Shown here: positions 1 to 64,000 of the stretch, piece by piece
Numbering within the stretch: position 1 is the first letter of the stretch
Layout: every line of letters starts with the position of its first letter
NCBI GenBank assembly: GCA_016786765.1
Contig: JAEUUZ010000046.1
Span: 62,001-126,000 of the forward strand
Source: Chitinophagales bacterium
GTDB taxonomy: Bacteria > Bacteroidota > Bacteroidia > Chitinophagales > LD1
Direction of reading: 5' to 3'
DNA length: 64,000 nucleotides
Made by a program: the position numbers and the translations under genes
Notes under the pieces: generated by a model
Told to the model about the DNA's origin: nothing
The model's input: the letters and a program-made list of their open reading frames with translations, nothing else
Databases searched by the model: none

Positions 1-36
1 GCGTTGTTTCCAATGGAGACAACGCTTTTTTTATTT
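1..36 (+). terminator. Rho-independent terminator of an upstream gene
   Basis: A 7-bp stem (GCGTTGT at 1-7 with ACAACGC at 19-25) is followed by a run of T. It probably ends a gene lying left of the window, on the plus strand. Confidence 0.7.
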
Positions 37-85
37 GAAGTGGTGAAAATTTGTTGAAAAACAACTACAGAAAATTTTAAATGCC

Positions 86-93
86 TACTTTTG
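86..93 (+). promoter_or_regulatory. Bacteroidota -7 element upstream of the TPR histidine kinase
   Basis: TACTTTTG matches the Bacteroidota consensus TAnnTTTG and lies 36 bases before the ATG at 130. No clear -33 TTTG is visible at the usual distance, so the call rests on the -7 box alone. Confidence 0.4.
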
Positions 94-129
94 TAGTGTT
101 GAACGTTTCTCCCCAAGCAATAAAATGAG

Positions 130-1926
130 ATGGACCCCAGGTTAACAGATGGAGAACTAAATGGCAAGTTTAAGCAACTTTATCACCGCTTCACAAAGCG
201 AAACAGTGAAAGCATTCTTGACGTTAATGAATTGTTAGCTATTACACAATCGATGCCAGCTCCATGGTATAGCAAAGCGAAAATAGCAGAAGCCCATTAT
301 TATCTAACGGTCAAAAACGATTACGTTCATTCACTTGAAATTTGTCGATTAGCCGAAGCATTAATTATGGATCAAAAAGCGGATCAATTCTACCCAACTT
401 TATACTCTATTCAAGCCTCTTGCTATCAGCATTTGGGCGAACTAGACAAGGCTGAAGAATACTATTTGAAAGGCATAACCGCATTTCAACAACTTCTTGA
501 GCCTTCTCCAAGCGATTATCATCGTTTAGGTTCCAACTATTTTAACTTATTGCAACTTAATGCAATCAGTTCCATCAACAAAGAACAGTTCGATGCGTAT
601 ATGACGAAGTCGATTCAAGCCATGGAGAAGGCCGATAGTGCAACTGGACTTTCTAATTGCTATAATCTACTCGCAAAAAATGCCTACGATGCAAAAGAGT
701 ACGACAATGCATTGGAGTTGATGTTAAAGTCATTTGTGATTCTAGAGCAAGAAATACCCTCTCCCCATACGGCTATATATTGCAATAATATTTCGCGGAT
801 TTATTCCATAAAAGGGGATAGAGAAGTATCTGATCAATGGTATCAAAGAGGTTTGTCGCTTATTGAACAATCCGATAGTGCCTATCATCTTGGTGTTTTT
901 ATGCATCAACGGATGGAAGTATTGATGGAGCAAAAGCGTTTGCCGGAAGCCATCGAAACAGGGAAAAAAGCGGAACAAATCCTATTGAAGATTGAATCCA
1001 TACCCGAGTTGTTTTCACTGTATCGCGACTTAGCCTTGTGTTATGCCACTACAGAGGATTATAAAACGGCATATACCTATCAACAGCATCAATTGCAACT
1101 GAATGAACAATTGTTTACGCAACGAAAGGCAGCAGCAATAGCAAAGGCTCAGCAATCTTTTCAATGGCAACAGAAAGAAAAAGAGAATTTGCTGTTACAA
1201 CAAAAAGCGCGCGAAGTGGAAATTTATGCCCGACAACTGGAAATTAAAAACGAAGATTTAAAGCATTTCGCGCATGCTATGTCGCACGATTTGAAAGAAC
1301 CGCTGCGTACCATTAATGCTATGCTCACATTATTAGAAAGGAGCATGGATACTACCATCAAGAAGGAACAACAAGAATATCTCGATTTTGTGCATGATGC
1401 CGTTTCTCGCCTATCGGAGTTAGTGGAGAGTGTGCTCGGTTTTTCCAATCTTTCCGAATCGACACAAAATATTGATATTGACCTCAATCGCGTATTGACA
1501 CTTTCACAAGATAATTTGAAGGCATTAATTCAAGAACGAAATGTAGCTATTGAATCGCATACTCTACCGCATGTATTGGGCGATGAAATTCATCTCACAC
1601 AACTCTTTCAAAATTTAATCACGAATGCTGTTAAGTATAATACTAGCGCCATTCCTACGGTTAAAATAACATACGAACAGCATGGAGATGTTGCCATTGT
1701 TTCTCTTGCCGATAATGGAATTGGAATTCCTGACCGTTATCACGAAAAGGTGTTTGAGCTATTTCAGCGCCTGCATAGCAAAGATAAATTTAGTGGCTCC
1801 GGAATAGGTTTGGCTGTTTGCAAAAAAATCATGCAGCAAATGGAAGGCGATATCTATATTTCGAATAATCCAACAGGTGGAACCATATTTCACTTAGCTT
1901 TTCCTTTAAAAGGAACCAAACAGTAA
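130..1926 (+). CDS. Soluble TPR-repeat sensor histidine kinase
   Basis: This is a 598-residue sensor kinase with no signal peptide or membrane segment, so it probably senses a cytoplasmic cue. Residues 1 to about 330 are helical, TPR-like repeats. A glutamine/lysine-rich coiled coil (about 335-380) links them to the HisKA dimerisation domain, where the phospho-acceptor is His386 in the SHDLKEP motif. The C-terminal HATPase_c domain (about 480-595) shows an N box (NLITNAVKYN), a G1 box (DNGIGIP) and a G2 box (GSGIGLAVCKK). The family autophosphorylates on histidine and passes the phosphate to a response regulator. No response regulator is encoded nearby, so this is an orphan kinase and its partner and signal cannot be inferred. 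Transcription ends at the bidirectional hairpin at 2010-2039. Confidence 0.9.
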   Translation: MDPRLTDGELNGKFKQLYHRFTKRNSESILDVNELLAITQSMPAPWYSKAKIAEAHYYLTVKNDYVHSLEICRLAEALIMDQKADQFYPTLYSIQASCYQHLGELDKAEEYYLKGITAFQQLLEPSPSDYHRLGSNYFNLLQLNAISSINKEQFDAYMTKSIQAMEKADSATGLSNCYNLLAKNAYDAKEYDNALELMLKSFVILEQEIPSPHTAIYCNNISRIYSIKGDREVSDQWYQRGLSLIEQSDSAYHLGVFMHQRMEVLMEQKRLPEAIETGKKAEQILLKIESIPELFSLYRDLALCYATTEDYKTAYTYQQHQLQLNEQLFTQRKAAAIAKAQQSFQWQQKEKENLLLQQKAREVEIYARQLEIKNEDLKHFAHAMSHDLKEPLRTINAMLTLLERSMDTTIKKEQQEYLDFVHDAVSRLSELVESVLGFSNLSESTQNIDIDLNRVLTLSQDNLKALIQERNVAIESHTLPHVLGDEIHLTQLFQNLITNAVKYNTSAIPTVKITYEQHGDVAIVSLADNGIGIPDRYHEKVFELFQRLHSKDKFSGSGIGLAVCKKIMQQMEGDIYISNNPTGGTIFHLAFPLKGTKQ

Positions 1927-2009
1927 GAATTTGCCAATATTAGGTTTTTACAGGACATGTGTTTGCTGTATCATTGTGTAGTCAAACCGTTTTATTCCCC
2001 CGAATTATT

Positions 2010-2039
2010 AGCCCTTTGTAGCAATACAAGGGGCTTTTT
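2010..2039. terminator. Bidirectional terminator between convergent genes
   Basis: An 11-bp stem (2010-2020 with 2025-2035, one G-T pair) with a GCAA tetraloop is followed by T on the plus strand. It lies between the stop codons of the histidine kinase and the convergent 2046-3428 gene. Confidence 0.8.
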
Positions 2040-2045
2040 AATTTA

Positions 2046-3428
2046 TTACGCTTTTTGAATCAGCTGTAATAAACGGCCGTAAACGCCATAGCTACCTAAT
2101 TGATAGCGGTCGAACATAGCTTGTTCTTTGGCAGGTAGTTTACCTTGTTTATCAAAAAGAGCTTTTATTACAATATAAAAGTGGGGAAAAGAACTATCGC
2201 GAACGCCATATCCATGCGAACGAAGAAACTTGATATGTTTATCGCACATTTCCACTGCATCGGTTTTATTGCCCGATAAATAAAAATAGGCAGTTTGTAA
2301 ATTTCGAAGTTCTACTTCGTATTGAAAATATTTTGCTTTCGGGTTTTTTTCAAAACCAAGTTGAATGAAGTCAAATGCTTTATCGTATTGCCGAGCAAAT
2401 AGATAATATTTCGCAAAACTAATCACATCTCGAATAGCCAACTGCTCTCTGACTTTATTGCCATACGGAAGTAATATGCCTTCAACTACTTCCTTCGCTT
2501 TTGCTAACTGGCCGGTAATCAAACAAATTTGAATGAACTTTGTAGTGTAATAGCCAATTTCGGTAAATGCCTTACATTCTTCGTCTTCTATAAGCTCTTT
2601 ACATAATTGAAACGATTCGTCAAATCGGCTCAAATAATACAATGCCTCACTCTTCTTGAATAACAGCTTTTTCAAATAGGTGCGCTTCAATGGAGAGTCA
2701 AATCGCTCCAATGCAACTGTTGCTTCATCTACAATGCTTAATATTTGTCCAAATTTTTCCAAACCATGCGAAAAGTATATTCGGGTTAAGAAATACTCAA
2801 ATATAAGTTCTTCATTGGCTGTTGGATGCAACACCAATTCAGTGTTTAAACGTTGGGCAAAAAGTTCTTCGTTTGCTTTAATGGTTCCTGCAGCAAATTC
2901 ATTGTCAATTTGGGTGTAGATTAATCGGCATTTTACTAAGAGCTTAGCATCTTTTTCTTCCGATTTGGGCGCAAGTTTGATGTAGGCTTCACCTAATGCT
3001 TTAATTTGCGCAATATCCTTGTGCATAATCAGCATGTTGCGATGAATAAGGTTCATAGCCGATTTGTAAAATTGACCTAACGCTTCATTCGCTAATGTTT
3101 TTTGGGCGTGTTTAACCTGCCGTTTGAGCTCGTGGTAAAAGTGTTTATTATAGAACGATCGTTTGGCCAAAAAATCTAATAAAGTAATCCCTTCGTCCGG
3201 ACAAAGACATTTGTAACATTTGAGTAAAAGCTCTGAAATGATTTTATCGAAATGGGCCTGACTGATCTTCAGCTCATCAGTAATTGCATCTTTATCGTAG
3301 TTCTTCGATTTAATTTGAAGTTGCAGGGCATTCCACACTTCTTCTTGCACACCCCGTAAAGGTATTTGTGCTATTTTTGCTGCTTCAGAGGCAGGTAAAT
3401 TGCTTATAAATTCAGTGAGCAGATTCAT
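2046..3428 (-). CDS. Helical (TPR-like) protein of unknown function
   Basis: A 460-residue protein that I do not recognise. It has no signal peptide and no hydrophobic membrane segment. Most of the length reads as amphipathic helix pairs of the TPR/SEL1 type, for example around residues 200-430, where aromatic and alanine residues recur at about 35-residue spacing. The N-terminal 100 residues include a helix-turn-helix-like stretch (ITDELKISQAHFDKIISELL) followed by a Cys-rich KCYKCLC segment. ATG at 3428 is the only sensible start. It may be a scaffold or regulatory protein, but nothing here decides its role. Confidence 0.75.
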   Translation of the reverse strand: MNLLTEFISNLPASEAAKIAQIPLRGVQEEVWNALQLQIKSKNYDKDAITDELKISQAHFDKIISELLLKCYKCLCPDEGITLLDFLAKRSFYNKHFYHELKRQVKHAQKTLANEALGQFYKSAMNLIHRNMLIMHKDIAQIKALGEAYIKLAPKSEEKDAKLLVKCRLIYTQIDNEFAAGTIKANEELFAQRLNTELVLHPTANEELIFEYFLTRIYFSHGLEKFGQILSIVDEATVALERFDSPLKRTYLKKLLFKKSEALYYLSRFDESFQLCKELIEDEECKAFTEIGYYTTKFIQICLITGQLAKAKEVVEGILLPYGNKVREQLAIRDVISFAKYYLFARQYDKAFDFIQLGFEKNPKAKYFQYEVELRNLQTAYFYLSGNKTDAVEMCDKHIKFLRSHGYGVRDSSFPHFYIVIKALFDKQGKLPAKEQAMFDRYQLGSYGVYGRLLQLIQKA

Positions 3429-3502
3429 AAAGCTGTCCTATTCTACTTTTCAGGGGATGAAAACAACAATAGTATACAACTTGTTTAGAACCTAGAGGCG
3501 AT

Positions 3503-4150
3503 TTAAAACAATCCGTTCAGTTCTGCATTTACTTTGTTGATGATTTCGGCTAAAGCTTCGTCTTTCTCTACAAAGTTGTGTTGATCAATATCTATAATTA
3601 ATAAACGGCCTTCATCGTAAGTGGAAATCCACTTCTCGTAAAATTCGTTTAAGCGCTTTAAATAATCTAAACGTAAATTTTCTTCATATTCTCTACCTCT
3701 TTTTTGAATTTGATTCACCAATGTAGGTACAGTTGCGCGCAAGTAAATCAATAAATCCGGTGGCTTAATCATACTGTTGATCGACTCAAACAAACGTGTG
3801 TAATTTTCGAAATCACGCGTGCTCATCAAACCCATATTGTGCAAATTGGGCGCAAAAATAAAGGCATCTTCATGGATGGTTCTGTCTTGAATTACAATAT
3901 CTGAACCCTTTTGAATGTCGATAATCTGACGGAATCGCGAGTTCAAGAAAAAGATTTGCAAGTTGAACGACCATCGCGGCATGTCTTCATAGAAATCATT
4001 CAAATACGGGTTGTTTTCAACATCTTCGAAATGGGGCGTCCATCCGAATTGTTTCGCCAACATTTTCGTAAGTGTTGTTTTCCCTGCACCGATATTTCCA
4101 GCGATGGCAATGTGTTTAATCTTGTCTTTTGGTTGTTTGGTCTTGGCCAT
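3503..4150 (-). CDS. Deoxynucleoside kinase (dGK/dAK family)
   Basis: A 215-residue kinase that phosphorylates deoxynucleosides in the salvage pathway, giving dNMPs from ATP and deoxyribonucleosides. The P-loop GNIGAGKTT lies near residue 17. The family's DR(S/T)xxED signature is present as DRTIHEDAF near residue 90, and a LID-like arginine region (QKRGREYEENLR) lies near residue 155. Length is normal for bacterial dCK/dGK-like kinases. The start is set at the ATG at 4150; an upstream TTG two codons earlier is less likely. It sits 51 bases downstream of trpS on the same strand and could be cotranscribed. Base specificity (dA, dG or dC) cannot be read from the motifs. Confidence 0.88.
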   Translation of the reverse strand: MAKTKQPKDKIKHIAIAGNIGAGKTTLTKMLAKQFGWTPHFEDVENNPYLNDFYEDMPRWSFNLQIFFLNSRFRQIIDIQKGSDIVIQDRTIHEDAFIFAPNLHNMGLMSTRDFENYTRLFESINSMIKPPDLLIYLRATVPTLVNQIQKRGREYEENLRLDYLKRLNEFYEKWISTYDEGRLLIIDIDQHNFVEKDEALAEIINKVNAELNGLF

Positions 4151-4201
4151 TTTCAAGTGATTTGGATTGTCAGTTCAAGTTTAAAGTTTAGTATCCTAAA
4201 T

Positions 4202-5200
4202 TCAGAATTTCAGTCCAATTATTTCTCGAACTTCCCGAATTGTCTTCGAAGCGCTAATTCTAGCTTTCTCCCCTCCATCCTGCATAATGCGTTTCAAAAG
4301 GTCTTTATCGGCCTCATATTGGCGAATATTTTCGCGAATGGGGGCAATAAACGCCACCATATCTTCAGCAATTTGTTTTTTCATATCGCCATAACGAATC
4401 GTGCAGTTATTGTACGTATCATTGAAATGTGCTATGGTTTCCGGTTTTGATACCAAATTCATCAACTCAAAAATATTTTGAATGGCTTCATTTTTCGGCT
4501 GATTAGGCTCCGTTGGACCGGAATCAGTAGTTGCCTTCATCACTTTTTTACGAATCACATCTTCTTCATCCGATAAGTAAATACAAGTGTTTTCGCCCTT
4601 CGATTTGCTCATTTTTCCTTGTCCATCCAAGCTCGGCACCGAAACCGGCTCGCCTCCGTAATGGAAACCGTGTGGTTCTTTGAAGTAATCGACTTTATAC
4701 AAATGATTGAAACGGTTCGCGAAATTCCGCGTCATTTCAATATGCTGCATTTGATCTTTGCCCACCGGTACTTTTTGCGCATGATGAATCAAAATATCTA
4801 CCGCCATTAACACCGGGTAGGTAAGGAGTCCGGCATTTACATTATCGGGCTGCGAGCGCACTTTATCTTTAAAGGTAGGCACTTTCTCTAATTCACCCAA
4901 ATACGCTAACATATTGAACACCAAGTATAACTCCGCAATTTGTGGCACATCGCTTTGAGCATAAAGTGTGCATTTATTGGGATCTAAACCGCAAGCCAAG
5001 TACTCAATTAATGTTAAACGCACATTGCTCGATAAATCTATTGGATTGGGATGTGTAGTTAATGAATGATAATCGGCTACAAAGAAGTAGCAGTTGGGGT
5101 ATTCGTTCTGCATTTTCACGAAATTCACCACCGCTCCGAAGTAGTTCCCCAGATGTAATTTGCCCGTTGGACGAACACCACTTACAACAATCTCATTCAT
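4202..5200 (-). CDS. trpS: Tryptophanyl-tRNA synthetase
   Basis: A 332-residue class I aminoacyl-tRNA synthetase that charges tRNA-Trp. The N-terminus shows the HIGH-like motif in GKLHLGNYFG (about residues 13-22), and the KMSKS loop is present as KMSKSKGEN near residue 195. Length agrees with bacterial TrpRS (about 330). The start is the ATG at 5200, which gives the expected MNEIVVSGVRPTG beginning. A longer open frame to 5470 exists but runs antisense through gatC and is rejected. The gene is divergent from gatC across 34 bases. Confidence 0.96.
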   Translation of the reverse strand: MNEIVVSGVRPTGKLHLGNYFGAVVNFVKMQNEYPNCYFFVADYHSLTTHPNPIDLSSNVRLTLIEYLACGLDPNKCTLYAQSDVPQIAELYLVFNMLAYLGELEKVPTFKDKVRSQPDNVNAGLLTYPVLMAVDILIHHAQKVPVGKDQMQHIEMTRNFANRFNHLYKVDYFKEPHGFHYGGEPVSVPSLDGQGKMSKSKGENTCIYLSDEEDVIRKKVMKATTDSGPTEPNQPKNEAIQNIFELMNLVSKPETIAHFNDTYNNCTIRYGDMKKQIAEDMVAFIAPIRENIRQYEADKDLLKRIMQDGGEKARISASKTIREVREIIGLKF

Positions 5201-5206
5201 AATTCC

Positions 5207-5214
5207 TATTTTTG
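5207..5214 (+). promoter_or_regulatory. -7 element for gatC
   Basis: TATTTTTG fits TAnnTTTG and ends 20 bases before the gatC ATG, inside the short divergent gap with trpS. No good -33 box can be seen; it would fall inside trpS. Confidence 0.45.
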
Positions 5215-5234
5215 AGCCGTAAATATAGAAAAGG

Positions 5235-5525
5235 ATGGATATTGATAACGGTTTAGTGGACAGATTAGCAGAATTATCTAAGTTGGAATTCAATGCAGAC
5301 GAGAAAGAGCGCATTAAAGGCGACTTGCAAAAGATTCTGAATTTGGTCGAAAAACTGAATGAAGTGAATGTAGATGGCGTAGAACCACTGAAATATATGA
5401 ATGATGATGTGAACGTGTTACGCGAAGATGAAGTGAAAGGACAGGTGTCAAAAGCTGATGCTTTATCCAATGCGCCACAACGCGATTCCGATTATTTCAA
5501 AGTGCCGAAAGTGATTAAAAAGTAG
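5235..5525 (+). CDS. gatC: Asp/Glu-tRNA amidotransferase subunit C
   Basis: A 96-residue subunit of the GatCAB amidotransferase, which converts Glu-tRNA(Gln) and/or Asp-tRNA(Asn) to the amidated forms. Diagnostic features are the LAELSKLEF start helix, the [12 protein letters not shown] helix, the conserved VDGVEPLKY turn, and a C-terminal [11 protein letters not shown] tail typical of GatC. GatA and GatB are not in the window, which is common in Bacteroidota, where gatC often stands alone. An ABC ATPase gene follows after 11 bases and is probably cotranscribed. Confidence 0.93.
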
Positions 5526-5536
5526 AACTGAATACA

Positions 5537-6238
5537 TTGGAAAAAGTAATTGACATAAAACACATCAAGAAAGAATATCAGTTGGGTACCCAGCAGATTT
5601 TTGCATTGAAAGATGTTTCGCTCGAAATCATGAAAAACGAATACGTTGCGCTGATGGGCCCTTCAGGATCCGGAAAGTCAACGTTAATGAATATTCTAGG
5701 CTGTTTAGATACGCCTAGCGAAGGCCAATACACGCTCAATGGAACTCAGGTAGCTAAGATGCTTGACGATGAGTTAGCGTTCATTCGAAATAAAGAAATT
5801 GGGTTCGTGTTTCAAACCTTCAACTTGTTGCCGCGCTTGTCTTCATTTGAAAATGTGGCTTTACCGTTAGTATATGCCGGAGTAGGAGAGAAGGAGCGCA
5901 AAGAACGAACTGAAGAAGTGATGCTAATGGTGGGTTTGCAAGATCGAATGAATAACAAACCGAATCAGTTATCGGGCGGACAACGACAACGTGTGGCTAT
6001 TGCCCGTGCTTTGGTGAATAATCCATCCATTATTTTGGCCGATGAACCAACCGGAAACCTAGATACAAAAACATCTTACGAAATCATGCATATTTTTGGT
6101 GAAATTCAGAAGAAAGGGAACACCGTAATTCTGGTTACACACGAAGAAGATATCGCCAAGTATGCCCACCGTATCATCGGTTTACGCGATGGATTAATCG
6201 AATACGATAAGTTAAATACAGAAATTCGACAAGCCTAA
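5537..6238 (+). CDS. MacB/LolD-type ABC transporter ATP-binding protein
   Basis: A 233-residue ATPase of the MacB/LolD/FtsE group. It has Walker [10 protein letters not shown] (about residues 41-49), Q-loop [12 protein letters not shown], signature [15 protein letters not shown], Walker [13 protein letters not shown] and the switch histidine in VTHEED. The [11 protein letters not shown] and GNLDTKTS motifs favour the lipoprotein or macrolide-export branch. The permease is not adjacent. The start is a TTG at 5537, 11 bases after gatC; no upstream ATG is available, and the first in-frame ATG would remove the beginning of the NBD. Its end lies 3 bases from the convergent 6242-6994 gene. Confidence 0.88.
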
Positions 6239-6241
6239 AAT

Positions 6242-6994
6242 CTAGGCCATTAATAGCAAGGACACTTTTTTGTTGTGATAGATTTGCTTGATAGTAACGG
6301 GCAATGTATCTCCACGTTTTAAATTGCTGAGTAAGGCTCTTTGTGCCTCTGTTAGCTCTTTTGGAATGGGAATAAAGGCATCTACTTTACCATCTAACAA
6401 TGTCGCAAAATAACCATCGGCATTTTTACTCACCAATGCGGCTTGAAGTGTCTCATGTGCAGTTTGTAAGCGACATAACTCGTGATATTCCGGTACAAAT
6501 TTGGCATCAGTAACAACAGCTGTAAGTTTGAAGATATCGTTCGTTTGCGTGAGTTTGAAATCTACAATTTCATCGATACGGGCGGTATAAACGGTGTCAA
6601 TATCTGTTTCCCAATCGCTTACTTGCAAGGGGATAAACACATAAGACCCGGCATGTTTTATCATTAATTTCCCGGTATTGATACGTTTAATGTAGCCGCG
6701 CATTACAGTGTTTTCAACGGCATCAAGTAATAACATTTCTCTACGCGGATTGCGAATAAAACGCAAATCATAAGCTTCCCATTTATTGCGTTCTTTGGCA
6801 GATGGTTTCATTTTGAATTCTACCTCATCGCCATACGAGAAGCGGTGTTCAGGATCACCTCCATCTTTTAAAAACTTAAGGTGCATGGCTTTATCGAAGA
6901 GAAAAAATACCACTTGTCCGTCTTCCATTTCAATGAAACCCAAGTGTTTTTCCCTGTCGTATCGGGCTATTACGCCATGTTGAATGTTTGCCAT
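6242..6994 (-). CDS. Cold-shock/S1-like nucleic-acid-binding protein
   Basis: A 250-residue protein with a cold-shock-like N-terminal domain. It starts with GVIARYDREKHLGFIEMEDG, followed by VVFFLF (about residues 5-75), close to the G-x-I-x-x-(Y/F)-x-x-x-K-G-(F/Y)-G-F-I layout of CSD proteins. A second barrel-like segment (about 100-160) follows, and an S1/YitL-like end (GYFATLLDGKVDAFIPIP, then KKVSLLL). Binding to RNA or single-stranded DNA is inferred from this. The ATG at 6994 is chosen because the CSD begins directly after it. A TTG-type extension to 7063 adds 23 residues without domain character and overlaps the bioD leader. No pathway context is visible. Confidence 0.75.
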   Translation of the reverse strand: MANIQHGVIARYDREKHLGFIEMEDGQVVFFLFDKAMHLKFLKDGGDPEHRFSYGDEVEFKMKPSAKERNKWEAYDLRFIRNPRREMLLLDAVENTVMRGYIKRINTGKLMIKHAGSYVFIPLQVSDWETDIDTVYTARIDEIVDFKLTQTNDIFKLTAVVTDAKFVPEYHELCRLQTAHETLQAALVSKNADGYFATLLDGKVDAFIPIPKELTEAQRALLSNLKRGDTLPVTIKQIYHNKKVSLLLMA

Positions 6995-7121
6995 AGTGCA
7001 AATTAAAGACCTATTCCTAAGTCTGTGCGAAAGAACACAATTTTTTTTTGTTATCGATTTCAAATTGTTTAAAGCATATAAACAGAAATCATTCTTTTTC
7101 GTCTTTTATTATCTTCGTTTC

Positions 7122-7745
7122 ATGGCTACACTTTTTATTACCGGTATTGGTACCGATGTGGGTAAAACTATTGTTTCTGCTATAGTTTGTGAGGCATTAA
7201 ACGCTGATTATTGGAAACCTGTTCAAACTGGAGCAGAAGACAATCCGGATGTTATTACTGTTCAACGCTATATTACGAATACGAAAACGGTTTGCCACCC
7301 TTCATCGGTAAGTTTGCGTTTGCCTGCTTCGCCCAATATTGCGGCTCAAGTTGAAAATACAGTTATTCAATTGAACGATATTTCGTTTCCTTCCACTTCA
7401 AATACACTTGTAATAGAAGGAGCAGGGGGGATTTTGGTGCCCATCAATGAGCAGCAAACCTTTTCCGATTTTGTACTACTTCATGGTTTACCTGTAATTG
7501 TGGTTGTTCGGAACTATTTGGGATGTATCAATCACACATTGTTGACGCTTGAATATTTGAAAGCGAAGGAGATTCCGGTATTAGCAGGTATCTTTAATGG
7601 TGATTTTTCGGTTGGGGTTAAAGAAACCATTCAGGCACACAGTGTTGTTCGTTGGCTGAATATTGATGATACGCCAATGCTAAATCCTGAATTTATTCGA
7701 GCAGAAGCCAATAAAATTAGGCCTTTTATAGCCGATTTCAGATAA
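7122..7745 (+). CDS. bioD: Dethiobiotin synthetase
   Basis: A 207-residue ATP-dependent carboxylase-type ligase that closes the ureido ring of dethiobiotin from 7,8-diaminopelargonate, the penultimate step of biotin synthesis. The N-terminal P-loop GIGTDVGKT is diagnostic, WKPVQTGA carries the substrate-binding lysine region, and EGAGGILVPI is the conserved Walker B-like block. The ATG at 7122 gives the standard MATLFITGIGTD start; a longer in-frame extension upstream is not supported. No other bio genes are present, so bioD is separated from the rest of the pathway here. Confidence 0.94.
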   Translation: MATLFITGIGTDVGKTIVSAIVCEALNADYWKPVQTGAEDNPDVITVQRYITNTKTVCHPSSVSLRLPASPNIAAQVENTVIQLNDISFPSTSNTLVIEGAGGILVPINEQQTFSDFVLLHGLPVIVVVRNYLGCINHTLLTLEYLKAKEIPVLAGIFNGDFSVGVKETIQAHSVVRWLNIDDTPMLNPEFIRAEANKIRPFIADFR

Positions 7746-7808
7746 GTTGGTAATGCATACCGTCACTTCAAATCTTTTCCTTATTTTTCGTCCAAATTAA
7801 ACGAGACC

Positions 7809-8669
7809 TTGAAGAGTATTTTCACTAAAACGTTTTTCATTAACATTGCCCTAGCATTGGGTATGGTATTGATTTTGCTCCTGATTGTAAACTGGAGTTT
7901 AGGTATTTATACCCGCCACGGACAAAGCTTGGAAGTGCCGAGCGTGAAAGGGAAAAGCATGCAACAAGCCATCGATATTCTCGATGATGCCAATTTAGAG
8001 TACAAAATTTTAGATTCTGCTTTCATGGCCGATATGCCACCTAGCTCTGTGTTGGAGCAAACCCCACGTGCCGGAACAAAAGTAAAACAAGGCCGAACGA
8101 TCTATCTCACAGTGAATTCCTTTAACGCACCTACTGTAGAAGTGCCCGATTTAGTGGGGAAAAGCTCCTTTAAATATGCTAAGATGCAGTTGGAAAGTTA
8201 TGGTTTGAAAGTGGGTGATCCTATTTATCAAGCTTCACCGCATCAAAATGCCTTGCTCGATATTTTAGTGAATGGAAAATCGGTTGGGAAAAACGCAAAA
8301 CTTCCGAAAGGTACGTTGGTTACATTGGTCATAGGACAAGGCGTTTCTTCAGAAGAAATTCAAATTCCTTACTTGATTGGTTTAAGTTACACCGATGCGA
8401 TGCAAAAATTGCGCAACGAGTTTAGTTTAAGTTTAGGTGCTTTGGTTGTGGATGATGGCGTTTCGGATACTACAAGTGCAATTGTCTATCGACAAAGTCC
8501 TGATTTTAAGGTAGGTCGTAAAATTCGTGTGGGCGAAGAAATCGATCTTTTTGTGGCTAAAGAATTGCCTGCCGATATTACGGTTAATCCCGAGTTTTAT
8601 AATATCCAACGCGTTGATTCAACTTCCGGTGGTGAAAATGATGAAGCCGAGGACAATAATACGCCCTAA
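7809..8669 (+). CDS. Membrane-anchored PASTA-domain protein
   Basis: A 286-residue protein with one N-terminal membrane segment (about residues 9-31) and three PASTA domains facing the periplasm. They begin at VPSVKGKSMQQA (about 43), VPDLVGKSSFKYA (about 113) and IPYLIGLSYTDAM (about 188). PASTA domains bind muropeptides or beta-lactam-like ligands in Ser/Thr kinases and PBPs. There is no kinase or transpeptidase domain here, so a cell-wall-associated role is inferred only. The C-terminus is acidic and disordered. The start is TTG at 7809, needed to include the membrane anchor. A T9SS cargo gene follows. Confidence 0.85.
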   Translation: MKSIFTKTFFINIALALGMVLILLLIVNWSLGIYTRHGQSLEVPSVKGKSMQQAIDILDDANLEYKILDSAFMADMPPSSVLEQTPRAGTKVKQGRTIYLTVNSFNAPTVEVPDLVGKSSFKYAKMQLESYGLKVGDPIYQASPHQNALLDILVNGKSVGKNAKLPKGTLVTLVIGQGVSSEEIQIPYLIGLSYTDAMQKLRNEFSLSLGALVVDDGVSDTTSAIVYRQSPDFKVGRKIRVGEEIDLFVAKELPADITVNPEFYNIQRVDSTSGGENDEAEDNNTP

Positions 8670-8734
8670 TTGGCGTTTGTGAATGAAGTATTAAAATAAC
8701 CCTTGCTGTTTAGCTAATAAATTGTGCTGTTCGA

Positions 8735-11014
8735 ATGAAAAAAGTTGCTTATAAAATCGCTTGTTTGTGGGTATTTTCCCTTTTCATTATTGTTGGGTTT
8801 GCACAAACCGACAATGTGTTACCATTGCAGTATAATGCTAAACTTTTCCATGAAAATAAATTATCGGTTGCGCAATGGCATCATCGCAATTTACAAGTAG
8901 AGAATGGTAACGTAATTATTATTTCCGATACCTTGTCTTTACCTTTTATTGATGATTTTTCGCGTAACACACTGCGTAAACGCAATTTCTTCCCAAATAA
9001 TAATTTTGACACCATCTTTTACGCATATGGCGCCTGCGATTCATTCTTAAACATTACCACAACACAAGGCCGCTATCATTTAGTGCAAACTTGGGATTAT
9101 AGCTTCGATGTGTTGAACCAAGAAGTAGATTCTACGCCCAAGTCACCTATCATTTTCAATTTCTTCCCGAATACGAACAGCAATTGTTTTGATCAACTAC
9201 AAGGCACATTAACCGTTTGGCCTGAGTTTTATCACTATCGATTTGATTCTTCAAACGGAAATATTGTTGGGCAAACATTAGATACTACATATGCGGATAC
9301 TATCTTAACGTATGCTGCTGAAGTTATCAAGGCCCGTCTCGATAGCAATACGAATTGGGTAGATAACAATGCCTATTGGAACACAACATATCCTGTATTC
9401 CCACCTAGCATTGGTGTGGCTACATTGGATGGTTTGAATCAGTTTGGTTTGCCATATAACAAAACATCGCCAACTACGGTAGGTATAGCAGACTACTTAA
9501 CGTCTAAGCCCATTAATTTAGGCGGATTATCGGTGGCCGACTCAGTGTATTTAAGTTTTTATTATCAATCGCAAGGCTTAGGCGATTGGCCGAATCGAAG
9601 AGATTCATTGTCGTTGGAGTTTTACAACAGCTATACCTCGAAATGGGATGTGGTTTGGAATACGGGTGGCGATACGGTTGCCCCAAGTTCTGTTGCTCCA
9701 TTTAAGCAAGTGTTGGTGCTCGTGCCGCAAACGGTGTTGCCTATTCAGAATTACTTTTACAATGGATTCCAATTCCGTTTCAAAAATTATGCATCATTAG
9801 CGGGTAACAACGATCATTGGCATATTGATTACGTACGCTTAAACAAAAACCGAAATTTTACCGATACCACCATTAGCGATATTGCTTTTGTTTATGATGT
9901 TCCTAGCGTATTGAAGAACTTCGATGAAATGCCGGCTAAACAATACACAGGGGCGAACGATTTAACGGATTCGCTTTTGTTATATGTGCGAAACAATAAT
10001 TTCGATCAAGCAACAAATAATCCGCCTGCTACACCTTATAACATTGATGTGAATTTGCTGTATCCTGCACCAAGTGTAGTGTTTACCACCAATAATGTAT
10101 TTAATGCTGAGCCCTTAAAGTCTATTTTGCTCAATCCAAGAGCGAATTATACTTTTACCGGTTCAAGTGCCGATAGTATTTCCTTATTTACTGAAGCATC
10201 TCTTGCTGTTTCGAATGTAAATCAACAAAACGATTCTCTTTTTCACGCGCAACGCTTCGATAAAACACTTTCTTATGATGATGGAAGTGCAGAAAGAGCT
10301 TATGGTTTGGAAGGATTAGGGCTGAAGAAATTCGCTTACGAGTTCAATTTGAATGTACCCGATACCTTAGTTGGGTTTCAAATTCATTACACCAATATCG
10401 ATGTTCGTGTGGAAGATTTAGTACATACCTTCAACGTATGGACAAGCTTGAAACTAAATGATGTAGCTTATGTTGATACTCCTCTGTATACGAGCTCCAA
10501 CAAAAAGCCACTGTATATCGATTCTGTAAACGGTTTTGCCACATATAGATTAGATACACCATTGTTGCTCACCGGAAAATACTATTTGGGTTGGTCGCAA
10601 ACCGATACCCGTAACCTGCAAGTGGGATACGATTTGAATACCACCAAAGGACGAAATCACATGTATATCTTCACGAATGGAACCTGGAAAGCTTCTTCAT
10701 CTCCAACCAATGGTTCTGTGATGATGCGTTGTATTTTCAACGAATACAAAGGCAACTATACTTCATTAAAACATCTTGAAAAACAAGCTATTACTGTATA
10801 TCCGAATCCATCTGCAGGATTGTTATATGTGGATGCAGAAGAAACTTTACAATTAAGTATTTTCAATCTTGCAGGTCAATTGATGCTGCAAGAAGTGATT
10901 CAACCTCGCCAAGCACTTGATATTGCAAAGCTTGATAATGGAGCATATTTCATCAAACTTACGGATGATAAAGGAACTGCTAATGCTACACAGAAGTTGA
11001 TGTTAGTGAAATAA
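8735..11014 (+). CDS. Large secreted protein with T9SS type-A sorting domain
   Basis: A 759-residue exported protein. A signal peptide occupies residues 1-24 (MKKVAYK..., hydrophobic core, cleavage after FAQ). The body is beta-rich with many Asp/Asn/Thr residues. A segment around residues 250-380 (DSVYLSFYYQSQGLG, WHIDYVRLNKN) resembles the MAM/jelly-roll domains common in Bacteroidota surface proteins. The last ~75 residues form a Por-secretion type-A sorting domain (ITVYPNPSAGLLYV, then SIFNLAGQ, then NGAYFIKL). It is therefore exported by Sec, then carried across the outer membrane by T9SS and probably attached to the surface. The substrate is unknown. It is convergent with lysC with only 3 bases between stops. 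Confidence 0.88.
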   Translation: MKKVAYKIACLWVFSLFIIVGFAQTDNVLPLQYNAKLFHENKLSVAQWHHRNLQVENGNVIIISDTLSLPFIDDFSRNTLRKRNFFPNNNFDTIFYAYGACDSFLNITTTQGRYHLVQTWDYSFDVLNQEVDSTPKSPIIFNFFPNTNSNCFDQLQGTLTVWPEFYHYRFDSSNGNIVGQTLDTTYADTILTYAAEVIKARLDSNTNWVDNNAYWNTTYPVFPPSIGVATLDGLNQFGLPYNKTSPTTVGIADYLTSKPINLGGLSVADSVYLSFYYQSQGLGDWPNRRDSLSLEFYNSYTSKWDVVWNTGGDTVAPSSVAPFKQVLVLVPQTVLPIQNYFYNGFQFRFKNYASLAGNNDHWHIDYVRLNKNRNFTDTTISDIAFVYDVPSVLKNFDEMPAKQYTGANDLTDSLLLYVRNNNFDQATNNPPATPYNIDVNLLYPAPSVVFTTNNVFNAEPLKSILLNPRANYTFTGSSADSISLFTEASLAVSNVNQQNDSLFHAQRFDKTLSYDDGSAERAYGLEGLGLKKFAYEFNLNVPDTLVGFQIHYTNIDVRVEDLVHTFNVWTSLKLNDVAYVDTPLYTSSNKKPLYIDSVNGFATYRLDTPLLLTGKYYLGWSQTDTRNLQVGYDLNTTKGRNHMYIFTNGTWKASSSPTNGSVMMRCIFNEYKGNYTSLKHLEKQAITVYPNPSAGLLYVDAEETLQLSIFNLAGQLMLQEVIQPRQALDIAKLDNGAYFIKLTDDKGTANATQKLMLVK

Positions 11015-11017
11015 TCA

Positions 11018-12280
11018 TCACTCTCTCATCAGCACTTGTATCGTATTTCTTGAAATCTGACGAATCAAAATATCTTTCTCTTTTGTGAGCTTATCAATGA
11101 TGCCCTGATTGAAATGGCGAATGGTTAAAAGCGATAACTTCTCGTTTTGAACAATAGAAAAATCGTTACTTAACTCATCAATAATGGCGTCTATTTTTTC
11201 TTTCTTGTAATCTACGCAAATTGAGAAGCTGATGGCTGCGTTTTGCATCATATTAATGCGCAGTCGCAAATCAGCAAAGGTGGAAAATACTTTACTTAAG
11301 TGGTCTTCTCCAATAAATGAAAAGTCTTTTGCAGAAAACGATAATAATACCTGATTGCGTTTGTGAATAATAATTGGCGGTAAAAACGAAGTGTTGGCAT
11401 TTGCTGAAATAATACTGCCGCGTTTGTTGTAATTCACGAAAGAACGTACCTCTAATGGAATATTTCTGTTTTGAATGGGCTTAATCGTTTTCGGGTGAAT
11501 AACACTCGCTCCGTAATACGTCATTTCAATGGCCTCTGTAAACGTAAGTTCGCTGATGAATGTGGCTTCCGGAAACTCTTTTGGGTCGGCATTCATAATA
11601 CCTTCTACGTCTTTCCACACGGTCATGCGCTCTGCATTTAAACAATACGAAAAAATAGCGGCAGTATAATCTGACCCTTCTCGGCCCAATGTTGTTGTAA
11701 AATCTTCTTGCGTACATCCCACAAAACCTTGTGTGATAACAAATCCTGTTTCAAATAATGGAGGAATAACCGTGCTGATTGCCTTCTCGGTTTTTTTCCA
11801 ATCAATCTTGCCTTCTGTGTAAGCATTGTCGGTAAAAATGCAATGTTTTGCATCTACCAATGTATTGGTAACCGATTGATGATTGGCATATTCTGAAACA
11901 ATAGTGGTCGAAATATATTCACCAATAGAAACGACTTGGTCGTAAATGAAATTATAATTCCGGGAGTGGTTTTGCGACAAGAAATCGATTGTTTTGTCAA
12001 TGATTTTTCGAACGGCTATGTCACAAGTATTGGGTTGGTTTTCGAACAATTCGCTGATAATTGCTAAATGCTTTGTATACACTGTTTCGATACTATTCTT
12101 CCATTCAGTATTATGCGCATAATACTCGTTAATTACTTTCTCTAAATCGTTAGTGGTTTTCCCCATGGCCGAAATCACCACTACCTTTTCCTTAAATGGA
12201 TTCTCTTTCAAAATAGAAATCACATTTTTTACTGCTTGTGCATCTTTCACCGATGCTCCTCCAAATTTGTAAACTTGCAT
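11018..12280 (-). CDS. lysC: Aspartate kinase (monofunctional)
   Basis: A 420-residue aspartokinase that phosphorylates aspartate at the entrance to lysine, threonine and methionine synthesis. The amino acid kinase domain starts with VYKFGGASVKD (residues 3-13), and GREGSDYTAA with WKDVEGIMNADP mark the nucleotide and aspartate sites (about 205-235). Residues about 300-420 form the ACT-type regulatory region that normally senses lysine or threonine. There is no homoserine dehydrogenase domain. dapB, a later gene of the same pathway, is 38 kb away. The GNAT gene lies 18 bases upstream on the same strand, so a two-gene transcript is likely. Confidence 0.93.
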   Translation of the reverse strand: MQVYKFGGASVKDAQAVKNVISILKENPFKEKVVVISAMGKTTNDLEKVINEYYAHNTEWKNSIETVYTKHLAIISELFENQPNTCDIAVRKIIDKTIDFLSQNHSRNYNFIYDQVVSIGEYISTTIVSEYANHQSVTNTLVDAKHCIFTDNAYTEGKIDWKKTEKAISTVIPPLFETGFVITQGFVGCTQEDFTTTLGREGSDYTAAIFSYCLNAERMTVWKDVEGIMNADPKEFPEATFISELTFTEAIEMTYYGASVIHPKTIKPIQNRNIPLEVRSFVNYNKRGSIISANANTSFLPPIIIHKRNQVLLSFSAKDFSFIGEDHLSKVFSTFADLRLRINMMQNAAISFSICVDYKKEKIDAIIDELSNDFSIVQNEKLSLLTIRHFNQGIIDKLTKEKDILIRQISRNTIQVLMRE

Positions 12281-12298
12281 AGCGCTGTCCTTCTCTTG

Positions 12299-12787
12299 TT
12301 ATGATTGTGTTTGTAAATAATTGTTGATGGTGTTTCCATTCATTTTGCAGGTGTACCATTCCTTGTCGAAATGAGCACCTAAACTCTTATAGAACTTAAT
12401 TGCATTTTCGTTCCAATCCAATACCTGCCATCGGATATGGCTTATTCCATTGTCTTGTGCCGCTTTTAAAAAAGCATTCATTAATTTTCTTCCGATGCCA
12501 TACTGTCTGTAACTTTCGGTTACTACAATATCGTCTAAGAAATAGTATTTGCCTTTCCAAGTGGAGTAAGCCGTGTAATACAAACAAATACCTACAACTG
12601 TTGATGTGGCATCATCTTCTGCAACAAATGCTTGAAATGCAGGATGTTCGCCAAAACCATCTTTTAGCATTTTTTCTTCGGTATTGACAACTTCTTCAGG
12701 TGCTTTCTCAAACAAAGCCAACTCTCGCACCAATCCCATTATGGCCGGCACATCTTTAGGTTCTGCTTTTCGTACAACAATTTCCAT
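12299..12787 (-). CDS. GNAT acetyltransferase, SSAT/thialysine-like
   Basis: A 162-residue acetyl-CoA-dependent N-acetyltransferase. The beginning (IVVRKAEPKDVPAIMGLVREL) and the FLDDIVVTESYRQYGIGRKLM block (acetyl-CoA pyrophosphate loop QYGIGRK) are hallmarks of GNAT. The ELALFEKAPEEV segment and the WQVLDWNENAIKFYKSLGA end are characteristic of the spermidine/spermine N1-acetyltransferase and thialysine acetyltransferase branch. Polyamines or lysine analogues are therefore the likely substrates; this is inference. Expressed with lysC downstream (18-base gap). Confidence 0.85.
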   Translation of the reverse strand: MEIVVRKAEPKDVPAIMGLVRELALFEKAPEEVVNTEEKMLKDGFGEHPAFQAFVAEDDATSTVVGICLYYTAYSTWKGKYYFLDDIVVTESYRQYGIGRKLMNAFLKAAQDNGISHIRWQVLDWNENAIKFYKSLGAHFDKEWYTCKMNGNTINNYLQTQS

Positions 12788-12847
12788 AGGTCGCGAAAAT
12801 AGGGTTTGACTTAATCTTTCAATAATTTATTACAAAAAAATCTGCAC

Positions 12848-14653
12848 TTATTTTACTACAAGTCGTTGAACACCATTGTTATTCGATTGCACTAAATAGA
12901 CTCCTGCAGATAGGGCAATTATCTGCCGACTATCTTTCTCTAACTCAATAACAGCAATACGTTGTCCTAAAGTATTCAAAATTTGAAAGCTTTGCTTTGC
13001 CGCACTTATATTTGATAAAGTTACCGAACCTGACGATGGATTAGGATAAACTGTAAATGTTTTGTCCCCAGTATTTTCTTTTATACTTACAGTACTGCTA
13101 AAGGTTTCAGCCATTTTTAGGGCTTCAAAGGCATTTACCCGTCCGTGTCCCATTTCTAAATTCCATGTACCATATGGAGTGATGGTGTCGTATGTGTAGC
13201 TGCTCACTTTATCGGCAGTTTTGTTGAGAATGGCTTTAATATCTCGAGCATGGAGTCCCGGATTTAGCGATAATAATAAAGCTCCAACTCCTGCGGCATT
13301 CGGACAAGCAGCACTTGTGCCGTTGAACGTTTGCGTGTAGGCGCTTGTTGTAAAGCCTTTTGCTCCGGTAATATCTGTGGTTGAAATGCGCACTCCCGGG
13401 GCAACTACATCCAATGTTAATCCATAGCTACTGCCCCAACTTTCTCCTGAGCAATCAGCAGGTTTTTTACGCTTATCGCACATGTTGCTGGCACCAACAG
13501 CTATGGTGTTATCCAAACTTGCCGGCCATAACACAGTGGCTATATCATCGTTTCCGGCCGAGAAAAACATGGCTACCCCTTTGCCGCTTCTTGCTTGCAA
13601 AAATGCAGCGTTGATTTCGTTATCCACTAGCGTTTTATCAATACTCAACACGGCAACGTATAAATCGCTTAATCCGGCTGAAGTGCTCATAATATCGGCA
13701 TCTGCCACTCTCCATGCCCATGCAGAACCATTCACTAAGGCTTCGGTAGAGGTGGTGGCTTGAATGCCTATTGACCCTCCGTAATTTTTGTAATTAAAAA
13801 TGCGAATTGGAATGAGTTTGCTCATAGGTGCAATGCCTGCAATTCCTTTTCCATTATCTGCCATTGCGCCTACAATACCTGCACATGCTGTTCCATGTCC
13901 GTCATTGTTGAAATTGGGTGTTGGGGCACCTTGTGTATTGCTCACTGAATCGGCCAAAGCATCGAATCCGGGGAGAATATTGTCTACTAAATCTTCATGC
14001 AAGGTGTCAACACCGCTATCCAAAATAGCTACCTTCGGAATATACGTTCCCCAATTGTATTGCCATGCCGAATCTACATTCATATCCGCATTCGGAGTGC
14101 CATTGCCTTGAACGGCTGAGCCTGTATTTTCAATGCTCCATTGGCGATTGTAATAGGTGTCGTTAGTGCTTGCTTGTAGTGTGAACACTTGATTAATGCT
14201 TGCATACTTTACAGCATTGTTTTGTCGAATAACGGCCAAATCGAATACTACTTCTTCATTGTTTTTTCCGCTCGAAATCACAGTGTAGTAATCGGGGATA
14301 AATGGATGCTTGTTAAGTTTTAACGTGTTATTCAATGCATACACAAATGCTTGCTCCATACCTGGGTTTAATTGCACTAGAATAGTATTAGTGTTGAACG
14401 CTAGATGTTGATCGGCTACATGTATTGGTGTTGAAAAGCAGAAAGCGTTTAGTTTTCCGGCATTCACTTCTTTGGCACGTACTACTGCAAATCGATTATT
14501 TAGGTATGTAACAAATTCAATATCCTGTTTTGTACACCAAGCAGGAAAGGTTTCTTTGTCCTGCTCAGTACACAACTGCACAGCATAAACATTTTCTTGT
14601 GCGAATGAGAATATGCTCGAAAACATTAGGACAATGAGTATCAGATGTTTCAT
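12848..14653 (-). CDS. Secreted subtilisin-like (S8) peptidase with T9SS sorting domain
   Basis: A 601-residue secreted serine protease. A signal peptide covers residues 1-20 (MKHLILIVLMFSSIFSFAQ). A pro-region follows, then the S8 domain with Asp212 (AILDSGVDTLHED), His253 (NDGHGTACAGIVG) and Ser447 (NGTSAACPNAAG) as the catalytic triad. The C-terminal ~75 residues are a type-A T9SS domain (FTVYPNPSSGSVTL to GVQRLVVK). The start is the ATG at 14653, which gives the signal peptide; a 16-residue upstream extension is not plausible. It should be secreted through T9SS as an extracellular or surface protease. The GH25 gene is on the same strand upstream (76 bases). Confidence 0.93.
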   Translation of the reverse strand: MKHLILIVLMFSSIFSFAQENVYAVQLCTEQDKETFPAWCTKQDIEFVTYLNNRFAVVRAKEVNAGKLNAFCFSTPIHVADQHLAFNTNTILVQLNPGMEQAFVYALNNTLKLNKHPFIPDYYTVISSGKNNEEVVFDLAVIRQNNAVKYASINQVFTLQASTNDTYYNRQWSIENTGSAVQGNGTPNADMNVDSAWQYNWGTYIPKVAILDSGVDTLHEDLVDNILPGFDALADSVSNTQGAPTPNFNNDGHGTACAGIVGAMADNGKGIAGIAPMSKLIPIRIFNYKNYGGSIGIQATTSTEALVNGSAWAWRVADADIMSTSAGLSDLYVAVLSIDKTLVDNEINAAFLQARSGKGVAMFFSAGNDDIATVLWPASLDNTIAVGASNMCDKRKKPADCSGESWGSSYGLTLDVVAPGVRISTTDITGAKGFTTSAYTQTFNGTSAACPNAAGVGALLLSLNPGLHARDIKAILNKTADKVSSYTYDTITPYGTWNLEMGHGRVNAFEALKMAETFSSTVSIKENTGDKTFTVYPNPSSGSVTLSNISAAKQSFQILNTLGQRIAVIELEKDSRQIIALSAGVYLVQSNNNGVQRLVVK

Positions 14654-14729
14654 GCTTTTTAATTTAGTTCTTAAAGTACAATTTGTTTTAGATATTCTCA
14701 CACATTTGCAATTGTAAATGAGACAGTAT

Positions 14730-15557
14730 TTAATTCTGCCGGAAGGAAGGTGTTTTATCTTTTAGCAACAAAGCACGTAAATCTCCTATACTTCCTTTGA
14801 ACACATTCGCATCAATTTTTGCACCGGTAGAGAGGAGTGAAGCTTTGTCGGTATGCTGCCAAAACCTCCATTCGCATTCGTCTATGTTCAAATCTTGCTC
14901 GTAGTAATGGGCTATCCAAAACGTATACTCCGGAAAATCTTCTGCCAAGTAATCTTCAATAAAATTGCGGTTGGAATAGATAATCGGCTTTACATTATAG
15001 TGTTGCTCAATCACAAGGGCATAATCTTTAACAGCCTTAACGATTTCATCTTTACTCAAGCCTTTGGTTTCTTCAATATCAATCACCGGTGGCAAATCAC
15101 CTTTTTCTAAATCCACCGATTCAATGAAATTCTTCGCCTGCTTTTTTGCATCTTTATTGGGTAAGAAGTAGTGATAGGCTCCACGAATGATGTCATTGTC
15201 TTTGGCATTTTCCCAGTGTTCGGCAAACAACTCATCTTCCCACCATGCACCTTCAGTGGCTTTGATAAACACAAACTGAAAACGAACCGTATCGCCATTC
15301 GTTGCTATAGAAGCTAAATGCTCCCAATCAATATCAGGTTGGTAATGCGATACATCTATACCATGAACTCCGTACTGCATGGGGAAGTTAGCAGGAGAAA
15401 CCTTTCCTTTATTGTGTTTACGAGCATACCAGCGATAGGCACGAAACGAATACTTAATAATAGGCTTATGAAAATAGAAGGCAATGCAAATAATTGCTAT
15501 GAAATTGAACCATAAAACATACGAAGTAATAGTGCGCTTCCTCCTCTTCTTTGCCAT
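14730..15557 (-). CDS. GH25 lysozyme (N-acetylmuramidase), membrane-anchored
   Basis: A 275-residue glycoside hydrolase family 25 enzyme that cleaves the MurNAc-GlcNAc bond of peptidoglycan. A short basic cytoplasmic start (MAKKRRKRT) precedes a membrane anchor (about residues 12-30). The GH25 barrel starts with GVHGIDVSHYQPDIDWE, and the catalytic Asp/Glu region is in PPVIDIEETKG (about residue 155). FVFIKATEGAWWED and AYHYFLP match the family. The start is the ATG at 15557; the frame extends one TTG codon upstream. Likely roles are wall remodelling in the periplasm or autolysis. Confidence 0.92.
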   Translation of the reverse strand: MAKKRRKRTITSYVLWFNFIAIICIAFYFHKPIIKYSFRAYRWYARKHNKGKVSPANFPMQYGVHGIDVSHYQPDIDWEHLASIATNGDTVRFQFVFIKATEGAWWEDELFAEHWENAKDNDIIRGAYHYFLPNKDAKKQAKNFIESVDLEKGDLPPVIDIEETKGLSKDEIVKAVKDYALVIEQHYNVKPIIYSNRNFIEDYLAEDFPEYTFWIAHYYEQDLNIDECEWRFWQHTDKASLLSTGAKIDANVFKGSIGDLRALLLKDKTPSFRQN

Positions 15558-15620
15558 CAAATAAAAATAAAAAAATATTTGATATGTGTGTGTGCAATGG
15601 GTTTGATTGGGCGTAAAGCG

Positions 15621-16556
15621 CTACTGCTGTTGGGTTTGAAGAAATGCAATATTACGTTTCAATCCTGCAAATTTTGTTCGCTTTACAGCCGAATGTTTGA
15701 ATAATTGTTGAAAGGTGTCTTCTTGAAGATTAAGCCAATCATTTTTTGTCATACTCAACAAATCAGGATGGGGTTCAAACCGAGGCTCATGATGCGGCTT
15801 TGCTTGCGCGTTAATGGGGCAAACTTGCTGACAAACATCACAACCAAACATCCAATTATCGAATTTGCCTCTTTGGTCGGATGGCAGTATTTCATCTTTC
15901 AATTCAATGGTGAAATAAGAAATGCATTTAGATCCATCAATTTGGTAAGGGGCAATAATGGCTTCGGTCGGACAAGCATCTATGCATTTTGTACAAGTAC
16001 CGCAAAAGTTTTTCACCGGACTATCATACGGCAATTCAATATCTATAATTATCTCCGCTAAGAAGAAATACGAGCCTTTTTGTTTGGTTAGGATGTTGGT
16101 GTTCTTTCCCATCCAACCAATGCCGGAACGCTCTGCCCAAGCTCTTTCCAGCACCGGAGCACTATCAACAAAGCAGCGACCGTTGATATCTCCACTTTGA
16201 TCCCGAATAAATTGCAGTAGTTGTTCTAGTTTTTCTTTCACCACAATATGGTAATCGGCTCCATAAGCATACATCGCTATTTTAGGCGCTGTTTCATCGA
16301 GTTGTTGTTGCTCTGTGAAGTAGTTGTAGGATAGCGAAATTACCGTTTTAGCTCCGTCAACCAACAATCTTGGGTCCACCCGTTTATCGAAGTAATTTTC
16401 CAAATAACCCATCTTCCCATGCCGCTGTTGGTTCAGCCATTGCTCCAAAAATTTCGCTTCGCTATCTAATCGCTCAGCTTTCGCAAAACCAACGTCTTGA
16501 AAGCCCAAATCCAAAGCTTGTGCCTTAATTTGGTTGGAAAGCGCTGCGTTCAACAT
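15621..16556 (-). CDS. queG: Epoxyqueuosine reductase
   Basis: A 311-residue cobalamin-dependent iron-sulfur enzyme that reduces epoxyqueuosine to queuosine in tRNA (last step of queuosine synthesis). The two [4Fe-4S] cluster motifs are clear: [12 protein letters not shown] (about residues 187-198) and CDVCQQVCP (about 239-247). The N-terminal region ([19 protein letters not shown], then HGKMGYL) and [16 protein letters not shown] match QueG. Length is slightly shorter than the E. coli protein, which carries an extra C-terminal HEAT extension; short forms are common in Bacteroidota. The start ATG at 16556 is divergent from ruvB. Confidence 0.95.
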
Positions 16557-16692
16557 AAGCGGAGAGAATTGTTATGCAGCGAAAGTAAAGTCTTTTGTTG
16601 TACTACAAAGAATTTCATTGCTTTGTGCATGTGATTCAAAAAACAAATTATTTTCACACAAAATACAGAAATCAAACGCATCTTTGCAGCAC

Positions 16693-17715
16693 ATGAATCC
16701 AAATTTAGATCCGGAACAAAAACTCAACAACGAAGATCAGGAAATCGAAAGAGCCCTGCGTCCGCAACGGATCGATGATTTTAAAGGGCAACCTCAAATT
16801 ATTGAGAACCTTTTTATTTTCATCGAAGCTGCTAAGCGAAGAGGCGAGTCGTTGGATCACTTGTTACTACATGGTCCTCCGGGTTTAGGGAAAACTACAT
16901 TGTCGCATATCGTTTCGCATGAAATGGGCGTGAATATGAAGATTACATCCGGTCCTGTGCTTGAAAAGCCGGGCGATTTGGCGGGTTTGCTCACGAACTT
17001 GGAAAGCAATGATGTGTTGTTTATTGATGAAATTCATCGCTTATCGCCAGTAATAGAGGAGTATTTATACAGCGCTATGGAAGATTTCAAGATTGATATC
17101 ATGATTGAAACCGGCCCTAATGCACGTTCTATCCAAATTGCGCTAAATCCGTTTACATTGGTGGGGGCTACAACTCGTTCCGGTTTACTAACAGCCCCTT
17201 TACGTTCGCGTTTTGGAATTACCTGTCGTTTGGAATATTACAATGCTGAAGTCTTGTCGAATATCATTAAGCGGTCGTGTGCCATTCTAAAAGTGGAAAT
17301 TCAGGAGCAAGCAGCATTTGAAATTGCCCGCAGAAGTCGTGGTACACCACGTATTGCCAACTTGTTGTTGCGCAGAGTGCGCGACTTCGCACAAATTAAA
17401 GGCAATGGAACTATTACCCTTGAAATTGCAAAATATGCATTAGAGGCGCTGAACGTTGATGCGCATGGTTTAGATGAAATGGATAATCGTATCATATCTG
17501 CTATTATCGAAAAATTTAAGGGAGGACCAGTAGGATTAACTACTATCGCTACTGCTGTTGGTGAAGAAGCAGGAACGATCGAGGAAGTATACGAGCCTTA
17601 TCTTATTATGCAAGGATTCTTAAAACGAACACCACGCGGAAGAGAAGCCACTGATTTAGCATACAAGCATATTGGAAAGATTCCTCCTGCAATGAATCAT
17701 TCCTTATTTAGTTAA
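16693..17715 (+). CDS. ruvB: Holliday junction branch migration ATPase RuvB
   Basis: A 340-residue AAA+ motor that drives branch migration of Holliday junctions with RuvA and RuvC during recombination and repair. It shows [15 protein letters not shown], Walker [10 protein letters not shown] (about residues 60-68), Walker B LFIDEIHR, sensor GATTRSGLL and the C-terminal winged-helix segment [16 protein letters not shown]...[17 protein letters not shown]. The ATG at 16693 gives the standard N-terminus; a longer frame upstream (from 16534) overlaps queG and is not needed. RuvA and RuvC are not in the window. Confidence 0.97.
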
Positions 17716-17771
17716 AATCAGCAAAACATAATTTTACTTTTTTTGTTTATACCTCAACAAAATGAAAAGCC

Positions 17772-20147
17772 ATGCGTTTTAATCTTTTATTCTTTTTTAC
17801 GTTAATTGGAACAGTTGTTAACGCTCAAACGGGTATTATCAAAGGGGTTGTGATTGAATCAGGTGGAAAGAAACCCGTTGAATTGGCAACTGTTGTTATT
17901 GAAGGAACATCCATTGGTGCCCAAAGCGATGAAAACGGTAAGTTTGTTATCGATAAACTTTCACCGGGTACTTATAACTTGAAAGTGACGTCCATTGGGT
18001 TTACCTCAAAAACTATTTTTGAAGTTGGGGTTACCAATTCCAAGCCTGCAGAATTGGAAATTGAATTGGATAACAGTACCCAAAACCTAAATGAGGTTGT
18101 GGTGAAAGCCAATCCATTTGTGCGCAGAGAGGAAAGTCCAATTTCCATTCGTTCACTAGGTTTAGATGAAATTCAACGTGCGCCAGGGGCCAATCAAGAT
18201 ATTTCCAGAGTGGTACAAACCTTACCGGGTGTTGGTTTCAGCACAGGCTTTAGAAACGATATTTATATCCGTGGAGGTTCATCAGCCGAGAACCGTTTTT
18301 TTATGGATGACATCGAAATACCGAATATCAATCACTTTGCTACACAAGGCTCGTCCGGTGGGCCGGTAGGTATGATCAACGTTGATTTCATTCGCGATGT
18401 AAATTTCTATTCCGGAGCTTTCCCTGCCAACCGCGGAAATATGCTTAGCTCCAGTATGGATATTCGCTTACGTGATGGACGTGATGATCGCTTCGGATGC
18501 TCGGTGCGCTTAGGTTCTAGCGAGGCTTATTTGACGATGGAATCGCCTTTGAACAAAAAGAAAAACGCTACCATTTTGGCCTCTTTCCGTTATTCTTATT
18601 TGCAATTATTGTTCAAAGCATTAAAATTATCGTTCTTACCTACCTATACCGACCAACAGTTTAAAATCAAATGGAAACCTACTAAACAAGACGAATTGAC
18701 GGTTTTATGGTTGTCTTCAGCCGATTATTTTAAATTGAATTTAGCGGCCAACTCTACTGAATCGCAACGTTACCAATTGTCGATTTTACCCGAATACAAT
18801 CAATGGAGTTATATGGTAGGTGCGAAGTATAACCGCTATTTCGAGAATAATTCTTACTTGCAAGTGGTGGCGAGCAGAAATATGCTCATTAACAAATACG
18901 TTAAGTTTAAAGATAATGATCGCTCCCAAGTGCAAACTACCGACTATAAATCAACAGAGTCGGAGAATAAGTTGCGTATTGAGTATACCGGACGAAAAAA
19001 TGGACTGAAATACAATGTAGGTATTGGATATGAGTTGGCGCGTTATTATAATAAGAGTCGTTTTGCTGTTCCTTTCGGAGTGGTGAATTACGAAACGAAA
19101 TTCGTTGTACATAAATACAGTTTATTCTCGCAAGTGAGTAAGAGTGTATTTAAAGAGCGCTTAGCCTTATCGTTGGGTGTTCGCTTTGATGGCAATAGTT
19201 ACAATAGTTCTATGGCTAATATTGTTAATCAAGTTTCGCCACGGTTTTCATCGTCATTGTCAATTACAAAGGATCTGCACTGGAATACCAATGTAGGCTA
19301 CTATCACCAGTTACCGCAATATACGGCTATGGGATTCAAAGATACCAGTGGTACATTAGTTAACAAAAGCACGCTCACCTACAGCAGAAACTTGCATGTA
19401 GTAACCGGGTTTGACTATGCCACTAAATGGAACGGCCGATTTTCCTTAGAAGGTTTTTATAAACAGTATTTCAATATGCCGTTCTCGGTTCGCAATCAAG
19501 TAAGCTTAGCCAATCTTGGCGGTGGTTTTGGTGTGTTGGGGAACGAGGCTGTAACGTCAACATCTGAGGGTAGAGCTTATGGTATGGAGTTTTTGTACGA
19601 ACAGAAATTGAAAAAAGGATTTTACGGAACTTTTGCTTACACACTTTTTTGGAGCGAGTTTAAAGATAAAAACGGCAAGTATGCACCCTCATCGTGGGAC
19701 TCTCGGCATATCTTAACTTTTTCTTTGGGTAAGAAATTCAAGAAGGGGTGGGAGTTAGGCGGAAGATTACGTTCTCAAGGTGGATTCCCTTATACTCCAA
19801 CCGATGTAGCTACATCTTCCCTCATTCCGGTGTATAATGCACAACCGGAAGGTGTTTTAGATTGGAATCAATTGAATCAATCACGGTTGAATTTCTTTTA
19901 TGCATTTGATTTGCGTGTAACCAAAAAATGGGCGTTCAAGCAATGGGGACTAGAGTTGTATCTCGATTTACAAAACTTAACGTTGTCGAAAGTTGATCAA
20001 CAACCTACTTTTGTTTTAGATTATGATGTGAATGGCAACCCGCAAATTGACCCATCCGATCCAACTCGTTATAAAACAAAATTACTTACCGATGATCGAA
20101 AACTTGGCACTTTACTCCCTGCCATTGGGATTGTAATTACGTATTAA
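17772..20147 (+). CDS. TonB-dependent outer membrane receptor
   Basis: A 791-residue outer membrane receptor. A signal peptide (residues 1-18, ending VNAQ) leads into a carboxypeptidase-regulatory-like beta domain (about 20-105: GIIKGVVIESGGKKPVELATVV, then LSPGTYNLKVTSIGF). The TonB plug follows (about 115-235; RVVQTLPGV, NDIYIRGGSSAENRFFMDDIEIP), then a 22-strand-type barrel with alternating aromatic residues to the C-terminal tyrosine. The layout fits the CirA/FecA-like receptors with an N-terminal CarboxypepD_reg domain rather than a full SusC, and no SusD partner follows. The ligand is unknown. Its end lies 12 bases from the convergent 20160 gene. Confidence 0.92.
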   Translation: MRFNLLFFFTLIGTVVNAQTGIIKGVVIESGGKKPVELATVVIEGTSIGAQSDENGKFVIDKLSPGTYNLKVTSIGFTSKTIFEVGVTNSKPAELEIELDNSTQNLNEVVVKANPFVRREESPISIRSLGLDEIQRAPGANQDISRVVQTLPGVGFSTGFRNDIYIRGGSSAENRFFMDDIEIPNINHFATQGSSGGPVGMINVDFIRDVNFYSGAFPANRGNMLSSSMDIRLRDGRDDRFGCSVRLGSSEAYLTMESPLNKKKNATILASFRYSYLQLLFKALKLSFLPTYTDQQFKIKWKPTKQDELTVLWLSSADYFKLNLAANSTESQRYQLSILPEYNQWSYMVGAKYNRYFENNSYLQVVASRNMLINKYVKFKDNDRSQVQTTDYKSTESENKLRIEYTGRKNGLKYNVGIGYELARYYNKSRFAVPFGVVNYETKFVVHKYSLFSQVSKSVFKERLALSLGVRFDGNSYNSSMANIVNQVSPRFSSSLSITKDLHWNTNVGYYHQLPQYTAMGFKDTSGTLVNKSTLTYSRNLHVVTGFDYATKWNGRFSLEGFYKQYFNMPFSVRNQVSLANLGGGFGVLGNEAVTSTSEGRAYGMEFLYEQKLKKGFYGTFAYTLFWSEFKDKNGKYAPSSWDSRHILTFSLGKKFKKGWELGGRLRSQGGFPYTPTDVATSSLIPVYNAQPEGVLDWNQLNQSRLNFFYAFDLRVTKKWAFKQWGLELYLDLQNLTLSKVDQQPTFVLDYDVNGNPQIDPSDPTRYKTKLLTDDRKLGTLLPAIGIVITY

Positions 20148-20159
20148 TATACGAATCAT

Positions 20160-20867
20160 TTAAAGGTAAAATCCTTGTTCTACCTCAAAGGTATATGGGG
20201 CTTTGAATGTCCATATGTTTTTCAATTCTCTAACTTGTAGTTTTCGCCATGTGGTGCTTGTTTCTTCAACCGACATGTTTCCTTTAGTCGTTTTCACTCT
20301 ATTGGTCATAAAGTTGTAACTTCTGGTTTCTGTTTCTCCGGTAGCACGATGAAGGGAATAGCTTTCGGCTCCAATCAATTCAAAGATGTAATTCTGGTAG
20401 CGAAACTTGTAAGTGCTTTTACTCATTTCATATGTTCCCCAACTAAACCATAAATGAAAATCTATGGACAAAACCCCGTTTACAATACTGATGTCATCAA
20501 ATGGATCATCGCGATAAGGATTATCGTGATTTAAAATAAACGTACTATTCTGAATCAGAAGTTTGTATTGCTTAAGTGTTGGGTCGTAAAAGGCAATGGC
20601 TAGAATTCGTGGTTTTGTAACTACGGTATCGTACCCATCCTCATCACTTTTCACTAGCTTTACACTATCCTTGTATTGAAGCACAATGGCATAATCTGCT
20701 AAACCATCTCTATTGAGATCGCCATGGGTTGATTTCAATAATGACCAGTCTTTGGGCACAAACAAACTGTCATCATTTGCTCTTTCGGGTAATTGTGGGT
20801 AGCTAAACGATTGTCCATAGGCATTTACGAAGAATAGACAAACAACAACAAGGGTGGTTAAACGCAT
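20160..20867 (-). CDS. Secreted protein of unknown function with FG-GAP-like Ca-binding loop
   Basis: A 235-residue exported protein with a signal peptide (MRLTTLVVVCLFFVNAYGQ). Near residue 50 it carries GDLNRDGLADYAIVL, a D-x-N-x-D-G-x-x-D calcium loop seen in FG-GAP/VCBS-like repeats of Bacteroidota exported proteins. The remainder is beta-rich with many Tyr and Trp (FHLWFSWGTYEMSKSTYKF). I do not recognise a named family and no T9SS tail is present, so it is probably periplasmic or a surface protein anchored otherwise. The ATG at 20867 is followed directly by the signal peptide. Confidence 0.8.
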   Translation of the reverse strand: MRLTTLVVVCLFFVNAYGQSFSYPQLPERANDDSLFVPKDWSLLKSTHGDLNRDGLADYAIVLQYKDSVKLVKSDEDGYDTVVTKPRILAIAFYDPTLKQYKLLIQNSTFILNHDNPYRDDPFDDISIVNGVLSIDFHLWFSWGTYEMSKSTYKFRYQNYIFELIGAESYSLHRATGETETRSYNFMTNRVKTTKGNMSVEETSTTWRKLQVRELKNIWTFKAPYTFEVEQGFYL

Positions 20868-20911
20868 TACATTGTAATTTTATGAATATAAAAGTAAAAG
20901 AATACTTTTAA

Positions 20912-21541
20912 CTACAATGTTATTTCTTGTCCGAGTATGTCAAATGCCCGAATAGCAATCGTATTACAAGGTGTTTTGGGAAATTCTTCTCGAAAAAGGG
21001 TCCAAACCATTTTATCTCTTGGAATATCCATTTCGTCTTTGAATCTTCCTTTTAAAGTAGCTTCTAATTGGTAGCCTAATTTTTGGGGAATGTTGAAACT
21101 GTCTGTATTTCGGGAATCGCAATGAATTTCGATACGTGCCCAATTTTCAATGCTGAACGCTACTTTGGTTAATGCCCGAACGGCTTCTGCAGCGTACCCA
21201 TTATGTACCTGATTTACGTTTATCCAATAGCCAATCTCACGCGCATCTTCGCCCACTCTGTTATGAAATCCGGTAGAACCAATAAGGGTTTGTTCTTCTT
21301 TATCAAAAATACCGAATGTGTAATCGATATCATTGTCGAAGTTCGCTCGCATTTTACGAATGCGTTCTAATTTTGCAGGCACATCTTCCGGTTCATTTTT
21401 TATCCATGGCATCCATGGACGAAGATGTTCAATACTTTCATTCACAGATTTCCAAAGAAGATGGGCATCAGAAGGCTGATAGCAACGAATAACCAATCGT
21501 TCGGTTTCAATGCGATATGTTTTTATTGAAGACACACGCAA
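20912..21541 (-). CDS. GNAT acetyltransferase of the RimJ/RimL type
   Basis: A 209-residue acetyltransferase. It starts with ETERLVIRCYQPSDAHLLWKSV, followed by FHNRVGEDAREIGYWI and HNGYAAEAVRAL (acetyl-CoA loop), then IEIHCDSRNTDSFNIPQKLGY, the standard RimJ/RimL-like order. The substrate could be a ribosomal protein N-terminus, an amino acid or an antibiotic. The start is TTG at 21541, immediately after the TAA of the upstream 21542-24781 gene, with a GTG two codons later as an alternative. No in-frame ATG exists before the conserved ETERL motif. Translation may be coupled to the upstream gene. Confidence 0.82.
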   Translation of the reverse strand: MRVSSIKTYRIETERLVIRCYQPSDAHLLWKSVNESIEHLRPWMPWIKNEPEDVPAKLERIRKMRANFDNDIDYTFGIFDKEEQTLIGSTGFHNRVGEDAREIGYWINVNQVHNGYAAEAVRALTKVAFSIENWARIEIHCDSRNTDSFNIPQKLGYQLEATLKGRFKDEMDIPRDKMVWTLFREEFPKTPCNTIAIRAFDILGQEITL

Positions 21542-24500
21542 TTAACGAATCAAGGTAATATTCCCTGAATGATAGACAGTTTTATTCGTTATTGTATTTT
21601 GAACACTGATATAGTAAACATAAACACCAACAGGTTGTTTGCTATCGCGGAATGTTCCATCCCAACCCGGCTCAACGGCTGTAGATTCAAATATTTTTTC
21701 GCCCCAACGGTTGTAGATTCTGAATTCTTTCGTTACCAAATTCGGCATTAAAATCGGACGATATAGATCATTTACGCCATCTCCATTTGGTGTGAATGCC
21801 GTTGGCATGGCAAATTTTGTATCGGGTTCAATAACATTTACAACGATGCTGGAAATAGCAGTGCAATAAGCATCTTTTACAACAACTTGATAGGTTGTAT
21901 TGGATTCCGGTTTAACTACAATATTATTGCCGGTATTACTGCCTACAACATATTGTGTTGGTGTCCAAACATACGAATTAACAAGGCCTGATGTATTGGC
22001 ATTTAATTGAACACTTTCTCCAAAATTTACAGGTAATGTCCCGTTCGATTCGGTAATGTTTACCGATAAAGTTTTAATACCTATAATCACTGTACGTTCA
22101 ACACTGTCACAACCCTGTGCACTAGAAATCGAATTGTTCAATGTTGTGTTTTGGGTATATACTGTTCCATTATAGGTCGCCTGATTACAAGAATCGATAC
22201 GAATGGTATCCAATGTTACCGTTATAACATTCAAATTGGTAGTAATAAAACTATCGCACCCAAATACAGTTGTTAGCTTATCGGTGTATAATCCACTTGT
22301 GCTTTGATTCGCACCACCGGCAAAGTAAGTTTGACCTTGATTGATACAAACCTCCACTGTATCATAATATTTGAACGCAGAAATCGCAATGTTCATTACA
22401 TTATAAATACTATCACAACCTTGTGCCGAAAAAACAGTATCGCGAACAACCGTTGATGAATTATAAGTAGTTCCATTATAGGTATATGGATCACAAGATT
22501 GAATACTATTGCTGTTTGTAGAAGGCGTAATCACATTCAGATTCAAAACAGTTACACTGTCACAACCGGAAGCTAATGCAACGGTGTCGCGATATACGCC
22601 TGTTGTAGTATGATTTACCCCACCGGTAACATAGCCTTGGCCGGTAAGTATACAAGCCGAAATATTTGCTGTTACAATTTGATTGTTGATGGCAATTGCA
22701 AAATTATTGTATACACTATCGCAACCCAATACCGATTTAACGGTGTCTTTTACTACGGTAGAAGTGGTATAAGTGATTCCTTGATAAGTAAATTGTTTAC
22801 AAGCCTGAACTGCATTATTGTTGTTTGTAGGCGTAATTACTTTCAAATCGGTAACAATAATACTGTCGCAACCGGAAGCCAAGGCAAATGTATCGCGATA
22901 AATGCCTGTTGTAGTTTGATTAGCTCCACCTACAAAATAGCTCTGTCCGTTGTTAATACAAACCGATGTATTATATATCGATGAGTTATTATTGATAGTA
23001 ATATTGGCAATAGTATATACACTATCGCAGCCTAATGCCGATTTCAAAGTGTCGCTCACAATTGTAGAAGATGTATATGTTGTACCTTTGTAAACGGTAC
23101 TGTTACATGCAACAATAGGAATGTTTATAGTTTGTTTACTCACTACCTGAAGCACATGAATCAACTTATCGGAACAAATTCCATTGGGAATAAATTCCAT
23201 GTAAATCCCTTGGTTTTTTTGATAAACACCGGCAATAAGAATACTATCGCCTGTATTAATACAATGGTAGACATAGTTGGTTGATGTAGTAATTACATTG
23301 ATTTGCGAAGTGCGAATAATACTGTCACAACCCAAGCTGCTTTTTGTTGTATCTATCACAGTGGCTGACGCATAATAGGTATTGCCGAGGAATAAAATCG
23401 AATCACATACATCGAAAATCTGACTTGTGGTGATAGCTTTATTTACGGTGATGGATACCGTGTTTGTATCCGGGCAATAGCCATTACTAATTGCAGTATA
23501 AGTAATAGAATTGACAGGATTAGATGCAACAGGAGTTAAACAAGCTGTACATGACAACGAAGTAGCCGGAGAAAACACTACCGATGGTACATTGGATGCG
23601 TTTAATTGTACCGACTGTCCAAAGCATATCGAGGTATCTTTAGTGAGAATAATGGTATCAATATTGAAAACGGTTATTCTAACAGTATCAGCTCCAATAC
23701 AGCCTAGACCATAGTTTGCCGTAACAGTATAATCGGTTGTAACGGTTGGAGATAACACCGGATTAGCAATCGAAGGGTCTGAAACATTTGCCGAAGGCGA
23801 CCAATTATAATTGCTACCGCCACTCGCTAAACCATTTAAACTTGTTCCTGCACAAATACTATCATCTAGTCCTGCGTTTACAGTATTTGTGTACTTATTG
23901 TAGATAATCGTATCTTGAATACTATCGCCACAACCTAAATAACCCTTCAAATAAAACGTTATTGGAAATGCATCTGTTCCTGAAAGTGAATAATTTGTAG
24001 TTAACGAATCTTTTTGCGAGAAACTTCCTGTTCCTGCTGTAGCCCATGAAGTATATTTAACGCCACTCACGCTCCCTTTTAAACTTACAAGCGTTGCAGT
24101 AGGGCAAACACTTGTATCATTCCCAGCAAAAACTGAAGAAAAAGGGATAGCCGCCTGGCACCCATTGTTGTAATAAGTTGCATTTCCGGCAAAGTTATAT
24201 AAAGCAGCCCCCCCGTCTTGTGCTCCTAATGTTCCGTTCTGGCGCGTTAAAAGCGAACGATCGTAGGCAGCAGTGTCTCTACAGCCACCTGCGTAAGCAA
24301 AAATAAGCGTTCTTAATGCCGGAGTTCCATTAAAGTTCGCAAAGTGCCCGGCTGTGTTACCTGCACATTGAAAAACAGCATATATCGTATCCGTTAAATC
24401 TGCAAAAGAGTTAAATGCCACATTCATATCGGCACTGGTAAAGAAGATAACCTGCTTGTAAGGAGGAATAATACCTGCAGGTGGTTCTAAAATTCGACCG

Positions 24501-24781
24501 CATTTTAAAATGGTTTGATTTAAGGAGTCTACCTTTAGCGCAGTTGTAGCATTTTGACAAAAGCCATTGAAACCGTTATTCGGCCATGTTACTGTAATAC
24601 TGCCGATATTGATGGGATTAGGTCCCGTTAGTACACGTACCTGCTCGTTGGCTCCTTCAGGAGTTCCGCAGGCATCCACTAAAATACTCTGAATTTCAAA
24701 ACATTTTGTTGGTAATTGTGCTTTTACAGTTGTGGAGAACAGTAAAGAAACTAAACTTAGGAACAGATATATTTTTTGCAT
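21542..24781 (-). CDS. Giant repeat-rich secreted protein with type-B (gliding-motility) T9SS domain
   Basis: A 1079-residue surface protein. A signal peptide (residues 1-21, ending TVKAQ) is followed by an N-terminal domain (about 25-215) with paired cysteines (CFEIQSILVDACGTPEG, later GGCRDTAAYD), common in Bacteroidota adhesin-like proteins. Ig/PKD-like segments (about 215-455) come next. Residues about 455-900 hold nine alternating modules, each ending in a conserved GCDS motif. The last ~90 residues are a type-B C-terminal domain (AMPTAFTPNGDGVNDLYRP, then IYNRWGEKIFE, then GNITLIR). Type-B cargo is secreted by T9SS and usually held at or released from the surface by a PorP/SprF-like partner, none of which is encoded here. 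A role in adhesion or matrix building is inferred. Confidence 0.9.
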   Translation of the reverse strand: MQKIYLFLSLVSLLFSTTVKAQLPTKCFEIQSILVDACGTPEGANEQVRVLTGPNPINIGSITVTWPNNGFNGFCQNATTALKVDSLNQTILKCGRILEPPAGIIPPYKQVIFFTSADMNVAFNSFADLTDTIYAVFQCAGNTAGHFANFNGTPALRTLIFAYAGGCRDTAAYDRSLLTRQNGTLGAQDGGAALYNFAGNATYYNNGCQAAIPFSSVFAGNDTSVCPTATLVSLKGSVSGVKYTSWATAGTGSFSQKDSLTTNYSLSGTDAFPITFYLKGYLGCGDSIQDTIIYNKYTNTVNAGLDDSICAGTSLNGLASGGSNYNWSPSANVSDPSIANPVLSPTVTTDYTVTANYGLGCIGADTVRITVFNIDTIILTKDTSICFGQSVQLNASNVPSVVFSPATSLSCTACLTPVASNPVNSITYTAISNGYCPDTNTVSITVNKAITTSQIFDVCDSILFLGNTYYASATVIDTTKSSLGCDSIIRTSQINVITTSTNYVYHCINTGDSILIAGVYQKNQGIYMEFIPNGICSDKLIHVLQVVSKQTINIPIVACNSTVYKGTTYTSSTIVSDTLKSALGCDSVYTIANITINNNSSIYNTSVCINNGQSYFVGGANQTTTGIYRDTFALASGCDSIIVTDLKVITPTNNNNAVQACKQFTYQGITYTTSTVVKDTVKSVLGCDSVYNNFAIAINNQIVTANISACILTGQGYVTGGVNHTTTGVYRDTVALASGCDSVTVLNLNVITPSTNSNSIQSCDPYTYNGTTYNSSTVVRDTVFSAQGCDSIYNVMNIAISAFKYYDTVEVCINQGQTYFAGGANQSTSGLYTDKLTTVFGCDSFITTNLNVITVTLDTIRIDSCNQATYNGTVYTQNTTLNNSISSAQGCDSVERTVIIGIKTLSVNITESNGTLPVNFGESVQLNANTSGLVNSYVWTPTQYVVGSNTGNNIVVKPESNTTYQVVVKDAYCTAISSIVVNVIEPDTKFAMPTAFTPNGDGVNDLYRPILMPNLVTKEFRIYNRWGEKIFESTAVEPGWDGTFRDSKQPVGVYVYYISVQNTITNKTVYHSGNITLIR
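22080..23416 (-). repeat. Nine alternating ~50-residue coding repeats
   Basis: Within the 1079-residue protein, five A-modules (begin C-x4-Y-x-G-x-x-Y, e.g. ACNSTVYKGTTYTSS) alternate with four B-modules (begin C-I-x-x-G-Q-x-Y-x-x-GG, e.g. VCINNGQSYFVGG). All end near GCDS. The conserved cysteines suggest disulfide-stabilised beta domains. The DNA copies are diverged, so this is an old expansion. Confidence 0.75.
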
Positions 24782-24869
24782 ATTATTTTTGTCTTTTAAA
24801 GACCGCCAAAGGTAGCTTTTCGTTGCTTATTCTCCATGAACATTTTATGAACCAAATGTTAAAATCCAA

Positions 24870-25136
24870 TTAATGGACACCTTTCCGATAGAAACGGAAC
24901 AACGCTTTAGATTCTGTTATAATATAATCATAGGCTTCGTACTTTTCATCTCGCCAATTTTCAAGTTTTTCGCAGATTTCCTTCAAAATGGCTGTTTTAT
25001 CTTCCCCGGCATTTACTTCTGCCATTAGTAACTCATCTGCTAACTCGGAAAATCCATTGCGGATAAGCGTTTTTTTGATCACGGAAAGTGTATGTGGATA
25101 GTTCATGAAGCGTAAATCTACTGCATAAATAAACAT
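24870..25136 (-). CDS. Small hypothetical protein
   Basis: An 88-residue soluble, helical protein (LSVIKKTLIRNGFSELADELL, KTAILKEICEKLENW) that I do not recognise. It is divergent from the ABC exporter at 25190 (53-base gap). ATG at 25136 is the longest start; the ATG ten codons later (before NYPHTLS) is a fair alternative. The codon usage is like the neighbours and the frame is free of antisense genes, so it is probably real. No function can be assigned. Confidence 0.55.
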   Translation of the reverse strand: MFIYAVDLRFMNYPHTLSVIKKTLIRNGFSELADELLMAEVNAGEDKTAILKEICEKLENWRDEKYEAYDYIITESKALFRFYRKGVH

Positions 25137-25189
25137 TTAAACAAGAATTAAGTTTTCTATGCTTAAACGTATGTATTATTGCACCCATT

Positions 25190-26959
25190 ATGGCAAAAGA
25201 GGTAAAACGTAAAGTTTCGGGAGACGAAATCAAGAAGGCACTGAGTATTTATCGATTTATTCTTCCTTATAAGTGGCAATTTATTATCGGTTTAATATGT
25301 TTAGTGGTTTCAACTTCTGTAGTGGCCATTATTCCGGTTGGTTTTGGGAAATTAATTGATGCTGCTACGTTAAACTCGATGAAAGGCGATAAGTTGCTTG
25401 AAATAGGCTTGATTTTGGGCCTTACCCTTTTAGTACAAGCTGTTTTTTCGTTTTTCCGTATCTATTTATTCGAATATGTAAGTCAACATGCCATGGCTAC
25501 TATTCGCAAAGAGGTGTACGAAAAAATTATTACACAACCCCTTTATTTCTTTGAATCGCGCAGGGTAGGAGAGTTAACCTCTCGCATCACTACCGATATT
25601 GCTCAATTGCAGGAATCGTTCTCGTTAAACTTGGCCGCTTTTGTTCGTCAATTGGTGTTGCCTATTGTTTGTATTCCTTTCCTGCTCACCATTTCCACCG
25701 AACTCACGTTTTGGATGTTGGGTACGTTTCCGTTAATGATTTTGATTGCTGTTATTTTCGGAAGATATATCCGCGCACTTTCTAAATCGGCTCAAGATTC
25801 ATTAGCGCAAACCAGTGTTATTGTGGAAGAAACCTTCCAAGGGATTGATGTGGTAAAAGCCTTTACCAACGAGCGTTTTGAAGCGGGAAGATATGGTGTG
25901 TTAAACGATAGCGTTATTGGTATTTTTCTTAAAGCCGCTAAATTCCGTGCAGCTTTTGTTTCCTTTATCATCTTTGCCATGTTTGGGGCGATAGTTGTAA
26001 TTGTATGGAAAGGCTTATCGCTTGTGGCAGCCAACGATATTTCTTTTGGCGAATTGGTGAAGTTTCTATTATACACCGTATTCATTGGTGGGTCTTTGGC
26101 CGGATTAAGCGAAAGTTATGCTGTGGTGCAGAAAACAGTGGGTTCATCAGAAAGAATCCAAGAAATTTTAGCCTTGGGTGAAGAGATTAAAACGGAAGAT
26201 GCTTCACTTTCTGTAAATATTGAAGGGGATATTGAATTCAACAATGTTTCCTTTGCGTATCCATCTCGTCCGGATCAATTGATTTTGGAAGATATTTCAT
26301 TGCATGTTAAACCGGGCGAAAAGGTGGCCTTTGTTGGTCCAAGTGGTTCCGGGAAATCAACCATAGTGAAGCTTTTGGCTAAACTGTACACTATTCAAAG
26401 TGGAGCAATTAGTATTGATGGAAAGGATATCGATTCATTTAATATCACTTCTTTACGAAAAAATATAGGCACTGTACCACAAGACACTATGCTATTTGGC
26501 GGAACCATTCGCGAAAATATTGCCTACGGAAAAATTGGCGCCACCGATGAAGAAATTCGAGATGCTGCTCAAAAAGCTTTTGCGCTCGATTTTATCCATT
26601 TGTTTCCGGAAGGAATGGAAACAATCGTAGGAGAAAGAGGAGTGAAACTATCGGGCGGACAACGACAACGTATCGCTATTGCTCGTGCCATTTTACGAAA
26701 TCCTAAAATATTGTTGTTAGATGAAGCAACATCGGCACTTGATTCGGAATCAGAACGCTTAGTGAAAAGTGCCTTAGATGAATTAATGAAGGGCAGAACT
26801 ACTTTCATTATTGCACATCGTTTATCTACCATTCGAGAAGCCAATAAAATTATTGTGATGAACAAAGGCAAAATTGAAGAAGTAGGGACTCACGAAGAAC
26901 TCACAGCGAAAGGGGATGGGCTGTATACCTACTTGTTGAAGTTGCAGTATGCGGAATAA
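25190..26959 (+). CDS. MsbA-type ABC exporter (fused permease-ATPase half-transporter)
   Basis: A 589-residue type-I ABC exporter half. Six membrane helices span residues about 25-315 (WQFIIGLICLVVSTSVVAII, then FLLYTVFIGGSLAGL). The nucleotide-binding domain (about 345-580) carries Walker [11 protein letters not shown]-loop VPQDTMLFGGTIRENIAYG, signature [16 protein letters not shown], Walker B ILLLDEATSALD and IIAHRLST. It should act as a homodimer exporting a lipid, peptide or drug. MsbA-like lipid flipping is possible, but the motifs do not fix the substrate. A small secreted protein gene follows. Confidence 0.93.
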   Translation: MAKEVKRKVSGDEIKKALSIYRFILPYKWQFIIGLICLVVSTSVVAIIPVGFGKLIDAATLNSMKGDKLLEIGLILGLTLLVQAVFSFFRIYLFEYVSQHAMATIRKEVYEKIITQPLYFFESRRVGELTSRITTDIAQLQESFSLNLAAFVRQLVLPIVCIPFLLTISTELTFWMLGTFPLMILIAVIFGRYIRALSKSAQDSLAQTSVIVEETFQGIDVVKAFTNERFEAGRYGVLNDSVIGIFLKAAKFRAAFVSFIIFAMFGAIVVIVWKGLSLVAANDISFGELVKFLLYTVFIGGSLAGLSESYAVVQKTVGSSERIQEILALGEEIKTEDASLSVNIEGDIEFNNVSFAYPSRPDQLILEDISLHVKPGEKVAFVGPSGSGKSTIVKLLAKLYTIQSGAISIDGKDIDSFNITSLRKNIGTVPQDTMLFGGTIRENIAYGKIGATDEEIRDAAQKAFALDFIHLFPEGMETIVGERGVKLSGGQRQRIAIARAILRNPKILLLDEATSALDSESERLVKSALDELMKGRTTFIIAHRLSTIREANKIIVMNKGKIEEVGTHEELTAKGDGLYTYLLKLQYAE

Positions 26960-27006
26960 CGTGGGGCAATTTTATTTTTTAGTTTAGAAGCACTTAAACA
27001 GAAAGC

Positions 27007-27360
27007 ATGAAACGAGTAATTTGGACATTGTTTTTTTCTTTTTCAGCTTGTCTGATTTTTGCACAAGAAAAGAATGTATCAATCACACCCGCATTAGAAA
27101 AACGTTTTTTATCGGATAGTATAAATGAGGTGTTAAGTATTCCATCAACTTATAAAATAGTTTCTTGTAACTTAATACTAACATCGCCAAAGGGTGGTGC
27201 ATTTCGGATTAACTTCAGCACCAAGTCTTATGCTTCAAAAGCACTTAAAGAATTTATCGATCATCATGAAAAAGGAAGCAAAATAATTTTCGCGGATATG
27301 GAAGTGATAAAAGACAAACGAAAAATAAAATTAGCAGAGCAACATAATATCTATCAATAG
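27007..27360 (+). CDS. Small secreted protein with GldM-C-like fold pattern
   Basis: A 117-residue exported protein with a signal peptide (MKRVIWTLFFSFSACLIFAQ). The mature part (ILTSPKGGAFRINFSTKSY, then KGSKIIFADMEVIKDKRK) follows the strand pattern of the small beta domains at the C-terminus of GldM-like proteins (PKG-F-x-G, then G-x-K-x-x-F-x-x-I). The similarity is by eye and weak. It is 47 bases downstream of the ABC exporter and may share its transcript. Its end is 6 bases from the convergent M43 protease. Confidence 0.65.
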   Translation: MKRVIWTLFFSFSACLIFAQEKNVSITPALEKRFLSDSINEVLSIPSTYKIVSCNLILTSPKGGAFRINFSTKSYASKALKEFIDHHEKGSKIIFADMEVIKDKRKIKLAEQHNIYQ

Positions 27361-27366
27361 TTTACG

Positions 27367-29196
27367 CTATTCTACTGCAAATCGTTTAGTGATACTGTTT
27401 TCGCCATTCTTAATATGGAGTACATACATTCCGCTGCTAAGTTCGTTTAATCCTAAATGGAATTGCTGCTCACCTACATTTCCTTTTAAGTATATTGCTT
27501 TTACTACTTTACCTTGCACATCCATTATGGTACACTCCAACTTATCGTTATTGTCGCTATTCACTGAAAAGCTAAGTTGATGTTCGGCAATGGGATTTGG
27601 AAATACATTCACTGAAAAGTTGAAATCCTCAACATTTTGTACAGCATTATACACCAAGTCAAATTCTCTCCAACAGCCTCGACTATCGGTAACACGAACC
27701 GAATAAAATTGCCCAATCACTAAGGGTGAATAATAGTTGGCCGTTCCTCCATTGGCCCAATCATAAGTATATGGCGGAAAACCTCCGGTAATATTCGCAA
27801 TCAAACGATTGCCCGATTTCGAAAAATTGTTGTTAATGGGATCATAATTATTTACTGTAAACTGAGAAATAACTTCTTGTCCGCTGCTATCGTTTACCGT
27901 TACATTATAGGAGCCGGCAGTCAATCCGGTTATACTTTTTGTACTATCGCCTGTTGACCATTTATATCGATATGGCGCGGTTCCCGATACCGGGTTCAAT
28001 ACAATACTGCCATCATCGGGCAAACCGCAATAGATATCTTTAACTGCTGCGTTTAGGCGAATAGGAGACGTTTTAAAAGTAGTGGGGCTGTTGAATCGAT
28101 TGCAGTTGTTGTTGTATGCAACAGGCATTATTCGATATCTATAGGTTTTATTCACTGCTAAATTTCGAACGGCTACAAAAGTGTCGCTAACGGCAATATC
28201 CACCAAGGGTTGAATGCTGATTCCGGGAATTTCTATAATATAGAATTGCGCACCGTCTACTTTATGCCATTTGAAAAAGGCATAATCTGCAGCTATATTC
28301 GAATCATTAGCCGTTGGTGCAATAACTTTTACCGTATCTAAAGGCACAAAACCGGTAAACGAATTATTGACCAAATTTGCACGTTGCGATTGAATGGTTC
28401 CGTACATGTATCCCCCTTGATCGGGACTGAACTTTTTGTGACAGCCATCGTTCGCATACGACATGTAAAACGCTCCGTCTAATACAGTTCGATATAAATC
28501 ACCATTAGGGTCGGTTTGATTGCCGTTGTATGGGCATGTCCATCGATAATCCAAAAAATCGGCAGGGGTATCGCAGAAATAATCTCCGGCATTCGCGCAG
28601 TTTGTTCCATTCACAAATTCTACACCACCCCAACTATCAAACGTGTGCGGAAGTCCGCAGTAGTGGCCCATTTCGTGGGTTAGGGTTGTTGTGCCTGTTC
28701 CGTAACAATTTTCGTTGATGAAAATACCTCCGCCATTGGGTCCCGAATTCGGGAAATAGGCGTAACCGCACACCCCGGCCGGATTTTTATTTACGTAAAT
28801 ATTGCATACATCATCCACATTAAAGGAGTTCATAATATCATCTCCGGTCGAAAAATCAGTGAATTGATAGTAGTCATCATTAAAGAATGAATCTATGCCC
28901 ACAATATAAAACTGGATTTTGGAGGGAAGGAAATTTTGATTCAGTTCGCAATGGGATGCCAATACCTCGCTTAATCGTTTGACACCACTTTTATCGGATT
29001 TTCCAATTATGTGATAGAACACCGGAATGTATAATGTATTTACCCTAGCGGAAGGCGACTGTTTTCGAGCTTCTGCAATTAGGGCAGGATATTTTGATAA
29101 ATATGCCGGGTCGCTTAATGTACCGCAAAAATTAATTTGTCCTTGTACTAGCCAATGAATTCCTAAAACAAATAATAGCGTTAGTGTCTTCCTCAT
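27367..29196 (-). CDS. Secreted M43 (cytophagalysin/pappalysin-like) metalloprotease with T9SS domain
   Basis: A 609-residue secreted zinc metalloprotease. A signal peptide (residues 1-20, ending VQGQ) precedes the M43 domain. The zinc site is HEMGHYCGLPH (residues 174-184), the HExxHxxGxxH metzincin motif. The later CHKKFSPDQ region with its YMSYANDGC Met-turn completes the catalytic fold. A fibronectin-like part follows, and two SprB-like repeats (VSGTAPYRYKWSTGDST; ITGGFPPYTYDWANGG). The last ~75 residues are a type-A T9SS domain (FSVNVFPNPIAE to ITKRFAVE). It should degrade extracellular protein. It is divergent from the ABC unit at 29345. Confidence 0.93.
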   Translation of the reverse strand: MRKTLTLLFVLGIHWLVQGQINFCGTLSDPAYLSKYPALIAEARKQSPSARVNTLYIPVFYHIIGKSDKSGVKRLSEVLASHCELNQNFLPSKIQFYIVGIDSFFNDDYYQFTDFSTGDDIMNSFNVDDVCNIYVNKNPAGVCGYAYFPNSGPNGGGIFINENCYGTGTTTLTHEMGHYCGLPHTFDSWGGVEFVNGTNCANAGDYFCDTPADFLDYRWTCPYNGNQTDPNGDLYRTVLDGAFYMSYANDGCHKKFSPDQGGYMYGTIQSQRANLVNNSFTGFVPLDTVKVIAPTANDSNIAADYAFFKWHKVDGAQFYIIEIPGISIQPLVDIAVSDTFVAVRNLAVNKTYRYRIMPVAYNNNCNRFNSPTTFKTSPIRLNAAVKDIYCGLPDDGSIVLNPVSGTAPYRYKWSTGDSTKSITGLTAGSYNVTVNDSSGQEVISQFTVNNYDPINNNFSKSGNRLIANITGGFPPYTYDWANGGTANYYSPLVIGQFYSVRVTDSRGCWREFDLVYNAVQNVEDFNFSVNVFPNPIAEHQLSFSVNSDNNDKLECTIMDVQGKVVKAIYLKGNVGEQQFHLGLNELSSGMYVLHIKNGENSITKRFAVE

Positions 29197-29240
29197 ACTA
29201 CAAAAGAAATAAAAAAAAGAATACTGCGTTGAAGAAATCG

Positions 29241-29276
29241 GAACGCTAAATGTGTCATATGAAAATTATAGCGTTC
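29241..29276. promoter_or_regulatory. Inverted repeat in a divergent promoter region
   Basis: GAACGCTA (29241-29248) and TAGCGTTC (29269-29276) form a perfect 8-bp inverted repeat. The 20-base spacer contains the palindrome TCATATGA (29255-29262). It lies between the divergent M43 protease and the ABC ATPase gene and has no following T run, so an operator is more likely than a terminator. Confidence 0.4.
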
Positions 29277-29344
29277 GGAACAGTTAAGGAATTTTGTGAG
29301 ATGCCTATATATACATTGTTTACATTTAAAATAAAATTACCCGA

Positions 29345-30478
29345 ATGCAGGAAATATTAAGCGAGTTGAAGGCTTATGTTCAGCACAAAGACTACCAACT
29401 CTACAGACGGAGATTATTGGATGCCGCTTACGAAACTCAAAATGATACCCTAATCGATGAAGCCATTGGCTGGAGTTTACAAACCCCTAAAGAAGAGGGC
29501 GACAATACTTTGGCTTGGTTGAATTCCGGAGCTCGTTTACTGCAAAAAGTAGCGGAAAAAATACAACATGCCGGTCCGGCAAAACGTGTGCAATTAGTGA
29601 AAGCCGATAATTTGACGAAGCAATATGCCAAGAGCGTTTTTAGTTTAAAACCTTTTCATGTTGAAATTTACTCCGGTGACATTATCGGTATTGTTGGTGA
29701 GAACGGTAATGGGAAAACAACATTGTTGCGGTGTTTGGCCGGGCAATTACAAAAAAGTACAGGCGACATCAGCTATTTCGGCATTGAATCATCAGATGAT
29801 TTTTACAGTATTAAGCATAAAGTAGCTTTTATTCCTCAGCGTATTCCACGTTGGTTTGGCCTGTTAAAAGATAACCTGCATTTCAGTGCAGCCATCAGTG
29901 GTATTCATGGCAAAGAAAACGATCGAATGGTGCATTTTATGTTAGAGCGATTGAATCTTACAAAATTCGCCAATCTTACTTGGGATAAAATTAGTAGTGG
30001 TTATCGAACCCGTTTCGAAATTGCCCGTATTTTGTTGCAAAAACCCAATCTCCTTATCTTAGACGAACCACTGGCAAACTTGGATATTCATGCGCAACAA
30101 ACGTTACTCAGCGACTTGCAATTTTTAGTAAAATCGCCAACCTTGAACTTAGGTGTAATTTTGAGTTCGCAGCAATTGCATGAGGTAGAAAAGGTGGCCG
30201 ACAAAGTGTTGCTTATTAAAGACGGGAATTGTTTCTGGAATAATGATTTGATGACAGAATCGGATATCGGGGAATTGGTTGTTGAGCTGGAAACAACAAC
30301 CGATAGAACCCATTTAGCGGCAATTCTACCTTCATCTATTGCTATAGCTTTTAATGGTAATTTTTATACCCTTTCCGGTCATTTCACAGCCAAAGAATTG
30401 CTGGCTACCCTTTCCGAAAAGAATGTTGATGTGCACTATTTCCGCAATATTACCCATTCTACAAAACGTTTTTTTTAG
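29345..30478 (+). CDS. ABC transporter ATP-binding protein with N-terminal helical extension
   Basis: A 377-residue ATPase. Residues 1-80 are a helical extension (LSELKAYVQHKDYQLYRRRL) that lies before the NBD. The NBD has Walker A GENGNGKTT (about residues 118-126), Q-loop FIPQRIPRW, signature SSGYRTRFEIARILL (a variant of LSGGQ), Walker B LLILDEPLANLD, and the switch residue region LSSQQLHEVEK, in which the usual His appears as Q. The C-terminal 70 residues (VVELETTTDRTHLAAIL...) form a regulatory tail. ABC-2 exporter ATPases have this general layout. The partner is almost certainly the membrane protein 21 bases downstream. Confidence 0.88.
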   Translation: MQEILSELKAYVQHKDYQLYRRRLLDAAYETQNDTLIDEAIGWSLQTPKEEGDNTLAWLNSGARLLQKVAEKIQHAGPAKRVQLVKADNLTKQYAKSVFSLKPFHVEIYSGDIIGIVGENGNGKTTLLRCLAGQLQKSTGDISYFGIESSDDFYSIKHKVAFIPQRIPRWFGLLKDNLHFSAAISGIHGKENDRMVHFMLERLNLTKFANLTWDKISSGYRTRFEIARILLQKPNLLILDEPLANLDIHAQQTLLSDLQFLVKSPTLNLGVILSSQQLHEVEKVADKVLLIKDGNCFWNNDLMTESDIGELVVELETTTDRTHLAAILPSSIAIAFNGNFYTLSGHFTAKELLATLSEKNVDVHYFRNITHSTKRFF

Positions 30479-30499
30479 TCCCTACTTTTAATTTTGTTT

Positions 30500-32104
30500 A
30501 TGAATAGCAATAAATTTATTCCGTCATTCTTGCACCGCATCGACAACTATTTGTTGAAAAATAAACCGGCTGTATGGAGTACACGCATTCATTTTGTAGC
30601 CTTCTTTACAGCAGTTGTTACCGGTGTTTTATTGGCCTTACTGTTGTTTGTCAATAAAGATCCAAGGGAATCCTCTGATGAACTCACATGGGTGTTATTA
30701 ATATCTATTTTGGTGATACTTTCTGTTGTGATTTATCTTATGTATCTGCTCCGATTTAATGTGTTCAAACGTTTTGGCGAGTGGGATACGAAGGATAGCT
30801 TATTCAGCTTTTTGTTTTTTATGCTCACCTTTGCCGGTATTTATTTTTGGGGGGCTATTCCTTCGATTACAGAGTATGTTATAGCCAATAAAAAATACAG
30901 TTATGAGGAGCTGATTAACGATCAAAATCGCTACAATACTTCTATTGCAGTTGTTGAAAAAGATTCTTTGAAGTTTTATGTTGCGGTTGACGATACGGTT
31001 GTACTTGATACAACAGCGAATGTTTACGATAGAAATGTGGATTACAGCGATGAAACAACTACTTATGTAGAGGCTACTGCTTCACCAGCAGTAAAGGTTT
31101 CCAACAATGCTGAACGTGAGAATTTAACCGCCACTCCTCCCCGAAAAACAACCATTTACCGCGACTCAGCGCAGTATTATAATATGTTGCAACAAAGCGA
31201 TAGTGTTCGTGTTTTAAGCGATACTTCATTTGTTGAATATATTATTCCGGATTTTCGTTTTTGCGGACAGCAAAGTTACAGTTCGAGGTATAATCGTGGG
31301 TCAGACGAACCCGATTCAATAGAATGGTCTAATCTTCGATTGTTTTATGAAGTGTTAGATGCCGTGAAGACACAGCAAAAAGATACCTGTAATGCCATTA
31401 TCGCTCGCATTCAGAATAAATACCTTATTCATGAGGATCGCGAAGATTCTTCAGTTCGTTCTTTCGATCTCTACACATTGAAATATAAAAAAGAGTACAA
31501 CAAGCCTTCTTATAGCGAGTATATCAACTATAAACATTATACCCCTGGAATCGAAAACAGAATCGATCATATTCGCGATAGAAAACGACAGTGGAACAGT
31601 ACCCATACTAATCAAAAACTGCATTTGTTGTTTTATCTTTCTATGCTTTCTGCCTTGTTCCTGTGGATGTTCCGCCACAATCATAAAAAGCCTTTCTTTC
31701 TTAGTTTTCTAGTGGGCGGACTGTTATTTTTATTTTCATCTATATTCATGATTCTCACGAATTCCCATACGGATGGCTTTTTCTTCCTAGCCGCTTTCTA
31801 TTACCTCTTGTTTACGGTTATAGCGTTGTTTATTTTAAGGCTTAAAACACAAAAGAATTTGCCGCTCATTTCACTTAATTTTATTGTGCTGACAACCTTT
31901 TTTATTCCCATGTTTTGTGTATCTGTTTGGTATCGAAACCAAGAGCGCTATAACCTTACAGAAGATGCTAGAAACATATTGGAGTTTAAATTCCAACACT
32001 ATATGGCTTTATCCGAATATATTGGGTTTGCATTATTAATACTGGGTATTTATTTTGTGTTTAGCCGACTCTATAAGAAATGGATTGCACTACCCGAGGA
32101 ATAA
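30500..32104 (+). CDS. Polytopic membrane protein, probable partner of the preceding ABC ATPase
   Basis: A 534-residue inner membrane protein with three N-terminal helices (about residues 30-50, 62-84, 100-120), a large hydrophilic segment (about 125-370) and five C-terminal helices (about 377-392, 400-422, 428-450, 457-480, 505-525). The soluble part is Tyr/Asp/Ser rich and matches no domain I know. The topology (helices split by a large external domain) resembles ABC-2 type permeases. The start is the ATG at 30500, 21 bases after the ATPase; a TTG two codons earlier is less likely. It is probably the transport channel of a two-gene exporter. Confidence 0.72.
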   Translation: MNSNKFIPSFLHRIDNYLLKNKPAVWSTRIHFVAFFTAVVTGVLLALLLFVNKDPRESSDELTWVLLISILVILSVVIYLMYLLRFNVFKRFGEWDTKDSLFSFLFFMLTFAGIYFWGAIPSITEYVIANKKYSYEELINDQNRYNTSIAVVEKDSLKFYVAVDDTVVLDTTANVYDRNVDYSDETTTYVEATASPAVKVSNNAERENLTATPPRKTTIYRDSAQYYNMLQQSDSVRVLSDTSFVEYIIPDFRFCGQQSYSSRYNRGSDEPDSIEWSNLRLFYEVLDAVKTQQKDTCNAIIARIQNKYLIHEDREDSSVRSFDLYTLKYKKEYNKPSYSEYINYKHYTPGIENRIDHIRDRKRQWNSTHTNQKLHLLFYLSMLSALFLWMFRHNHKKPFFLSFLVGGLLFLFSSIFMILTNSHTDGFFFLAAFYYLLFTVIALFILRLKTQKNLPLISLNFIVLTTFFIPMFCVSVWYRNQERYNLTEDARNILEFKFQHYMALSEYIGFALLILGIYFVFSRLYKKWIALPEE

Positions 32105-32194
32105 ACACTTCTCTAGAAAAGTTAATAATGGGGCTTAAACAACTGATATTTATCATTTTGTCTGATTCTCATTTTTATTTCTTGCAAATTCATT

Positions 32195-32202
32195 TACGTT
32201 TG
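32195..32202 (+). promoter_or_regulatory. -7 element for mdh
   Basis: TACGTTTG matches TAnnTTTG and lies 34 bases before the mdh ATG. The position expected for the -33 box is T-rich (TTTT, about 32173-32176). Confidence 0.5.
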
Positions 32203-32236
32203 CATCGCATTTTTAAAAATTAAATCAATTAATAGT

Positions 32237-33172
32237 ATGAAAATAACTGTAGTAGGTGCCGGAGCTGTTGGTGCTACCTGTGCTGATAACATTGCAAGAC
32301 GTGAATTGGCGGAGGAGTTGGTATTGTTAGACATCAAAGAAGGTATTGCTGAAGGTAAGGCAATGGACATGATGCAAACCATGACTATGAACGGCTTCGA
32401 TACAAAAGTAATCGGTTCAACAAATGATTATTCGAAAACAGCCGGATCTTCAGTTGTTGTTATTACTTCAGGTATTCCGCGTAAACCGGGCATGACACGT
32501 GAAGAATTGATTGGAACAAATGCTTCTATTGTTAAAGGAGTAACTGAAAATATTTTGAAATATTCTCCGGATGCCATCATTGTAGTAATCAGTAATCCTA
32601 TGGATACTATGACCTACTTAGCTTTGAAAGCAAGTGGCTTACCGAAAAACAGAATTATTGGTATGGGTGGTATCTTGGATAGTGCTCGTTTCAAATATTA
32701 TTTGTCGCAATCATTAAACTGCTCTGCAAACGATTTGCAAGGTGTGGTTATTGGCGGACACGGAGATACAACGATGATTCCTTTAACACGTTTAGCTACA
32801 TTGAACAGCTTACCTGTTTCTAATTTGTTGAGCGCTGAGCAATTGAGCCAAATTTCTGCAGATACTATGGTAGGAGGGGCTACATTAACTAAATTCATGG
32901 GTACTTCAGCTTGGTATGCACCTGGTGCAGCAGGAGCAATCTTAGTAGAAAGCATTGTGCGTGACGAGAAAAAAGTATTCCCTTGCTGCGTATCTTTGGA
33001 AGGCGAATACGGACAAAGCGATATCTGCTTAGGCGTACCGGTAGTGATTGGTAAAAATGGTTGGGAAAAAATCGTTGACTACAAATTAACGGCAGACGAG
33101 CAAGCTGCATTCAATAAAAGTGCTGACGCTGTTCGCAATATGAACGAGGTATTAAGTACCTTGAGTCTATAA
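32237..33172 (+). CDS. mdh: Malate dehydrogenase
   Basis: A 311-residue NAD-dependent malate dehydrogenase of the LDH-like type (EC 1.1.1.37), oxidising malate to oxaloacetate in the TCA and glyoxylate cycles. It has the NAD-binding GAGAVGATCADNIA, the substrate-specificity loop SGIPRKPGMTREEL (Arg residues that bind malate), VVISNPMDTMTYLALK, and the catalytic His in VVIGGHGDTTMIPL. The length fits. It stands alone with its own promoter and terminator (33195-33224). The malate synthase at the window's right end supplies its substrate. Confidence 0.96.
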   Translation: MKITVVGAGAVGATCADNIARRELAEELVLLDIKEGIAEGKAMDMMQTMTMNGFDTKVIGSTNDYSKTAGSSVVVITSGIPRKPGMTREELIGTNASIVKGVTENILKYSPDAIIVVISNPMDTMTYLALKASGLPKNRIIGMGGILDSARFKYYLSQSLNCSANDLQGVVIGGHGDTTMIPLTRLATLNSLPVSNLLSAEQLSQISADTMVGGATLTKFMGTSAWYAPGAAGAILVESIVRDEKKVFPCCVSLEGEYGQSDICLGVPVVIGKNGWEKIVDYKLTADEQAAFNKSADAVRNMNEVLSTLSL

Positions 33173-33194
33173 TTCACTGTATAAAAAAATAGGC

Positions 33195-33224
33195 AAAAGC
33201 TATGGCGTGAGTCATAGCTTTTTT
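33195..33224 (+). terminator. Terminator after mdh
   Basis: A 10-bp stem (AAAAGCTATG 33195-33204 with CATAGCTTTT 33213-33222) with an 8-base loop, ending in a T run. Confidence 0.8.
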
Positions 33225-33281
33225 GTTAATATGACTTCATACCCTTAATTAAATCTTTATATTTACACAAAACAAGCAAAC

Positions 33282-34202
33282 ATGGAAAACTCGAATAGTG
33301 GAAGTAAGCGCATTTATATGGCAATTATTGCCGTTTTGTTATTGATAAACGGAATTGCCGGCTACTTACTCTTCAACGAAAACAAAGAAAAGAAAGTAAA
33401 AATTGATGAAGTAGCAAAATTAGATACAGATTACAAAGCATTGAATGGTCAGTTTGATGCAGCGAAAGCAGAACTAGAAACATTAAAAGGAAAGAATACT
33501 GAATTGGATGGCATTATTGCTGAACGTCAGGCTACCATTGAAAAATATCAAGGTCAATTAGCAGAAGCTCAACGCAAAGGTAACTTGAGCAATGCTGAAG
33601 TGAAAAAGTACAAAGACTTGGTAGCACAATTGCAAGGTGAAAACGCACAATTGCAAACAAAGATCAAAGAATTATCAGATCAGAACCAAGAGTTAACAGC
33701 GAAGAACTTAGAGTTAGATAAAACATTATCGGCTGAAAAATCAACAACTGCTGCTCTTTCTGAAGATAAGAAAAATCTTTCCAAAAAAGTAGAACTCGGT
33801 TCTTTGTTGCAATTGCAAAATCTTAAAGTAGAAGGTATTCACAAAAAGGGAAATGGTAAAGAAGTAGTGAAAACAAAAGCAAAAGATTGCGACTATCTAA
33901 AAATTAGCTTTGCTACAGGTGAAAACAAAATCTTAGAAGCAGGAAACCTAGCTCTATATGTTCGTATCATCAATCCAAAAGGAGAAACGATCTCTGTAGG
34001 CGATCAAGGTTCTGGAACATTGAAAATGGCTGATTCAGGGCAAGACGTTCAGTATTCAAAAAAAGTAGATACTGATTGGGCTCAGGCGAGCAAAAACTTA
34101 GCCATCGAGTGGTCACAAAACATCAAAGATCCGGGAACTTATAAAGTAGAAGTTTACCAATCTGGCTATGTTGTGGGTAAAGGTTCAGTAGATTTGAGAT
34201 AA
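33282..34202 (+). CDS. Membrane-anchored coiled-coil protein
   Basis: A 306-residue protein with one N-terminal membrane segment (about residues 11-30) and a long coiled coil (about 35-175; heptads such as VAQLQGENAQLQTKIKELSD). The C-terminal globular beta domain (about 185-306: KISFATGENKILEAG, LALYVRIINPKGETIS, GTYKVEVYQSGYVVGKG) looks like an immunoglobulin-type fold. Orientation is N-in with the bulk in the periplasm. I do not recognise a named family. It has its own terminator and is followed by porQ, but cotranscription is unlikely. A structural or cell-envelope spacer role is inferred. Confidence 0.78.
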   Translation: MENSNSGSKRIYMAIIAVLLLINGIAGYLLFNENKEKKVKIDEVAKLDTDYKALNGQFDAAKAELETLKGKNTELDGIIAERQATIEKYQGQLAEAQRKGNLSNAEVKKYKDLVAQLQGENAQLQTKIKELSDQNQELTAKNLELDKTLSAEKSTTAALSEDKKNLSKKVELGSLLQLQNLKVEGIHKKGNGKEVVKTKAKDCDYLKISFATGENKILEAGNLALYVRIINPKGETISVGDQGSGTLKMADSGQDVQYSKKVDTDWAQASKNLAIEWSQNIKDPGTYKVEVYQSGYVVGKGSVDLR

Positions 34203-34222
34203 GACAAAAATTAAAGATATAG

Positions 34223-34253
34223 AAAGGCTGTTTTTTGAAGACAGCCTTTTTTT
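34223..34253 (+). terminator. Terminator after the coiled-coil protein gene
   Basis: A 9-bp stem (AAAGGCTGT 34223-34231 with ACAGCCTTT 34241-34249) followed by seven T. Confidence 0.8.
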
Positions 34254-34290
34254 ATTGCCATATACATTCATATTTATATTTTAGAGGCAG

Positions 34291-35388
34291 ATGAACACAA
34301 TAAAAGTAAAGGCATTCCGTTTCGTACTAAATTTTTCGCTAGTGAGATATATCACCTCTTTGTTACTGATTTTCTTTGGGTCATCATCCTTTGCGCAAGT
34401 AGGTGGTTCATATGCTTACTCATTTTTATCGAACGCTACTTCATCTCGGGTTACCGGCTTGGGAGGTATGAATATCACCATTTCCGATTTTGATCCCTCT
34501 GTTCAACTTTCCAATCCTGCATTATTGAACCCAACCATGCACCGCCATATATCTGTGAGTCAGATCATTCAACCCGGTGGCATTAATTTCGGTAATGTAG
34601 CCTATGTACACGACTTTAAAAAGTATGGCACATGGGGCTTTGGTGTGCAGTATGCTGCGTACGGTAGCATCAAAACTACTGATGAAGCTTCCAATATAAC
34701 AGGTGATATGAACCCCGGGGAAGTCAACATTTACGGAGGCGGCTCTTATCGTTTCGGAAAGTTGTTTTCCGTTGGGGCGAATTTGAAAATCATTACTTCA
34801 CATTTAGCACAATACACTTCAGTGGGTATGGCTGCCGATTTTGGTGCTACAGTTCGCGATCCGAAAAATATTGTTTTGTTTTCTATTGCAGCGAAAAATT
34901 TGGGCGGACAATTAAAATCGTATACTGATACCAAAGTGAAAGAACCGATTCCGTTTAATTTACAAGCCGGACTATCGTTTGGATTTAAAGAAGTGCCTAT
35001 TCGCGTGCATTTCAACATGCATGATTTGACGAATTGGAATCTCCGCTATGCAAATCCGGCCGATGATGTGAATCAAAATCTGTTTCAAGATTCTTCATCC
35101 TCCAAAAAGAAATCGTATGCCGGAGATGAGTTCTTTCGTCATGTTGTGATTGGTGTAGAGGCCAATATCAAAAAGATTGTTTATATCGATTTTGCTTACA
35201 ATCATCAAAACCGTATGGAGTACCGACAGGAAACCCGTAGAGGTCTAGCCGGTTTCTCCATGGGCTTAGGCGTGCATGTGAAACAATTTATGTTTCATTT
35301 TGGATTACAAGCTAAACCACTGAAACAAACTATGGCACAATTCACGTTAAATGTGAATACTGCAGGTTTTGTGAAGAAGAAAAAGTAA
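34291..35388 (+). CDS. porQ: Type IX secretion system outer membrane protein PorQ
   Basis: A 365-residue outer membrane barrel of the PorV/FadL-like group. It has an N-terminal signal region (about 15-36, ending SSFAQ) and a mature start GGSYAYSFLSNATSSRVTGLGG. It then has the SNPALLNPTMHRHISVS block and many alternating strands (YGTWGFGVQYAAYGSIK). This N-terminal pattern is characteristic of PorQ. PorQ associates with the attachment complex that processes T9SS cargo and supports surface anchoring (known for PorQ-PorU-PorV-PorZ). Finding it together with six T9SS cargo genes fits. Its end is 6 bases from a convergent gene. Confidence 0.82.
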   Translation: MNTIKVKAFRFVLNFSLVRYITSLLLIFFGSSSFAQVGGSYAYSFLSNATSSRVTGLGGMNITISDFDPSVQLSNPALLNPTMHRHISVSQIIQPGGINFGNVAYVHDFKKYGTWGFGVQYAAYGSIKTTDEASNITGDMNPGEVNIYGGGSYRFGKLFSVGANLKIITSHLAQYTSVGMAADFGATVRDPKNIVLFSIAAKNLGGQLKSYTDTKVKEPIPFNLQAGLSFGFKEVPIRVHFNMHDLTNWNLRYANPADDVNQNLFQDSSSSKKKSYAGDEFFRHVVIGVEANIKKIVYIDFAYNHQNRMEYRQETRRGLAGFSMGLGVHVKQFMFHFGLQAKPLKQTMAQFTLNVNTAGFVKKKK

Positions 35389-35394
35389 GCTGAG

Positions 35395-36315
35395 TTAATT
35401 CCCTTTAAAGAAATCTACCTTTCCGTTTTGCTTAAACTGATCGGCTACAGCCGTTAGTTTTGTTTTGTTTACGCGCAACATTATAGCAGATAAAATAGTC
35501 AGAAGTGGTGATAAAATAAACACCGCTGTTGGTAATAGAAAAGAGAAAATACCAACTCTTATTTTTCGTTGCAACGATTGCGGATTGGCATTGCCAATAA
35601 ATTTCGACCAAATGCCGAAAGCCTTTTGTCCACGCTGTTCCAGCAATACCAAATTCGGTTTCACTTCAATGGCTCCTTTCTCATTTAATCGGGTTTGTAA
35701 CGTATCTAAAGTACTTTGTTGAAGTGACTCGTGTACCATTTTTCCCATGTTTGCCATATTCTGAATGTCAACATCGGCAACACCAGCAGGAGGGAAAAAC
35801 CAAAATGCATCTTTCTTACCCGTAAGCATCCAACGCAAAATAGTAATTACACTTTTCACATTATCAGTTCTGTCTACTAGAGCGATATTCCCCACTAATT
35901 TTCCTTCTAAACGCAATAAATGGGTTTTCACTTTCTCTTGTGCGCCAAGCCACATGTTCCGGCAACCAATAAGTGTTACTACCGGCTTTCCTTTAAAAAT
36001 TTCTTTGGCTACATCCGATTGTAGGAACGATGAAGCTGCAGGAGAAGGCGTTAGAAACCAAGGCTGGTAGGCGAATACAATCAAATCGTAATCATTTATA
36101 GTGGGTTGCGAAAAAGGCTGTAATTCAATTTTTTGTTGTGCAAATGTTTCCGGAAAGGCATTGAAAAATTGAAAGGTGGTCCATGGAAACGGAAACGGCT
36201 GCACCGGTTTTATTTGTTCAAATACGCAAGTGTCACCTTCAAAACCTTTCGCAAAAGATTGCACTATAGCATTGGCTTGTCCACTCTGCGAGTAATACAG
36301 GAAAAGAATTTTCAT
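35395..36315 (-). CDS. Flavodoxin-like membrane-associated protein (dialkylresorcinol condensing enzyme-like)
   Basis: A 306-residue protein starting with a flavodoxin-type phosphate loop (ILFLYYSQSGQANAIVQSF). FPFPWTTFQFFNAFPE follows near residue 42, and YDLIVFAYQPWF near residue 80. A hydrophobic segment lies near residues 235-265 (GIFSFLLPTAVFILSPLLTIL), so it is probably membrane bound. The YYSQSGQ/FPFPW pattern recalls proteins annotated as dialkylresorcinol condensing enzymes in flexirubin clusters, but the other pigment genes are absent. A flavin-binding oxidoreductase is possible. Function is uncertain. Confidence 0.6.
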   Translation of the reverse strand: MKILFLYYSQSGQANAIVQSFAKGFEGDTCVFEQIKPVQPFPFPWTTFQFFNAFPETFAQQKIELQPFSQPTINDYDLIVFAYQPWFLTPSPAASSFLQSDVAKEIFKGKPVVTLIGCRNMWLGAQEKVKTHLLRLEGKLVGNIALVDRTDNVKSVITILRWMLTGKKDAFWFFPPAGVADVDIQNMANMGKMVHESLQQSTLDTLQTRLNEKGAIEVKPNLVLLEQRGQKAFGIWSKFIGNANPQSLQRKIRVGIFSFLLPTAVFILSPLLTILSAIMLRVNKTKLTAVADQFKQNGKVDFFKGN

Positions 36316-36387
36316 ACCCTAATTTGTGGTAAAAATAGCATTGCTTTACACATTTTATGCAAGTAACTTTTAATATTGTTACAAGAA

Positions 36388-37452
36388 ATGGATATGCATA
36401 AAACGTATAAAGAACTCGACAACAGTAAGGTAACACAATACCTTACTAACCCTACTTTACCCATTATTAAAGCCAATTGGAAAGGAAATCCTATGAGTGC
36501 CAGCGGACGATTTTTGAATCATCAATACCCCTTTGTGCCTCAGTTTGCCGATATTTTGAAATGGAAATCAAAAACTAATCCTGAATTGGCGGATAAGAAA
36601 AAAGATTCATTTCGGGTGGATACAATAGAAACAGATGCTTTTCTTACTTCAGGAAAAGATGGGATTTGCTGGATCGGACATGCTACCTTTTTGTTTCGCG
36701 TGAAAGGAAAGTTGTTCCTCACCGATCCGGTGTTTAGCTCGCCATCACTATTGATGAAGCGTTTCTCGAAGTTGCCGTTTTCTCCGGGGCGATTAGATGA
36801 TTTGGATTATTTGCTCATTTCCCACGATCATCGCGATCATTTGGATGAAAGTAGTTTGAAGTCGGTGTTTCGAGTAGCAGATAGGGTAGAGGTCTTTACC
36901 GGCTTACGGATTGGCAGTTTCATTCAAAACATAAAACCCACCGTTAAAGTGCAAGAAGCGGGTTGGTATCAACAATATTCCATTGGCGATGGCATTGAAC
37001 TGTTTTATTTGCCGGCAAGGCATTGGTGCAAACGTGGTCTAACCGACACCAATTACCGATTGTGGGGCTCGTTTTTGATTCGAACACCGTTACTAACAAT
37101 ATACTTTGGTGCCGATTCTGGTTATGGTGGGCATTTTAAAGAAATAGGTGAATTGTTTCCCAATATCGATTTTGCTTTGTTGGGGATTGGTGCATACAAA
37201 CCCGAGTGGTTCATGGAAGCCAGTCACACTTCTCCTGAAAAAGCCTTACAAGCAGCTGAAGATTTAAAGTGCAAGCATTTTATTCCTATGCATTACGGCA
37301 CCTTTGATTTGGCGGATGAATCGCTAAGCGACCCCATCAGAACCGCTAAACAGCTTTTCGAACAAGGGAATTATTCGTTTCAATTGGTTGTGCCCGGTGT
37401 AGGCGAGCCGGTATATGCCGGAGAAAAAATGCCCTATCGGTATTCGTTTTAA
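36388..37452 (+). CDS. MBL-fold metal-dependent hydrolase (NAPE-PLD/UlaG-like)
   Basis: A 354-residue metallo-beta-lactamase-fold enzyme. It carries IGHATFLFRVKGKLFLTDPVFS followed by LISHDHRDHLDESS, the HxHxDH metal motif (about residues 150-157). Further ligands appear in ADSGYGGHF and FIPMHYGTFDLADE. Order and spacing match the NAPE-PLD/UlaG-like branch, whose members hydrolyse phosphodiester or lactone bonds. A phospholipid such as N-acyl-PE is possible. The start is the ATG at 36388; a TTG four codons upstream is less likely. It is divergent from the flavodoxin-like gene (72 bases). Confidence 0.85.
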   Translation: MDMHKTYKELDNSKVTQYLTNPTLPIIKANWKGNPMSASGRFLNHQYPFVPQFADILKWKSKTNPELADKKKDSFRVDTIETDAFLTSGKDGICWIGHATFLFRVKGKLFLTDPVFSSPSLLMKRFSKLPFSPGRLDDLDYLLISHDHRDHLDESSLKSVFRVADRVEVFTGLRIGSFIQNIKPTVKVQEAGWYQQYSIGDGIELFYLPARHWCKRGLTDTNYRLWGSFLIRTPLLTIYFGADSGYGGHFKEIGELFPNIDFALLGIGAYKPEWFMEASHTSPEKALQAAEDLKCKHFIPMHYGTFDLADESLSDPIRTAKQLFEQGNYSFQLVVPGVGEPVYAGEKMPYRYSF

Positions 37453-37521
37453 ACGTTAAATCTTTCTTTAAAAAGGGGAAAACGTGTTACTAATTCTCGA
37501 ATGGCAATTCCGATAAATTAG

Positions 37522-37529
37522 TATTTTTG
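37522..37529 (+). promoter_or_regulatory. -7 element directly before guaA
   Basis: TATTTTTG fits TAnnTTTG and ends only three bases before the guaA ATG at 37533. A start site a few bases after this box would lie at or inside the first codons. Confidence 0.4.
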
Positions 37530-37532
37530 CCT

Positions 37533-39074
37533 ATGCAAGAAAAAGTTTTAATCCTCGATTTTGGTTCTCAATACACACAGCTTATAGCCCGTAGAATCCG
37601 CGAATCGGAAGTGTATTGCGAAATTGTTCCCTTCAACCATATTCCTGAACTGACGCCCGACATCAAATCAATTATTTTGAGTGGTAGTCCGTTTTCGGTG
37701 AATGAAACTGATGCGCCTGATGTAGATTTGGAGAAACTCATTAACCATGCCCCTTTGCTAGGGGTGTGTTATGGTGCGCAATTGTTGGCCAAGAAGTTTG
37801 GTGGTACAGTAGAGAAGAGCGATAAACGCGAATACGGTCGTGCTCATTTAGATATCACGGATCGTTTGAATCCATTGTATGATAACGTTTCCAACCATTC
37901 GCAAATATGGATGAGTCATGGTGATACCATTCGTTCGGTGGGCGAGAAATTCTTTGTTACTGCTGCTTCCGATAGTATTCCTGTGGCATCTTTTAGCGGA
38001 AAGCCTGGAGCATTTTCAAATCCTGTACATGCGTTACAGTATCACCCGGAAGTGTTTCACTCCACAGAAGGACATAAAATTTTGAATAACTTTTTGCATG
38101 GCGTGTGCGGTTTGAAAAACGATTGGACAGCCTCTTCGTTTGTGCATGATGCGATTGAATCGATTCGCGCACAAGTAGGCGAAGACGAAGTGTTGTTGGG
38201 GCTTTCAGGAGGTGTAGATTCATCGGTACTCGCATTGTTGTTGCATAAAGCGATTGGCAAAAAGTTGGTTTGTATTTTTGTTGATAATGGTTTGTTGCGT
38301 AAAGATGAATTCGAACAAGTGTTGACGCAATACGAGGGCATGGGATTGCGCGTAGATGGCGTTCGGGCAGGCGATTTGTTTTTGAGTGAATTGAAAGGAG
38401 TAACAGAACCCGAGAAAAAACGAAAAATCATTGGCAAGGCTTTTATTGATGTGTTTGAAGCAGAAGCGAAGAAATTCCCGGAAGTGAAATGGTTAGCGCA
38501 AGGCACAATTTATCCGGATGTTATTGAATCGGTTTCGGTAAAAGGCCCTTCGGCTACCATCAAATCGCATCATAATGTTGGTGGATTACCCGATCGTTTG
38601 AATTTGAAAATATTGGAGCCGTTGCGTTTCTTGTTTAAAGATGAAGTGCGAAGAGTAGGAAAGGAATTGGAATTATATCCTGATATTTTGAACCGACATC
38701 CATTCCCTGGTCCTGGTTTAGCCGTGCGTATTTTAGGCGAAATTACCCCAGAGCGTGTTAAAACATTACAAGAGGCAGATGCCATTTTCATTGCCAATTT
38801 GAAGGCAAGTGGTTGGTATGATAAAACATGGCAAGCAGGCACAATTCTCACTACAGTAAATTCTGTAGGTGTGATGGGTGATGAACGTACCTACGAAAAT
38901 GTAGCGGCTTTGCGAGCTGTTCATTCTACCGATGGCATGACAGCCGATTGGGTACATTTACCTTATGAACTGTTAGCTAAAATTTCGAACGAAATTATCA
39001 ATCAGGTGCGTGGTATTAACCGTGTGGTATATGACATCAGCTCAAAGCCACCGGCTACAATTGAATGGGAATAG
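37533..39074 (+). CDS. guaA: GMP synthase (glutamine-hydrolysing)
   Basis: A 513-residue enzyme that converts XMP to GMP with glutamine-derived ammonia and ATP, the last step of GMP synthesis. The class I glutamine amidotransferase domain carries the nucleophile Cys79 (GVCYGAQLL) and His/Glu in [13 protein letters not shown]. The ATP pyrophosphatase domain has SGGVDSS (residues 225-231), and the C-terminal dimerisation domain ends IEWE, as in most GuaA. The ATG at 37533 begins [19 protein letters not shown] two codons upstream belongs to the -7 element. No guaB lies nearby. Confidence 0.97.
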
Positions 39075-39082
39075 AGTTCCAT

Positions 39083-39306
39083 TTATGATTTAGGATTTTT
39101 TGATTTAAGATTTTGAGCGTTTAGGATTTAAGATGTATTGATTTTAGATTTAGCTTTAAACAATATGTGGCTAAACGATCAAATCATGTAGCTTTCTTCT
39201 TATAGCTTCACCGGCTTTTTTCTATCAGCTAAAGGCTAACAGCTAGTGGCTTCCCTTTTAATAACACAACCTGTGTTTTCTATCAGCTAATAGCTATAGG
39301 CTTCTT
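39083..39306 (+). repeat. Degenerate short repeats in the guaA-pdhB gap
   Basis: Two families occupy the 286-base gap. One is (T)GATTTA(A/G)GATTTT-like units at about 39086-39152, present about four times. The other is TTCTATCAGCTAAAGGCTAA-type units at 39220-39252 and 39278-39304, in which AGCTA and GGCTT recur. They carry no coding frame. Their look is that of dispersed intergenic repeats of Bacteroidota genomes, and a related inverted piece lies at 60895-60935. Confidence 0.6.
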
Positions 39307-39337
39307 CAGCCCCTATTGTTGATTAGGTTTTTCTTGC

Positions 39338-39345
39338 TATTTTCG
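39338..39345 (+). promoter_or_regulatory. Possible -7 element for pdhB
   Basis: TATTTTCG differs by one base from TAnnTTTG and lies 15 bases before the ATG at 39361. A TTGTTG lies 16 bases upstream of it. Confidence 0.35.
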
Positions 39346-39360
39346 ACCAAAATATATTGT

Positions 39361-40341
39361 ATGCGTAAAGTAAGATTCCGTGATGCGATTCGCGAAGCCA
39401 TGAGCGAGGAAATGCGAAGAGACGAAACCGTTTTTTTGATGGGAGAGGAGGTTGCCGAATACGATGGAGCATATAAAGTAAGTCAGGGCATGTTGGCCGA
39501 ATTTGGCCCGAAACGCGTGATTGATACACCTATTGCAGAGCTTGGGTTTGCAGGTATTGCAGTTGGTGCAGCGATGAACGGTGTTCGCCCCATTGTAGAA
39601 TTCATGACTTGGAATTTTGCCATTTTAGCCTTCGATCAAATCATTAACGGATCGGCAAAAATGTTGTCGATGAGTGCCGGTGAATTCGGTAACCCGATTG
39701 TATTTAGAGGTCCGCAAGGAGCAGCCGGCCAATTAGGCGCACAGCACTCGATGATGCTCACCAATATGTTGGCTTCTGTACCCGGTTTGAAAGTGATTTC
39801 ACCTTCTAATGGGTATGATGCAAAGGGCTTGTTGAAAGCCGCTATTCGCGATAATGATCCGGTGATGTTCATGGAATCGGAGCAGATGTACAGCGATTTT
39901 TGCGAGTTACCGGATGAGGATTATGTCATCCCAATTGGAGTTGCAGAAGTAAAAAGACCAGGTAAAGATGTAACCATTGTTTCTTACAATAAGATGATGA
40001 AAATCGCCTTACAAGCGGCTGAAGAGTTAGCGAAAGAAGGCATTGAGGCAGAAGTGATTGATTTGCGTACCATTCGTCCATTGGATGCAGCTACCATTAT
40101 CGAATCAGTTAAAAAGACGAACCGATTGGTGATTGTAGACGAATCGTGGCCATTTACTTCTATTGCTACCGAAATCACATTCCAAGTTCAACGTTATGCT
40201 TTTGATTATTTAGATGCACCTATTCGCAGAGTTTGTGGAGCGGATGCCAGTATGCATTATGCACCAAACTTAGTAGAAGCTTATATGCCTTCTGTTGCAA
40301 AAGTTATGGATGCGGTGAAATCAGTTACTTATGTTGGATAA
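39361..40341 (+). CDS. pdhB: Pyruvate dehydrogenase E1 component, beta subunit
   Basis: A 326-residue thiamine-diphosphate transketolase-like beta subunit of the pyruvate dehydrogenase complex, producing acetyl-CoA from pyruvate. It has FRDAIREAMSEEM, the GEEVAEYDGAYKVSQGM block, RVIDTPIAELGFAGIAVGAA, FRGPQGAAGQLGAQHS and EVIDLRTIRPLD, all standard for PdhB. The ATG at 39361 gives MRKVRFRDA. The alpha subunit and E2/E3 are elsewhere. It has its own terminator (40363-40396). Confidence 0.94.
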   Translation: MRKVRFRDAIREAMSEEMRRDETVFLMGEEVAEYDGAYKVSQGMLAEFGPKRVIDTPIAELGFAGIAVGAAMNGVRPIVEFMTWNFAILAFDQIINGSAKMLSMSAGEFGNPIVFRGPQGAAGQLGAQHSMMLTNMLASVPGLKVISPSNGYDAKGLLKAAIRDNDPVMFMESEQMYSDFCELPDEDYVIPIGVAEVKRPGKDVTIVSYNKMMKIALQAAEELAKEGIEAEVIDLRTIRPLDAATIIESVKKTNRLVIVDESWPFTSIATEITFQVQRYAFDYLDAPIRRVCGADASMHYAPNLVEAYMPSVAKVMDAVKSVTYVG

Positions 40342-40362
40342 ATTTTAGTTCTTCTATAAACT

Positions 40363-40396
40363 AAAAAAGGTCAGATAAATTATCTGACCTTTTTTT
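40363..40396. terminator. Bidirectional terminator between pdhB and the PPIase gene
   Basis: A perfect 15-bp stem (40363-40377 with 40381-40395) with a 3-base loop and A/T tracts on both sides, placed between convergent genes, so it can serve both strands. Confidence 0.85.
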
Positions 40397-40414
40397 ATTG
40401 TTTAAAGTTTGAGC

Positions 40415-41506
40415 TTATTTAACGCCCATCAACTCTACTGTAAAGATAAGTGGAGCGTTTGGCGGAATTACACCACCAGCACCTCTTTCACCGTAAGCTA
40501 AATTAGCAGGGATAATCAATTTTGCTTTACCCCCTACTTTTAACAACGCGATACCTTCGTCCCATCCTTTGATAACTTGTCCTTGTCCAAGAACGAATTC
40601 AATTGGTTGCCCTCTATCTAAAGAAGAATCGAATTTAGTGCCATTCAACAATGTACCTGTGTAATGAACAGAAACTGTTTTACCTGCAGCCGCTTGTGCG
40701 CCTGTTCCTTCTTTTTCCATTACATAATACAAACCGCTAGATGTTTTCTTTGCGCCTTTGATGGCATCGCCCATTGCTTTTTCGTTTTGCTTTCTTGCTT
40801 CTTCAGCTTTTGCTTTTGCAATTTCTTCTGCGCGAGCAAAATTAGCTACACCGTCAAATTTTTCAGCAGCTTTACCTACGCGGATAATTTTTACCGATTC
40901 CAATTTATCGCCTTGCGCTACAGCGTTTACAATGGCTTGTCCTTCAACTACACTTCCGAAGATTGAGTGTTTCCCATCTAACCAAGGTGTAGGAACGTGT
41001 GTAATGAAAAACTGAGAACCATTTGTTCCCGGACCTGCATTTGCCATGGATAATTTACCCGGTGCATCATGTTTTAATGTAGGATCGAATTCATCCGCAA
41101 ATTGATAGCCCGGTCCACCTGAACCATTTCCTGCAGGGTCTCCACCTTGAATCATAAAGTTAGCAATAACACGATGGAAGGTTAATCCATCGTAGAATGG
41201 TTTGCCTGGGTTAACGGTTGCTTTTGGATGTTTACCTTCTGCCAAAGCAACAAAATTGCCTACGGTTACAGGTGTTTTTTCCATTTCTAATTTACATACG
41301 ATTTTTCCTTTCGATGTGTTGAACTCTGCATAGAGTCCGTCTTCTTTACTCCAATTTGGATTTTCTGTTGGCATAGCTGTTGGTGTGTTTACTTGTTCAG
41401 TTGTTGTGGTTTTAGTTTCTTCTGTTGGTTGTTTAGCATTACATGACGAGAATAAACCGCCAGTAAGCACCGCAAGCATAGAGAAGGATAACGTGATTTT
41501 TCGCAT
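40415..41506 (-). CDS. Dual-domain peptidyl-prolyl isomerase lipoprotein (cyclophilin-FKBP fusion)
   Basis: A 363-residue lipoprotein with a signal peptide ending in FSSC (lipobox cysteine about residue 22). Residues about 60-208 are a cyclophilin domain ([47 protein letters not shown]). A charged helical linker (about 215-265) joins it to an FKBP domain (about 272-363: [58 protein letters not shown]). Both active-site sets are complete. Such cyclophilin-FKBP fusions are known in Flavobacterium relatives and Treponema. It probably folds proteins at the inner or outer membrane in the periplasm. Confidence 0.92.
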
Positions 41507-41592
41507 ACTTTTTTTGTTTTTAAGTGTGGTAAATGTATAGATTAATTAGATATGTCAAACGACCAATCTTTTATTTTAAAGACATTTTGCAA

Positions 41593-42591
41593 TTACCGTA
41601 CCAACAGACTTTTCAGGATATCAATTTTATGATTTGTTTCCATCCACTCTTTTTTAGGGTCGGAACCTCCCGTAATACCACAGCCGCCATAAAAAATAAG
41701 TTGCGAACGCGTGGCCTCCATACATCTCAAATTCACATATAGCTTGGCGTTTCCGTTTTTGATTTCCCCTAGAAAACCACTATAGAAGCTGCGGTCAAAA
41801 TGTTCATTTTCCTTAATAAAATCGATAGCCGGTTGTTTTGGAAAGCCTCCTACGGCAGGTGTAGGGTGAAGCGCTAAAGCAATTTTATGCCAATGTAACT
41901 TGCGTTTTTTCTTCGCTTGAATATGCGTAAGTAAGTGATTTAATGTACCATTAGCCATAACTTTAGTCTTAAACGTTACCTTTTTAAGCTCTTTAAATGA
42001 GGCTAGGGTATCGGCAATAGAGCGAGTAACAATGGCTTGCTCTTCTTTTTCTTTTTCCGAAAAATCGATAGTGTCCTTTAAGGTGCCTGCCAAAGAATAG
42101 GTTTCGATGGCGGCCTTGGTGGTTTGCAACAACAATTCGGGGGAAGCACAACACCAACACAATTCATTTTCAATAAAAACCAGGCAAACAAAGGCTTGTG
42201 AATAGTGCAACGCTTTTTCGAAAAAAGTTATTGGATGAAAATCTTTTGGTTTAGTTACCGTTAAGGTTCTTGCAGCAACTACTTTCGTGAATTTGTTCAG
42301 TTTGATACCGCGCTTTATTTTTTCAACATATTGCTTGAAATCCCGCTCTTTGGTGCTTTCTTTTTTTCCGGAGGGCAAAAGTTGCAAATCAATATTCCCC
42401 TTTTCATCTCGAATCACATAGCGTTTCTTCCCGTCAAAGGAGTTGATAACAAAACCGTTGTCGATATCGGAAAGGTCGCTCACAGCAATGGCTTCACCAC
42501 TTATTACATTTATTTTTTTCTTGTTCGGTAGCCGATACAAGACAAGTGCATTTTTCTTTTTTGCTGCATCCGACAATTTATTTCTAGTCAT
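41593..42591 (-). CDS. menF: Isochorismate synthase (MenF-like chorismate-binding enzyme)
   Basis: A 332-residue chorismate-utilising enzyme that converts chorismate to isochorismate, entering menaquinone synthesis. The general-base lysine is in KFTKVVAARTL. ETYSLAGTL carries the catalytic Glu, and HPTPAVGGFP, FYSGFLGEI and GGCGITGGSDPKKEW are the family's signature blocks. The N-terminal part is short compared with E. coli MenF, as usual in Bacteroidota. The start is the ATG at 42591; a TTG four codons upstream is less likely. A siderophore-type isochorismate synthase is possible, but no other siderophore gene is near. It is divergent from a histidine phosphatase. Confidence 0.88.
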   Translation of the reverse strand: MTRNKLSDAAKKKNALVLYRLPNKKKINVISGEAIAVSDLSDIDNGFVINSFDGKKRYVIRDEKGNIDLQLLPSGKKESTKERDFKQYVEKIKRGIKLNKFTKVVAARTLTVTKPKDFHPITFFEKALHYSQAFVCLVFIENELCWCCASPELLLQTTKAAIETYSLAGTLKDTIDFSEKEKEEQAIVTRSIADTLASFKELKKVTFKTKVMANGTLNHLLTHIQAKKKRKLHWHKIALALHPTPAVGGFPKQPAIDFIKENEHFDRSFYSGFLGEIKNGNAKLYVNLRCMEATRSQLIFYGGCGITGGSDPKKEWMETNHKIDILKSLLVR

Positions 42592-42634
42592 AAAGTTTAT
42601 CAAACAAAATATATTTTATCAACTTCGCCAACAC

Positions 42635-43255
42635 ATGAAGACAGAAAAGGAGATTTATGTTATCCGACATGGGCAAACGGAACATAATAAAAAGGGGATT
42701 GTTCAGGGGAAAGGCGTGAATTTACCTCTAAACGAAACCGGTCAAGCGCAAGCCCGAAAATTTTTCAATGCCTATAAGGATGTCCCCTTTGATGTAGTGT
42801 ATACGTCAACGCTTTTACGTGCGCAAGAAACGGTTGCCGACTTTCTGAAATTAGGAATACCACACATCATTCGTCCGGAATTAGACGAAATCAGTTGGGG
42901 TAATTTTGAAGGCAATGCTGCCGTAATGGAACAAAGCGATGCGTTTAAAAACTTATTAGTCGCATGGCGCAACGGTGAATTGGATCAAAAACCGGAAGGA
43001 GGGGAGAGCCCATTGGATTTGCAAAAACGTCAACTGCCTTTTATTGAAGAAATTAGGAATTCGCCTTATTCCAAAATTTTAGTGTGTATGCATGGAAGAG
43101 CCATGCGTTCCCTTATGTGTACCCTCACGAATTCACCATTGACGGATATGGAAAAATTCGAACATGTAAATTTAACATTGTATAAATTATCTTTGTCTCC
43201 CCTCGGAGAATTTTCTCTTGAACTAAACAACCATCAAGGCCATCTAAACGACTAA
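42635..43255 (+). CDS. Histidine phosphatase family protein (PGAM-like)
   Basis: A 206-residue phosphatase. The catalytic RHG is in YVIRHGQTEHNKKGIVQG (phospho-accepting His near residue 11), with the second His in LVCMHGRAMRS and the acid residue in LDEISWGNFEG. The family includes phosphoglycerate mutases, alpha-ribazole phosphatase and broad phosphatases. The single domain and short length favour a phosphatase. The ATG at 42635 is used; the frame upstream overlaps the divergent menF. The endonuclease gene follows after 9 bases. Confidence 0.88.
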   Translation: MKTEKEIYVIRHGQTEHNKKGIVQGKGVNLPLNETGQAQARKFFNAYKDVPFDVVYTSTLLRAQETVADFLKLGIPHIIRPELDEISWGNFEGNAAVMEQSDAFKNLLVAWRNGELDQKPEGGESPLDLQKRQLPFIEEIRNSPYSKILVCMHGRAMRSLMCTLTNSPLTDMEKFEHVNLTLYKLSLSPLGEFSLELNNHQGHLND

Positions 43256-43264
43256 AAACTACTG

Positions 43265-44659
43265 ATGAATAAAACACTATTATGTTTCCTATTCTTCACC
43301 CCCCTACTTACATTTTCGCAAACAGAACCAAGCTCGAATCCTAGTAATCTTCGATTTCGTAAAATAACCCATTGGGGATTTGATGTTGCGTTTACACGTT
43401 CATCAGCCGATAGCTTTTTGGTATTGAAAAGTGAGTCGGCTGCAACTACCGCACCTGTGGATGGGGTGAAATACCAAAAAGGACAATGGCTAGGCAATGC
43501 AAAAGTGGTTTCTATTGGTAAAACGGATAGTTTTCATGTTCGAGAAGTGTTAGAAAATACGCAGTATTTCATTACTGTTTATGCCTATAATGCTACTGCC
43601 GGAAGTGCAAATTACAAGCAAACTGCTCCGTTAACCGGAAATATGACTACGCCAGTTTCAACTCCCGGTAGTTATTATGGAAGTATTTTGCCTTCAAGTC
43701 CTTCGTTTGTAAATGATTTACATAATTTGATTTACACGCATACTCCTGTGAGTTATGGTGCTTACAAATTCTTGATTCAACCTAATATCTGGGAGCGAGA
43801 TACAGTAGGGGGACAAAATGTTTCTTTCTGTGCATATAGTGATGAAATTACTTTATATACCGGTGCCATTACCTTTGGCGGAAATCCTGGGGAATACAGT
43901 AAAGAGCATTGCTTGCCACAAAGTTGGATGAAAACAACAAGTGGAACAACTGCCGACCCGGATAGAGCTGATTATTATAATTTATTGGTTACAAATTTTG
44001 ATAAAGCGAATGAAAAGCGAAGTAATTACGCTTACGGTAAAGTAGTTACACCTACTTATACTTATTTAAAATTCAAGTTAGGAAAAGATGCCAACAACAA
44101 AACGGTGGCTGAGCCCCAAGATGCATTTAAAGGAGATGCCGCCAGAAGTATGATGTATGAGATGTTGTGTTATAACAATACAGTGAATTCTGGGAATTGG
44201 GGTCTCAATAATTTGTTCGGTAATGCAAATCAACAATTGGAATCCATTCTTAAACAATGGAATACACAAGATCCGCCTGATAATGCAGAGCGCACCAAAG
44301 GAGAATACATTGCTTCCATTCAATTTAACAGAAACCCATTCATTGATCATCCGGAATGGGCAGATTGTATCAATTTTGCAACCATTGTAGGAAAAACTTG
44401 TGTAAGTGGTATTTTTGACGAAGAGCGATTAGCATTAGATTTTAAATGGATTAGTACAACTACTTTAGAGGTTGTTACCCCTTCCGATGATGATGCTTCT
44501 GTTTTCGTGTCTGATTTCACCGGACGAGTACTATTCTCGGGCAAATCAGAACAAATGGTATCTAAAATTGATATGTCGGGTTTTCCTACAGGTATCTATA
44601 TTTTAACACTACAATACAGTGGTAAAACAGCAAGTATAAAAGTGCCATTTATCAACTAA
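43265..44659 (+). CDS. Secreted endonuclease I (EndA/NucM family) with T9SS domain
   Basis: A 464-residue extracellular nuclease. A signal peptide (MNKTLLCFLFFTPLLTFSQ) is followed by a fibronectin-like beta segment (about residues 28-130). The endonuclease I domain (about 145-375) carries YSKEHCLPQSWM (EHxxPxSW, the catalytic His) and ADYYNLLVTNFDKANEKRSNY, typical of NucM/EndA. The last ~75 residues form a type-A T9SS domain (LEVVTPSDDDASVFV, TGIYILTL, KVPFIN). Likely role: degrading extracellular DNA for nutrients or biofilm control. Confidence 0.92.
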   Translation: MNKTLLCFLFFTPLLTFSQTEPSSNPSNLRFRKITHWGFDVAFTRSSADSFLVLKSESAATTAPVDGVKYQKGQWLGNAKVVSIGKTDSFHVREVLENTQYFITVYAYNATAGSANYKQTAPLTGNMTTPVSTPGSYYGSILPSSPSFVNDLHNLIYTHTPVSYGAYKFLIQPNIWERDTVGGQNVSFCAYSDEITLYTGAITFGGNPGEYSKEHCLPQSWMKTTSGTTADPDRADYYNLLVTNFDKANEKRSNYAYGKVVTPTYTYLKFKLGKDANNKTVAEPQDAFKGDAARSMMYEMLCYNNTVNSGNWGLNNLFGNANQQLESILKQWNTQDPPDNAERTKGEYIASIQFNRNPFIDHPEWADCINFATIVGKTCVSGIFDEERLALDFKWISTTTLEVVTPSDDDASVFVSDFTGRVLFSGKSEQMVSKIDMSGFPTGIYILTLQYSGKTASIKVPFIN

Positions 44660-44681
44660 AAAGTTGGATTTACAAACATTT

Positions 44682-44723
44682 TACTTTTGGTTAACATCGT
44701 TTGATGTTTTTAGCTTACTTTTG
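44682..44723 (+). promoter_or_regulatory. Two -7 elements upstream of the lamin-tail protein gene
   Basis: TACTTTTG occurs twice, at 44682-44689 and 44716-44723, both fitting TAnnTTTG. The ATG at 44793 then follows a leader of about 65-100 bases. The second copy has a TTTG (44700-44703) upstream but at a short spacing. Confidence 0.45.
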
Positions 44724-44792
44724 GCGGGTATTAATTAAACCGGGAAGCGAACGTATTTGCTTTCCAAATTTTTATCTAAAAACAAAACGTTC

Positions 44793-46589
44793 ATGAAAAA
44801 ACTATCCTCTTTATTTTTAATGATGGCTTTGGTAGGCTTCTCGTTCGCACAGCCTTGTACCAAATTGTTCATTTCCGAGTATTTCGAAAGCTACGGAAAC
44901 AACAAATCTATTGAAATTTACAACCCTACGTTTGGACCTAAAAACCTTTCAGGATACAAATTATTGCTTTTTGTAAACGGGGGAACTTCAGTATCTACAT
45001 TCAACTTAAGCGGAACAATTCCTGCAAAAGGAACTTACGTTGTTTCGAACACAAGTGCAACTGCTGTAATTAAGGCACTATCAGATACTGTTTCAGGTGT
45101 AATTGCGTTCAACGGTAACGATCCAGTGGCTTTAGTTTACGGATCTGATACTTTGGATATTTTCGGTAAGATTGGAGTAAGTACTAATATTTTGGTAAAC
45201 GGAGTAGACTCTGCTTACAATAAAACATTTGTAAGAAATGCTTCAGTACAAGAAGGCACAAAAGATTGGTCGGTTGGTATCAACCAATGGACAACTTATG
45301 CGTTTAACGATTCTTCTTACTTAAGAAAACACACTATGTCATCTTGTGCTGCTCCTGCTGATACTATTGCAGGTTTCGGTGCTGCTGCCCTTACTACTAC
45401 TGAAAGTGCAGGTGTATATAATTTAAATGTATACTTAAATCAACCGGTAGGTGCTGCTAAATCAGCAACGGTTACCTTGACCGGATTTGGAAACGGTGGT
45501 GCTGCTACAGATGTAAATAGCTTTACTACTCAAACCGTTAACTTTACTGCAGGTTCAGTTTCTGCTGTAGTACCGGTTACAATTACAGACGACTTATTGA
45601 AAGAAGGAACTGAAACGTTCACATTCACATTAAGTGCCCCAAGTGCCGGCCTTTTATTAGGTACCGATAATACTGTTGTGCTTTCTGTATTAGACAACGA
45701 TTCAGTGGTTGTAGCGCCAACCTTACCTTTCTACAAAATTGGTGTAATTACTACTAACGATGCGAGTGGGGTTGCAGATTCTAACAATGTGAGATGCTAT
45801 ACGAGTGGAGTGGTTTATGGAAATAACTTCCGTAAATTTGGTTTAGGATTTTATATTAACGATCATACCGGAGGCATTTATCCTTTCTCTTCTTCTAAAA
45901 CATACGGATATGTTCCAACAGAAGGTGATTCAGTTGTTGTTCTAGGAAGAGTTTCTCAATATTTTGGTTTTACTGAGTTCTTGTTGGATTCTGTTATAAA
46001 GATTAGCAGCGGAAACGGACTATTGGCTCCAATTGTTTTAACAGCTAAACCTACTGAAACGCATGAAAGTAGTTTAGTTCGTGTAAATGGGTTAACATAC
46101 ACATCGGGTTGGTCAAACAGTGGTTCTGGTTTTACGGTAAGAGCTTCTAAAGGAGCATCTACTTACTTTATTCGTATCGATTCATTAACTTCTGCTTACG
46201 GAACTCCAGCACCAACTAGCCCTTTTGACGTTATTGGTTTGGTTTCTCAATACGATACAGGTGCTCCGTTTGATTTTGGTTACGATATCAACGTTCGTTA
46301 TGCAGCAGATATTATTCGTACCACAGGGATTAATGATGCAAACGATAACGTTCTTGCAGCAGTTTATCCAAATCCTAACAATGGCGAATTCACTATCTTG
46401 TTGAACACAGAGGCTAATGATGCAGTTGTAAAATTGTATGATGTATTGGGTAACTTAGTAGCAGACGAAAAACGTTTGGTATTGAATAATGCAATCACAT
46501 TCAAAACAAGTTTGAATAATGGTTTCTATTATGGTGTTGTTGAAACATTGAATAGTCGTCAGAAATTCAAAATTGAGTTGATTAAGTAA
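44793..46589 (+). CDS. Secreted lamin-tail/Calx-beta protein with T9SS domain
   Basis: A 598-residue exported protein. A signal peptide (MKKLSSLFLMMALVGFSFAQ) precedes a lamin-tail domain (about residues 20-155: LFISEYFESYGNNKSIEIYN). A Calx-beta-like repeat follows (about 205-310: ATVTLTGFGNGGAATDV...GTETFTFTLSAPSAG). An OB-like domain of the DUF5689 type lies at about 320-490 (GFYINDHTGGIYPFSS). The last ~75 residues are a type-A T9SS domain (AVYPNPNNGEFTILL to KIELIK). Codon use here is smoother (GCT/GGT/AAC rich) than in neighbours, suggesting strong expression. Adhesive or structural surface role inferred. Confidence 0.9.
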   Translation: MKKLSSLFLMMALVGFSFAQPCTKLFISEYFESYGNNKSIEIYNPTFGPKNLSGYKLLLFVNGGTSVSTFNLSGTIPAKGTYVVSNTSATAVIKALSDTVSGVIAFNGNDPVALVYGSDTLDIFGKIGVSTNILVNGVDSAYNKTFVRNASVQEGTKDWSVGINQWTTYAFNDSSYLRKHTMSSCAAPADTIAGFGAAALTTTESAGVYNLNVYLNQPVGAAKSATVTLTGFGNGGAATDVNSFTTQTVNFTAGSVSAVVPVTITDDLLKEGTETFTFTLSAPSAGLLLGTDNTVVLSVLDNDSVVVAPTLPFYKIGVITTNDASGVADSNNVRCYTSGVVYGNNFRKFGLGFYINDHTGGIYPFSSSKTYGYVPTEGDSVVVLGRVSQYFGFTEFLLDSVIKISSGNGLLAPIVLTAKPTETHESSLVRVNGLTYTSGWSNSGSGFTVRASKGASTYFIRIDSLTSAYGTPAPTSPFDVIGLVSQYDTGAPFDFGYDINVRYAADIIRTTGINDANDNVLAAVYPNPNNGEFTILLNTEANDAVVKLYDVLGNLVADEKRLVLNNAITFKTSLNNGFYYGVVETLNSRQKFKIELIK

Positions 46590-46608
46590 TATTGGATTGA
46601 CTTTTTTG

Positions 46609-46646
46609 ATAGGCTGTTTCTTGATTAGAAGCAGCCTATTTTGTTT
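46609..46646 (+). terminator. Terminator after the lamin-tail protein gene
   Basis: A 12-bp stem (46609-46620 with 46628-46639, one G-T pair) followed by TTTTGTTT. It lies just before the bestrophin ATG, so the latter needs its own promoter or read-through. Confidence 0.75.
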
Positions 46647-46661
46647 AAAAAATGGTTTACA

Positions 46662-47558
46662 ATGATCAATTACAACCCAAAGGAATGGTTTTCCTTCATT
46701 TTTAAATTTCACAAGGCCGACACCTTTCGTGAATTGTTTCCGCTTATTGTGGCTATAAGTATCTATTCGTATTTTATTTATTGGTTGGAAGTATCGTATT
46801 TGCATATGGGCGATGACAGTAAACTGAAAAACATTTCCATTTTACATTCTATGCTCACTTTTGCGATTTCAACACTGTTGGTGTTTCGAGCTAACAGTGC
46901 GTACGATCGATGGTGGGAAGGACGAAAACTTTGGGGCGCATTGGTAAACAACAGCCGCAACTTGGCCATGAAATTAAACACCCTTTTACCTGCCGATAAA
47001 AAAAAGGAACGTGACTTTTTTAAACATATGATTTCGAATTACGCTTTTGCACTTAAAAATCATTTGCGAACACAGTTTCATGAAAGTGATTTTGAATCAT
47101 CGGATTTGTTCCATAAGCAAAATTTAAATTCAAAATTACATGTGCCGAATCAAATTGCGCAAAGCCTTTTTTTTCAGGTACAACAATTGAAAGATAAGGG
47201 TGTGTTAAATGATACCCAAATGTTGTATCTCAACGCTGAGCTAAGTTCCTTTACGGATGTTTGCGGTGCATGTGAGCGTATTAAGAATACACCAATACCA
47301 TTTTCGTACAGTGTGTTTTTGAAAAAGATCATTTTCTTTTTTGTGATGAGTTTGCCCTTTTCACTAGCCATTTCCATGAGTTATTTTTGTGTACCGGTAA
47401 CAGCTTTTATTTTTTATGTACTTACGAGTATTGAGTTGATAGCAGAAGAAATTGAAAATCCGTTTGGAAACGATGCAAACGATTTGCCAACCGATACCAT
47501 TTCAGCGAATATTAAAAAATCTGTGCACGATATTTTCGATACACCTATCGTGCAATAA
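46662..47558 (+). CDS. Bestrophin-family anion channel
   Basis: A 298-residue membrane protein of the bestrophin/YneE (UPF0187) family. The key motif is FRANSAYDRWWEGRKLWGALVNNSRNLA (family N-S-x-x-R-W-W-E-G-R). Hydrophobic helices lie near residues 28-45, 57-75, 218-240 and 245-265, and the EEIENPFGNDANDLP motif is the C-terminal bestrophin signature. Prokaryotic homologues form pentameric ion channels. The ATG at 46662 is preferred; a TTG seven codons upstream overlaps the terminator hairpin. pdxJ follows after 24 bases and may be cotranscribed. Confidence 0.9.
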   Translation: MINYNPKEWFSFIFKFHKADTFRELFPLIVAISIYSYFIYWLEVSYLHMGDDSKLKNISILHSMLTFAISTLLVFRANSAYDRWWEGRKLWGALVNNSRNLAMKLNTLLPADKKKERDFFKHMISNYAFALKNHLRTQFHESDFESSDLFHKQNLNSKLHVPNQIAQSLFFQVQQLKDKGVLNDTQMLYLNAELSSFTDVCGACERIKNTPIPFSYSVFLKKIIFFFVMSLPFSLAISMSYFCVPVTAFIFYVLTSIELIAEEIENPFGNDANDLPTDTISANIKKSVHDIFDTPIVQ

Positions 47559-47582
47559 CTTGGAATCGATTATCTTCGGGAC

Positions 47583-48305
47583 ATGAATACAAAGTTGTCT
47601 GTTAATGTCAATAAAATTGCCTTACTCCGAAATTCGCGAGGGGGTAATGTGCCGAATGTAGTTCAGTTTGCAAAAGATTGTGAGCGTTTTGGTGCTGATG
47701 GAATAACAGTACATCCTCGTCTGGATGAACGCCACATTACTCGTGACGATGTGTATGCATTAAAGGAAGTAGTAACTACTGAATTTAATATAGAAGGCTA
47801 TCCAAGCGAAGATTTTATACAGATGGTTTTGGATGTGAAACCTACACAATGCACTTTGGTGCCGGATGCTCCGGACCAACTCACATCCGATCATGGTTGG
47901 GATACGCTTAAGCATGAAGCTTTTTTACGTGATGTTATTCGCGAATTGCAGAAAAGCGGTATTCGCGTTTCGTTGTTTATAGATCCTGTTCGGGCACTAT
48001 TAGAAGGAGCCATTAAAACGGAAACCGACCGCATAGAATTTTATACCGGCCCCTATGCGCACGATTATTCCTTGAATAGGGAAGAAGCCGTTAAGTCTTT
48101 TGCCTTGGCAGCTCAATGGTGCGATGAGTTACAATTAGGTGTGAATGCCGGCCACGATTTAAGTCTGCAAAATCTTCGTTATTTCCGTGAACAATTACCC
48201 AATTTAATGGAAGTTTCTATTGGGCATGCGCTGGTGAACGATTGTTTGTATTTAGGCCTGCAGAATGTTGTTTCGATGTATAAAAGAGAACTGGGTACAT
48301 TGTAA
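47583..48305 (+). CDS. pdxJ: Pyridoxine 5'-phosphate synthase
   Basis: A 240-residue TIM-barrel enzyme that condenses 1-deoxyxylulose-5-phosphate with 3-amino-2-oxopropyl phosphate, the ring-closing step of vitamin B6 synthesis. LSVNVNKIALLRNSRGG begins the protein. GADGITVHPRLDERHI, FNIEGYPSEDF, LVPDAPDQLTSDHGWD and NAGHDLSLQNL are the PdxJ signature blocks. Length is normal. The other DXP-dependent B6 genes are elsewhere. A small conserved-looking gene follows after 3 bases. Confidence 0.95.
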   Translation: MNTKLSVNVNKIALLRNSRGGNVPNVVQFAKDCERFGADGITVHPRLDERHITRDDVYALKEVVTTEFNIEGYPSEDFIQMVLDVKPTQCTLVPDAPDQLTSDHGWDTLKHEAFLRDVIRELQKSGIRVSLFIDPVRALLEGAIKTETDRIEFYTGPYAHDYSLNREEAVKSFALAAQWCDELQLGVNAGHDLSLQNLRYFREQLPNLMEVSIGHALVNDCLYLGLQNVVSMYKRELGTL

Positions 48306-48308
48306 ATT

Positions 48309-48575
48309 ATGCTCGAAATTCAGTTACATCCCAACACACTTTATACAGCACAAATTATTGAAGATTTTGCCAAAGAACGAGCCTTAGTTTTATCGATGAA
48401 GGGTTCGTTAAAATCTAAAGTTGCTAATGTTCATTATCACTTTAAACGGACAAAGGAAAGAGGTGTTTTAGAAATTACGATTTTTGAAGATTGCCTACAA
48501 ATCAATGTTCATGATAATCGGCAAGGCGATTGGATAAACTTGGAAATTGAGGAATGGAAGAAAAGGTTCAACTAA
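48309..48575 (+). CDS. Small hypothetical protein downstream of pdxJ
   Basis: An 88-residue soluble protein with mixed alpha/beta pattern (FAKERALVLSMKGSLKSKVANVH, VLEITIFEDCLQINVHDNRQGDW). I do not recognise the family. It starts 3 bases after pdxJ, followed directly by a strong terminator, so it is almost certainly expressed with pdxJ. No function is implied. Confidence 0.65.
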   Translation: MLEIQLHPNTLYTAQIIEDFAKERALVLSMKGSLKSKVANVHYHFKRTKERGVLEITIFEDCLQINVHDNRQGDWINLEIEEWKKRFN

Positions 48576-48606
48576 AAAAGGTCAAGCATTGAGCTTGACC
48601 TTTTTT
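48574..48606. terminator. Bidirectional terminator between the pdxJ operon and lepB
   Basis: A 14-bp stem (48574-48587 with 48593-48606), 5-base loop, flanked by A and T tracts, placed between convergent stops. Confidence 0.85.
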
Positions 48607-48610
48607 AGTA

Positions 48611-50212
48611 TTATGGATTCTCTTTTGCCCACTTATCATGAATATTAGTAAACAACCGGTTCCAACGCATTTTGTGGAATAGATCGGCCGCATAATCAAT
48701 ACTCATCCAAATAAACCATGCTTTCCCAACGATGTGATCTTCGGGTACAAATCCCCAATATCTTGAGTCTTGTGAGTTGTGGCGGTTATCCCCCATCATC
48801 CAGTAGTAGTTCATTTTGCAGATGTATTCTTTGCTTTCCACTCCGTTAATAAAGAATTTTCCGTCTTTTGTTTCCAATGTATTGCCTTCGTAGATTTCAA
48901 TTAAACGCTTGTACTGATTCATTGTACTATCGTTTAACACTAGTTTAGTTCCTGCTGCAGGGATTACAATTGGACCAAAATTATCTACATTCCATTTATT
49001 GTATTTGAAGTTATTCGGGAAAATGGATTCAATCAATTCATCGTTTTGATTTTTACTGTACGCGAAAGGGGATACTGAGCTGATAGCAGGAAACGATTTC
49101 AATTTTTCAACTCCGTTTTTCTTCATCAAATAAACACGGTGATTAGCAGGCATAGCATTAAATCGATTTGAAATGTCTTCGATTTCATACTCCGACAAGT
49201 TATCGTTTGAAAACTGAACATTTTCTTTGAATACAACATTGTACGGCAAATAGATGTTTTCAGGTTGATAGGCTAATTTATCGTTGATATATAACACGCC
49301 ATCTTTCACTTCCAGTTTATCGTTTGGTACAGCAACACAACGTTTGATATAGTTTTCTTGTTTGTCGACCGGACGAGTGGTGATGTGATACTGACTTCTG
49401 ATGGCTTCTTGTGGGGTCATGTTGTTGATGCCTTGTTGCTTCATTTGGTATTCGGCAATGCGCACTAAATCGTAGTACGACATATCTTGTTTTTCCAGTG
49501 CCACAGTATCTCCTGCAGGAAAGTTGAACACTACCATATCGTTTCGAGTTACTTTTTGTAAACCCGGTAAACGATTATACGGTAATTTAAACCACTCTAA
49601 ATAAGCTGGAATATTCAAAAATGGAATAGTATGATGGAAAAAAGGAATAGCCAATGGAGTCATCGGAATTCGGGCACCATAATGGAATTTACTCACAAAA
49701 GGGAAATCGCCCACCAACAATGTTTTTTCCATGGAAGGCGTTGGGATAGTATACGGTTCTGCAATAAACGTTCTAATGAAAAATGCAGCTAAAACAGCAA
49801 AAATCAAAGCATCTGCCCACTCTCTAGTTTTAGTTCTCGGGTAAGGTTTTTGTCCGGGTTTCAATCCCTCCGGAGAAATATAATGAATGTCTTTATTATA
49901 GGCTAACCAAGGCCAATAAAGTGGCGCTCCAAGCGTTGCGCCCATTGAATCTAAGAACGAAAATCTGCCGTGAGCAACTGCCATTCGGGTTAATTGTCCG
50001 CCCCAATAAAACACATTTACACCCGGAACAAATAGCCAAATGGTCCACCATTTAGGCTTATCCACCAATCGATACCACTCAAAAGAGCAAACCACCGGAA
50101 CCCATGCTTTCCAAGCAGGAATCCCTAATTTTGTAAATATTTTTTGTGTACCTATTCTGATTCCGATGTAATAGATGGCAACGAGGAGGAGAAGCTTAGT
50201 TTGTAAGTCCAT
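48611..50212 (-). CDS. lepB: Signal peptidase I, large Bacteroidota form
   Basis: A 533-residue membrane endopeptidase that removes Sec signal peptides. Hydrophobic segments near the N-terminus (about 3-22, 55-80, and 130-148) anchor it. The catalytic Ser160 is in PYTIPTPSMEKTLL and the general-base Lys290 in YIKRCVAVPND. MMGDNRHNSQDSRYWGFVPEDHIVGKAWF is the C-terminal box E. The S-K distance of 130 residues is larger than in E. coli, with long insertions between. All exported proteins in this window depend on such an enzyme. ATG at 50212. Confidence 0.94.
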   Translation of the reverse strand: MDLQTKLLLLVAIYYIGIRIGTQKIFTKLGIPAWKAWVPVVCSFEWYRLVDKPKWWTIWLFVPGVNVFYWGGQLTRMAVAHGRFSFLDSMGATLGAPLYWPWLAYNKDIHYISPEGLKPGQKPYPRTKTREWADALIFAVLAAFFIRTFIAEPYTIPTPSMEKTLLVGDFPFVSKFHYGARIPMTPLAIPFFHHTIPFLNIPAYLEWFKLPYNRLPGLQKVTRNDMVVFNFPAGDTVALEKQDMSYYDLVRIAEYQMKQQGINNMTPQEAIRSQYHITTRPVDKQENYIKRCVAVPNDKLEVKDGVLYINDKLAYQPENIYLPYNVVFKENVQFSNDNLSEYEIEDISNRFNAMPANHRVYLMKKNGVEKLKSFPAISSVSPFAYSKNQNDELIESIFPNNFKYNKWNVDNFGPIVIPAAGTKLVLNDSTMNQYKRLIEIYEGNTLETKDGKFFINGVESKEYICKMNYYWMMGDNRHNSQDSRYWGFVPEDHIVGKAWFIWMSIDYAADLFHKMRWNRLFTNIHDKWAKENP

Positions 50213-50318
50213 TCGGTTTTATTTCTTTTCTGAGATTAATAATAGCATTTTGAAAGGGAAAAGGAATGCCTGTTGTTTGTTTTTTGATTCTTTTAGCAAA
50301 GTGAAAAAGAAGAACAAT

Positions 50319-51059
50319 TTAGAATTGCAGTAAATCTTTCATTTCAAAAACTCCCTTTTTGCCGGGTAGCCAACGTGCAGCCATCACCGCGCCTTCCGCA
50401 AAACCCTTTCTGGATTTGGCTTCATGAATGAGTTGTATCGTATCAACATCGCTTGAATAATTTACAATGTGTGTACCCGGCACATTCGGTTCACGAAAAG
50501 CTTTTATCATGAGAGATTCAGTAGAATGATTTCCATTGTCTGCCAACAACCAATTCGATTTTGTGGTCAGTTCTTCCAAAATTACTTCAGCAGTTTTAAT
50601 GGCTGTACCACTGGGAGTATCTTTCTTTTCGGTGTGATGAATTTCTTCCATCTCCACATTATATTGTGGCTGGTGATTCATAATAGTCGCCAACTTTTTA
50701 TTGATTTCAAAAAAGATGTTTACACCAATGCTGAAATTAGGCGCATAAAACAATGCTCCGTTTTTTGCTGTACAGGTTGCTTTAACAGTGGGTAATTGAT
50801 CGAGCCAAGCCGTAGTGCCCACAACAACAGGAACACCGGCATCAAAACAAAGGTTGATATTTGCAATAGCAGCATCGGGTTGAGTGAATTCGATAGCAAC
50901 ATCTGCCTTTTGTAAATTTTCTATAGTTAATTCGTGTTTATTGTCTGCTCCGATTTTGAGCACAATTTCGTCTTTTTCAAACTTATTCGCATTTGCGGAA
51001 AGAATAACTTGTTCAATTACTTTTCCCATTTTCCCATAACCAATCAACGCAAACTTCAT
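50319..51059 (-). CDS. dapB: 4-hydroxy-tetrahydrodipicolinate reductase
   Basis: A 246-residue NAD(P)H-dependent reductase in the diaminopimelate/lysine pathway. The dinucleotide fold is GYGKMGKVIEQV near residue 8. The substrate loop has EEIHHTEKKDTPSGTA (His-His and Lys catalytic set) near residue 135. GFAEGAVMAARWLPGKKGVFEM is the conserved end. It sits 106 bases upstream of lepB on the same strand. lysC, also of this pathway, lies at 11-12 kb. Confidence 0.95.
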   Translation of the reverse strand: MKFALIGYGKMGKVIEQVILSANANKFEKDEIVLKIGADNKHELTIENLQKADVAIEFTQPDAAIANINLCFDAGVPVVVGTTAWLDQLPTVKATCTAKNGALFYAPNFSIGVNIFFEINKKLATIMNHQPQYNVEMEEIHHTEKKDTPSGTAIKTAEVILEELTTKSNWLLADNGNHSTESLMIKAFREPNVPGTHIVNYSSDVDTIQLIHEAKSRKGFAEGAVMAARWLPGKKGVFEMKDLLQF

Positions 51060-51295
51060 AACTCCATTTTATTGGCTAAAACTATAACTAAATTTGAAAA
51101 CCCACCGAGCTTTCTGCCGACAAAGATGATTTTTGTTTATCTTCTAAAATAAATGTTCTTGCACGTTAAACATTGCTGTAGATTGAATGTTATTCATTGT
51201 GTATTGGTTTTTACAGAAATCAACATAATTAATTTCGGTAAAACAGTATTATTGTAATTCTGATATGACCTATTTAAACCTAGAAAACACATAAC

Positions 51296-52810
51296 ATGTC
51301 GAGTATTGAATTTATTTCAAAAAATTTGAGTTGGCTACCTAAACCCCTAACGCGCTTTATGGAGAAGCGCATGAAGAAAATTCCGGCTATGCAAAAAATG
51401 CTGGAAACCGAGAATGCAAAAATTATGACATCACTCGAACATTCGTTGAAACCTTATCACGATAAGTTTGAACGAATATCCACTATGCCTTCCACAGGAA
51501 TTTCAAGAGATAAGATTTTGGCGGATATGCAAAAGATGCACGATCTAGAAAGTCCAACTTGGCAGAATGGTTATGTTTCAGGAGGAATCTATCATGGCGA
51601 TAGTGAGCATATAGATTTTTTGAATAAGATATATGGCTTGCATTCACAAAGTAATCCCTTACATTCCGATTTGTTTCCAAGTGCTACAAAATTTGAGGCG
51701 GAGATAGTGAGTATGACGGCTCATTTGCATGGAAAGGGCCAAACAACAGATGGTGCGGATATCGTTGGAACGATTACTTCAGGCGGAACTGAAAGTATTT
51801 TGGTAGCCATGAAATCGTATCGTGATAGAGCCTACGAAGAAAAAGGAATTACTGCCCCGGAAATGATTATGCCTACAACAGCTCACGTTGCGTTCGAAAA
51901 GGCAGCACAATATTTCAAAATTAAAATGGTACAAATTCCGGTGAACGAAAATTTCACTGTGAATCCGGCTGATGTAGAACGAGCGATTACCAAAAACACG
52001 ATTGTGATAATTGGTTCTGCGCCATCATTCCCACATGGTATTATAGATCCTATTCCTGAATTGTCAACAATCGCATTCAAACATGGTATTGGCTTTCATA
52101 CCGATGCATGCTTAGGTGGTTTTGTTGTGCCGTTTGCGGAAAAGTTGGGCTATCCGGTTCCTACCATTGATTTTCGTTTGCCAGGAGTTACTTCTATGAG
52201 TGTAGATACGCATAAATATGGTTATGCTGCTAAAGGTACATCTGTTGTCCTTTATAGAACACCGGAATTACGCCACTATCAGTTTTATACCACAACTGAA
52301 TGGCCTGGGGGCTTGTATTTCTCTCCAACATTAGCCGGTAGTCGTCCGGGTGCATTGAGTGCAGCATGTTGGGCATCGTTGATGAGCATTGGTGAAGATG
52401 GCTATTTGAAAGCAACGAAAGCCATTTTTGAAACTGCAGATAAAATTAAAGCAGGTATTAAAGATATTCCCGAATTGAAAATTTTAGGCAACCCATTTTG
52501 GGTAATTGCCTTTGGCAGTGATTCGTTGAACGTATATGAAGTATTAGATCAAATGGGCAAGAAGCATTGGAGTTTGAATGGTTTGCATAAACCTACAAGT
52601 GTCCATATTGCGCTCACGCTTCGTCATACTCAACCCGGTGTTGCAGAAAAATTTTTGAGCGATTTGAAAGAGAGTGTTGAATACGTAAAAGCAAATCCCG
52701 GACAAAAAGAAGGATTAGCTCCTGTGTACGGAATGGCTGCCAGCTTGCCGTTTAGAGGGATGGTAAGTGATATTTTGAAGAAATATTTGGATGTAATTTA
52801 CAAAGTTTAA
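51296..52810 (+). CDS. Sphingosine-1-phosphate lyase-like PLP-dependent enzyme
   Basis: A 504-residue fold-type I PLP enzyme of the aspartate/glutamate decarboxylase-S1P lyase group. It has TITSGGTESILVAMK (phosphate cup), HVAFEKAAQYF, GFHTDACLGGFVVPFAE, and SVDTHKYGYAAKGTSVVLYR with the PLP lysine at 307. DTHKYGYAxKG is typical of sphingosine-phosphate lyases (Dpl1/SGPL1) rather than glutamate decarboxylases. An N-terminal amphipathic helix (ISKNLSWLPKPLTRFMEKR) may associate with the membrane. Cleaving a phosphorylated long-chain base would give phosphoethanolamine and a fatty aldehyde. Sphingolipids are common in Bacteroidota. A sufE gene follows after 12 bases. Confidence 0.82.
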   Translation: MSSIEFISKNLSWLPKPLTRFMEKRMKKIPAMQKMLETENAKIMTSLEHSLKPYHDKFERISTMPSTGISRDKILADMQKMHDLESPTWQNGYVSGGIYHGDSEHIDFLNKIYGLHSQSNPLHSDLFPSATKFEAEIVSMTAHLHGKGQTTDGADIVGTITSGGTESILVAMKSYRDRAYEEKGITAPEMIMPTTAHVAFEKAAQYFKIKMVQIPVNENFTVNPADVERAITKNTIVIIGSAPSFPHGIIDPIPELSTIAFKHGIGFHTDACLGGFVVPFAEKLGYPVPTIDFRLPGVTSMSVDTHKYGYAAKGTSVVLYRTPELRHYQFYTTTEWPGGLYFSPTLAGSRPGALSAACWASLMSIGEDGYLKATKAIFETADKIKAGIKDIPELKILGNPFWVIAFGSDSLNVYEVLDQMGKKHWSLNGLHKPTSVHIALTLRHTQPGVAEKFLSDLKESVEYVKANPGQKEGLAPVYGMAASLPFRGMVSDILKKYLDVIYKV

Positions 52811-52822
52811 AAGCAGTTAAGC

Positions 52823-53236
52823 GTGCAAAGCATACAGGAAATAGAAACTGAAATTGTAGAAGAGTTCGAGTTGTTCGATGATGTGAACGACAAGTACGAT
52901 TATATTATTGATCTTGGGAATAAAATGGATGCCTACCCGGAGTCGCACAGAAGCGATGATTTTTTGGTGAAGGGATGCCAATCGAAAGTGTGGTTGTTCG
53001 CACAAAAAGAAGGGGAGAAGGTGACTTATTATGCGGATTCAAACACAGCAATTACAAAGGGTGTTGTTTCGTTGTTGGTACGAACATTAAATCATCAACC
53101 TGCTTCTGCCATTTTAGCCAGCGATCTAACGTTTATCGATAAAATTGGTTTACGCTCTTTGTTATCTTCTCAACGGTCAAATGGCTTAAGTGCTATGATT
53201 CAGAAGATGAAATGGTATGCTGAAGTATTTAAGTAG
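52823..53236 (+). CDS. sufE: SufE-like sulfur acceptor protein
   Basis: A 137-residue partner of cysteine desulfurase SufS, receiving persulfide sulfur for Fe-S cluster assembly. The acceptor cysteine is Cys52 in FLVKGCQSKVWLFAQ. SNTAITKGVVSLLVRTLNHQPA and IGLRSLLSSQRSNGLSAMIQKM follow the SufE fold order. The start is GTG at 52823, 12 bases after the S1P-lyase-like gene; no ATG fits the family N-terminus. No sufBCDS genes are adjacent, so it may be part of a dispersed set. Confidence 0.9.
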   Translation: MQSIQEIETEIVEEFELFDDVNDKYDYIIDLGNKMDAYPESHRSDDFLVKGCQSKVWLFAQKEGEKVTYYADSNTAITKGVVSLLVRTLNHQPASAILASDLTFIDKIGLRSLLSSQRSNGLSAMIQKMKWYAEVFK

Positions 53237-53242
53237 TGCACC

Positions 53243-55249
53243 TTATTCCATTAACCACTCAAAATAATCCGCCCATTTCGAATCCGTTTTTACAAAAACC
53301 GGAATAACTCCATAAGGTGCTTCAACTCGCGATAAAGTACCTCCTTCGTAGATTTTCTTTGTAAATAAATGCATCCATTTTCCTGGTGGAAAGTAAACGT
53401 TTCTTTCGAATGTGTTTTTATCAGATATAGGCGCTACCATTAACTCATCACCACACATAAATTGATTCGTAATTGTTGCGCAAGTAGTATCATCTGGGAA
53501 ATTAAGTAGCAAAGGATGAATAAGGGCAAGATTGTTACGTTCTTGGTACTGAAACATGTAATCTTTCAACCCAAAATGAAGTTTTCCCATTTTAGCGAAG
53601 AATTGCATCGTACTGTCATCACTGTAGAATTGGTGGTTGGAATTTGGTTTTAATCCTTCATGTGTTCTGTAGAAAGGTTGAAATACATTCAGTTCAGCCC
53701 ATCGAAAAAATAAGTCTTTATCCCGTTTTACTTTTACGAAAGCATTGTCAACAGTAGTATAACCTCCAATATCTGAGTGTAAATAGGCTATACCGCTCAT
53801 TGCGGCTGAATTCAATGCAGTGAGCGTACTCTTCAATCCATCTTCTTTTCCCCAATTTACGGATTGATCTCCCATCCAAAATAGTGGAGCAGAGTTGGCA
53901 CTAAGCGCACTACCGGAACGCATAAAATAGAGTAAATCATTGATACCACTCGATTCGATTGCATCGTTATTCAATAATGCCCATTTGTTGGTGTAACTGT
54001 TTCGTGCCGGGAATTGTATTGAATTTATCTTTGAATCATTTACAATTGTATTGTAGATGGAATCTTGAACAAACCAGGGGCACCATTCTCCAAAGTCGGC
54101 CATCCATCCATTCAAGCCAATATCAATCATATTCGTTTTAATAATCTGTTGTAACCAATGCGAAGCATTATCATCCATAACATTGACTAATGCTGCATCA
54201 AATCCGCCAGTTGGAGTAATATAAACTTTACCCTTACTATCTTTTATTAAGAAGTTTTTACTTTTTGCTTCTTCATACATGGCTGTTCCTATGCTTAAGA
54301 AGGGATTTACATAACCCAATACTTTTATCCCTTTTTTGTTCAATGCAATAATCCATTTTTCTATTTCCGGATAGAGCGTTGTATCTGCCTTCCATTCCCA
54401 TTTTAGTTGAGAGCCAAGTCTCGTTTTTCTTCTGCCACACCAATCTTGAATCCAAATTGCAGTTACAGGATTGCCTAGCTTTAAACAATTGTCTAGAATG
54501 GAATCAACTTTGTTTTTACCTCCTTGTAATCCTAAAATGGTTCCATAGGCCCATTTAGGCAGTGTAGTGTTCTCTGACTTTGAGTAATACGGATGTGCTT
54601 CGATTAAAGCCCTCATCGACTCACCGGTTTGAATGCATACTGAAGCTCCTTTTGCATAAACTTCAATGATGATTTTTCCTTTCTTACTAAAATCAAATAC
54701 AGCCGGAAAAGAAGCTGATGACCTATCCAAAAAAATGGAGTAGTGTTTACAAACAGCAAAGGGAACGGGGTAGTAAGTGCTAACGTCTGAACCGGCAACA
54801 CCAAATAATTTTGTGAATTTTGTTAGCGGCTTGTCGCCCCGACCAATGCCCTGTTCTTCTGTTATAATTGGAAAGCGATTGCCATTCAATATAAAATGTG
54901 AAAACTGCTCTCCACAGCCATAAAAAGGTTCATTTTCAGCAACAGAAATGGTAATGATAGTTTTAGAAATGGAAGTATCAATGGAGAGCGCATGACAAGT
55001 AACTTTATTCCCATTTCTACTAAATTGAACGGTGTAATTTTCAGTGCTTATATCTTGTGGCATTCCACCTCTTCCTGCTTCGCCCAGTTGTATTACCGTT
55101 CCACCTAAAATCTTTTCTTTGAGTTGAAGTGAACCAAATTTTTCCTTTGCGTTGATGCGATTTTGTTGAAATTCAACTTGACTAAATTCTTGTGCAGTTA
55201 CATTAGCTGAAAAAAAGAAAGATAACAGAGATAAACCTATGAAGCGCAT
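53243..55249 (-). CDS. Secreted GH31 alpha-glycosidase, YihQ-like
   Basis: A 668-residue periplasmic or exported glycoside hydrolase with a signal peptide (MRFIGLSLLSFFFSANVTAQ). GH31 catalytic residues are clear: nucleophile Asp385 in WMADFGEW and acid/base Asp461 in WMGDQSVNW. IQDWCGRRKTRLGSQLKW, HSDIGGYTT and FYRTHEG follow the order of E. coli YihQ (sulfoquinovosidase). Aligned without gaps, Trp284 and Tyr497 match YihQ Trp304 and Tyr508, but the sulfonate-binding Arg301 position is Gln281. It may therefore be an alpha-glucosidase-type relative rather than a true sulfoquinovosidase. No T9SS tail is present. It is convergent with sufE (6 bases). Confidence 0.88.
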   Translation of the reverse strand: MRFIGLSLLSFFFSANVTAQEFSQVEFQQNRINAKEKFGSLQLKEKILGGTVIQLGEAGRGGMPQDISTENYTVQFSRNGNKVTCHALSIDTSISKTIITISVAENEPFYGCGEQFSHFILNGNRFPIITEEQGIGRGDKPLTKFTKLFGVAGSDVSTYYPVPFAVCKHYSIFLDRSSASFPAVFDFSKKGKIIIEVYAKGASVCIQTGESMRALIEAHPYYSKSENTTLPKWAYGTILGLQGGKNKVDSILDNCLKLGNPVTAIWIQDWCGRRKTRLGSQLKWEWKADTTLYPEIEKWIIALNKKGIKVLGYVNPFLSIGTAMYEEAKSKNFLIKDSKGKVYITPTGGFDAALVNVMDDNASHWLQQIIKTNMIDIGLNGWMADFGEWCPWFVQDSIYNTIVNDSKINSIQFPARNSYTNKWALLNNDAIESSGINDLLYFMRSGSALSANSAPLFWMGDQSVNWGKEDGLKSTLTALNSAAMSGIAYLHSDIGGYTTVDNAFVKVKRDKDLFFRWAELNVFQPFYRTHEGLKPNSNHQFYSDDSTMQFFAKMGKLHFGLKDYMFQYQERNNLALIHPLLLNFPDDTTCATITNQFMCGDELMVAPISDKNTFERNVYFPPGKWMHLFTKKIYEGGTLSRVEAPYGVIPVFVKTDSKWADYFEWLME

Positions 55250-55287
55250 TGGAAAAGCTTAATGTAATTGGATATTATCTATCAATG

Positions 55288-56343
55288 TTAATGAAAACGA
55301 ATGTCATCTAAACTAATTTCTCGTTCAATACGCTTATTGTTTTGATCATCCCAAATTTCCATTTTGATAGTCGGAACAGGTAATGCCCAATTGATGCTTA
55401 TCAGGCCAAAATGATTTTCCATCACCGGTCCATCTACTCTGTTTTTATTTGGAGTTGCAAAATCCCATTTTGATGAAAGACCACTTGCAGTTACATCATA
55501 AATAGGGTAGAGGTCGGGATAGATTAATCTCGAAATTTCAGCATAATGTACATCGCCTGTAAGGAATAACACCCCACTGGCTCGAGTTCTCTTAATTAAA
55601 TCAATCATCTTTTGTTGTTCATGCGGAAAGTTCGCCCAAGCCTCGTAACCGTTGAATTCAATACCGAATTGAGAGCCTGTTCCTATCAATCGAATATCTG
55701 CAGGTTTCATCAACTCTTGTTCCAGCCATGCCCACTGCACTTTCCCTAACATCGTTTTGTTGGTATCGGTATGCGGACTATAATCTAATTTATATGTGTA
55801 GCGTTTATCGTTTTTCTTTTCGCCTTTGTAGGTTTTTAAATTGTCGCGAAACGTTCGGTTGTCGAGCAAAATGATTTGAAGTTTTTTGCCGTTAAAGTCA
55901 TACATATAAGAAGTGTAAACGCCATCGTGCTTCCAACGCTCAGAACTATCGGGTTCATTGAAAAAATCAAGAAAAATTTTCTTAGTCTGCTTTTTAAACG
56001 GATATTGCTTTCCTCCATCGTTTTGCCCAAAATCATGATCGTCCCAAGTGGCAATTAATGGCATATGTGCTTTTAGGTTTTGAAAAGTGGGCTTATCTGC
56101 AAGCTGCTGATACTTCCGTTTGATGGTGGACATCGACCACGAATCGGCATAAATATTATCGCCTAAGAACACAAACAAATTCGGTTCATGTTTTACCACC
56201 ACATCAAAAATGGGTAGTGGGTGATTTTGGCTACTGCATGAACCAAAGGCAATTTTGGAGGTGGTGTTGGTTTGGGCGGAACCTCTATTTGGAATAAAGA
56301 ACACGCCAATGAATATGCTGATAAAAGCGAAAAAATGTTTCAT
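55288..56343 (-). CDS. PhoD-like alkaline phosphatase/phosphodiesterase
   Basis: A 351-residue metallophosphatase with a signal peptide (residues 1-23). It has IAFGSCSSQNHPLPIF, FVFLGDNIYADSW, IATWDDHDFGQNDGG and LFLTGDVHYAEIS, the metal-binding blocks of the PhoD superfamily (Fe/Ca-dependent phosphodiesterases and phosphatases). It should act in the periplasm to release phosphate from esters. It lies 38 bases upstream of the GH31 gene on the same strand, so the two may be cotranscribed. Confidence 0.88.
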   Translation of the reverse strand: MKHFFAFISIFIGVFFIPNRGSAQTNTTSKIAFGSCSSQNHPLPIFDVVVKHEPNLFVFLGDNIYADSWSMSTIKRKYQQLADKPTFQNLKAHMPLIATWDDHDFGQNDGGKQYPFKKQTKKIFLDFFNEPDSSERWKHDGVYTSYMYDFNGKKLQIILLDNRTFRDNLKTYKGEKKNDKRYTYKLDYSPHTDTNKTMLGKVQWAWLEQELMKPADIRLIGTGSQFGIEFNGYEAWANFPHEQQKMIDLIKRTRASGVLFLTGDVHYAEISRLIYPDLYPIYDVTASGLSSKWDFATPNKNRVDGPVMENHFGLISINWALPVPTIKMEIWDDQNNKRIEREISLDDIRFH

Positions 56344-56411
56344 GGTTAAGCCAGCAATGGTTTGTGAATATATATTTAAAATAACGATTTCCTTTCTATT
56401 GCATAGAAATA

Positions 56412-56981
56412 CTACTTTTTTTTGTCTTTAAACCAATCGGAAATTTTTTCGCCCCATTTTCCAAAATTCCAATCTCTATGTTCTCTGTCATCAGTGTATT
56501 GCACTTCTTTTTGAAGGGTTTCTTTTATGAGGCCGATGATCTCATCACAATCACTGTCTTTGGTATAATTCGAACTATCCCCATGCAATTTGATTTTTTT
56601 ATCTCGGAGTAAATTGACGACTAAATTTAACTCATGATAAAGATAACTTCCAGAGTTGTAATCTCTTATTTCTATATATTCAATTGTATCAAATGGAATG
56701 TTTGTATTTGTGTCAAACACATAAACTTCGCTTTTGTTGGTGTCAATATAAAATCGATTTCGATTCCTATAGTCACTTGAAATAACAAAAATGGTTATTG
56801 CTGAAAATAGGAATGAAAAAATGGAAACCCCTTGCTCTTGCACATAGAAGAATAATGGAATGCCTATTGCAAACAAGAATGCAAACGTTTTCGATGCCCA
56901 TTGATATTTAGAGTTATAATCAATTCTAAAAATTCCATTTGCTTGGGAAATAATAAATCGGGGGTTGCCTAGTATATCCAT
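56412..56981 (-). CDS. Hypothetical membrane protein
   Basis: A 189-residue protein with two adjacent membrane helices (about residues 30-45 and 50-68: FAFLFAIGIPLFFYVQ, FSFLFSAITIFVI). A cytoplasmic Asp/Lys-rich C-terminal part follows, ending KISDWFKDKKK. I do not recognise a family. It is separated from the PhoD-like gene by 68 bases on the same strand. Codon usage matches neighbours. Function unknown. Confidence 0.65.
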   Translation of the reverse strand: MDILGNPRFIISQANGIFRIDYNSKYQWASKTFAFLFAIGIPLFFYVQEQGVSIFSFLFSAITIFVISSDYRNRNRFYIDTNKSEVYVFDTNTNIPFDTIEYIEIRDYNSGSYLYHELNLVVNLLRDKKIKLHGDSSNYTKDSDCDEIIGLIKETLQKEVQYTDDREHRDWNFGKWGEKISDWFKDKKK

Positions 56982-57165
56982 TTGTTTTATTGTACTCCTT
57001 TTTATCTTTTAATATAGATTATTAATGTTACAGTAATGTAAACGATAAGTGAAATTTGTGTGCCATTTTCATTTTTTCCTCGCGTAATATTTTCTTCATT
57101 TCAGCCAATTACATTTTCTATAGAATGAACTGATTTTTGTCAGTTTTTCAAGCAAAGGCATTCGA

Positions 57166-57173
57166 TAGTTTCG
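57166..57173 (+). promoter_or_regulatory. Possible -7 element for the paa operon
   Basis: TAGTTTCG is one base off TAnnTTTG, 20 bases before the paaA ATG. The position expected for the -33 box (57144-57147) is TTTT. No TTGCGAA copies like those near malate synthase are seen in this gap. Confidence 0.3.
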
Positions 57174-57193
57174 TTTCCATTAAAATCGTGAAA

Positions 57194-58120
57194 ATGAATA
57201 CTACCGAAACCAAATCTTCTTTTCAAGACAAACTTGATCAGGACTTATGTATCGAACCCAAAGATACCATGCCTGATGAGTATCGTAAGCATTTAATTCG
57301 ACAGATTTCTCAGCACGCGCATTCCGAAGTCATTGGCATGCAACCCGAAGGGAATTGGATTACCCGAGCTCCGAGTTTGCGCGCCAAACAAATTTTGTTG
57401 GCGAAAATTCAAGACGAAGGCGGGCATGGATTATACTTGTACAGCACGGCTGAAACCCTTGGTATTTCTCGCGAAGAAATGATTGAGCAATTACATACAG
57501 GTAAGGCGAAGTACTCTAATATTTTTAATTACCCTGCTTTAACATGGGCTGACATTGGCGCTATTGGTTGGTTGGTAGATGGCGCTGCGATTGTGAATCA
57601 GGTGTCTTTACAAAAAACATCTTATGGCCCTTATGCTCGTGCCATGGTGCGGATTTGCAAAGAAGAAAGTTTCCACCAACGCCAGGGTTACGAAATTATG
57701 ACGAACATGATGAAGGGTACAAAAGAACAACAAGAGATGGCGCAAGATGCGATGAACCGCTGGTGGTGGCCTTCGTTGATGATGTTCGGTCCGCACGATA
57801 GCGATAGTCCGCATTCCGGCAATGCTTTTGTTTGGAAAATCAAACGAAAAAGTAACGATGAATTACGTCAGCGTTTTATTGATAAAACTGTTCAACAAGC
57901 CGAAACCATTGGCTTAACGATTCCAGACTCAGATTTGAAATGGAACGAAACCAAAAACTGCTACGATCACGGAGAAATCAACTGGGAAGAATTCAGACGA
58001 GTGGTGAACGGTAACGGACCATGTAACAAACAACGTATGACGCATCACATCAAAGTGCATAACGAAGGCGCTTGGGTACGCGAAGCTGCTGCCGCTTATG
58101 CAAAAGCAAATGCAAAATAA
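57194..58120 (+). CDS. paaA: Phenylacetyl-CoA epoxidase subunit A
   Basis: The 308-residue catalytic subunit of the multicomponent monooxygenase that epoxidises phenylacetyl-CoA (first ring-attacking step of phenylacetate breakdown). Diiron ligands appear in [14 protein letters not shown] and [14 protein letters not shown] (E-x-x-H pairs). [21 protein letters not shown] and [20 protein letters not shown] are diagnostic of PaaA. The ATG at 57194 fits the family length (about 309). It is the first gene of a six-gene run to hppD; paaB follows after 32 bases. Confidence 0.95.
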
Positions 58121-58152
58121 ACCATTATCAAAACCAAAAACAAAATAAAATT

Positions 58153-58437
58153 ATGGATACGCAATTAGACCTTTGGGAAGTTTTTATTCAGAAAAAAGAT
58201 GGTTCTGAACATGCACATGCAGGTAGTGTTCACGCCTCCGACAGTAAAATGGCGCTGCAAAATGCACGCGATATTTATACGCGCAGAAACGAAGGAACGA
58301 GTATTTGGGTGGTGCCTTCAAATTATATCACTGCCTCTAATCCCGAGGATGCACAAATGCTCTTCGATCCGTCAACAGAAAAAGTTTATCGCCATCCCAC
58401 ATTTTATGTAGTTCCTGCAGGAGCTAAACAAATTTAA
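58153..58437 (+). CDS. paaB: Phenylacetyl-CoA epoxidase subunit B
   Basis: A 94-residue structural subunit of the PaaABC(D)E complex. It starts LDLWEVFIQKKDGSEHAHAGSVHA, then ALQNARDIYTRRNEG and SIWVVPSNYITAS, matching PaaB closely. It has no cofactor and holds PaaA-PaaC dimers together in known structures. The ATG at 58153 gives the family N-terminus; an upstream frame overlapping paaA is rejected. Confidence 0.95.
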   Translation: MDTQLDLWEVFIQKKDGSEHAHAGSVHASDSKMALQNARDIYTRRNEGTSIWVVPSNYITASNPEDAQMLFDPSTEKVYRHPTFYVVPAGAKQI

Positions 58438-58447
58438 ACCTAAAGCT

Positions 58448-59206
58448 ATGACAACGCACAACGCACTTTATAAATATCTGCTATTTCTTGGTGATAACGG
58501 TTTGATTCAAGGTCACCGCCTATCAGAATTATGCAGCAACGGTCCAATCTTAGAAGAAGATTTAGCTATGACCAACTTGGCACTCGATCATATTGGTCGT
58601 GCGCAGGCTTTCTTAAAATATGCCGGAGAAGTTGAAGGCAAAGGAAGAACGGAAGATGATTTGGCTTACAAACGCGGTGAACGCGAATTCTATAACAATC
58701 TCATTGCCGAATTACCCAATGGTGATTTTGCGTGTACTATGGCTAGAATGTTGATTGTATCATCGTTTGAGTATTTGTTGTTTACGGCATTATGTACTTC
58801 AAAAAATGCAACGATTGCCGCTATTGCCGCTAAGGCAGTGAAAGAAGCGAAGTATCATTTCATGCATTCGCGTGATTGGTGTTATCGTTTAGGAAAAGGC
58901 ACTGAAGAAAGTCACAGACGATTACAAAACGGATTCAATGAATTTTGGATGTTCACCGGTGAATTGTTTGAAATGGATGCTGATTTTGCGGCATTAGCCA
59001 ATGACGGAATTGGTGCAGATTTAACTGTGTTAAAACCACAATGGTTGACATTGGTTCAGCCCATTCTAGCAGATTCGAATATTGCCATCCCGAATGTAGA
59101 TTATATGCAAACAGGAAGCCGAAACGGAATTCATACGGAGTATTTGGGGCATATTTTATCGGAAATGCAGTATTTACAACGCGCCTATCCGGATGCAAAA
59201 TGGTAA
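58448..59206 (+). CDS. paaC: Phenylacetyl-CoA epoxidase subunit C
   Basis: A 252-residue structural, ferritin-like subunit that supports the catalytic PaaA. It has FLGDNGLIQGHRLSELC, LALDHIGRAQAFLKYA and VKEAKYHFMHSRDWCYRLGKGTEES, the standard PaaC order. Its last codons overlap paaD by 7 bases (ATGGTAA), indicating translational coupling. It follows paaB after 10 bases. Confidence 0.95.
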   Translation: MTTHNALYKYLLFLGDNGLIQGHRLSELCSNGPILEEDLAMTNLALDHIGRAQAFLKYAGEVEGKGRTEDDLAYKRGEREFYNNLIAELPNGDFACTMARMLIVSSFEYLLFTALCTSKNATIAAIAAKAVKEAKYHFMHSRDWCYRLGKGTEESHRRLQNGFNEFWMFTGELFEMDADFAALANDGIGADLTVLKPQWLTLVQPILADSNIAIPNVDYMQTGSRNGIHTEYLGHILSEMQYLQRAYPDAKW

Positions 59207-59697
59207 GCGAAGACATTCATAGTAAAGAAGGGATTTTTCGATTACTTTCTTCTATCTGCGACCCGGAAATACCGGTTGTTTCAATAGAGGAAATGGGAAT
59301 GTTGCGCGATGTTATTTTTCATGAGCATTCTTGTGAAGTAATCATAACCCCAACTTATACCGGCTGTCCGGCTATGGGCATTATCGAAGATGATATCATA
59401 GCCCTTTTAAAGCAACATGGTGTTCAAGAACCCAAAGTAACATTGGTTTATTCACCCGCATGGACAACCGATTGGATGACGGAAACCACCAAACAAAAAC
59501 TACGCGATTTCGGTATTGCAGCTCCTATGCATTCGTCTTGTTCCAGTTGGATTAAACCCGCCAATGCGCATGTACATTGCCCGCGTTGCAATTCTAAGAA
59601 CACAAAAGTTGTGTCACAATTCGGATCTACAGCTTGCAAGGCTTTATATAGTTGCAACGACTGCAAAGAGCCTTTCGATTATTTTAAATGTCATTAA
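59200..59697 (+). CDS. paaD: Phenylacetate pathway iron-sulfur maturation protein PaaD
   Basis: A 165-residue DUF59/MIP18-type protein with a C-terminal zinc-ribbon-like cysteine cluster (HCPRCNSKNT, then YSCNDCKEPFDYFKC, about residues 125-165). ICDPEIPVVSIEEMGMLRDV and TPTYTGCPAMGIIEDDI are diagnostic. PaaD is needed to assemble or maintain the Fe-S/diiron parts of the epoxidase system. The start ATG at 59200 overlaps paaC; the longer frame from 59041 is rejected because it lies inside paaC. Confidence 0.93.
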   Translation: MVSEDIHSKEGIFRLLSSICDPEIPVVSIEEMGMLRDVIFHEHSCEVIITPTYTGCPAMGIIEDDIIALLKQHGVQEPKVTLVYSPAWTTDWMTETTKQKLRDFGIAAPMHSSCSSWIKPANAHVHCPRCNSKNTKVVSQFGSTACKALYSCNDCKEPFDYFKCH

Positions 59698-59730
59698 TGT
59701 TTTCTGATTGCTAATATTAAAATTAAGTAA

Positions 59731-60885
59731 ATGCCCATTTATCATCAGTTAGGAACAATACCGGCAAAACGCCATGTGGTGAGTCGTCAAGCGAATGGAA
59801 ACCTTTACCAAGAAGAGTTGGTGGGTACGCAAGGTTTTGCAGGAATGTCTTCGTTGGTTTATCATTTGTATCCACCAACACGAGTGAAGCAAAAAGATAA
59901 AGCCTATTCAGTAGCTCCAAAAATCGCCATCGATAATGGTTTAGACTGTATGAGTTTTCAAGGGTTCGATATTCAACCTGAGAAAGATTATTTGAAAAGT
60001 CGAAAAACACTTTTTGTGAATGCTAATATGCATATAGGTTTGGCGGCACCAATGGAATGCACTTCATACTTTTATAAAAATGCGGATGCAGATGAAATGA
60101 TTTTCGTGCATGAAGGCAGTGGAACGCTTTTCACTATGTATGGCGAATTGAATTTCAAATATGGCGATTACATTATTATTCCTAGAGGAACTGTATATCA
60201 AATTCATTTCAATAGTGAAGCCAATCGATTGTTGTATGTAGAAAGTTTTTCACCAATTTTTACACCTAGTCGTTATCGCAATCAATTCGGCCAAATGCTA
60301 GAGCACTCGCCATTTTGCGAGCGAGATATTGTTCGTCCGAGTAACTTGAAAACCTATGATGAGCAAGGCGAATTCGATATTTTCATCAAGAAAAAAGGAA
60401 TGATGTTTCCGTATCAGTACGCAAATCATCCTTTTGATGTAGCGGGTTGGGATGGGTATCATTACCCTTACATTTTCTCGATTTTCAACTTCGAACCTAT
60501 AACCGGTAGAGTGCACATGCCGCCTCCAATTCATCAAACATTCGAGAATGCGCACTTTGTGATTTGTTCGTTTGTTCCGCGTTTATATGACTACCACCCG
60601 GATGCTATTCCTGCGCCATATCACCATAGTAATATTGATAGCGATGAATTGTTGTATTATGTGGATGGCGATTTCATGAGCAGAAATAACATTCAAAAGG
60701 GACAAATTACGTTGCACCCCGGAGGAATACCACATGGGCCACACCCCGGAGCTATTGAGCGCAGTATCGGGAAAAAGGAAACACACGAATTAGCGGTAAT
60801 GATTGATCCGTTTTCACCGGTGATGATTACAGAAGAAGCTATGAAAATTGACGTGAAAGATTATTATAAATCATGGTTAGTTTAA
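59731..60885 (+). CDS. hmgA: Homogentisate 1,2-dioxygenase
   Basis: A 384-residue Fe(II) dioxygenase that opens homogentisate to maleylacetoacetate in tyrosine/phenylalanine breakdown. It has MIFVHEGSGTLFTMYGEL, YIIIPRGTVYQIHF, PFDVAGWDGYHYPYIFSI and GGIPHGPHPGAIERS, with the iron His/Glu residues in the last blocks. Length is shorter than human HGD but normal for Bacteroidota forms. It follows paaD by 33 bases and precedes hppD by 59, so the homogentisate branch is attached to the paa operon. Fumarylacetoacetase is not in the window. Confidence 0.92.
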   Translation: MPIYHQLGTIPAKRHVVSRQANGNLYQEELVGTQGFAGMSSLVYHLYPPTRVKQKDKAYSVAPKIAIDNGLDCMSFQGFDIQPEKDYLKSRKTLFVNANMHIGLAAPMECTSYFYKNADADEMIFVHEGSGTLFTMYGELNFKYGDYIIIPRGTVYQIHFNSEANRLLYVESFSPIFTPSRYRNQFGQMLEHSPFCERDIVRPSNLKTYDEQGEFDIFIKKKGMMFPYQYANHPFDVAGWDGYHYPYIFSIFNFEPITGRVHMPPPIHQTFENAHFVICSFVPRLYDYHPDAIPAPYHHSNIDSDELLYYVDGDFMSRNNIQKGQITLHPGGIPHGPHPGAIERSIGKKETHELAVMIDPFSPVMITEEAMKIDVKDYYKSWLV

Positions 60886-60894
60886 ATCGGAATC

Positions 60895-60935
60895 TCAAAT
60901 CGAAAAATCATAAACCTTAAATCAATAAATCATAA
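60895..60935 (+). repeat. AT-rich repeat between hmgA and hppD
   Basis: The sequence reads as repeated AAATC/ATAAA units (CAAATCGAAAAATCATAAAC, then TTAAATCAATAAATCATAAA). It resembles the reverse complement of the GATTTA-rich repeats at 39086-39152, suggesting one dispersed family in opposite orientation. Confidence 0.45.
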
Positions 60936-60944
60936 ATAAATTCT

Positions 60945-62102
60945 ATGAGTACAGCCAATTTAACCAATGTCACCAATTTCAATTATGGCATTGAAAAGAT
61001 ATTTGAAGAGGCACAAGATTTTTTGCCTATCAATGGAACCGATTATGTGGAGTTATATGTAGGAAATGCAAAGCAAGCAGCACATTATTACAAAACAGCA
61101 TTTGGTTTTGAAAGCTTTGCCTATTGCGGGTTAGAAACGGGCAATAAAGAATATTGTTCGTATGTAGTGAAGCAAGATAAAATTCGTTTGGTGCTCACTA
61201 CTCCGTTCAATCCAGATAGTGAAATTTCGCATCATATTCGCAGACATGGCGATGGCGTGAAAGTAATTGCCTTGTGGGTAGATGATGCCCGAAAAGCCTT
61301 TGCAGAAACCACAAGCAGAGGCGCTGAAGCTGTAATGGAACCAACTGTGTTTAAAGATGAACATGGTGAAGTGGTGAAATCAGCCATTAAAACCTATGGT
61401 GATACCATACATACTTTTGTAGAACGAAAGAATTACAACGGAGTGTTTTTACCGGGGTTTGAAGTATGGAAAAGCGAATATAATCCGGGAACAAAAGGTT
61501 TGAAATACATCGATCATATGGTAGGAAATGTGGGATGGGGCGAGATGAATAAATGGGCTAGTTTCTATGCGAATACGTTAGGCTTCGCCAATTTAGTGAC
61601 CTTCGATGATAAGGATATTTCTACGCAGTATACGGCTTTGATGAGTAAGGTAATGACGAATGGCAACGGACGAATAAAATTCCCAATTAACGAGCCGGCT
61701 GAAGGTTTGCGTAAATCTCAAATCGAAGAATACCTTGATTTTTATGGTGGTCCTGGCTGTCAGCACATTGCTGTTGCGACTGATGATATAGTGTTTACTG
61801 TTTCTGAAATGAAAAAATCGGGTGTAGAGTTTTTGCATGTTCCGGGAACCTATTATGATACAGTTGTAAATCGTGTTGGAACCATTGCAGAAGATATGAA
61901 TACGCTCAAATCATTAGGCATTATGGTAGATAGAGACGATGAAGGCTACTTGTTACAGATTTTCACTAAACCTGTAGAAGATCGACCAACATTGTTTTTC
62001 GAAATCATTCAACGTAAAGGCGCGAAATCCTTTGGTAAAGGGAACTTCCAAGCCTTGTTCGAAAGTATTGAAGCCGAACAGGCGAGGAGAGGAACCTTAT
62101 AA
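60945..62102 (+). CDS. hppD: 4-hydroxyphenylpyruvate dioxygenase
   Basis: A 385-residue Fe(II) dioxygenase that converts 4-hydroxyphenylpyruvate to homogentisate, directly upstream of the HmgA step. Two vicinal-oxygen-chelate domains are visible (first: YVELYVGNAKQAAHYYKTAFGF; second: YIDHMVGNVGWGEMNKW). The iron ligands are the His in IDHMVGN, the His in GCQHIAVATDDI and the Glu in LFFEIIQRKGAKSFGKGN, the conserved 3-residue set. With hmgA it forms the route from tyrosine to fumarate and acetoacetate. A terminator follows (62121-62158). Confidence 0.96.
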   Translation: MSTANLTNVTNFNYGIEKIFEEAQDFLPINGTDYVELYVGNAKQAAHYYKTAFGFESFAYCGLETGNKEYCSYVVKQDKIRLVLTTPFNPDSEISHHIRRHGDGVKVIALWVDDARKAFAETTSRGAEAVMEPTVFKDEHGEVVKSAIKTYGDTIHTFVERKNYNGVFLPGFEVWKSEYNPGTKGLKYIDHMVGNVGWGEMNKWASFYANTLGFANLVTFDDKDISTQYTALMSKVMTNGNGRIKFPINEPAEGLRKSQIEEYLDFYGGPGCQHIAVATDDIVFTVSEMKKSGVEFLHVPGTYYDTVVNRVGTIAEDMNTLKSLGIMVDRDDEGYLLQIFTKPVEDRPTLFFEIIQRKGAKSFGKGNFQALFESIEAEQARRGTL

Positions 62103-62114
62103 TGAATTTAATTT

Positions 62115-63575
62115 TTAGAGATAGCCTTGCTTTAACTTAAGCAGGGCTATTTCTTTTTGTGCTTGAACGGAAACTCCTTCTTCGCGTTTAATGGATTGTC
62201 GTTTTGCATCAAAGTATTGTTGTAGTTCTGTAGATTGGAACTTCGCGTCTTGTATGAATTTAATTTTTTTCTTCACCGATTCTGTCAAGACAAAACCTAT
62301 AGTTATAGAGTTATTCTGATTGTTCAACTCAGGCATAGGCGTAAGCGCTGAAAGCGTAAAATACTCATTTCCATTTGGACTCTGACTGATAAAGGCTGCC
62401 AGTTTTTCGCCTTCTTTTCCATCTAATTCTTCACTCAAATAGCGAACAACTACTTTGGTTATATCTCGTCTGAATTGCTGCTCACTTTGCGCATAATTCA
62501 AATTGGACGTTGCTTTAAACAAGTGCATTTCTTTCGAAATTTCTTTCAAGTTTTTCTCAGCTTCCTTACTACTGTAACGAATGAAGAATACTTCGTTAAT
62601 GGAAAAATATTTGGTAAGTAGATTGGTAAAACGGGTGAGCAACATTTCCGGAGAAGCATCATATTTAGTGAGCAAATGCTTCACAAAGGTGGTTTTGAAC
62701 TTCGATGATTCAAAGAAATTTTCTAAATCTTTCACCATGAACTCTCGCTTCAAATGCAGTGCCTGTGCAAAATACGAGGCTTTAAAGTTGTTGATGACAT
62801 GGTCGAACGATTCCACTGTAACCCACGATGTAGTGTAGGGGCGCTTCTTCAAATCCAATACTTCGAAACCAATTTCTCTTCCGAATAAGAAAATCTTTTG
62901 TTGTTCTGTTAGCTTTGCGTTATAAAGCAGTATTTTCTTTTCAGGTATCAATATAGAACGGAGGGACTTTAATTCTGGATATTCTTTGAAGTCCGTTTTG
63001 TCAATGGTGTAGTTAAACTCTTTCTCTAAAACGTGTTGATATAAAGCTGCTGAAACCCCAGCAGTATGTAATTCGAAATGCTTTTCCCGAAAGCGATCCA
63101 CTTGTTCTTCGATGTCCTCAAAATAGTTTTCATTCAATTCTTGATAGGCACGAAGACATAAGAAGTAAAAGTGATCTTGTCGCAAATTATAGTTTCTCGC
63201 GATTTCCAAGCCGGCATTAATGAAAGCGGATACTTTCAATGGCTCTTTAATTAAAATGGAAAGTAATGCCTGTTTATCGATACCGAAAGTGGACAATAGA
63301 TCCTCATTCACTATATCCAAATTGAGGTAATTGGCGATAGGGGTTAACTCTTTATTCACCTTCAGGGCAACGAGTTGATCGTAGGGAACTTCGAATACTT
63401 CTGCTAACTTCGAAACCTTCTGCGTGTTTGGATATTTTTTTCCGTTTTCAATTTCATTTAAATACGAAATCGAAATCCCCGTAGCTGTTGCTAAAGTTTT
63501 AAGCGAAATTTCTTTTTCTTCTCTTAATTTCTTGATTTTCAGTCCGAAAATAATTTTTATATAATCCGGATTCAT
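62115..63575 (-). CDS. XRE-type regulator of the RamB/PrpR (ScfR) family
   Basis: A 486-residue transcriptional regulator. Residues about 8-66 are an XRE helix-turn-helix (KLREEKEISLKTLATATGI, ISYLNEIENGKKYPN). A long helical body follows. A degenerate ImmA/IrrE-like zone is visible near residue 230 (KIFLFGREIGFEVL), where the metallopeptidase HExxH should be but is REIGF. This domain order fits the short-chain-fatty-acyl-responsive regulators (RamB, PrpR, MldR), which control glyoxylate and propionate genes. It is divergent from malate synthase, its probable target. Ligand binding of acyl-CoA is inferred from the family. It ends 12 bases beyond hppD. Confidence 0.85.
   Translation of the reverse strand: MNPDYIKIIFGLKIKKLREEKEISLKTLATATGISISYLNEIENGKKYPNTQKVSKLAEVFEVPYDQLVALKVNKELTPIANYLNLDIVNEDLLSTFGIDKQALLSILIKEPLKVSAFINAGLEIARNYNLRQDHFYFLCLRAYQELNENYFEDIEEQVDRFREKHFELHTAGVSAALYQHVLEKEFNYTIDKTDFKEYPELKSLRSILIPEKKILLYNAKLTEQQKIFLFGREIGFEVLDLKKRPYTTSWVTVESFDHVINNFKASYFAQALHLKREFMVKDLENFFESSKFKTTFVKHLLTKYDASPEMLLTRFTNLLTKYFSINEVFFIRYSSKEAEKNLKEISKEMHLFKATSNLNYAQSEQQFRRDITKVVVRYLSEELDGKEGEKLAAFISQSPNGNEYFTLSALTPMPELNNQNNSITIGFVLTESVKKKIKFIQDAKFQSTELQQYFDAKRQSIKREEGVSVQAQKEIALLKLKQGYL
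62121..62158 (+). terminator. Terminator for the paa-hppD operon, inside the regulator 3' end
   Basis: A 12-bp stem (62121-62132 with 62139-62150, one G-T pair) followed by TTCTTTTT. It occupies the last codons of the antisense regulator gene (stop at 62115-62117), so coding sequence doubles as the hairpin. Confidence 0.7.
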
Positions 63576-63642
63576 AGCTTGACTTTTTGGTAATGCAAAG
63601 TTTTATAATCTTTGGCAGATTAAAGATAGAGATTAACCCAAT

Positions 63643-63677
63643 ATTGCGAAAGTATTTCATTAGCGAATTTTCGCAAT
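63643..63677. promoter_or_regulatory. Probable operator: TTGCGAA half-sites between the regulator and malate synthase
   Basis: ATTGCGAAA (63643-63651) and TTTCGCAAT (63669-63677) are a perfect 9-bp inverted repeat. A third half-site TAGCGAA (63661-63667) and the last copy form GCGAATTTTCGC. They lie just upstream of the malate synthase -7 box, suited for control by the divergent regulator. Confidence 0.55.
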
Positions 63678-63699
63678 TTTATTTTACTAGAACTCCTCG

Positions 63700-63707
63700 T
63701 ATATTTG
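63700..63707 (+). promoter_or_regulatory. -7 element for malate synthase
   Basis: TATATTTG is a full match to TAnnTTTG, 18 bases before the ATG at 63726. The expected -33 position reads TTTA and touches the TTGCGAA operator. Confidence 0.6.
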
Positions 63708-63725
63708 CGGCACAAAAAATACACC

Positions 63726-64000
63726 ATGTCGGTTTCAGCCAATAACATAGTTTTAAAAGGAGCAGTTTCTGCAGAATTTGCAACGGTATTAACACCGGAA
63801 GCACTTGATTTTGTAGTGAAATTGCACAGAAAGTTCAATGCAACACGTGTTGAATTATTGAAAAAACGGGAAGATCGTCAATTACTGATCGATAAAGGTC
63901 AGTTGCCGGATTTTCTTCCGGAAACAAAAGAAATTCGTGAAGGTGACTGGGTAGCGGCACCAATTCCTGCTGATTTGCAAGACAGACGCGTTGAAATTAC
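63726..64000 (+). CDS. aceB: Malate synthase A, N-terminal part (cut by window end)
   Basis: The first 91 residues of malate synthase A, which condenses glyoxylate and acetyl-CoA to malate in the glyoxylate shunt. The block FLPETKEIREGDWVAAPIPADLQ followed by DRRVEI is diagnostic of this isoform. The frame runs to the window's right edge with no stop. The start ATG at 63726 is preceded by a full -7 box and the operator. It is divergent from the RamB-like regulator. Isocitrate lyase often lies next to it but is outside the window. Confidence 0.93.
   Translation, partial: MSVSANNIVLKGAVSAEFATVLTPEALDFVVKLHRKFNATRVELLKKREDRQLLIDKGQLPDFLPETKEIREGDWVAAPIPADLQDRRVEI

Follow-up and report, generated by a model that had tools for sequence, protein, structure and literature searches.

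The described systems closest to the one considered here come from several groups of ABC proteins. ABCA exporters are full transporters formed by a single chain, with a different membrane domain, and they carry histidine at the switch position of the ATPase, as do NosF and the GldA-type ATPases. For NosDFY, whose membrane component NosY is a six-helix ABC-2 protein, mechanotransmission has been proposed. The ABC-2 layout is an elbow helix, helix 2, a coupling-like loop and helix 3. MacB, FtsX and LolCE are four-helix membrane proteins, in which ATP drives movement of a periplasmic domain. ABC pairs with a large external part also serve self-protection or the removal of antimicrobial peptides, in the manner of BceAB or LanFEG; BceB has ten helices. 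Loss of the switch histidine is known to slow hydrolysis in other ABC proteins.

The locus described here is a two-gene ABC unit of a Chitinophagales bacterium (GCA_016786765.1, contig JAEUUZ010000046.1, positions 62,001–126,000 of the forward strand; all coordinates below refer to this stretch of 64,000 nt, called the window). It comprises an ABC ATPase and a membrane protein, and is real, conserved, and undescribed in the libraries searched (Table 1). The spacer between the two genes is 21 bases; the start of the membrane protein is ATG at 30500, and the alternative TTG at 30494 would add two residues. An earlier note on this DNA had read the pair as an atypical exporter or a mechanotransmission complex. 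This proved to be the right pair of options, but the reading was incomplete, as it missed the EAD11 origin of the ATPase extension, the family-wide occurrence of the switch glutamine and the C-terminal domain.

Table 1. Features of the two-gene unit in window coordinates.
Feature	Position	Strand	Size, evidence
ABC ATPase	29345..30478	+	377 aa; ORF; Pfam ABC_tran 93.5 bits; model pLDDT 91.5
N-terminal four-helix domain, residues 1–73, taken as EAD11-derived	29345..29563	+	model helices; profile comparisons against shuffles; L037 match
Walker A GENGNGKT, residues 118–125	29696..29719	+	translation; alignment
Signature SSGYRTR, residues 217–223	29993..30013	+	translation; S[STG]G form among relatives
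Walker B LILDEP, residues 237–242, catalytic Glu kept	30053..30070	+	translation; alignment
Gln276, place of the switch histidine	30170..30172	+	alignment to ABCA4; invariant 45/45
C-terminal beta-alpha-beta-beta-alpha-beta domain, residues 311–377	30275..30475	+	model; structural matches
Eight-helix membrane protein of no named family	30500..32104	+	534 aa; ORF; library scans; model pLDDT 84.9
N-terminal elbow helices, residues 9–28, conserved Pro23 and Trp26	30524..30583	+	model; Pro and Trp in 51/53
Loop RFNVFKR, residues 85–91, joining helices 2 and 3; presumed cytoplasmic, where it probably touches the ATPase	30752..30772	+	conservation
Variable external domain, residues 153–363	30956..31588	+	between helices 3 and 4 in model; least conserved
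Membrane helices 4–8, residues 367–530	31598..32089	+	model

Together the two genes define a conserved ABC family that neither Pfam nor NCBIfam contains and that is present across many Bacteroidota. When 60 genomes were searched for the membrane protein, one relative emerged besides the genome of the window itself: 40 residues matched within a frame of 529 codons, and an ABC gene lies immediately upstream. A search with the ATPase extension added one further pair; a genome scan using the membrane protein alone yielded zero matches, probably due to the fast divergence of this protein. With a profile of three sequences, 21 out of 396 genomes of the order were found at E 0.001, one of the matches (L051) being an unrelated transporter. 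With a profile of 23 members at E 0.001, the order has 35 matching genomes among 396, of which 21 are counted as holding the family once 14 matches of E 4.4e-5 or weaker are dropped (two of these, L100 and L101, were inspected). The phylum has 11 among 395, of which 8 are kept (three dropped without inspection), and a sample of the class, centred on G448, has 38 among 295, of which 33 are kept (five dropped, of which L152 was inspected). Moreover, scanning of a collection of 84,980 species with the 44-residue ATPase signature segment yielded 62 loci, assigned by title to Bacteroidota, the exceptions being a MAG under the name Williamsia and an entry titled just “bacterium”. The cultured species Niastella yeongjuensis and Tenacibaculum agarivorans are among these loci.

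In 58 of 61 loci found mostly via the membrane protein (window included; some genomes contribute two loci), the ATPase gene precedes the membrane gene on the same strand. The gap lies between –100 and 150 bases in 55 of them and is exactly –100 in one more, L148. The ATPase gene of L150 is followed by seven consecutive genes, two of which pass the profile and all of which have Pro-x-x-Trp near the N-terminus; that of L146 is present, having been initially hidden by the ORF filter. Three loci are unpaired: L120 lies at a contig edge, and in L043 and L135 the membrane genes stand alone. The same arrangement is seen from the side of the ATPase: 59 of the 62 loci found with the signature segment, a set sharing many contigs with the first one, have the membrane gene just downstream, and the other three end at a contig edge. 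Recurrence of the pair in dozens of loci is far beyond chance, and conservation of the gene pair in Bacteroidota, which the earlier note had named as a check, is thus observed.

The sole Pfam match of the ATPase above the cut-off is the generic ABC_tran profile (93.5 bits, cut-off 25), and all NCBIfam matches shown for it are far below their cut-offs, including the top one, to GldA-type ABC ATPases of Bacteroidota (105.9 bits, cut-off 402.6). The protein belongs to the ABC superfamily by the ABC_tran profile, Walker A, and Walker B with the catalytic Glu, and this membership is independent of a single switch residue. In 45 aligned family sequences every Walker A residue but E119 is invariant, as are D240, E241 and P242 of Walker B (45/45). 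The signature, rightly described in the earlier note as a departure from LSGGQ, is degenerate but present, the family form being S[STG]G[YF][RK]xR.

The H-loop switch histidine is absent from the window ATPase, and Gln276 aligns with the switch His of ABCA4, in line with what had been read from the sequence of this one protein. The glutamine is a family-wide trait. All 45 aligned family sequences have it at the switch position; in a set of 58 proteins (window included) a script reads it in 54 of 54, direct reading finds it in L134, L144 and L147, and L093 is the first half of a split gene that ends before the switch column; in the set of 62 proteins, Gln is found in all 61 readable ones, the remaining one being cut. 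Among 38 ABC matches in the host genome, the window ATPase has Gln, and His is at or beside the aligned column in 23; of the others, one row is misaligned and 13 stop short of the switch column. Our literature searches did not find a description of natural Gln at the switch-histidine place, and this natural series offers a test of the role of the switch residue.

The model of the ATPase, built from 45 sequences (mean pLDDT 91.5), consists of N-terminal helices (residues 2–73) and the ABC domain, followed at the C-terminus by a beta-alpha-beta-beta-alpha-beta domain. Comparison of the whole ATPase with solved structures yields TM_1403, ABCA4 and NosF, matched across residues ~81–377, so that the N-domain is outside these matches. 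ABCA4 is aligned with residues 80–377 (Z 23.3, rmsd 3.6, 292 aligned), and NosF, which has a like C-terminal domain, with residues 83–377 (Z 22.5, rmsd 3.8, 283 aligned). By the C-terminal domain of the predicted structure the ATPase is of the ABCA/Nos type. To our knowledge, NosF lacks an EAD11-like N-domain. By sequence, the closest NBDs among solved chains are those of the ABCA exporters (ABCA4, ABCA1, ABCA3), which differ from the window ATPase in having His at the switch.

Both likenesses, in sequence to the ABCA exporters and in the NBD and C-terminal domain to TM_1403, NosF and ABCA4, speak for an ABC-2-like exporter that has gained two helices at the N-terminus and a large external domain, its substrate being a lipid, peptide or glycan and the Gln just tuning the cycle. 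We regard this as a serious possibility, somewhat short of an even chance.

For the membrane protein, the model based on 53 sequences (mean pLDDT 84.9, pTM 0.81) contains elbow helices at residues 9–28, membrane helices 1–3, the external part, in which the stretch 179–214 is poorly predicted, and membrane helices 4–8, the seventh helix being broken. Hydropathy agrees with the model on the count of 3+5 helices given in the earlier note, and its external domain of 245 Tyr- and Asp-rich residues is recovered likewise: the part from helix 3 to helix 4 is ~245 residues long, and the delimited domain 153–363 contains 9.5% Asp and 9.0% Tyr. We infer the sidedness of the loops from helix order and charge. 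Among the regions compared, mean conservation peaks in loop 85–96 (2.82 bits), followed by the elbow (2.49); the external domain is the least conserved, with 1.01 and 1.25. All 53 sequences have Asn87 and Lys90, and 51 have Pro and Trp of the elbow. The largest gap between helices follows helix 3 in 66 of 71 rows, with the length of 100–451 residues; among the five other rows, one (L101) is an unrelated transporter that the profile picked up, and one is a paralogue in L046.

Several loci deviate in the arrangement of membrane units. This paralogue of 250 codons in L046 has eight helices and no external domain; in L045 two membrane units are fused into a single chain, with the elbow motif in each; and a lone ATPase gene is followed by three membrane genes in L046, by four in L049 and by seven in L150. 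The fusion and the arrays suggest that membrane units pair and are exchangeable.

The claim that the membrane protein belongs to no known family was borne out by profile searches, as neither Pfam nor NCBIfam has a family over the cut-off. At E 0.1, any Pfam model matches at most three of 53 or two of 23 family members, any NCBIfam model at most one of 53, and no ABC-2 model is present among the Pfam matches of either set (single scans of overlapping sets). Comparison of the membrane model with solved structures yields matches of E 6 or worse, and a second comparison at most Z 4.3 (rmsd 6.1, 81 residues), which bears neither for a new fold nor against an ABC-2 core; the membrane profile has three matches among sequences of solved structures, the best at E 0.048. 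The protein differs from MacB, FtsX and LolCE in having eight helices. The exporter reading gains from the order of elbow helix, helix 2, coupling-like loop and helix 3, which by analogy would be ABC-2-like, and loses from the lack of ABC-2 Pfam matches at E 0.1 in these 53 and 23 members, from the presence of eight helices rather than six, and from the absence of a recurring biosynthetic or substrate gene among the 25 commonest neighbour clusters.

The helical N-terminal extension of the ATPase noted earlier is formed by four helices in the model (residues 2–13, 17–30, 34–45 and 53–73), and in some relatives of the window ATPase the extension is a helical adaptor, EAD11 (PF19964, Pfam cut-off 26 bits), otherwise found on TIR, CHAT, SIR2-like and STAND proteins. 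ATPase extensions match it with 53.7 (L045), 47 (L050), 24.0 (L044), 20.7 (L037) and 19.6 (L048) bits. The Pfam cut-off is exceeded in two ATPases only (L045 and L050) and in two small upstream genes (113 and 121 codons), of which one abuts the ATPase start (L049, 33.2 bits) and the other lies ~500 bases ahead (L046, 34.8 bits); despite the separate EAD11 gene, the ATPase's own extension has no EAD11 match in these two loci. At E 1 a match is seen in 11 of 49 scanned extensions and small genes, the window extension having none at this threshold. Among Chitinophagaceae-type relatives of the window clade, EAD11 is matched in the same register at E 4e-4 in L037, the row closest to the window ATPase when paths in the tree are compared, and at E 0.05 in L034.

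Comparison of profiles connects the window clade to EAD11 through these relatives. The window-clade profile scores 31.1 against EAD11-bearing family members (E 9e-5, probability 59, 76 columns), with 200 column shuffles reaching at most 19.1; the same clade matches ten intermediate members at E 5e-14, and the latter score 23.8 against ten canonical EAD11 sequences (shuffles at most 14.7). The direct comparison of the window clade with the ten canonical EAD11 gives 15.1 in the right register, which is not significant (200 shuffles, mean 10.0, maximum 17.4). We take the window N-domain to be a diverged derivative of EAD11, an origin argued from the sequences of its relatives. The family can do without the extension, as the ATPase ORF of three members (L144, L147, L149) begins at the ABC domain.

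According to the EAD principle of Kaur et al., effectors are recruited homotypically (PMC7159879, PMC8195603). The main text of PMC7159879 does not contain “ABC ATPase”, “ABC transporter” or “EAD11”, that of PMC8195603 contains neither “ABC” nor “EAD11”, and no EAD11-bearing ABC ATPase was found in the parts of the literature accessible to our searches.

Among 18 family-holding genomes tested for EAD11, 11 have from 3 to 44 copies and seven have none, the ATPases of these seven being of the SSGY[RK] type. The window's genome has no EAD11 at E 0.001. In ten EAD11 proteins from four genomes, we observe TIR in two, NB-ARC in two, and CHAT, a SIR2-like domain and iSTAND in one each, the remaining three having no further domain over a cut-off. 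One pair of the family has a TIR ORF nearby, with the EAD11 portion of that ORF read in a different frame. We also considered whether EAD11 on the ATPase tracks EAD11-rich genomes: at E 1e-3 it is seen in four of the 11 EAD11-bearing genomes (a fifth, G357, has EAD11 in a separate upstream gene) and in one of the seven without EAD11 elsewhere (G159, L037), but the EAD11-bearing and EAD11-free genomes form separate clades, so this comparison is no test of tracking.

These data bear on the possibility that the pair is the membrane part of a conflict system of immunity or cell death, in which contacts made through EAD11 of the ATPase would set off a response at the membrane. It would explain EAD11 on ATPases or in adjoining genes, the copies in 11 of the 18 genomes, the TIR, CHAT, SIR2-like, NB-ARC or iSTAND domains in seven of the ten scanned EAD11 proteins, and the pair near the TIR ORF with its EAD11 part in a different frame. 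It agrees poorly with EAD11 being matched in just 11 of 49 cases at E 1, the window extension not among them, with the seven EAD11-free genomes and the lack of EAD11 in the window's own one, and with the position of many Chitinophagaceae pairs beside genes that by eye are of housekeeping type. The best PADLOC match of the ATPase is mad3 (67.7 bits), limited to residues 211–293, with matches to other NTPase models as well; we take them as probably generic ATPase matches, the library having no cut-off, and the membrane protein matches no PADLOC model. Such a role is distinctly unlikely in our estimate.

The gene neighbourhood was considered for ORFs of at least 100 codons in two annotated sets of fetched loci. 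No recurrent third partner is seen among the 25 commonest neighbour clusters, which reflect lineage-wide synteny, the six commonest all being on the opposite strand. By analogy with BceAB or LanFEG, the pair might act in self-protection or removal of antimicrobial peptides. We hold this to be highly improbable: no bacteriocin gene is seen by eye among the 25 clusters, a response-regulator-like cluster occurs in five loci in varying places, and the protein has eight helices with the external domain placed elsewhere than in BceB.

Taken with the invariant switch Gln, the conserved engine and variable outer part slightly favour mechanotransmission or sensing. On this reading the pair would be an ABC mechanotransmission switch with a slow cycle, a variable periplasmic domain and a cytoplasmic docking domain, to which we assign a probability just under one half. 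The complex most likely consists of two ATPases and two membrane proteins, and the two-unit fusion in L045 fits a dimer. ATP binding would shut the ATPase dimer; with Gln in place of His at the switch, the dimer probably hydrolyses ATP slowly and stays closed for long. The closure may be relayed via the Pro-Trp elbow, the loop RFNVFKR and the C-terminal tail to the eight helices, which would move the variable periplasmic domain, if the action is in this direction. The complex would thus be a mechanotransmission switch or a sensor, not a high-flux pump. The conserved parts, predicted to face the ATPase, and the variable part, predicted to face outward, would fit a fixed engine with a changing outer target. 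The likeness of the ATPase with its C-terminal domain to NosF of NosDFY and to ABCA4 also speaks for this reading. The EAD11-derived N-domain may dock a cytoplasmic partner or the second ATPase copy; in EAD11-rich relatives it would link the complex to EAD11-bearing TIR, SIR2-like, CHAT and NB-ARC proteins, and in the window lineage it has diverged, with no EAD11 partner seen in the genome. Against the mechanotransmission switch stand the absence of a recurrent third gene that would tell what is moved or sensed, and the fact that the NBDs closest in sequence are those of exporters. Export is nearly as likely, and we favour mechanotransmission slightly, with no firm decision between the two.

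The family is defined and testable, as its ABC ATPase has a fixed change at the switch and its membrane partner is covered by neither Pfam nor NCBIfam. The EAD11 link, if true, would be the first sign known to us of EAD adaptors reaching a membrane ABC machine, and would open to pull-down the question of how EAD networks see the envelope. By extension, the pair could give the network of EAD adaptors an arm at the membrane that is driven by an ABC engine, in which an eight-helix protein with a fast-diverging outer domain would sense or execute at the envelope and the ATPase, as a slow ATP clamp, would relay the state via its N-terminal EAD11 to TIR, SIR2-like, caspase-like and STAND proteins, making it a bacterial immune membrane receptor complex; we consider this unlikely.

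In a quick ATPase tree (SH-aLRT only; four outgroup ABC ATPases, two of them on very long branches), all 55 of 55 family members form a single clade (SH-aLRT 98). The window ATPase is placed near sequences of other families, the nearest being f20, and a branch of 96 separates it from the two other members from f1, its own family. This placement speaks against inheritance of the window gene with its own family by descent, and its acquisition by transfer or from an old duplication is possible, judging from this tree. Many Chitinophagaceae pairs are located in shared chromosomal neighbourhoods, with neighbours that by eye are housekeeping genes, e.g., glutamyl-tRNA synthetase.

Several relatives carry more than one membrane gene behind a single ATPase gene (see the table). 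The longest series, at locus L150, comprises seven genes, all with the elbow motif of the family (the conserved Pro-x-x-Trp near the N-terminus); six of them are only 273–301 codons long, so that the external domain between helices 3 and 4 would be small or absent in their products. One of the three membrane proteins encoded at L046 has eight helices and lacks the external domain. The chain of two fused membrane units at L045 is 1158 residues long and is encoded downstream of an ATPase that bears EAD11 (PF19964), a helical adaptor domain.

Coordinates of features in the window and at loci of relatives (L-numbers)
Locus	Positions	Feature
Window	27367-29196	M43-type metallopeptidase bearing SprB repeats as well as a secretion tail; upstream of the pair, opposite strand
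L006	7073-7811	TIR ORF near the pair of genome G030
L045	4692-8165	Two fused membrane units
L046	2382-7581	Separate EAD11 gene, ATPase, three adjoining membrane genes
L049	3541-9955	Separate EAD11 gene, ATPase, four adjoining membrane genes
L093	4427-5569	ATPase divided between two frames
L150	1474-9688	Single ATPase, seven membrane genes in series

The EAD11 part of the L006 TIR ORF runs on in a different frame, and this TIR–EAD11 gene looks broken. The genome of L093, where the ATPase gene is split, shares its family code with the Tenacibaculum genomes. On two Tenacibaculum contigs (L202 and L203) a same-strand gene lies approximately 25 bases past the membrane gene of the pair, and its cluster has members from these two contigs only.

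A typical pair is also observed at L172, where the search segment is 73% identical to that of the window. The label of this MAG places it in the actinobacterial genus Williamsia, which is probably wrong.
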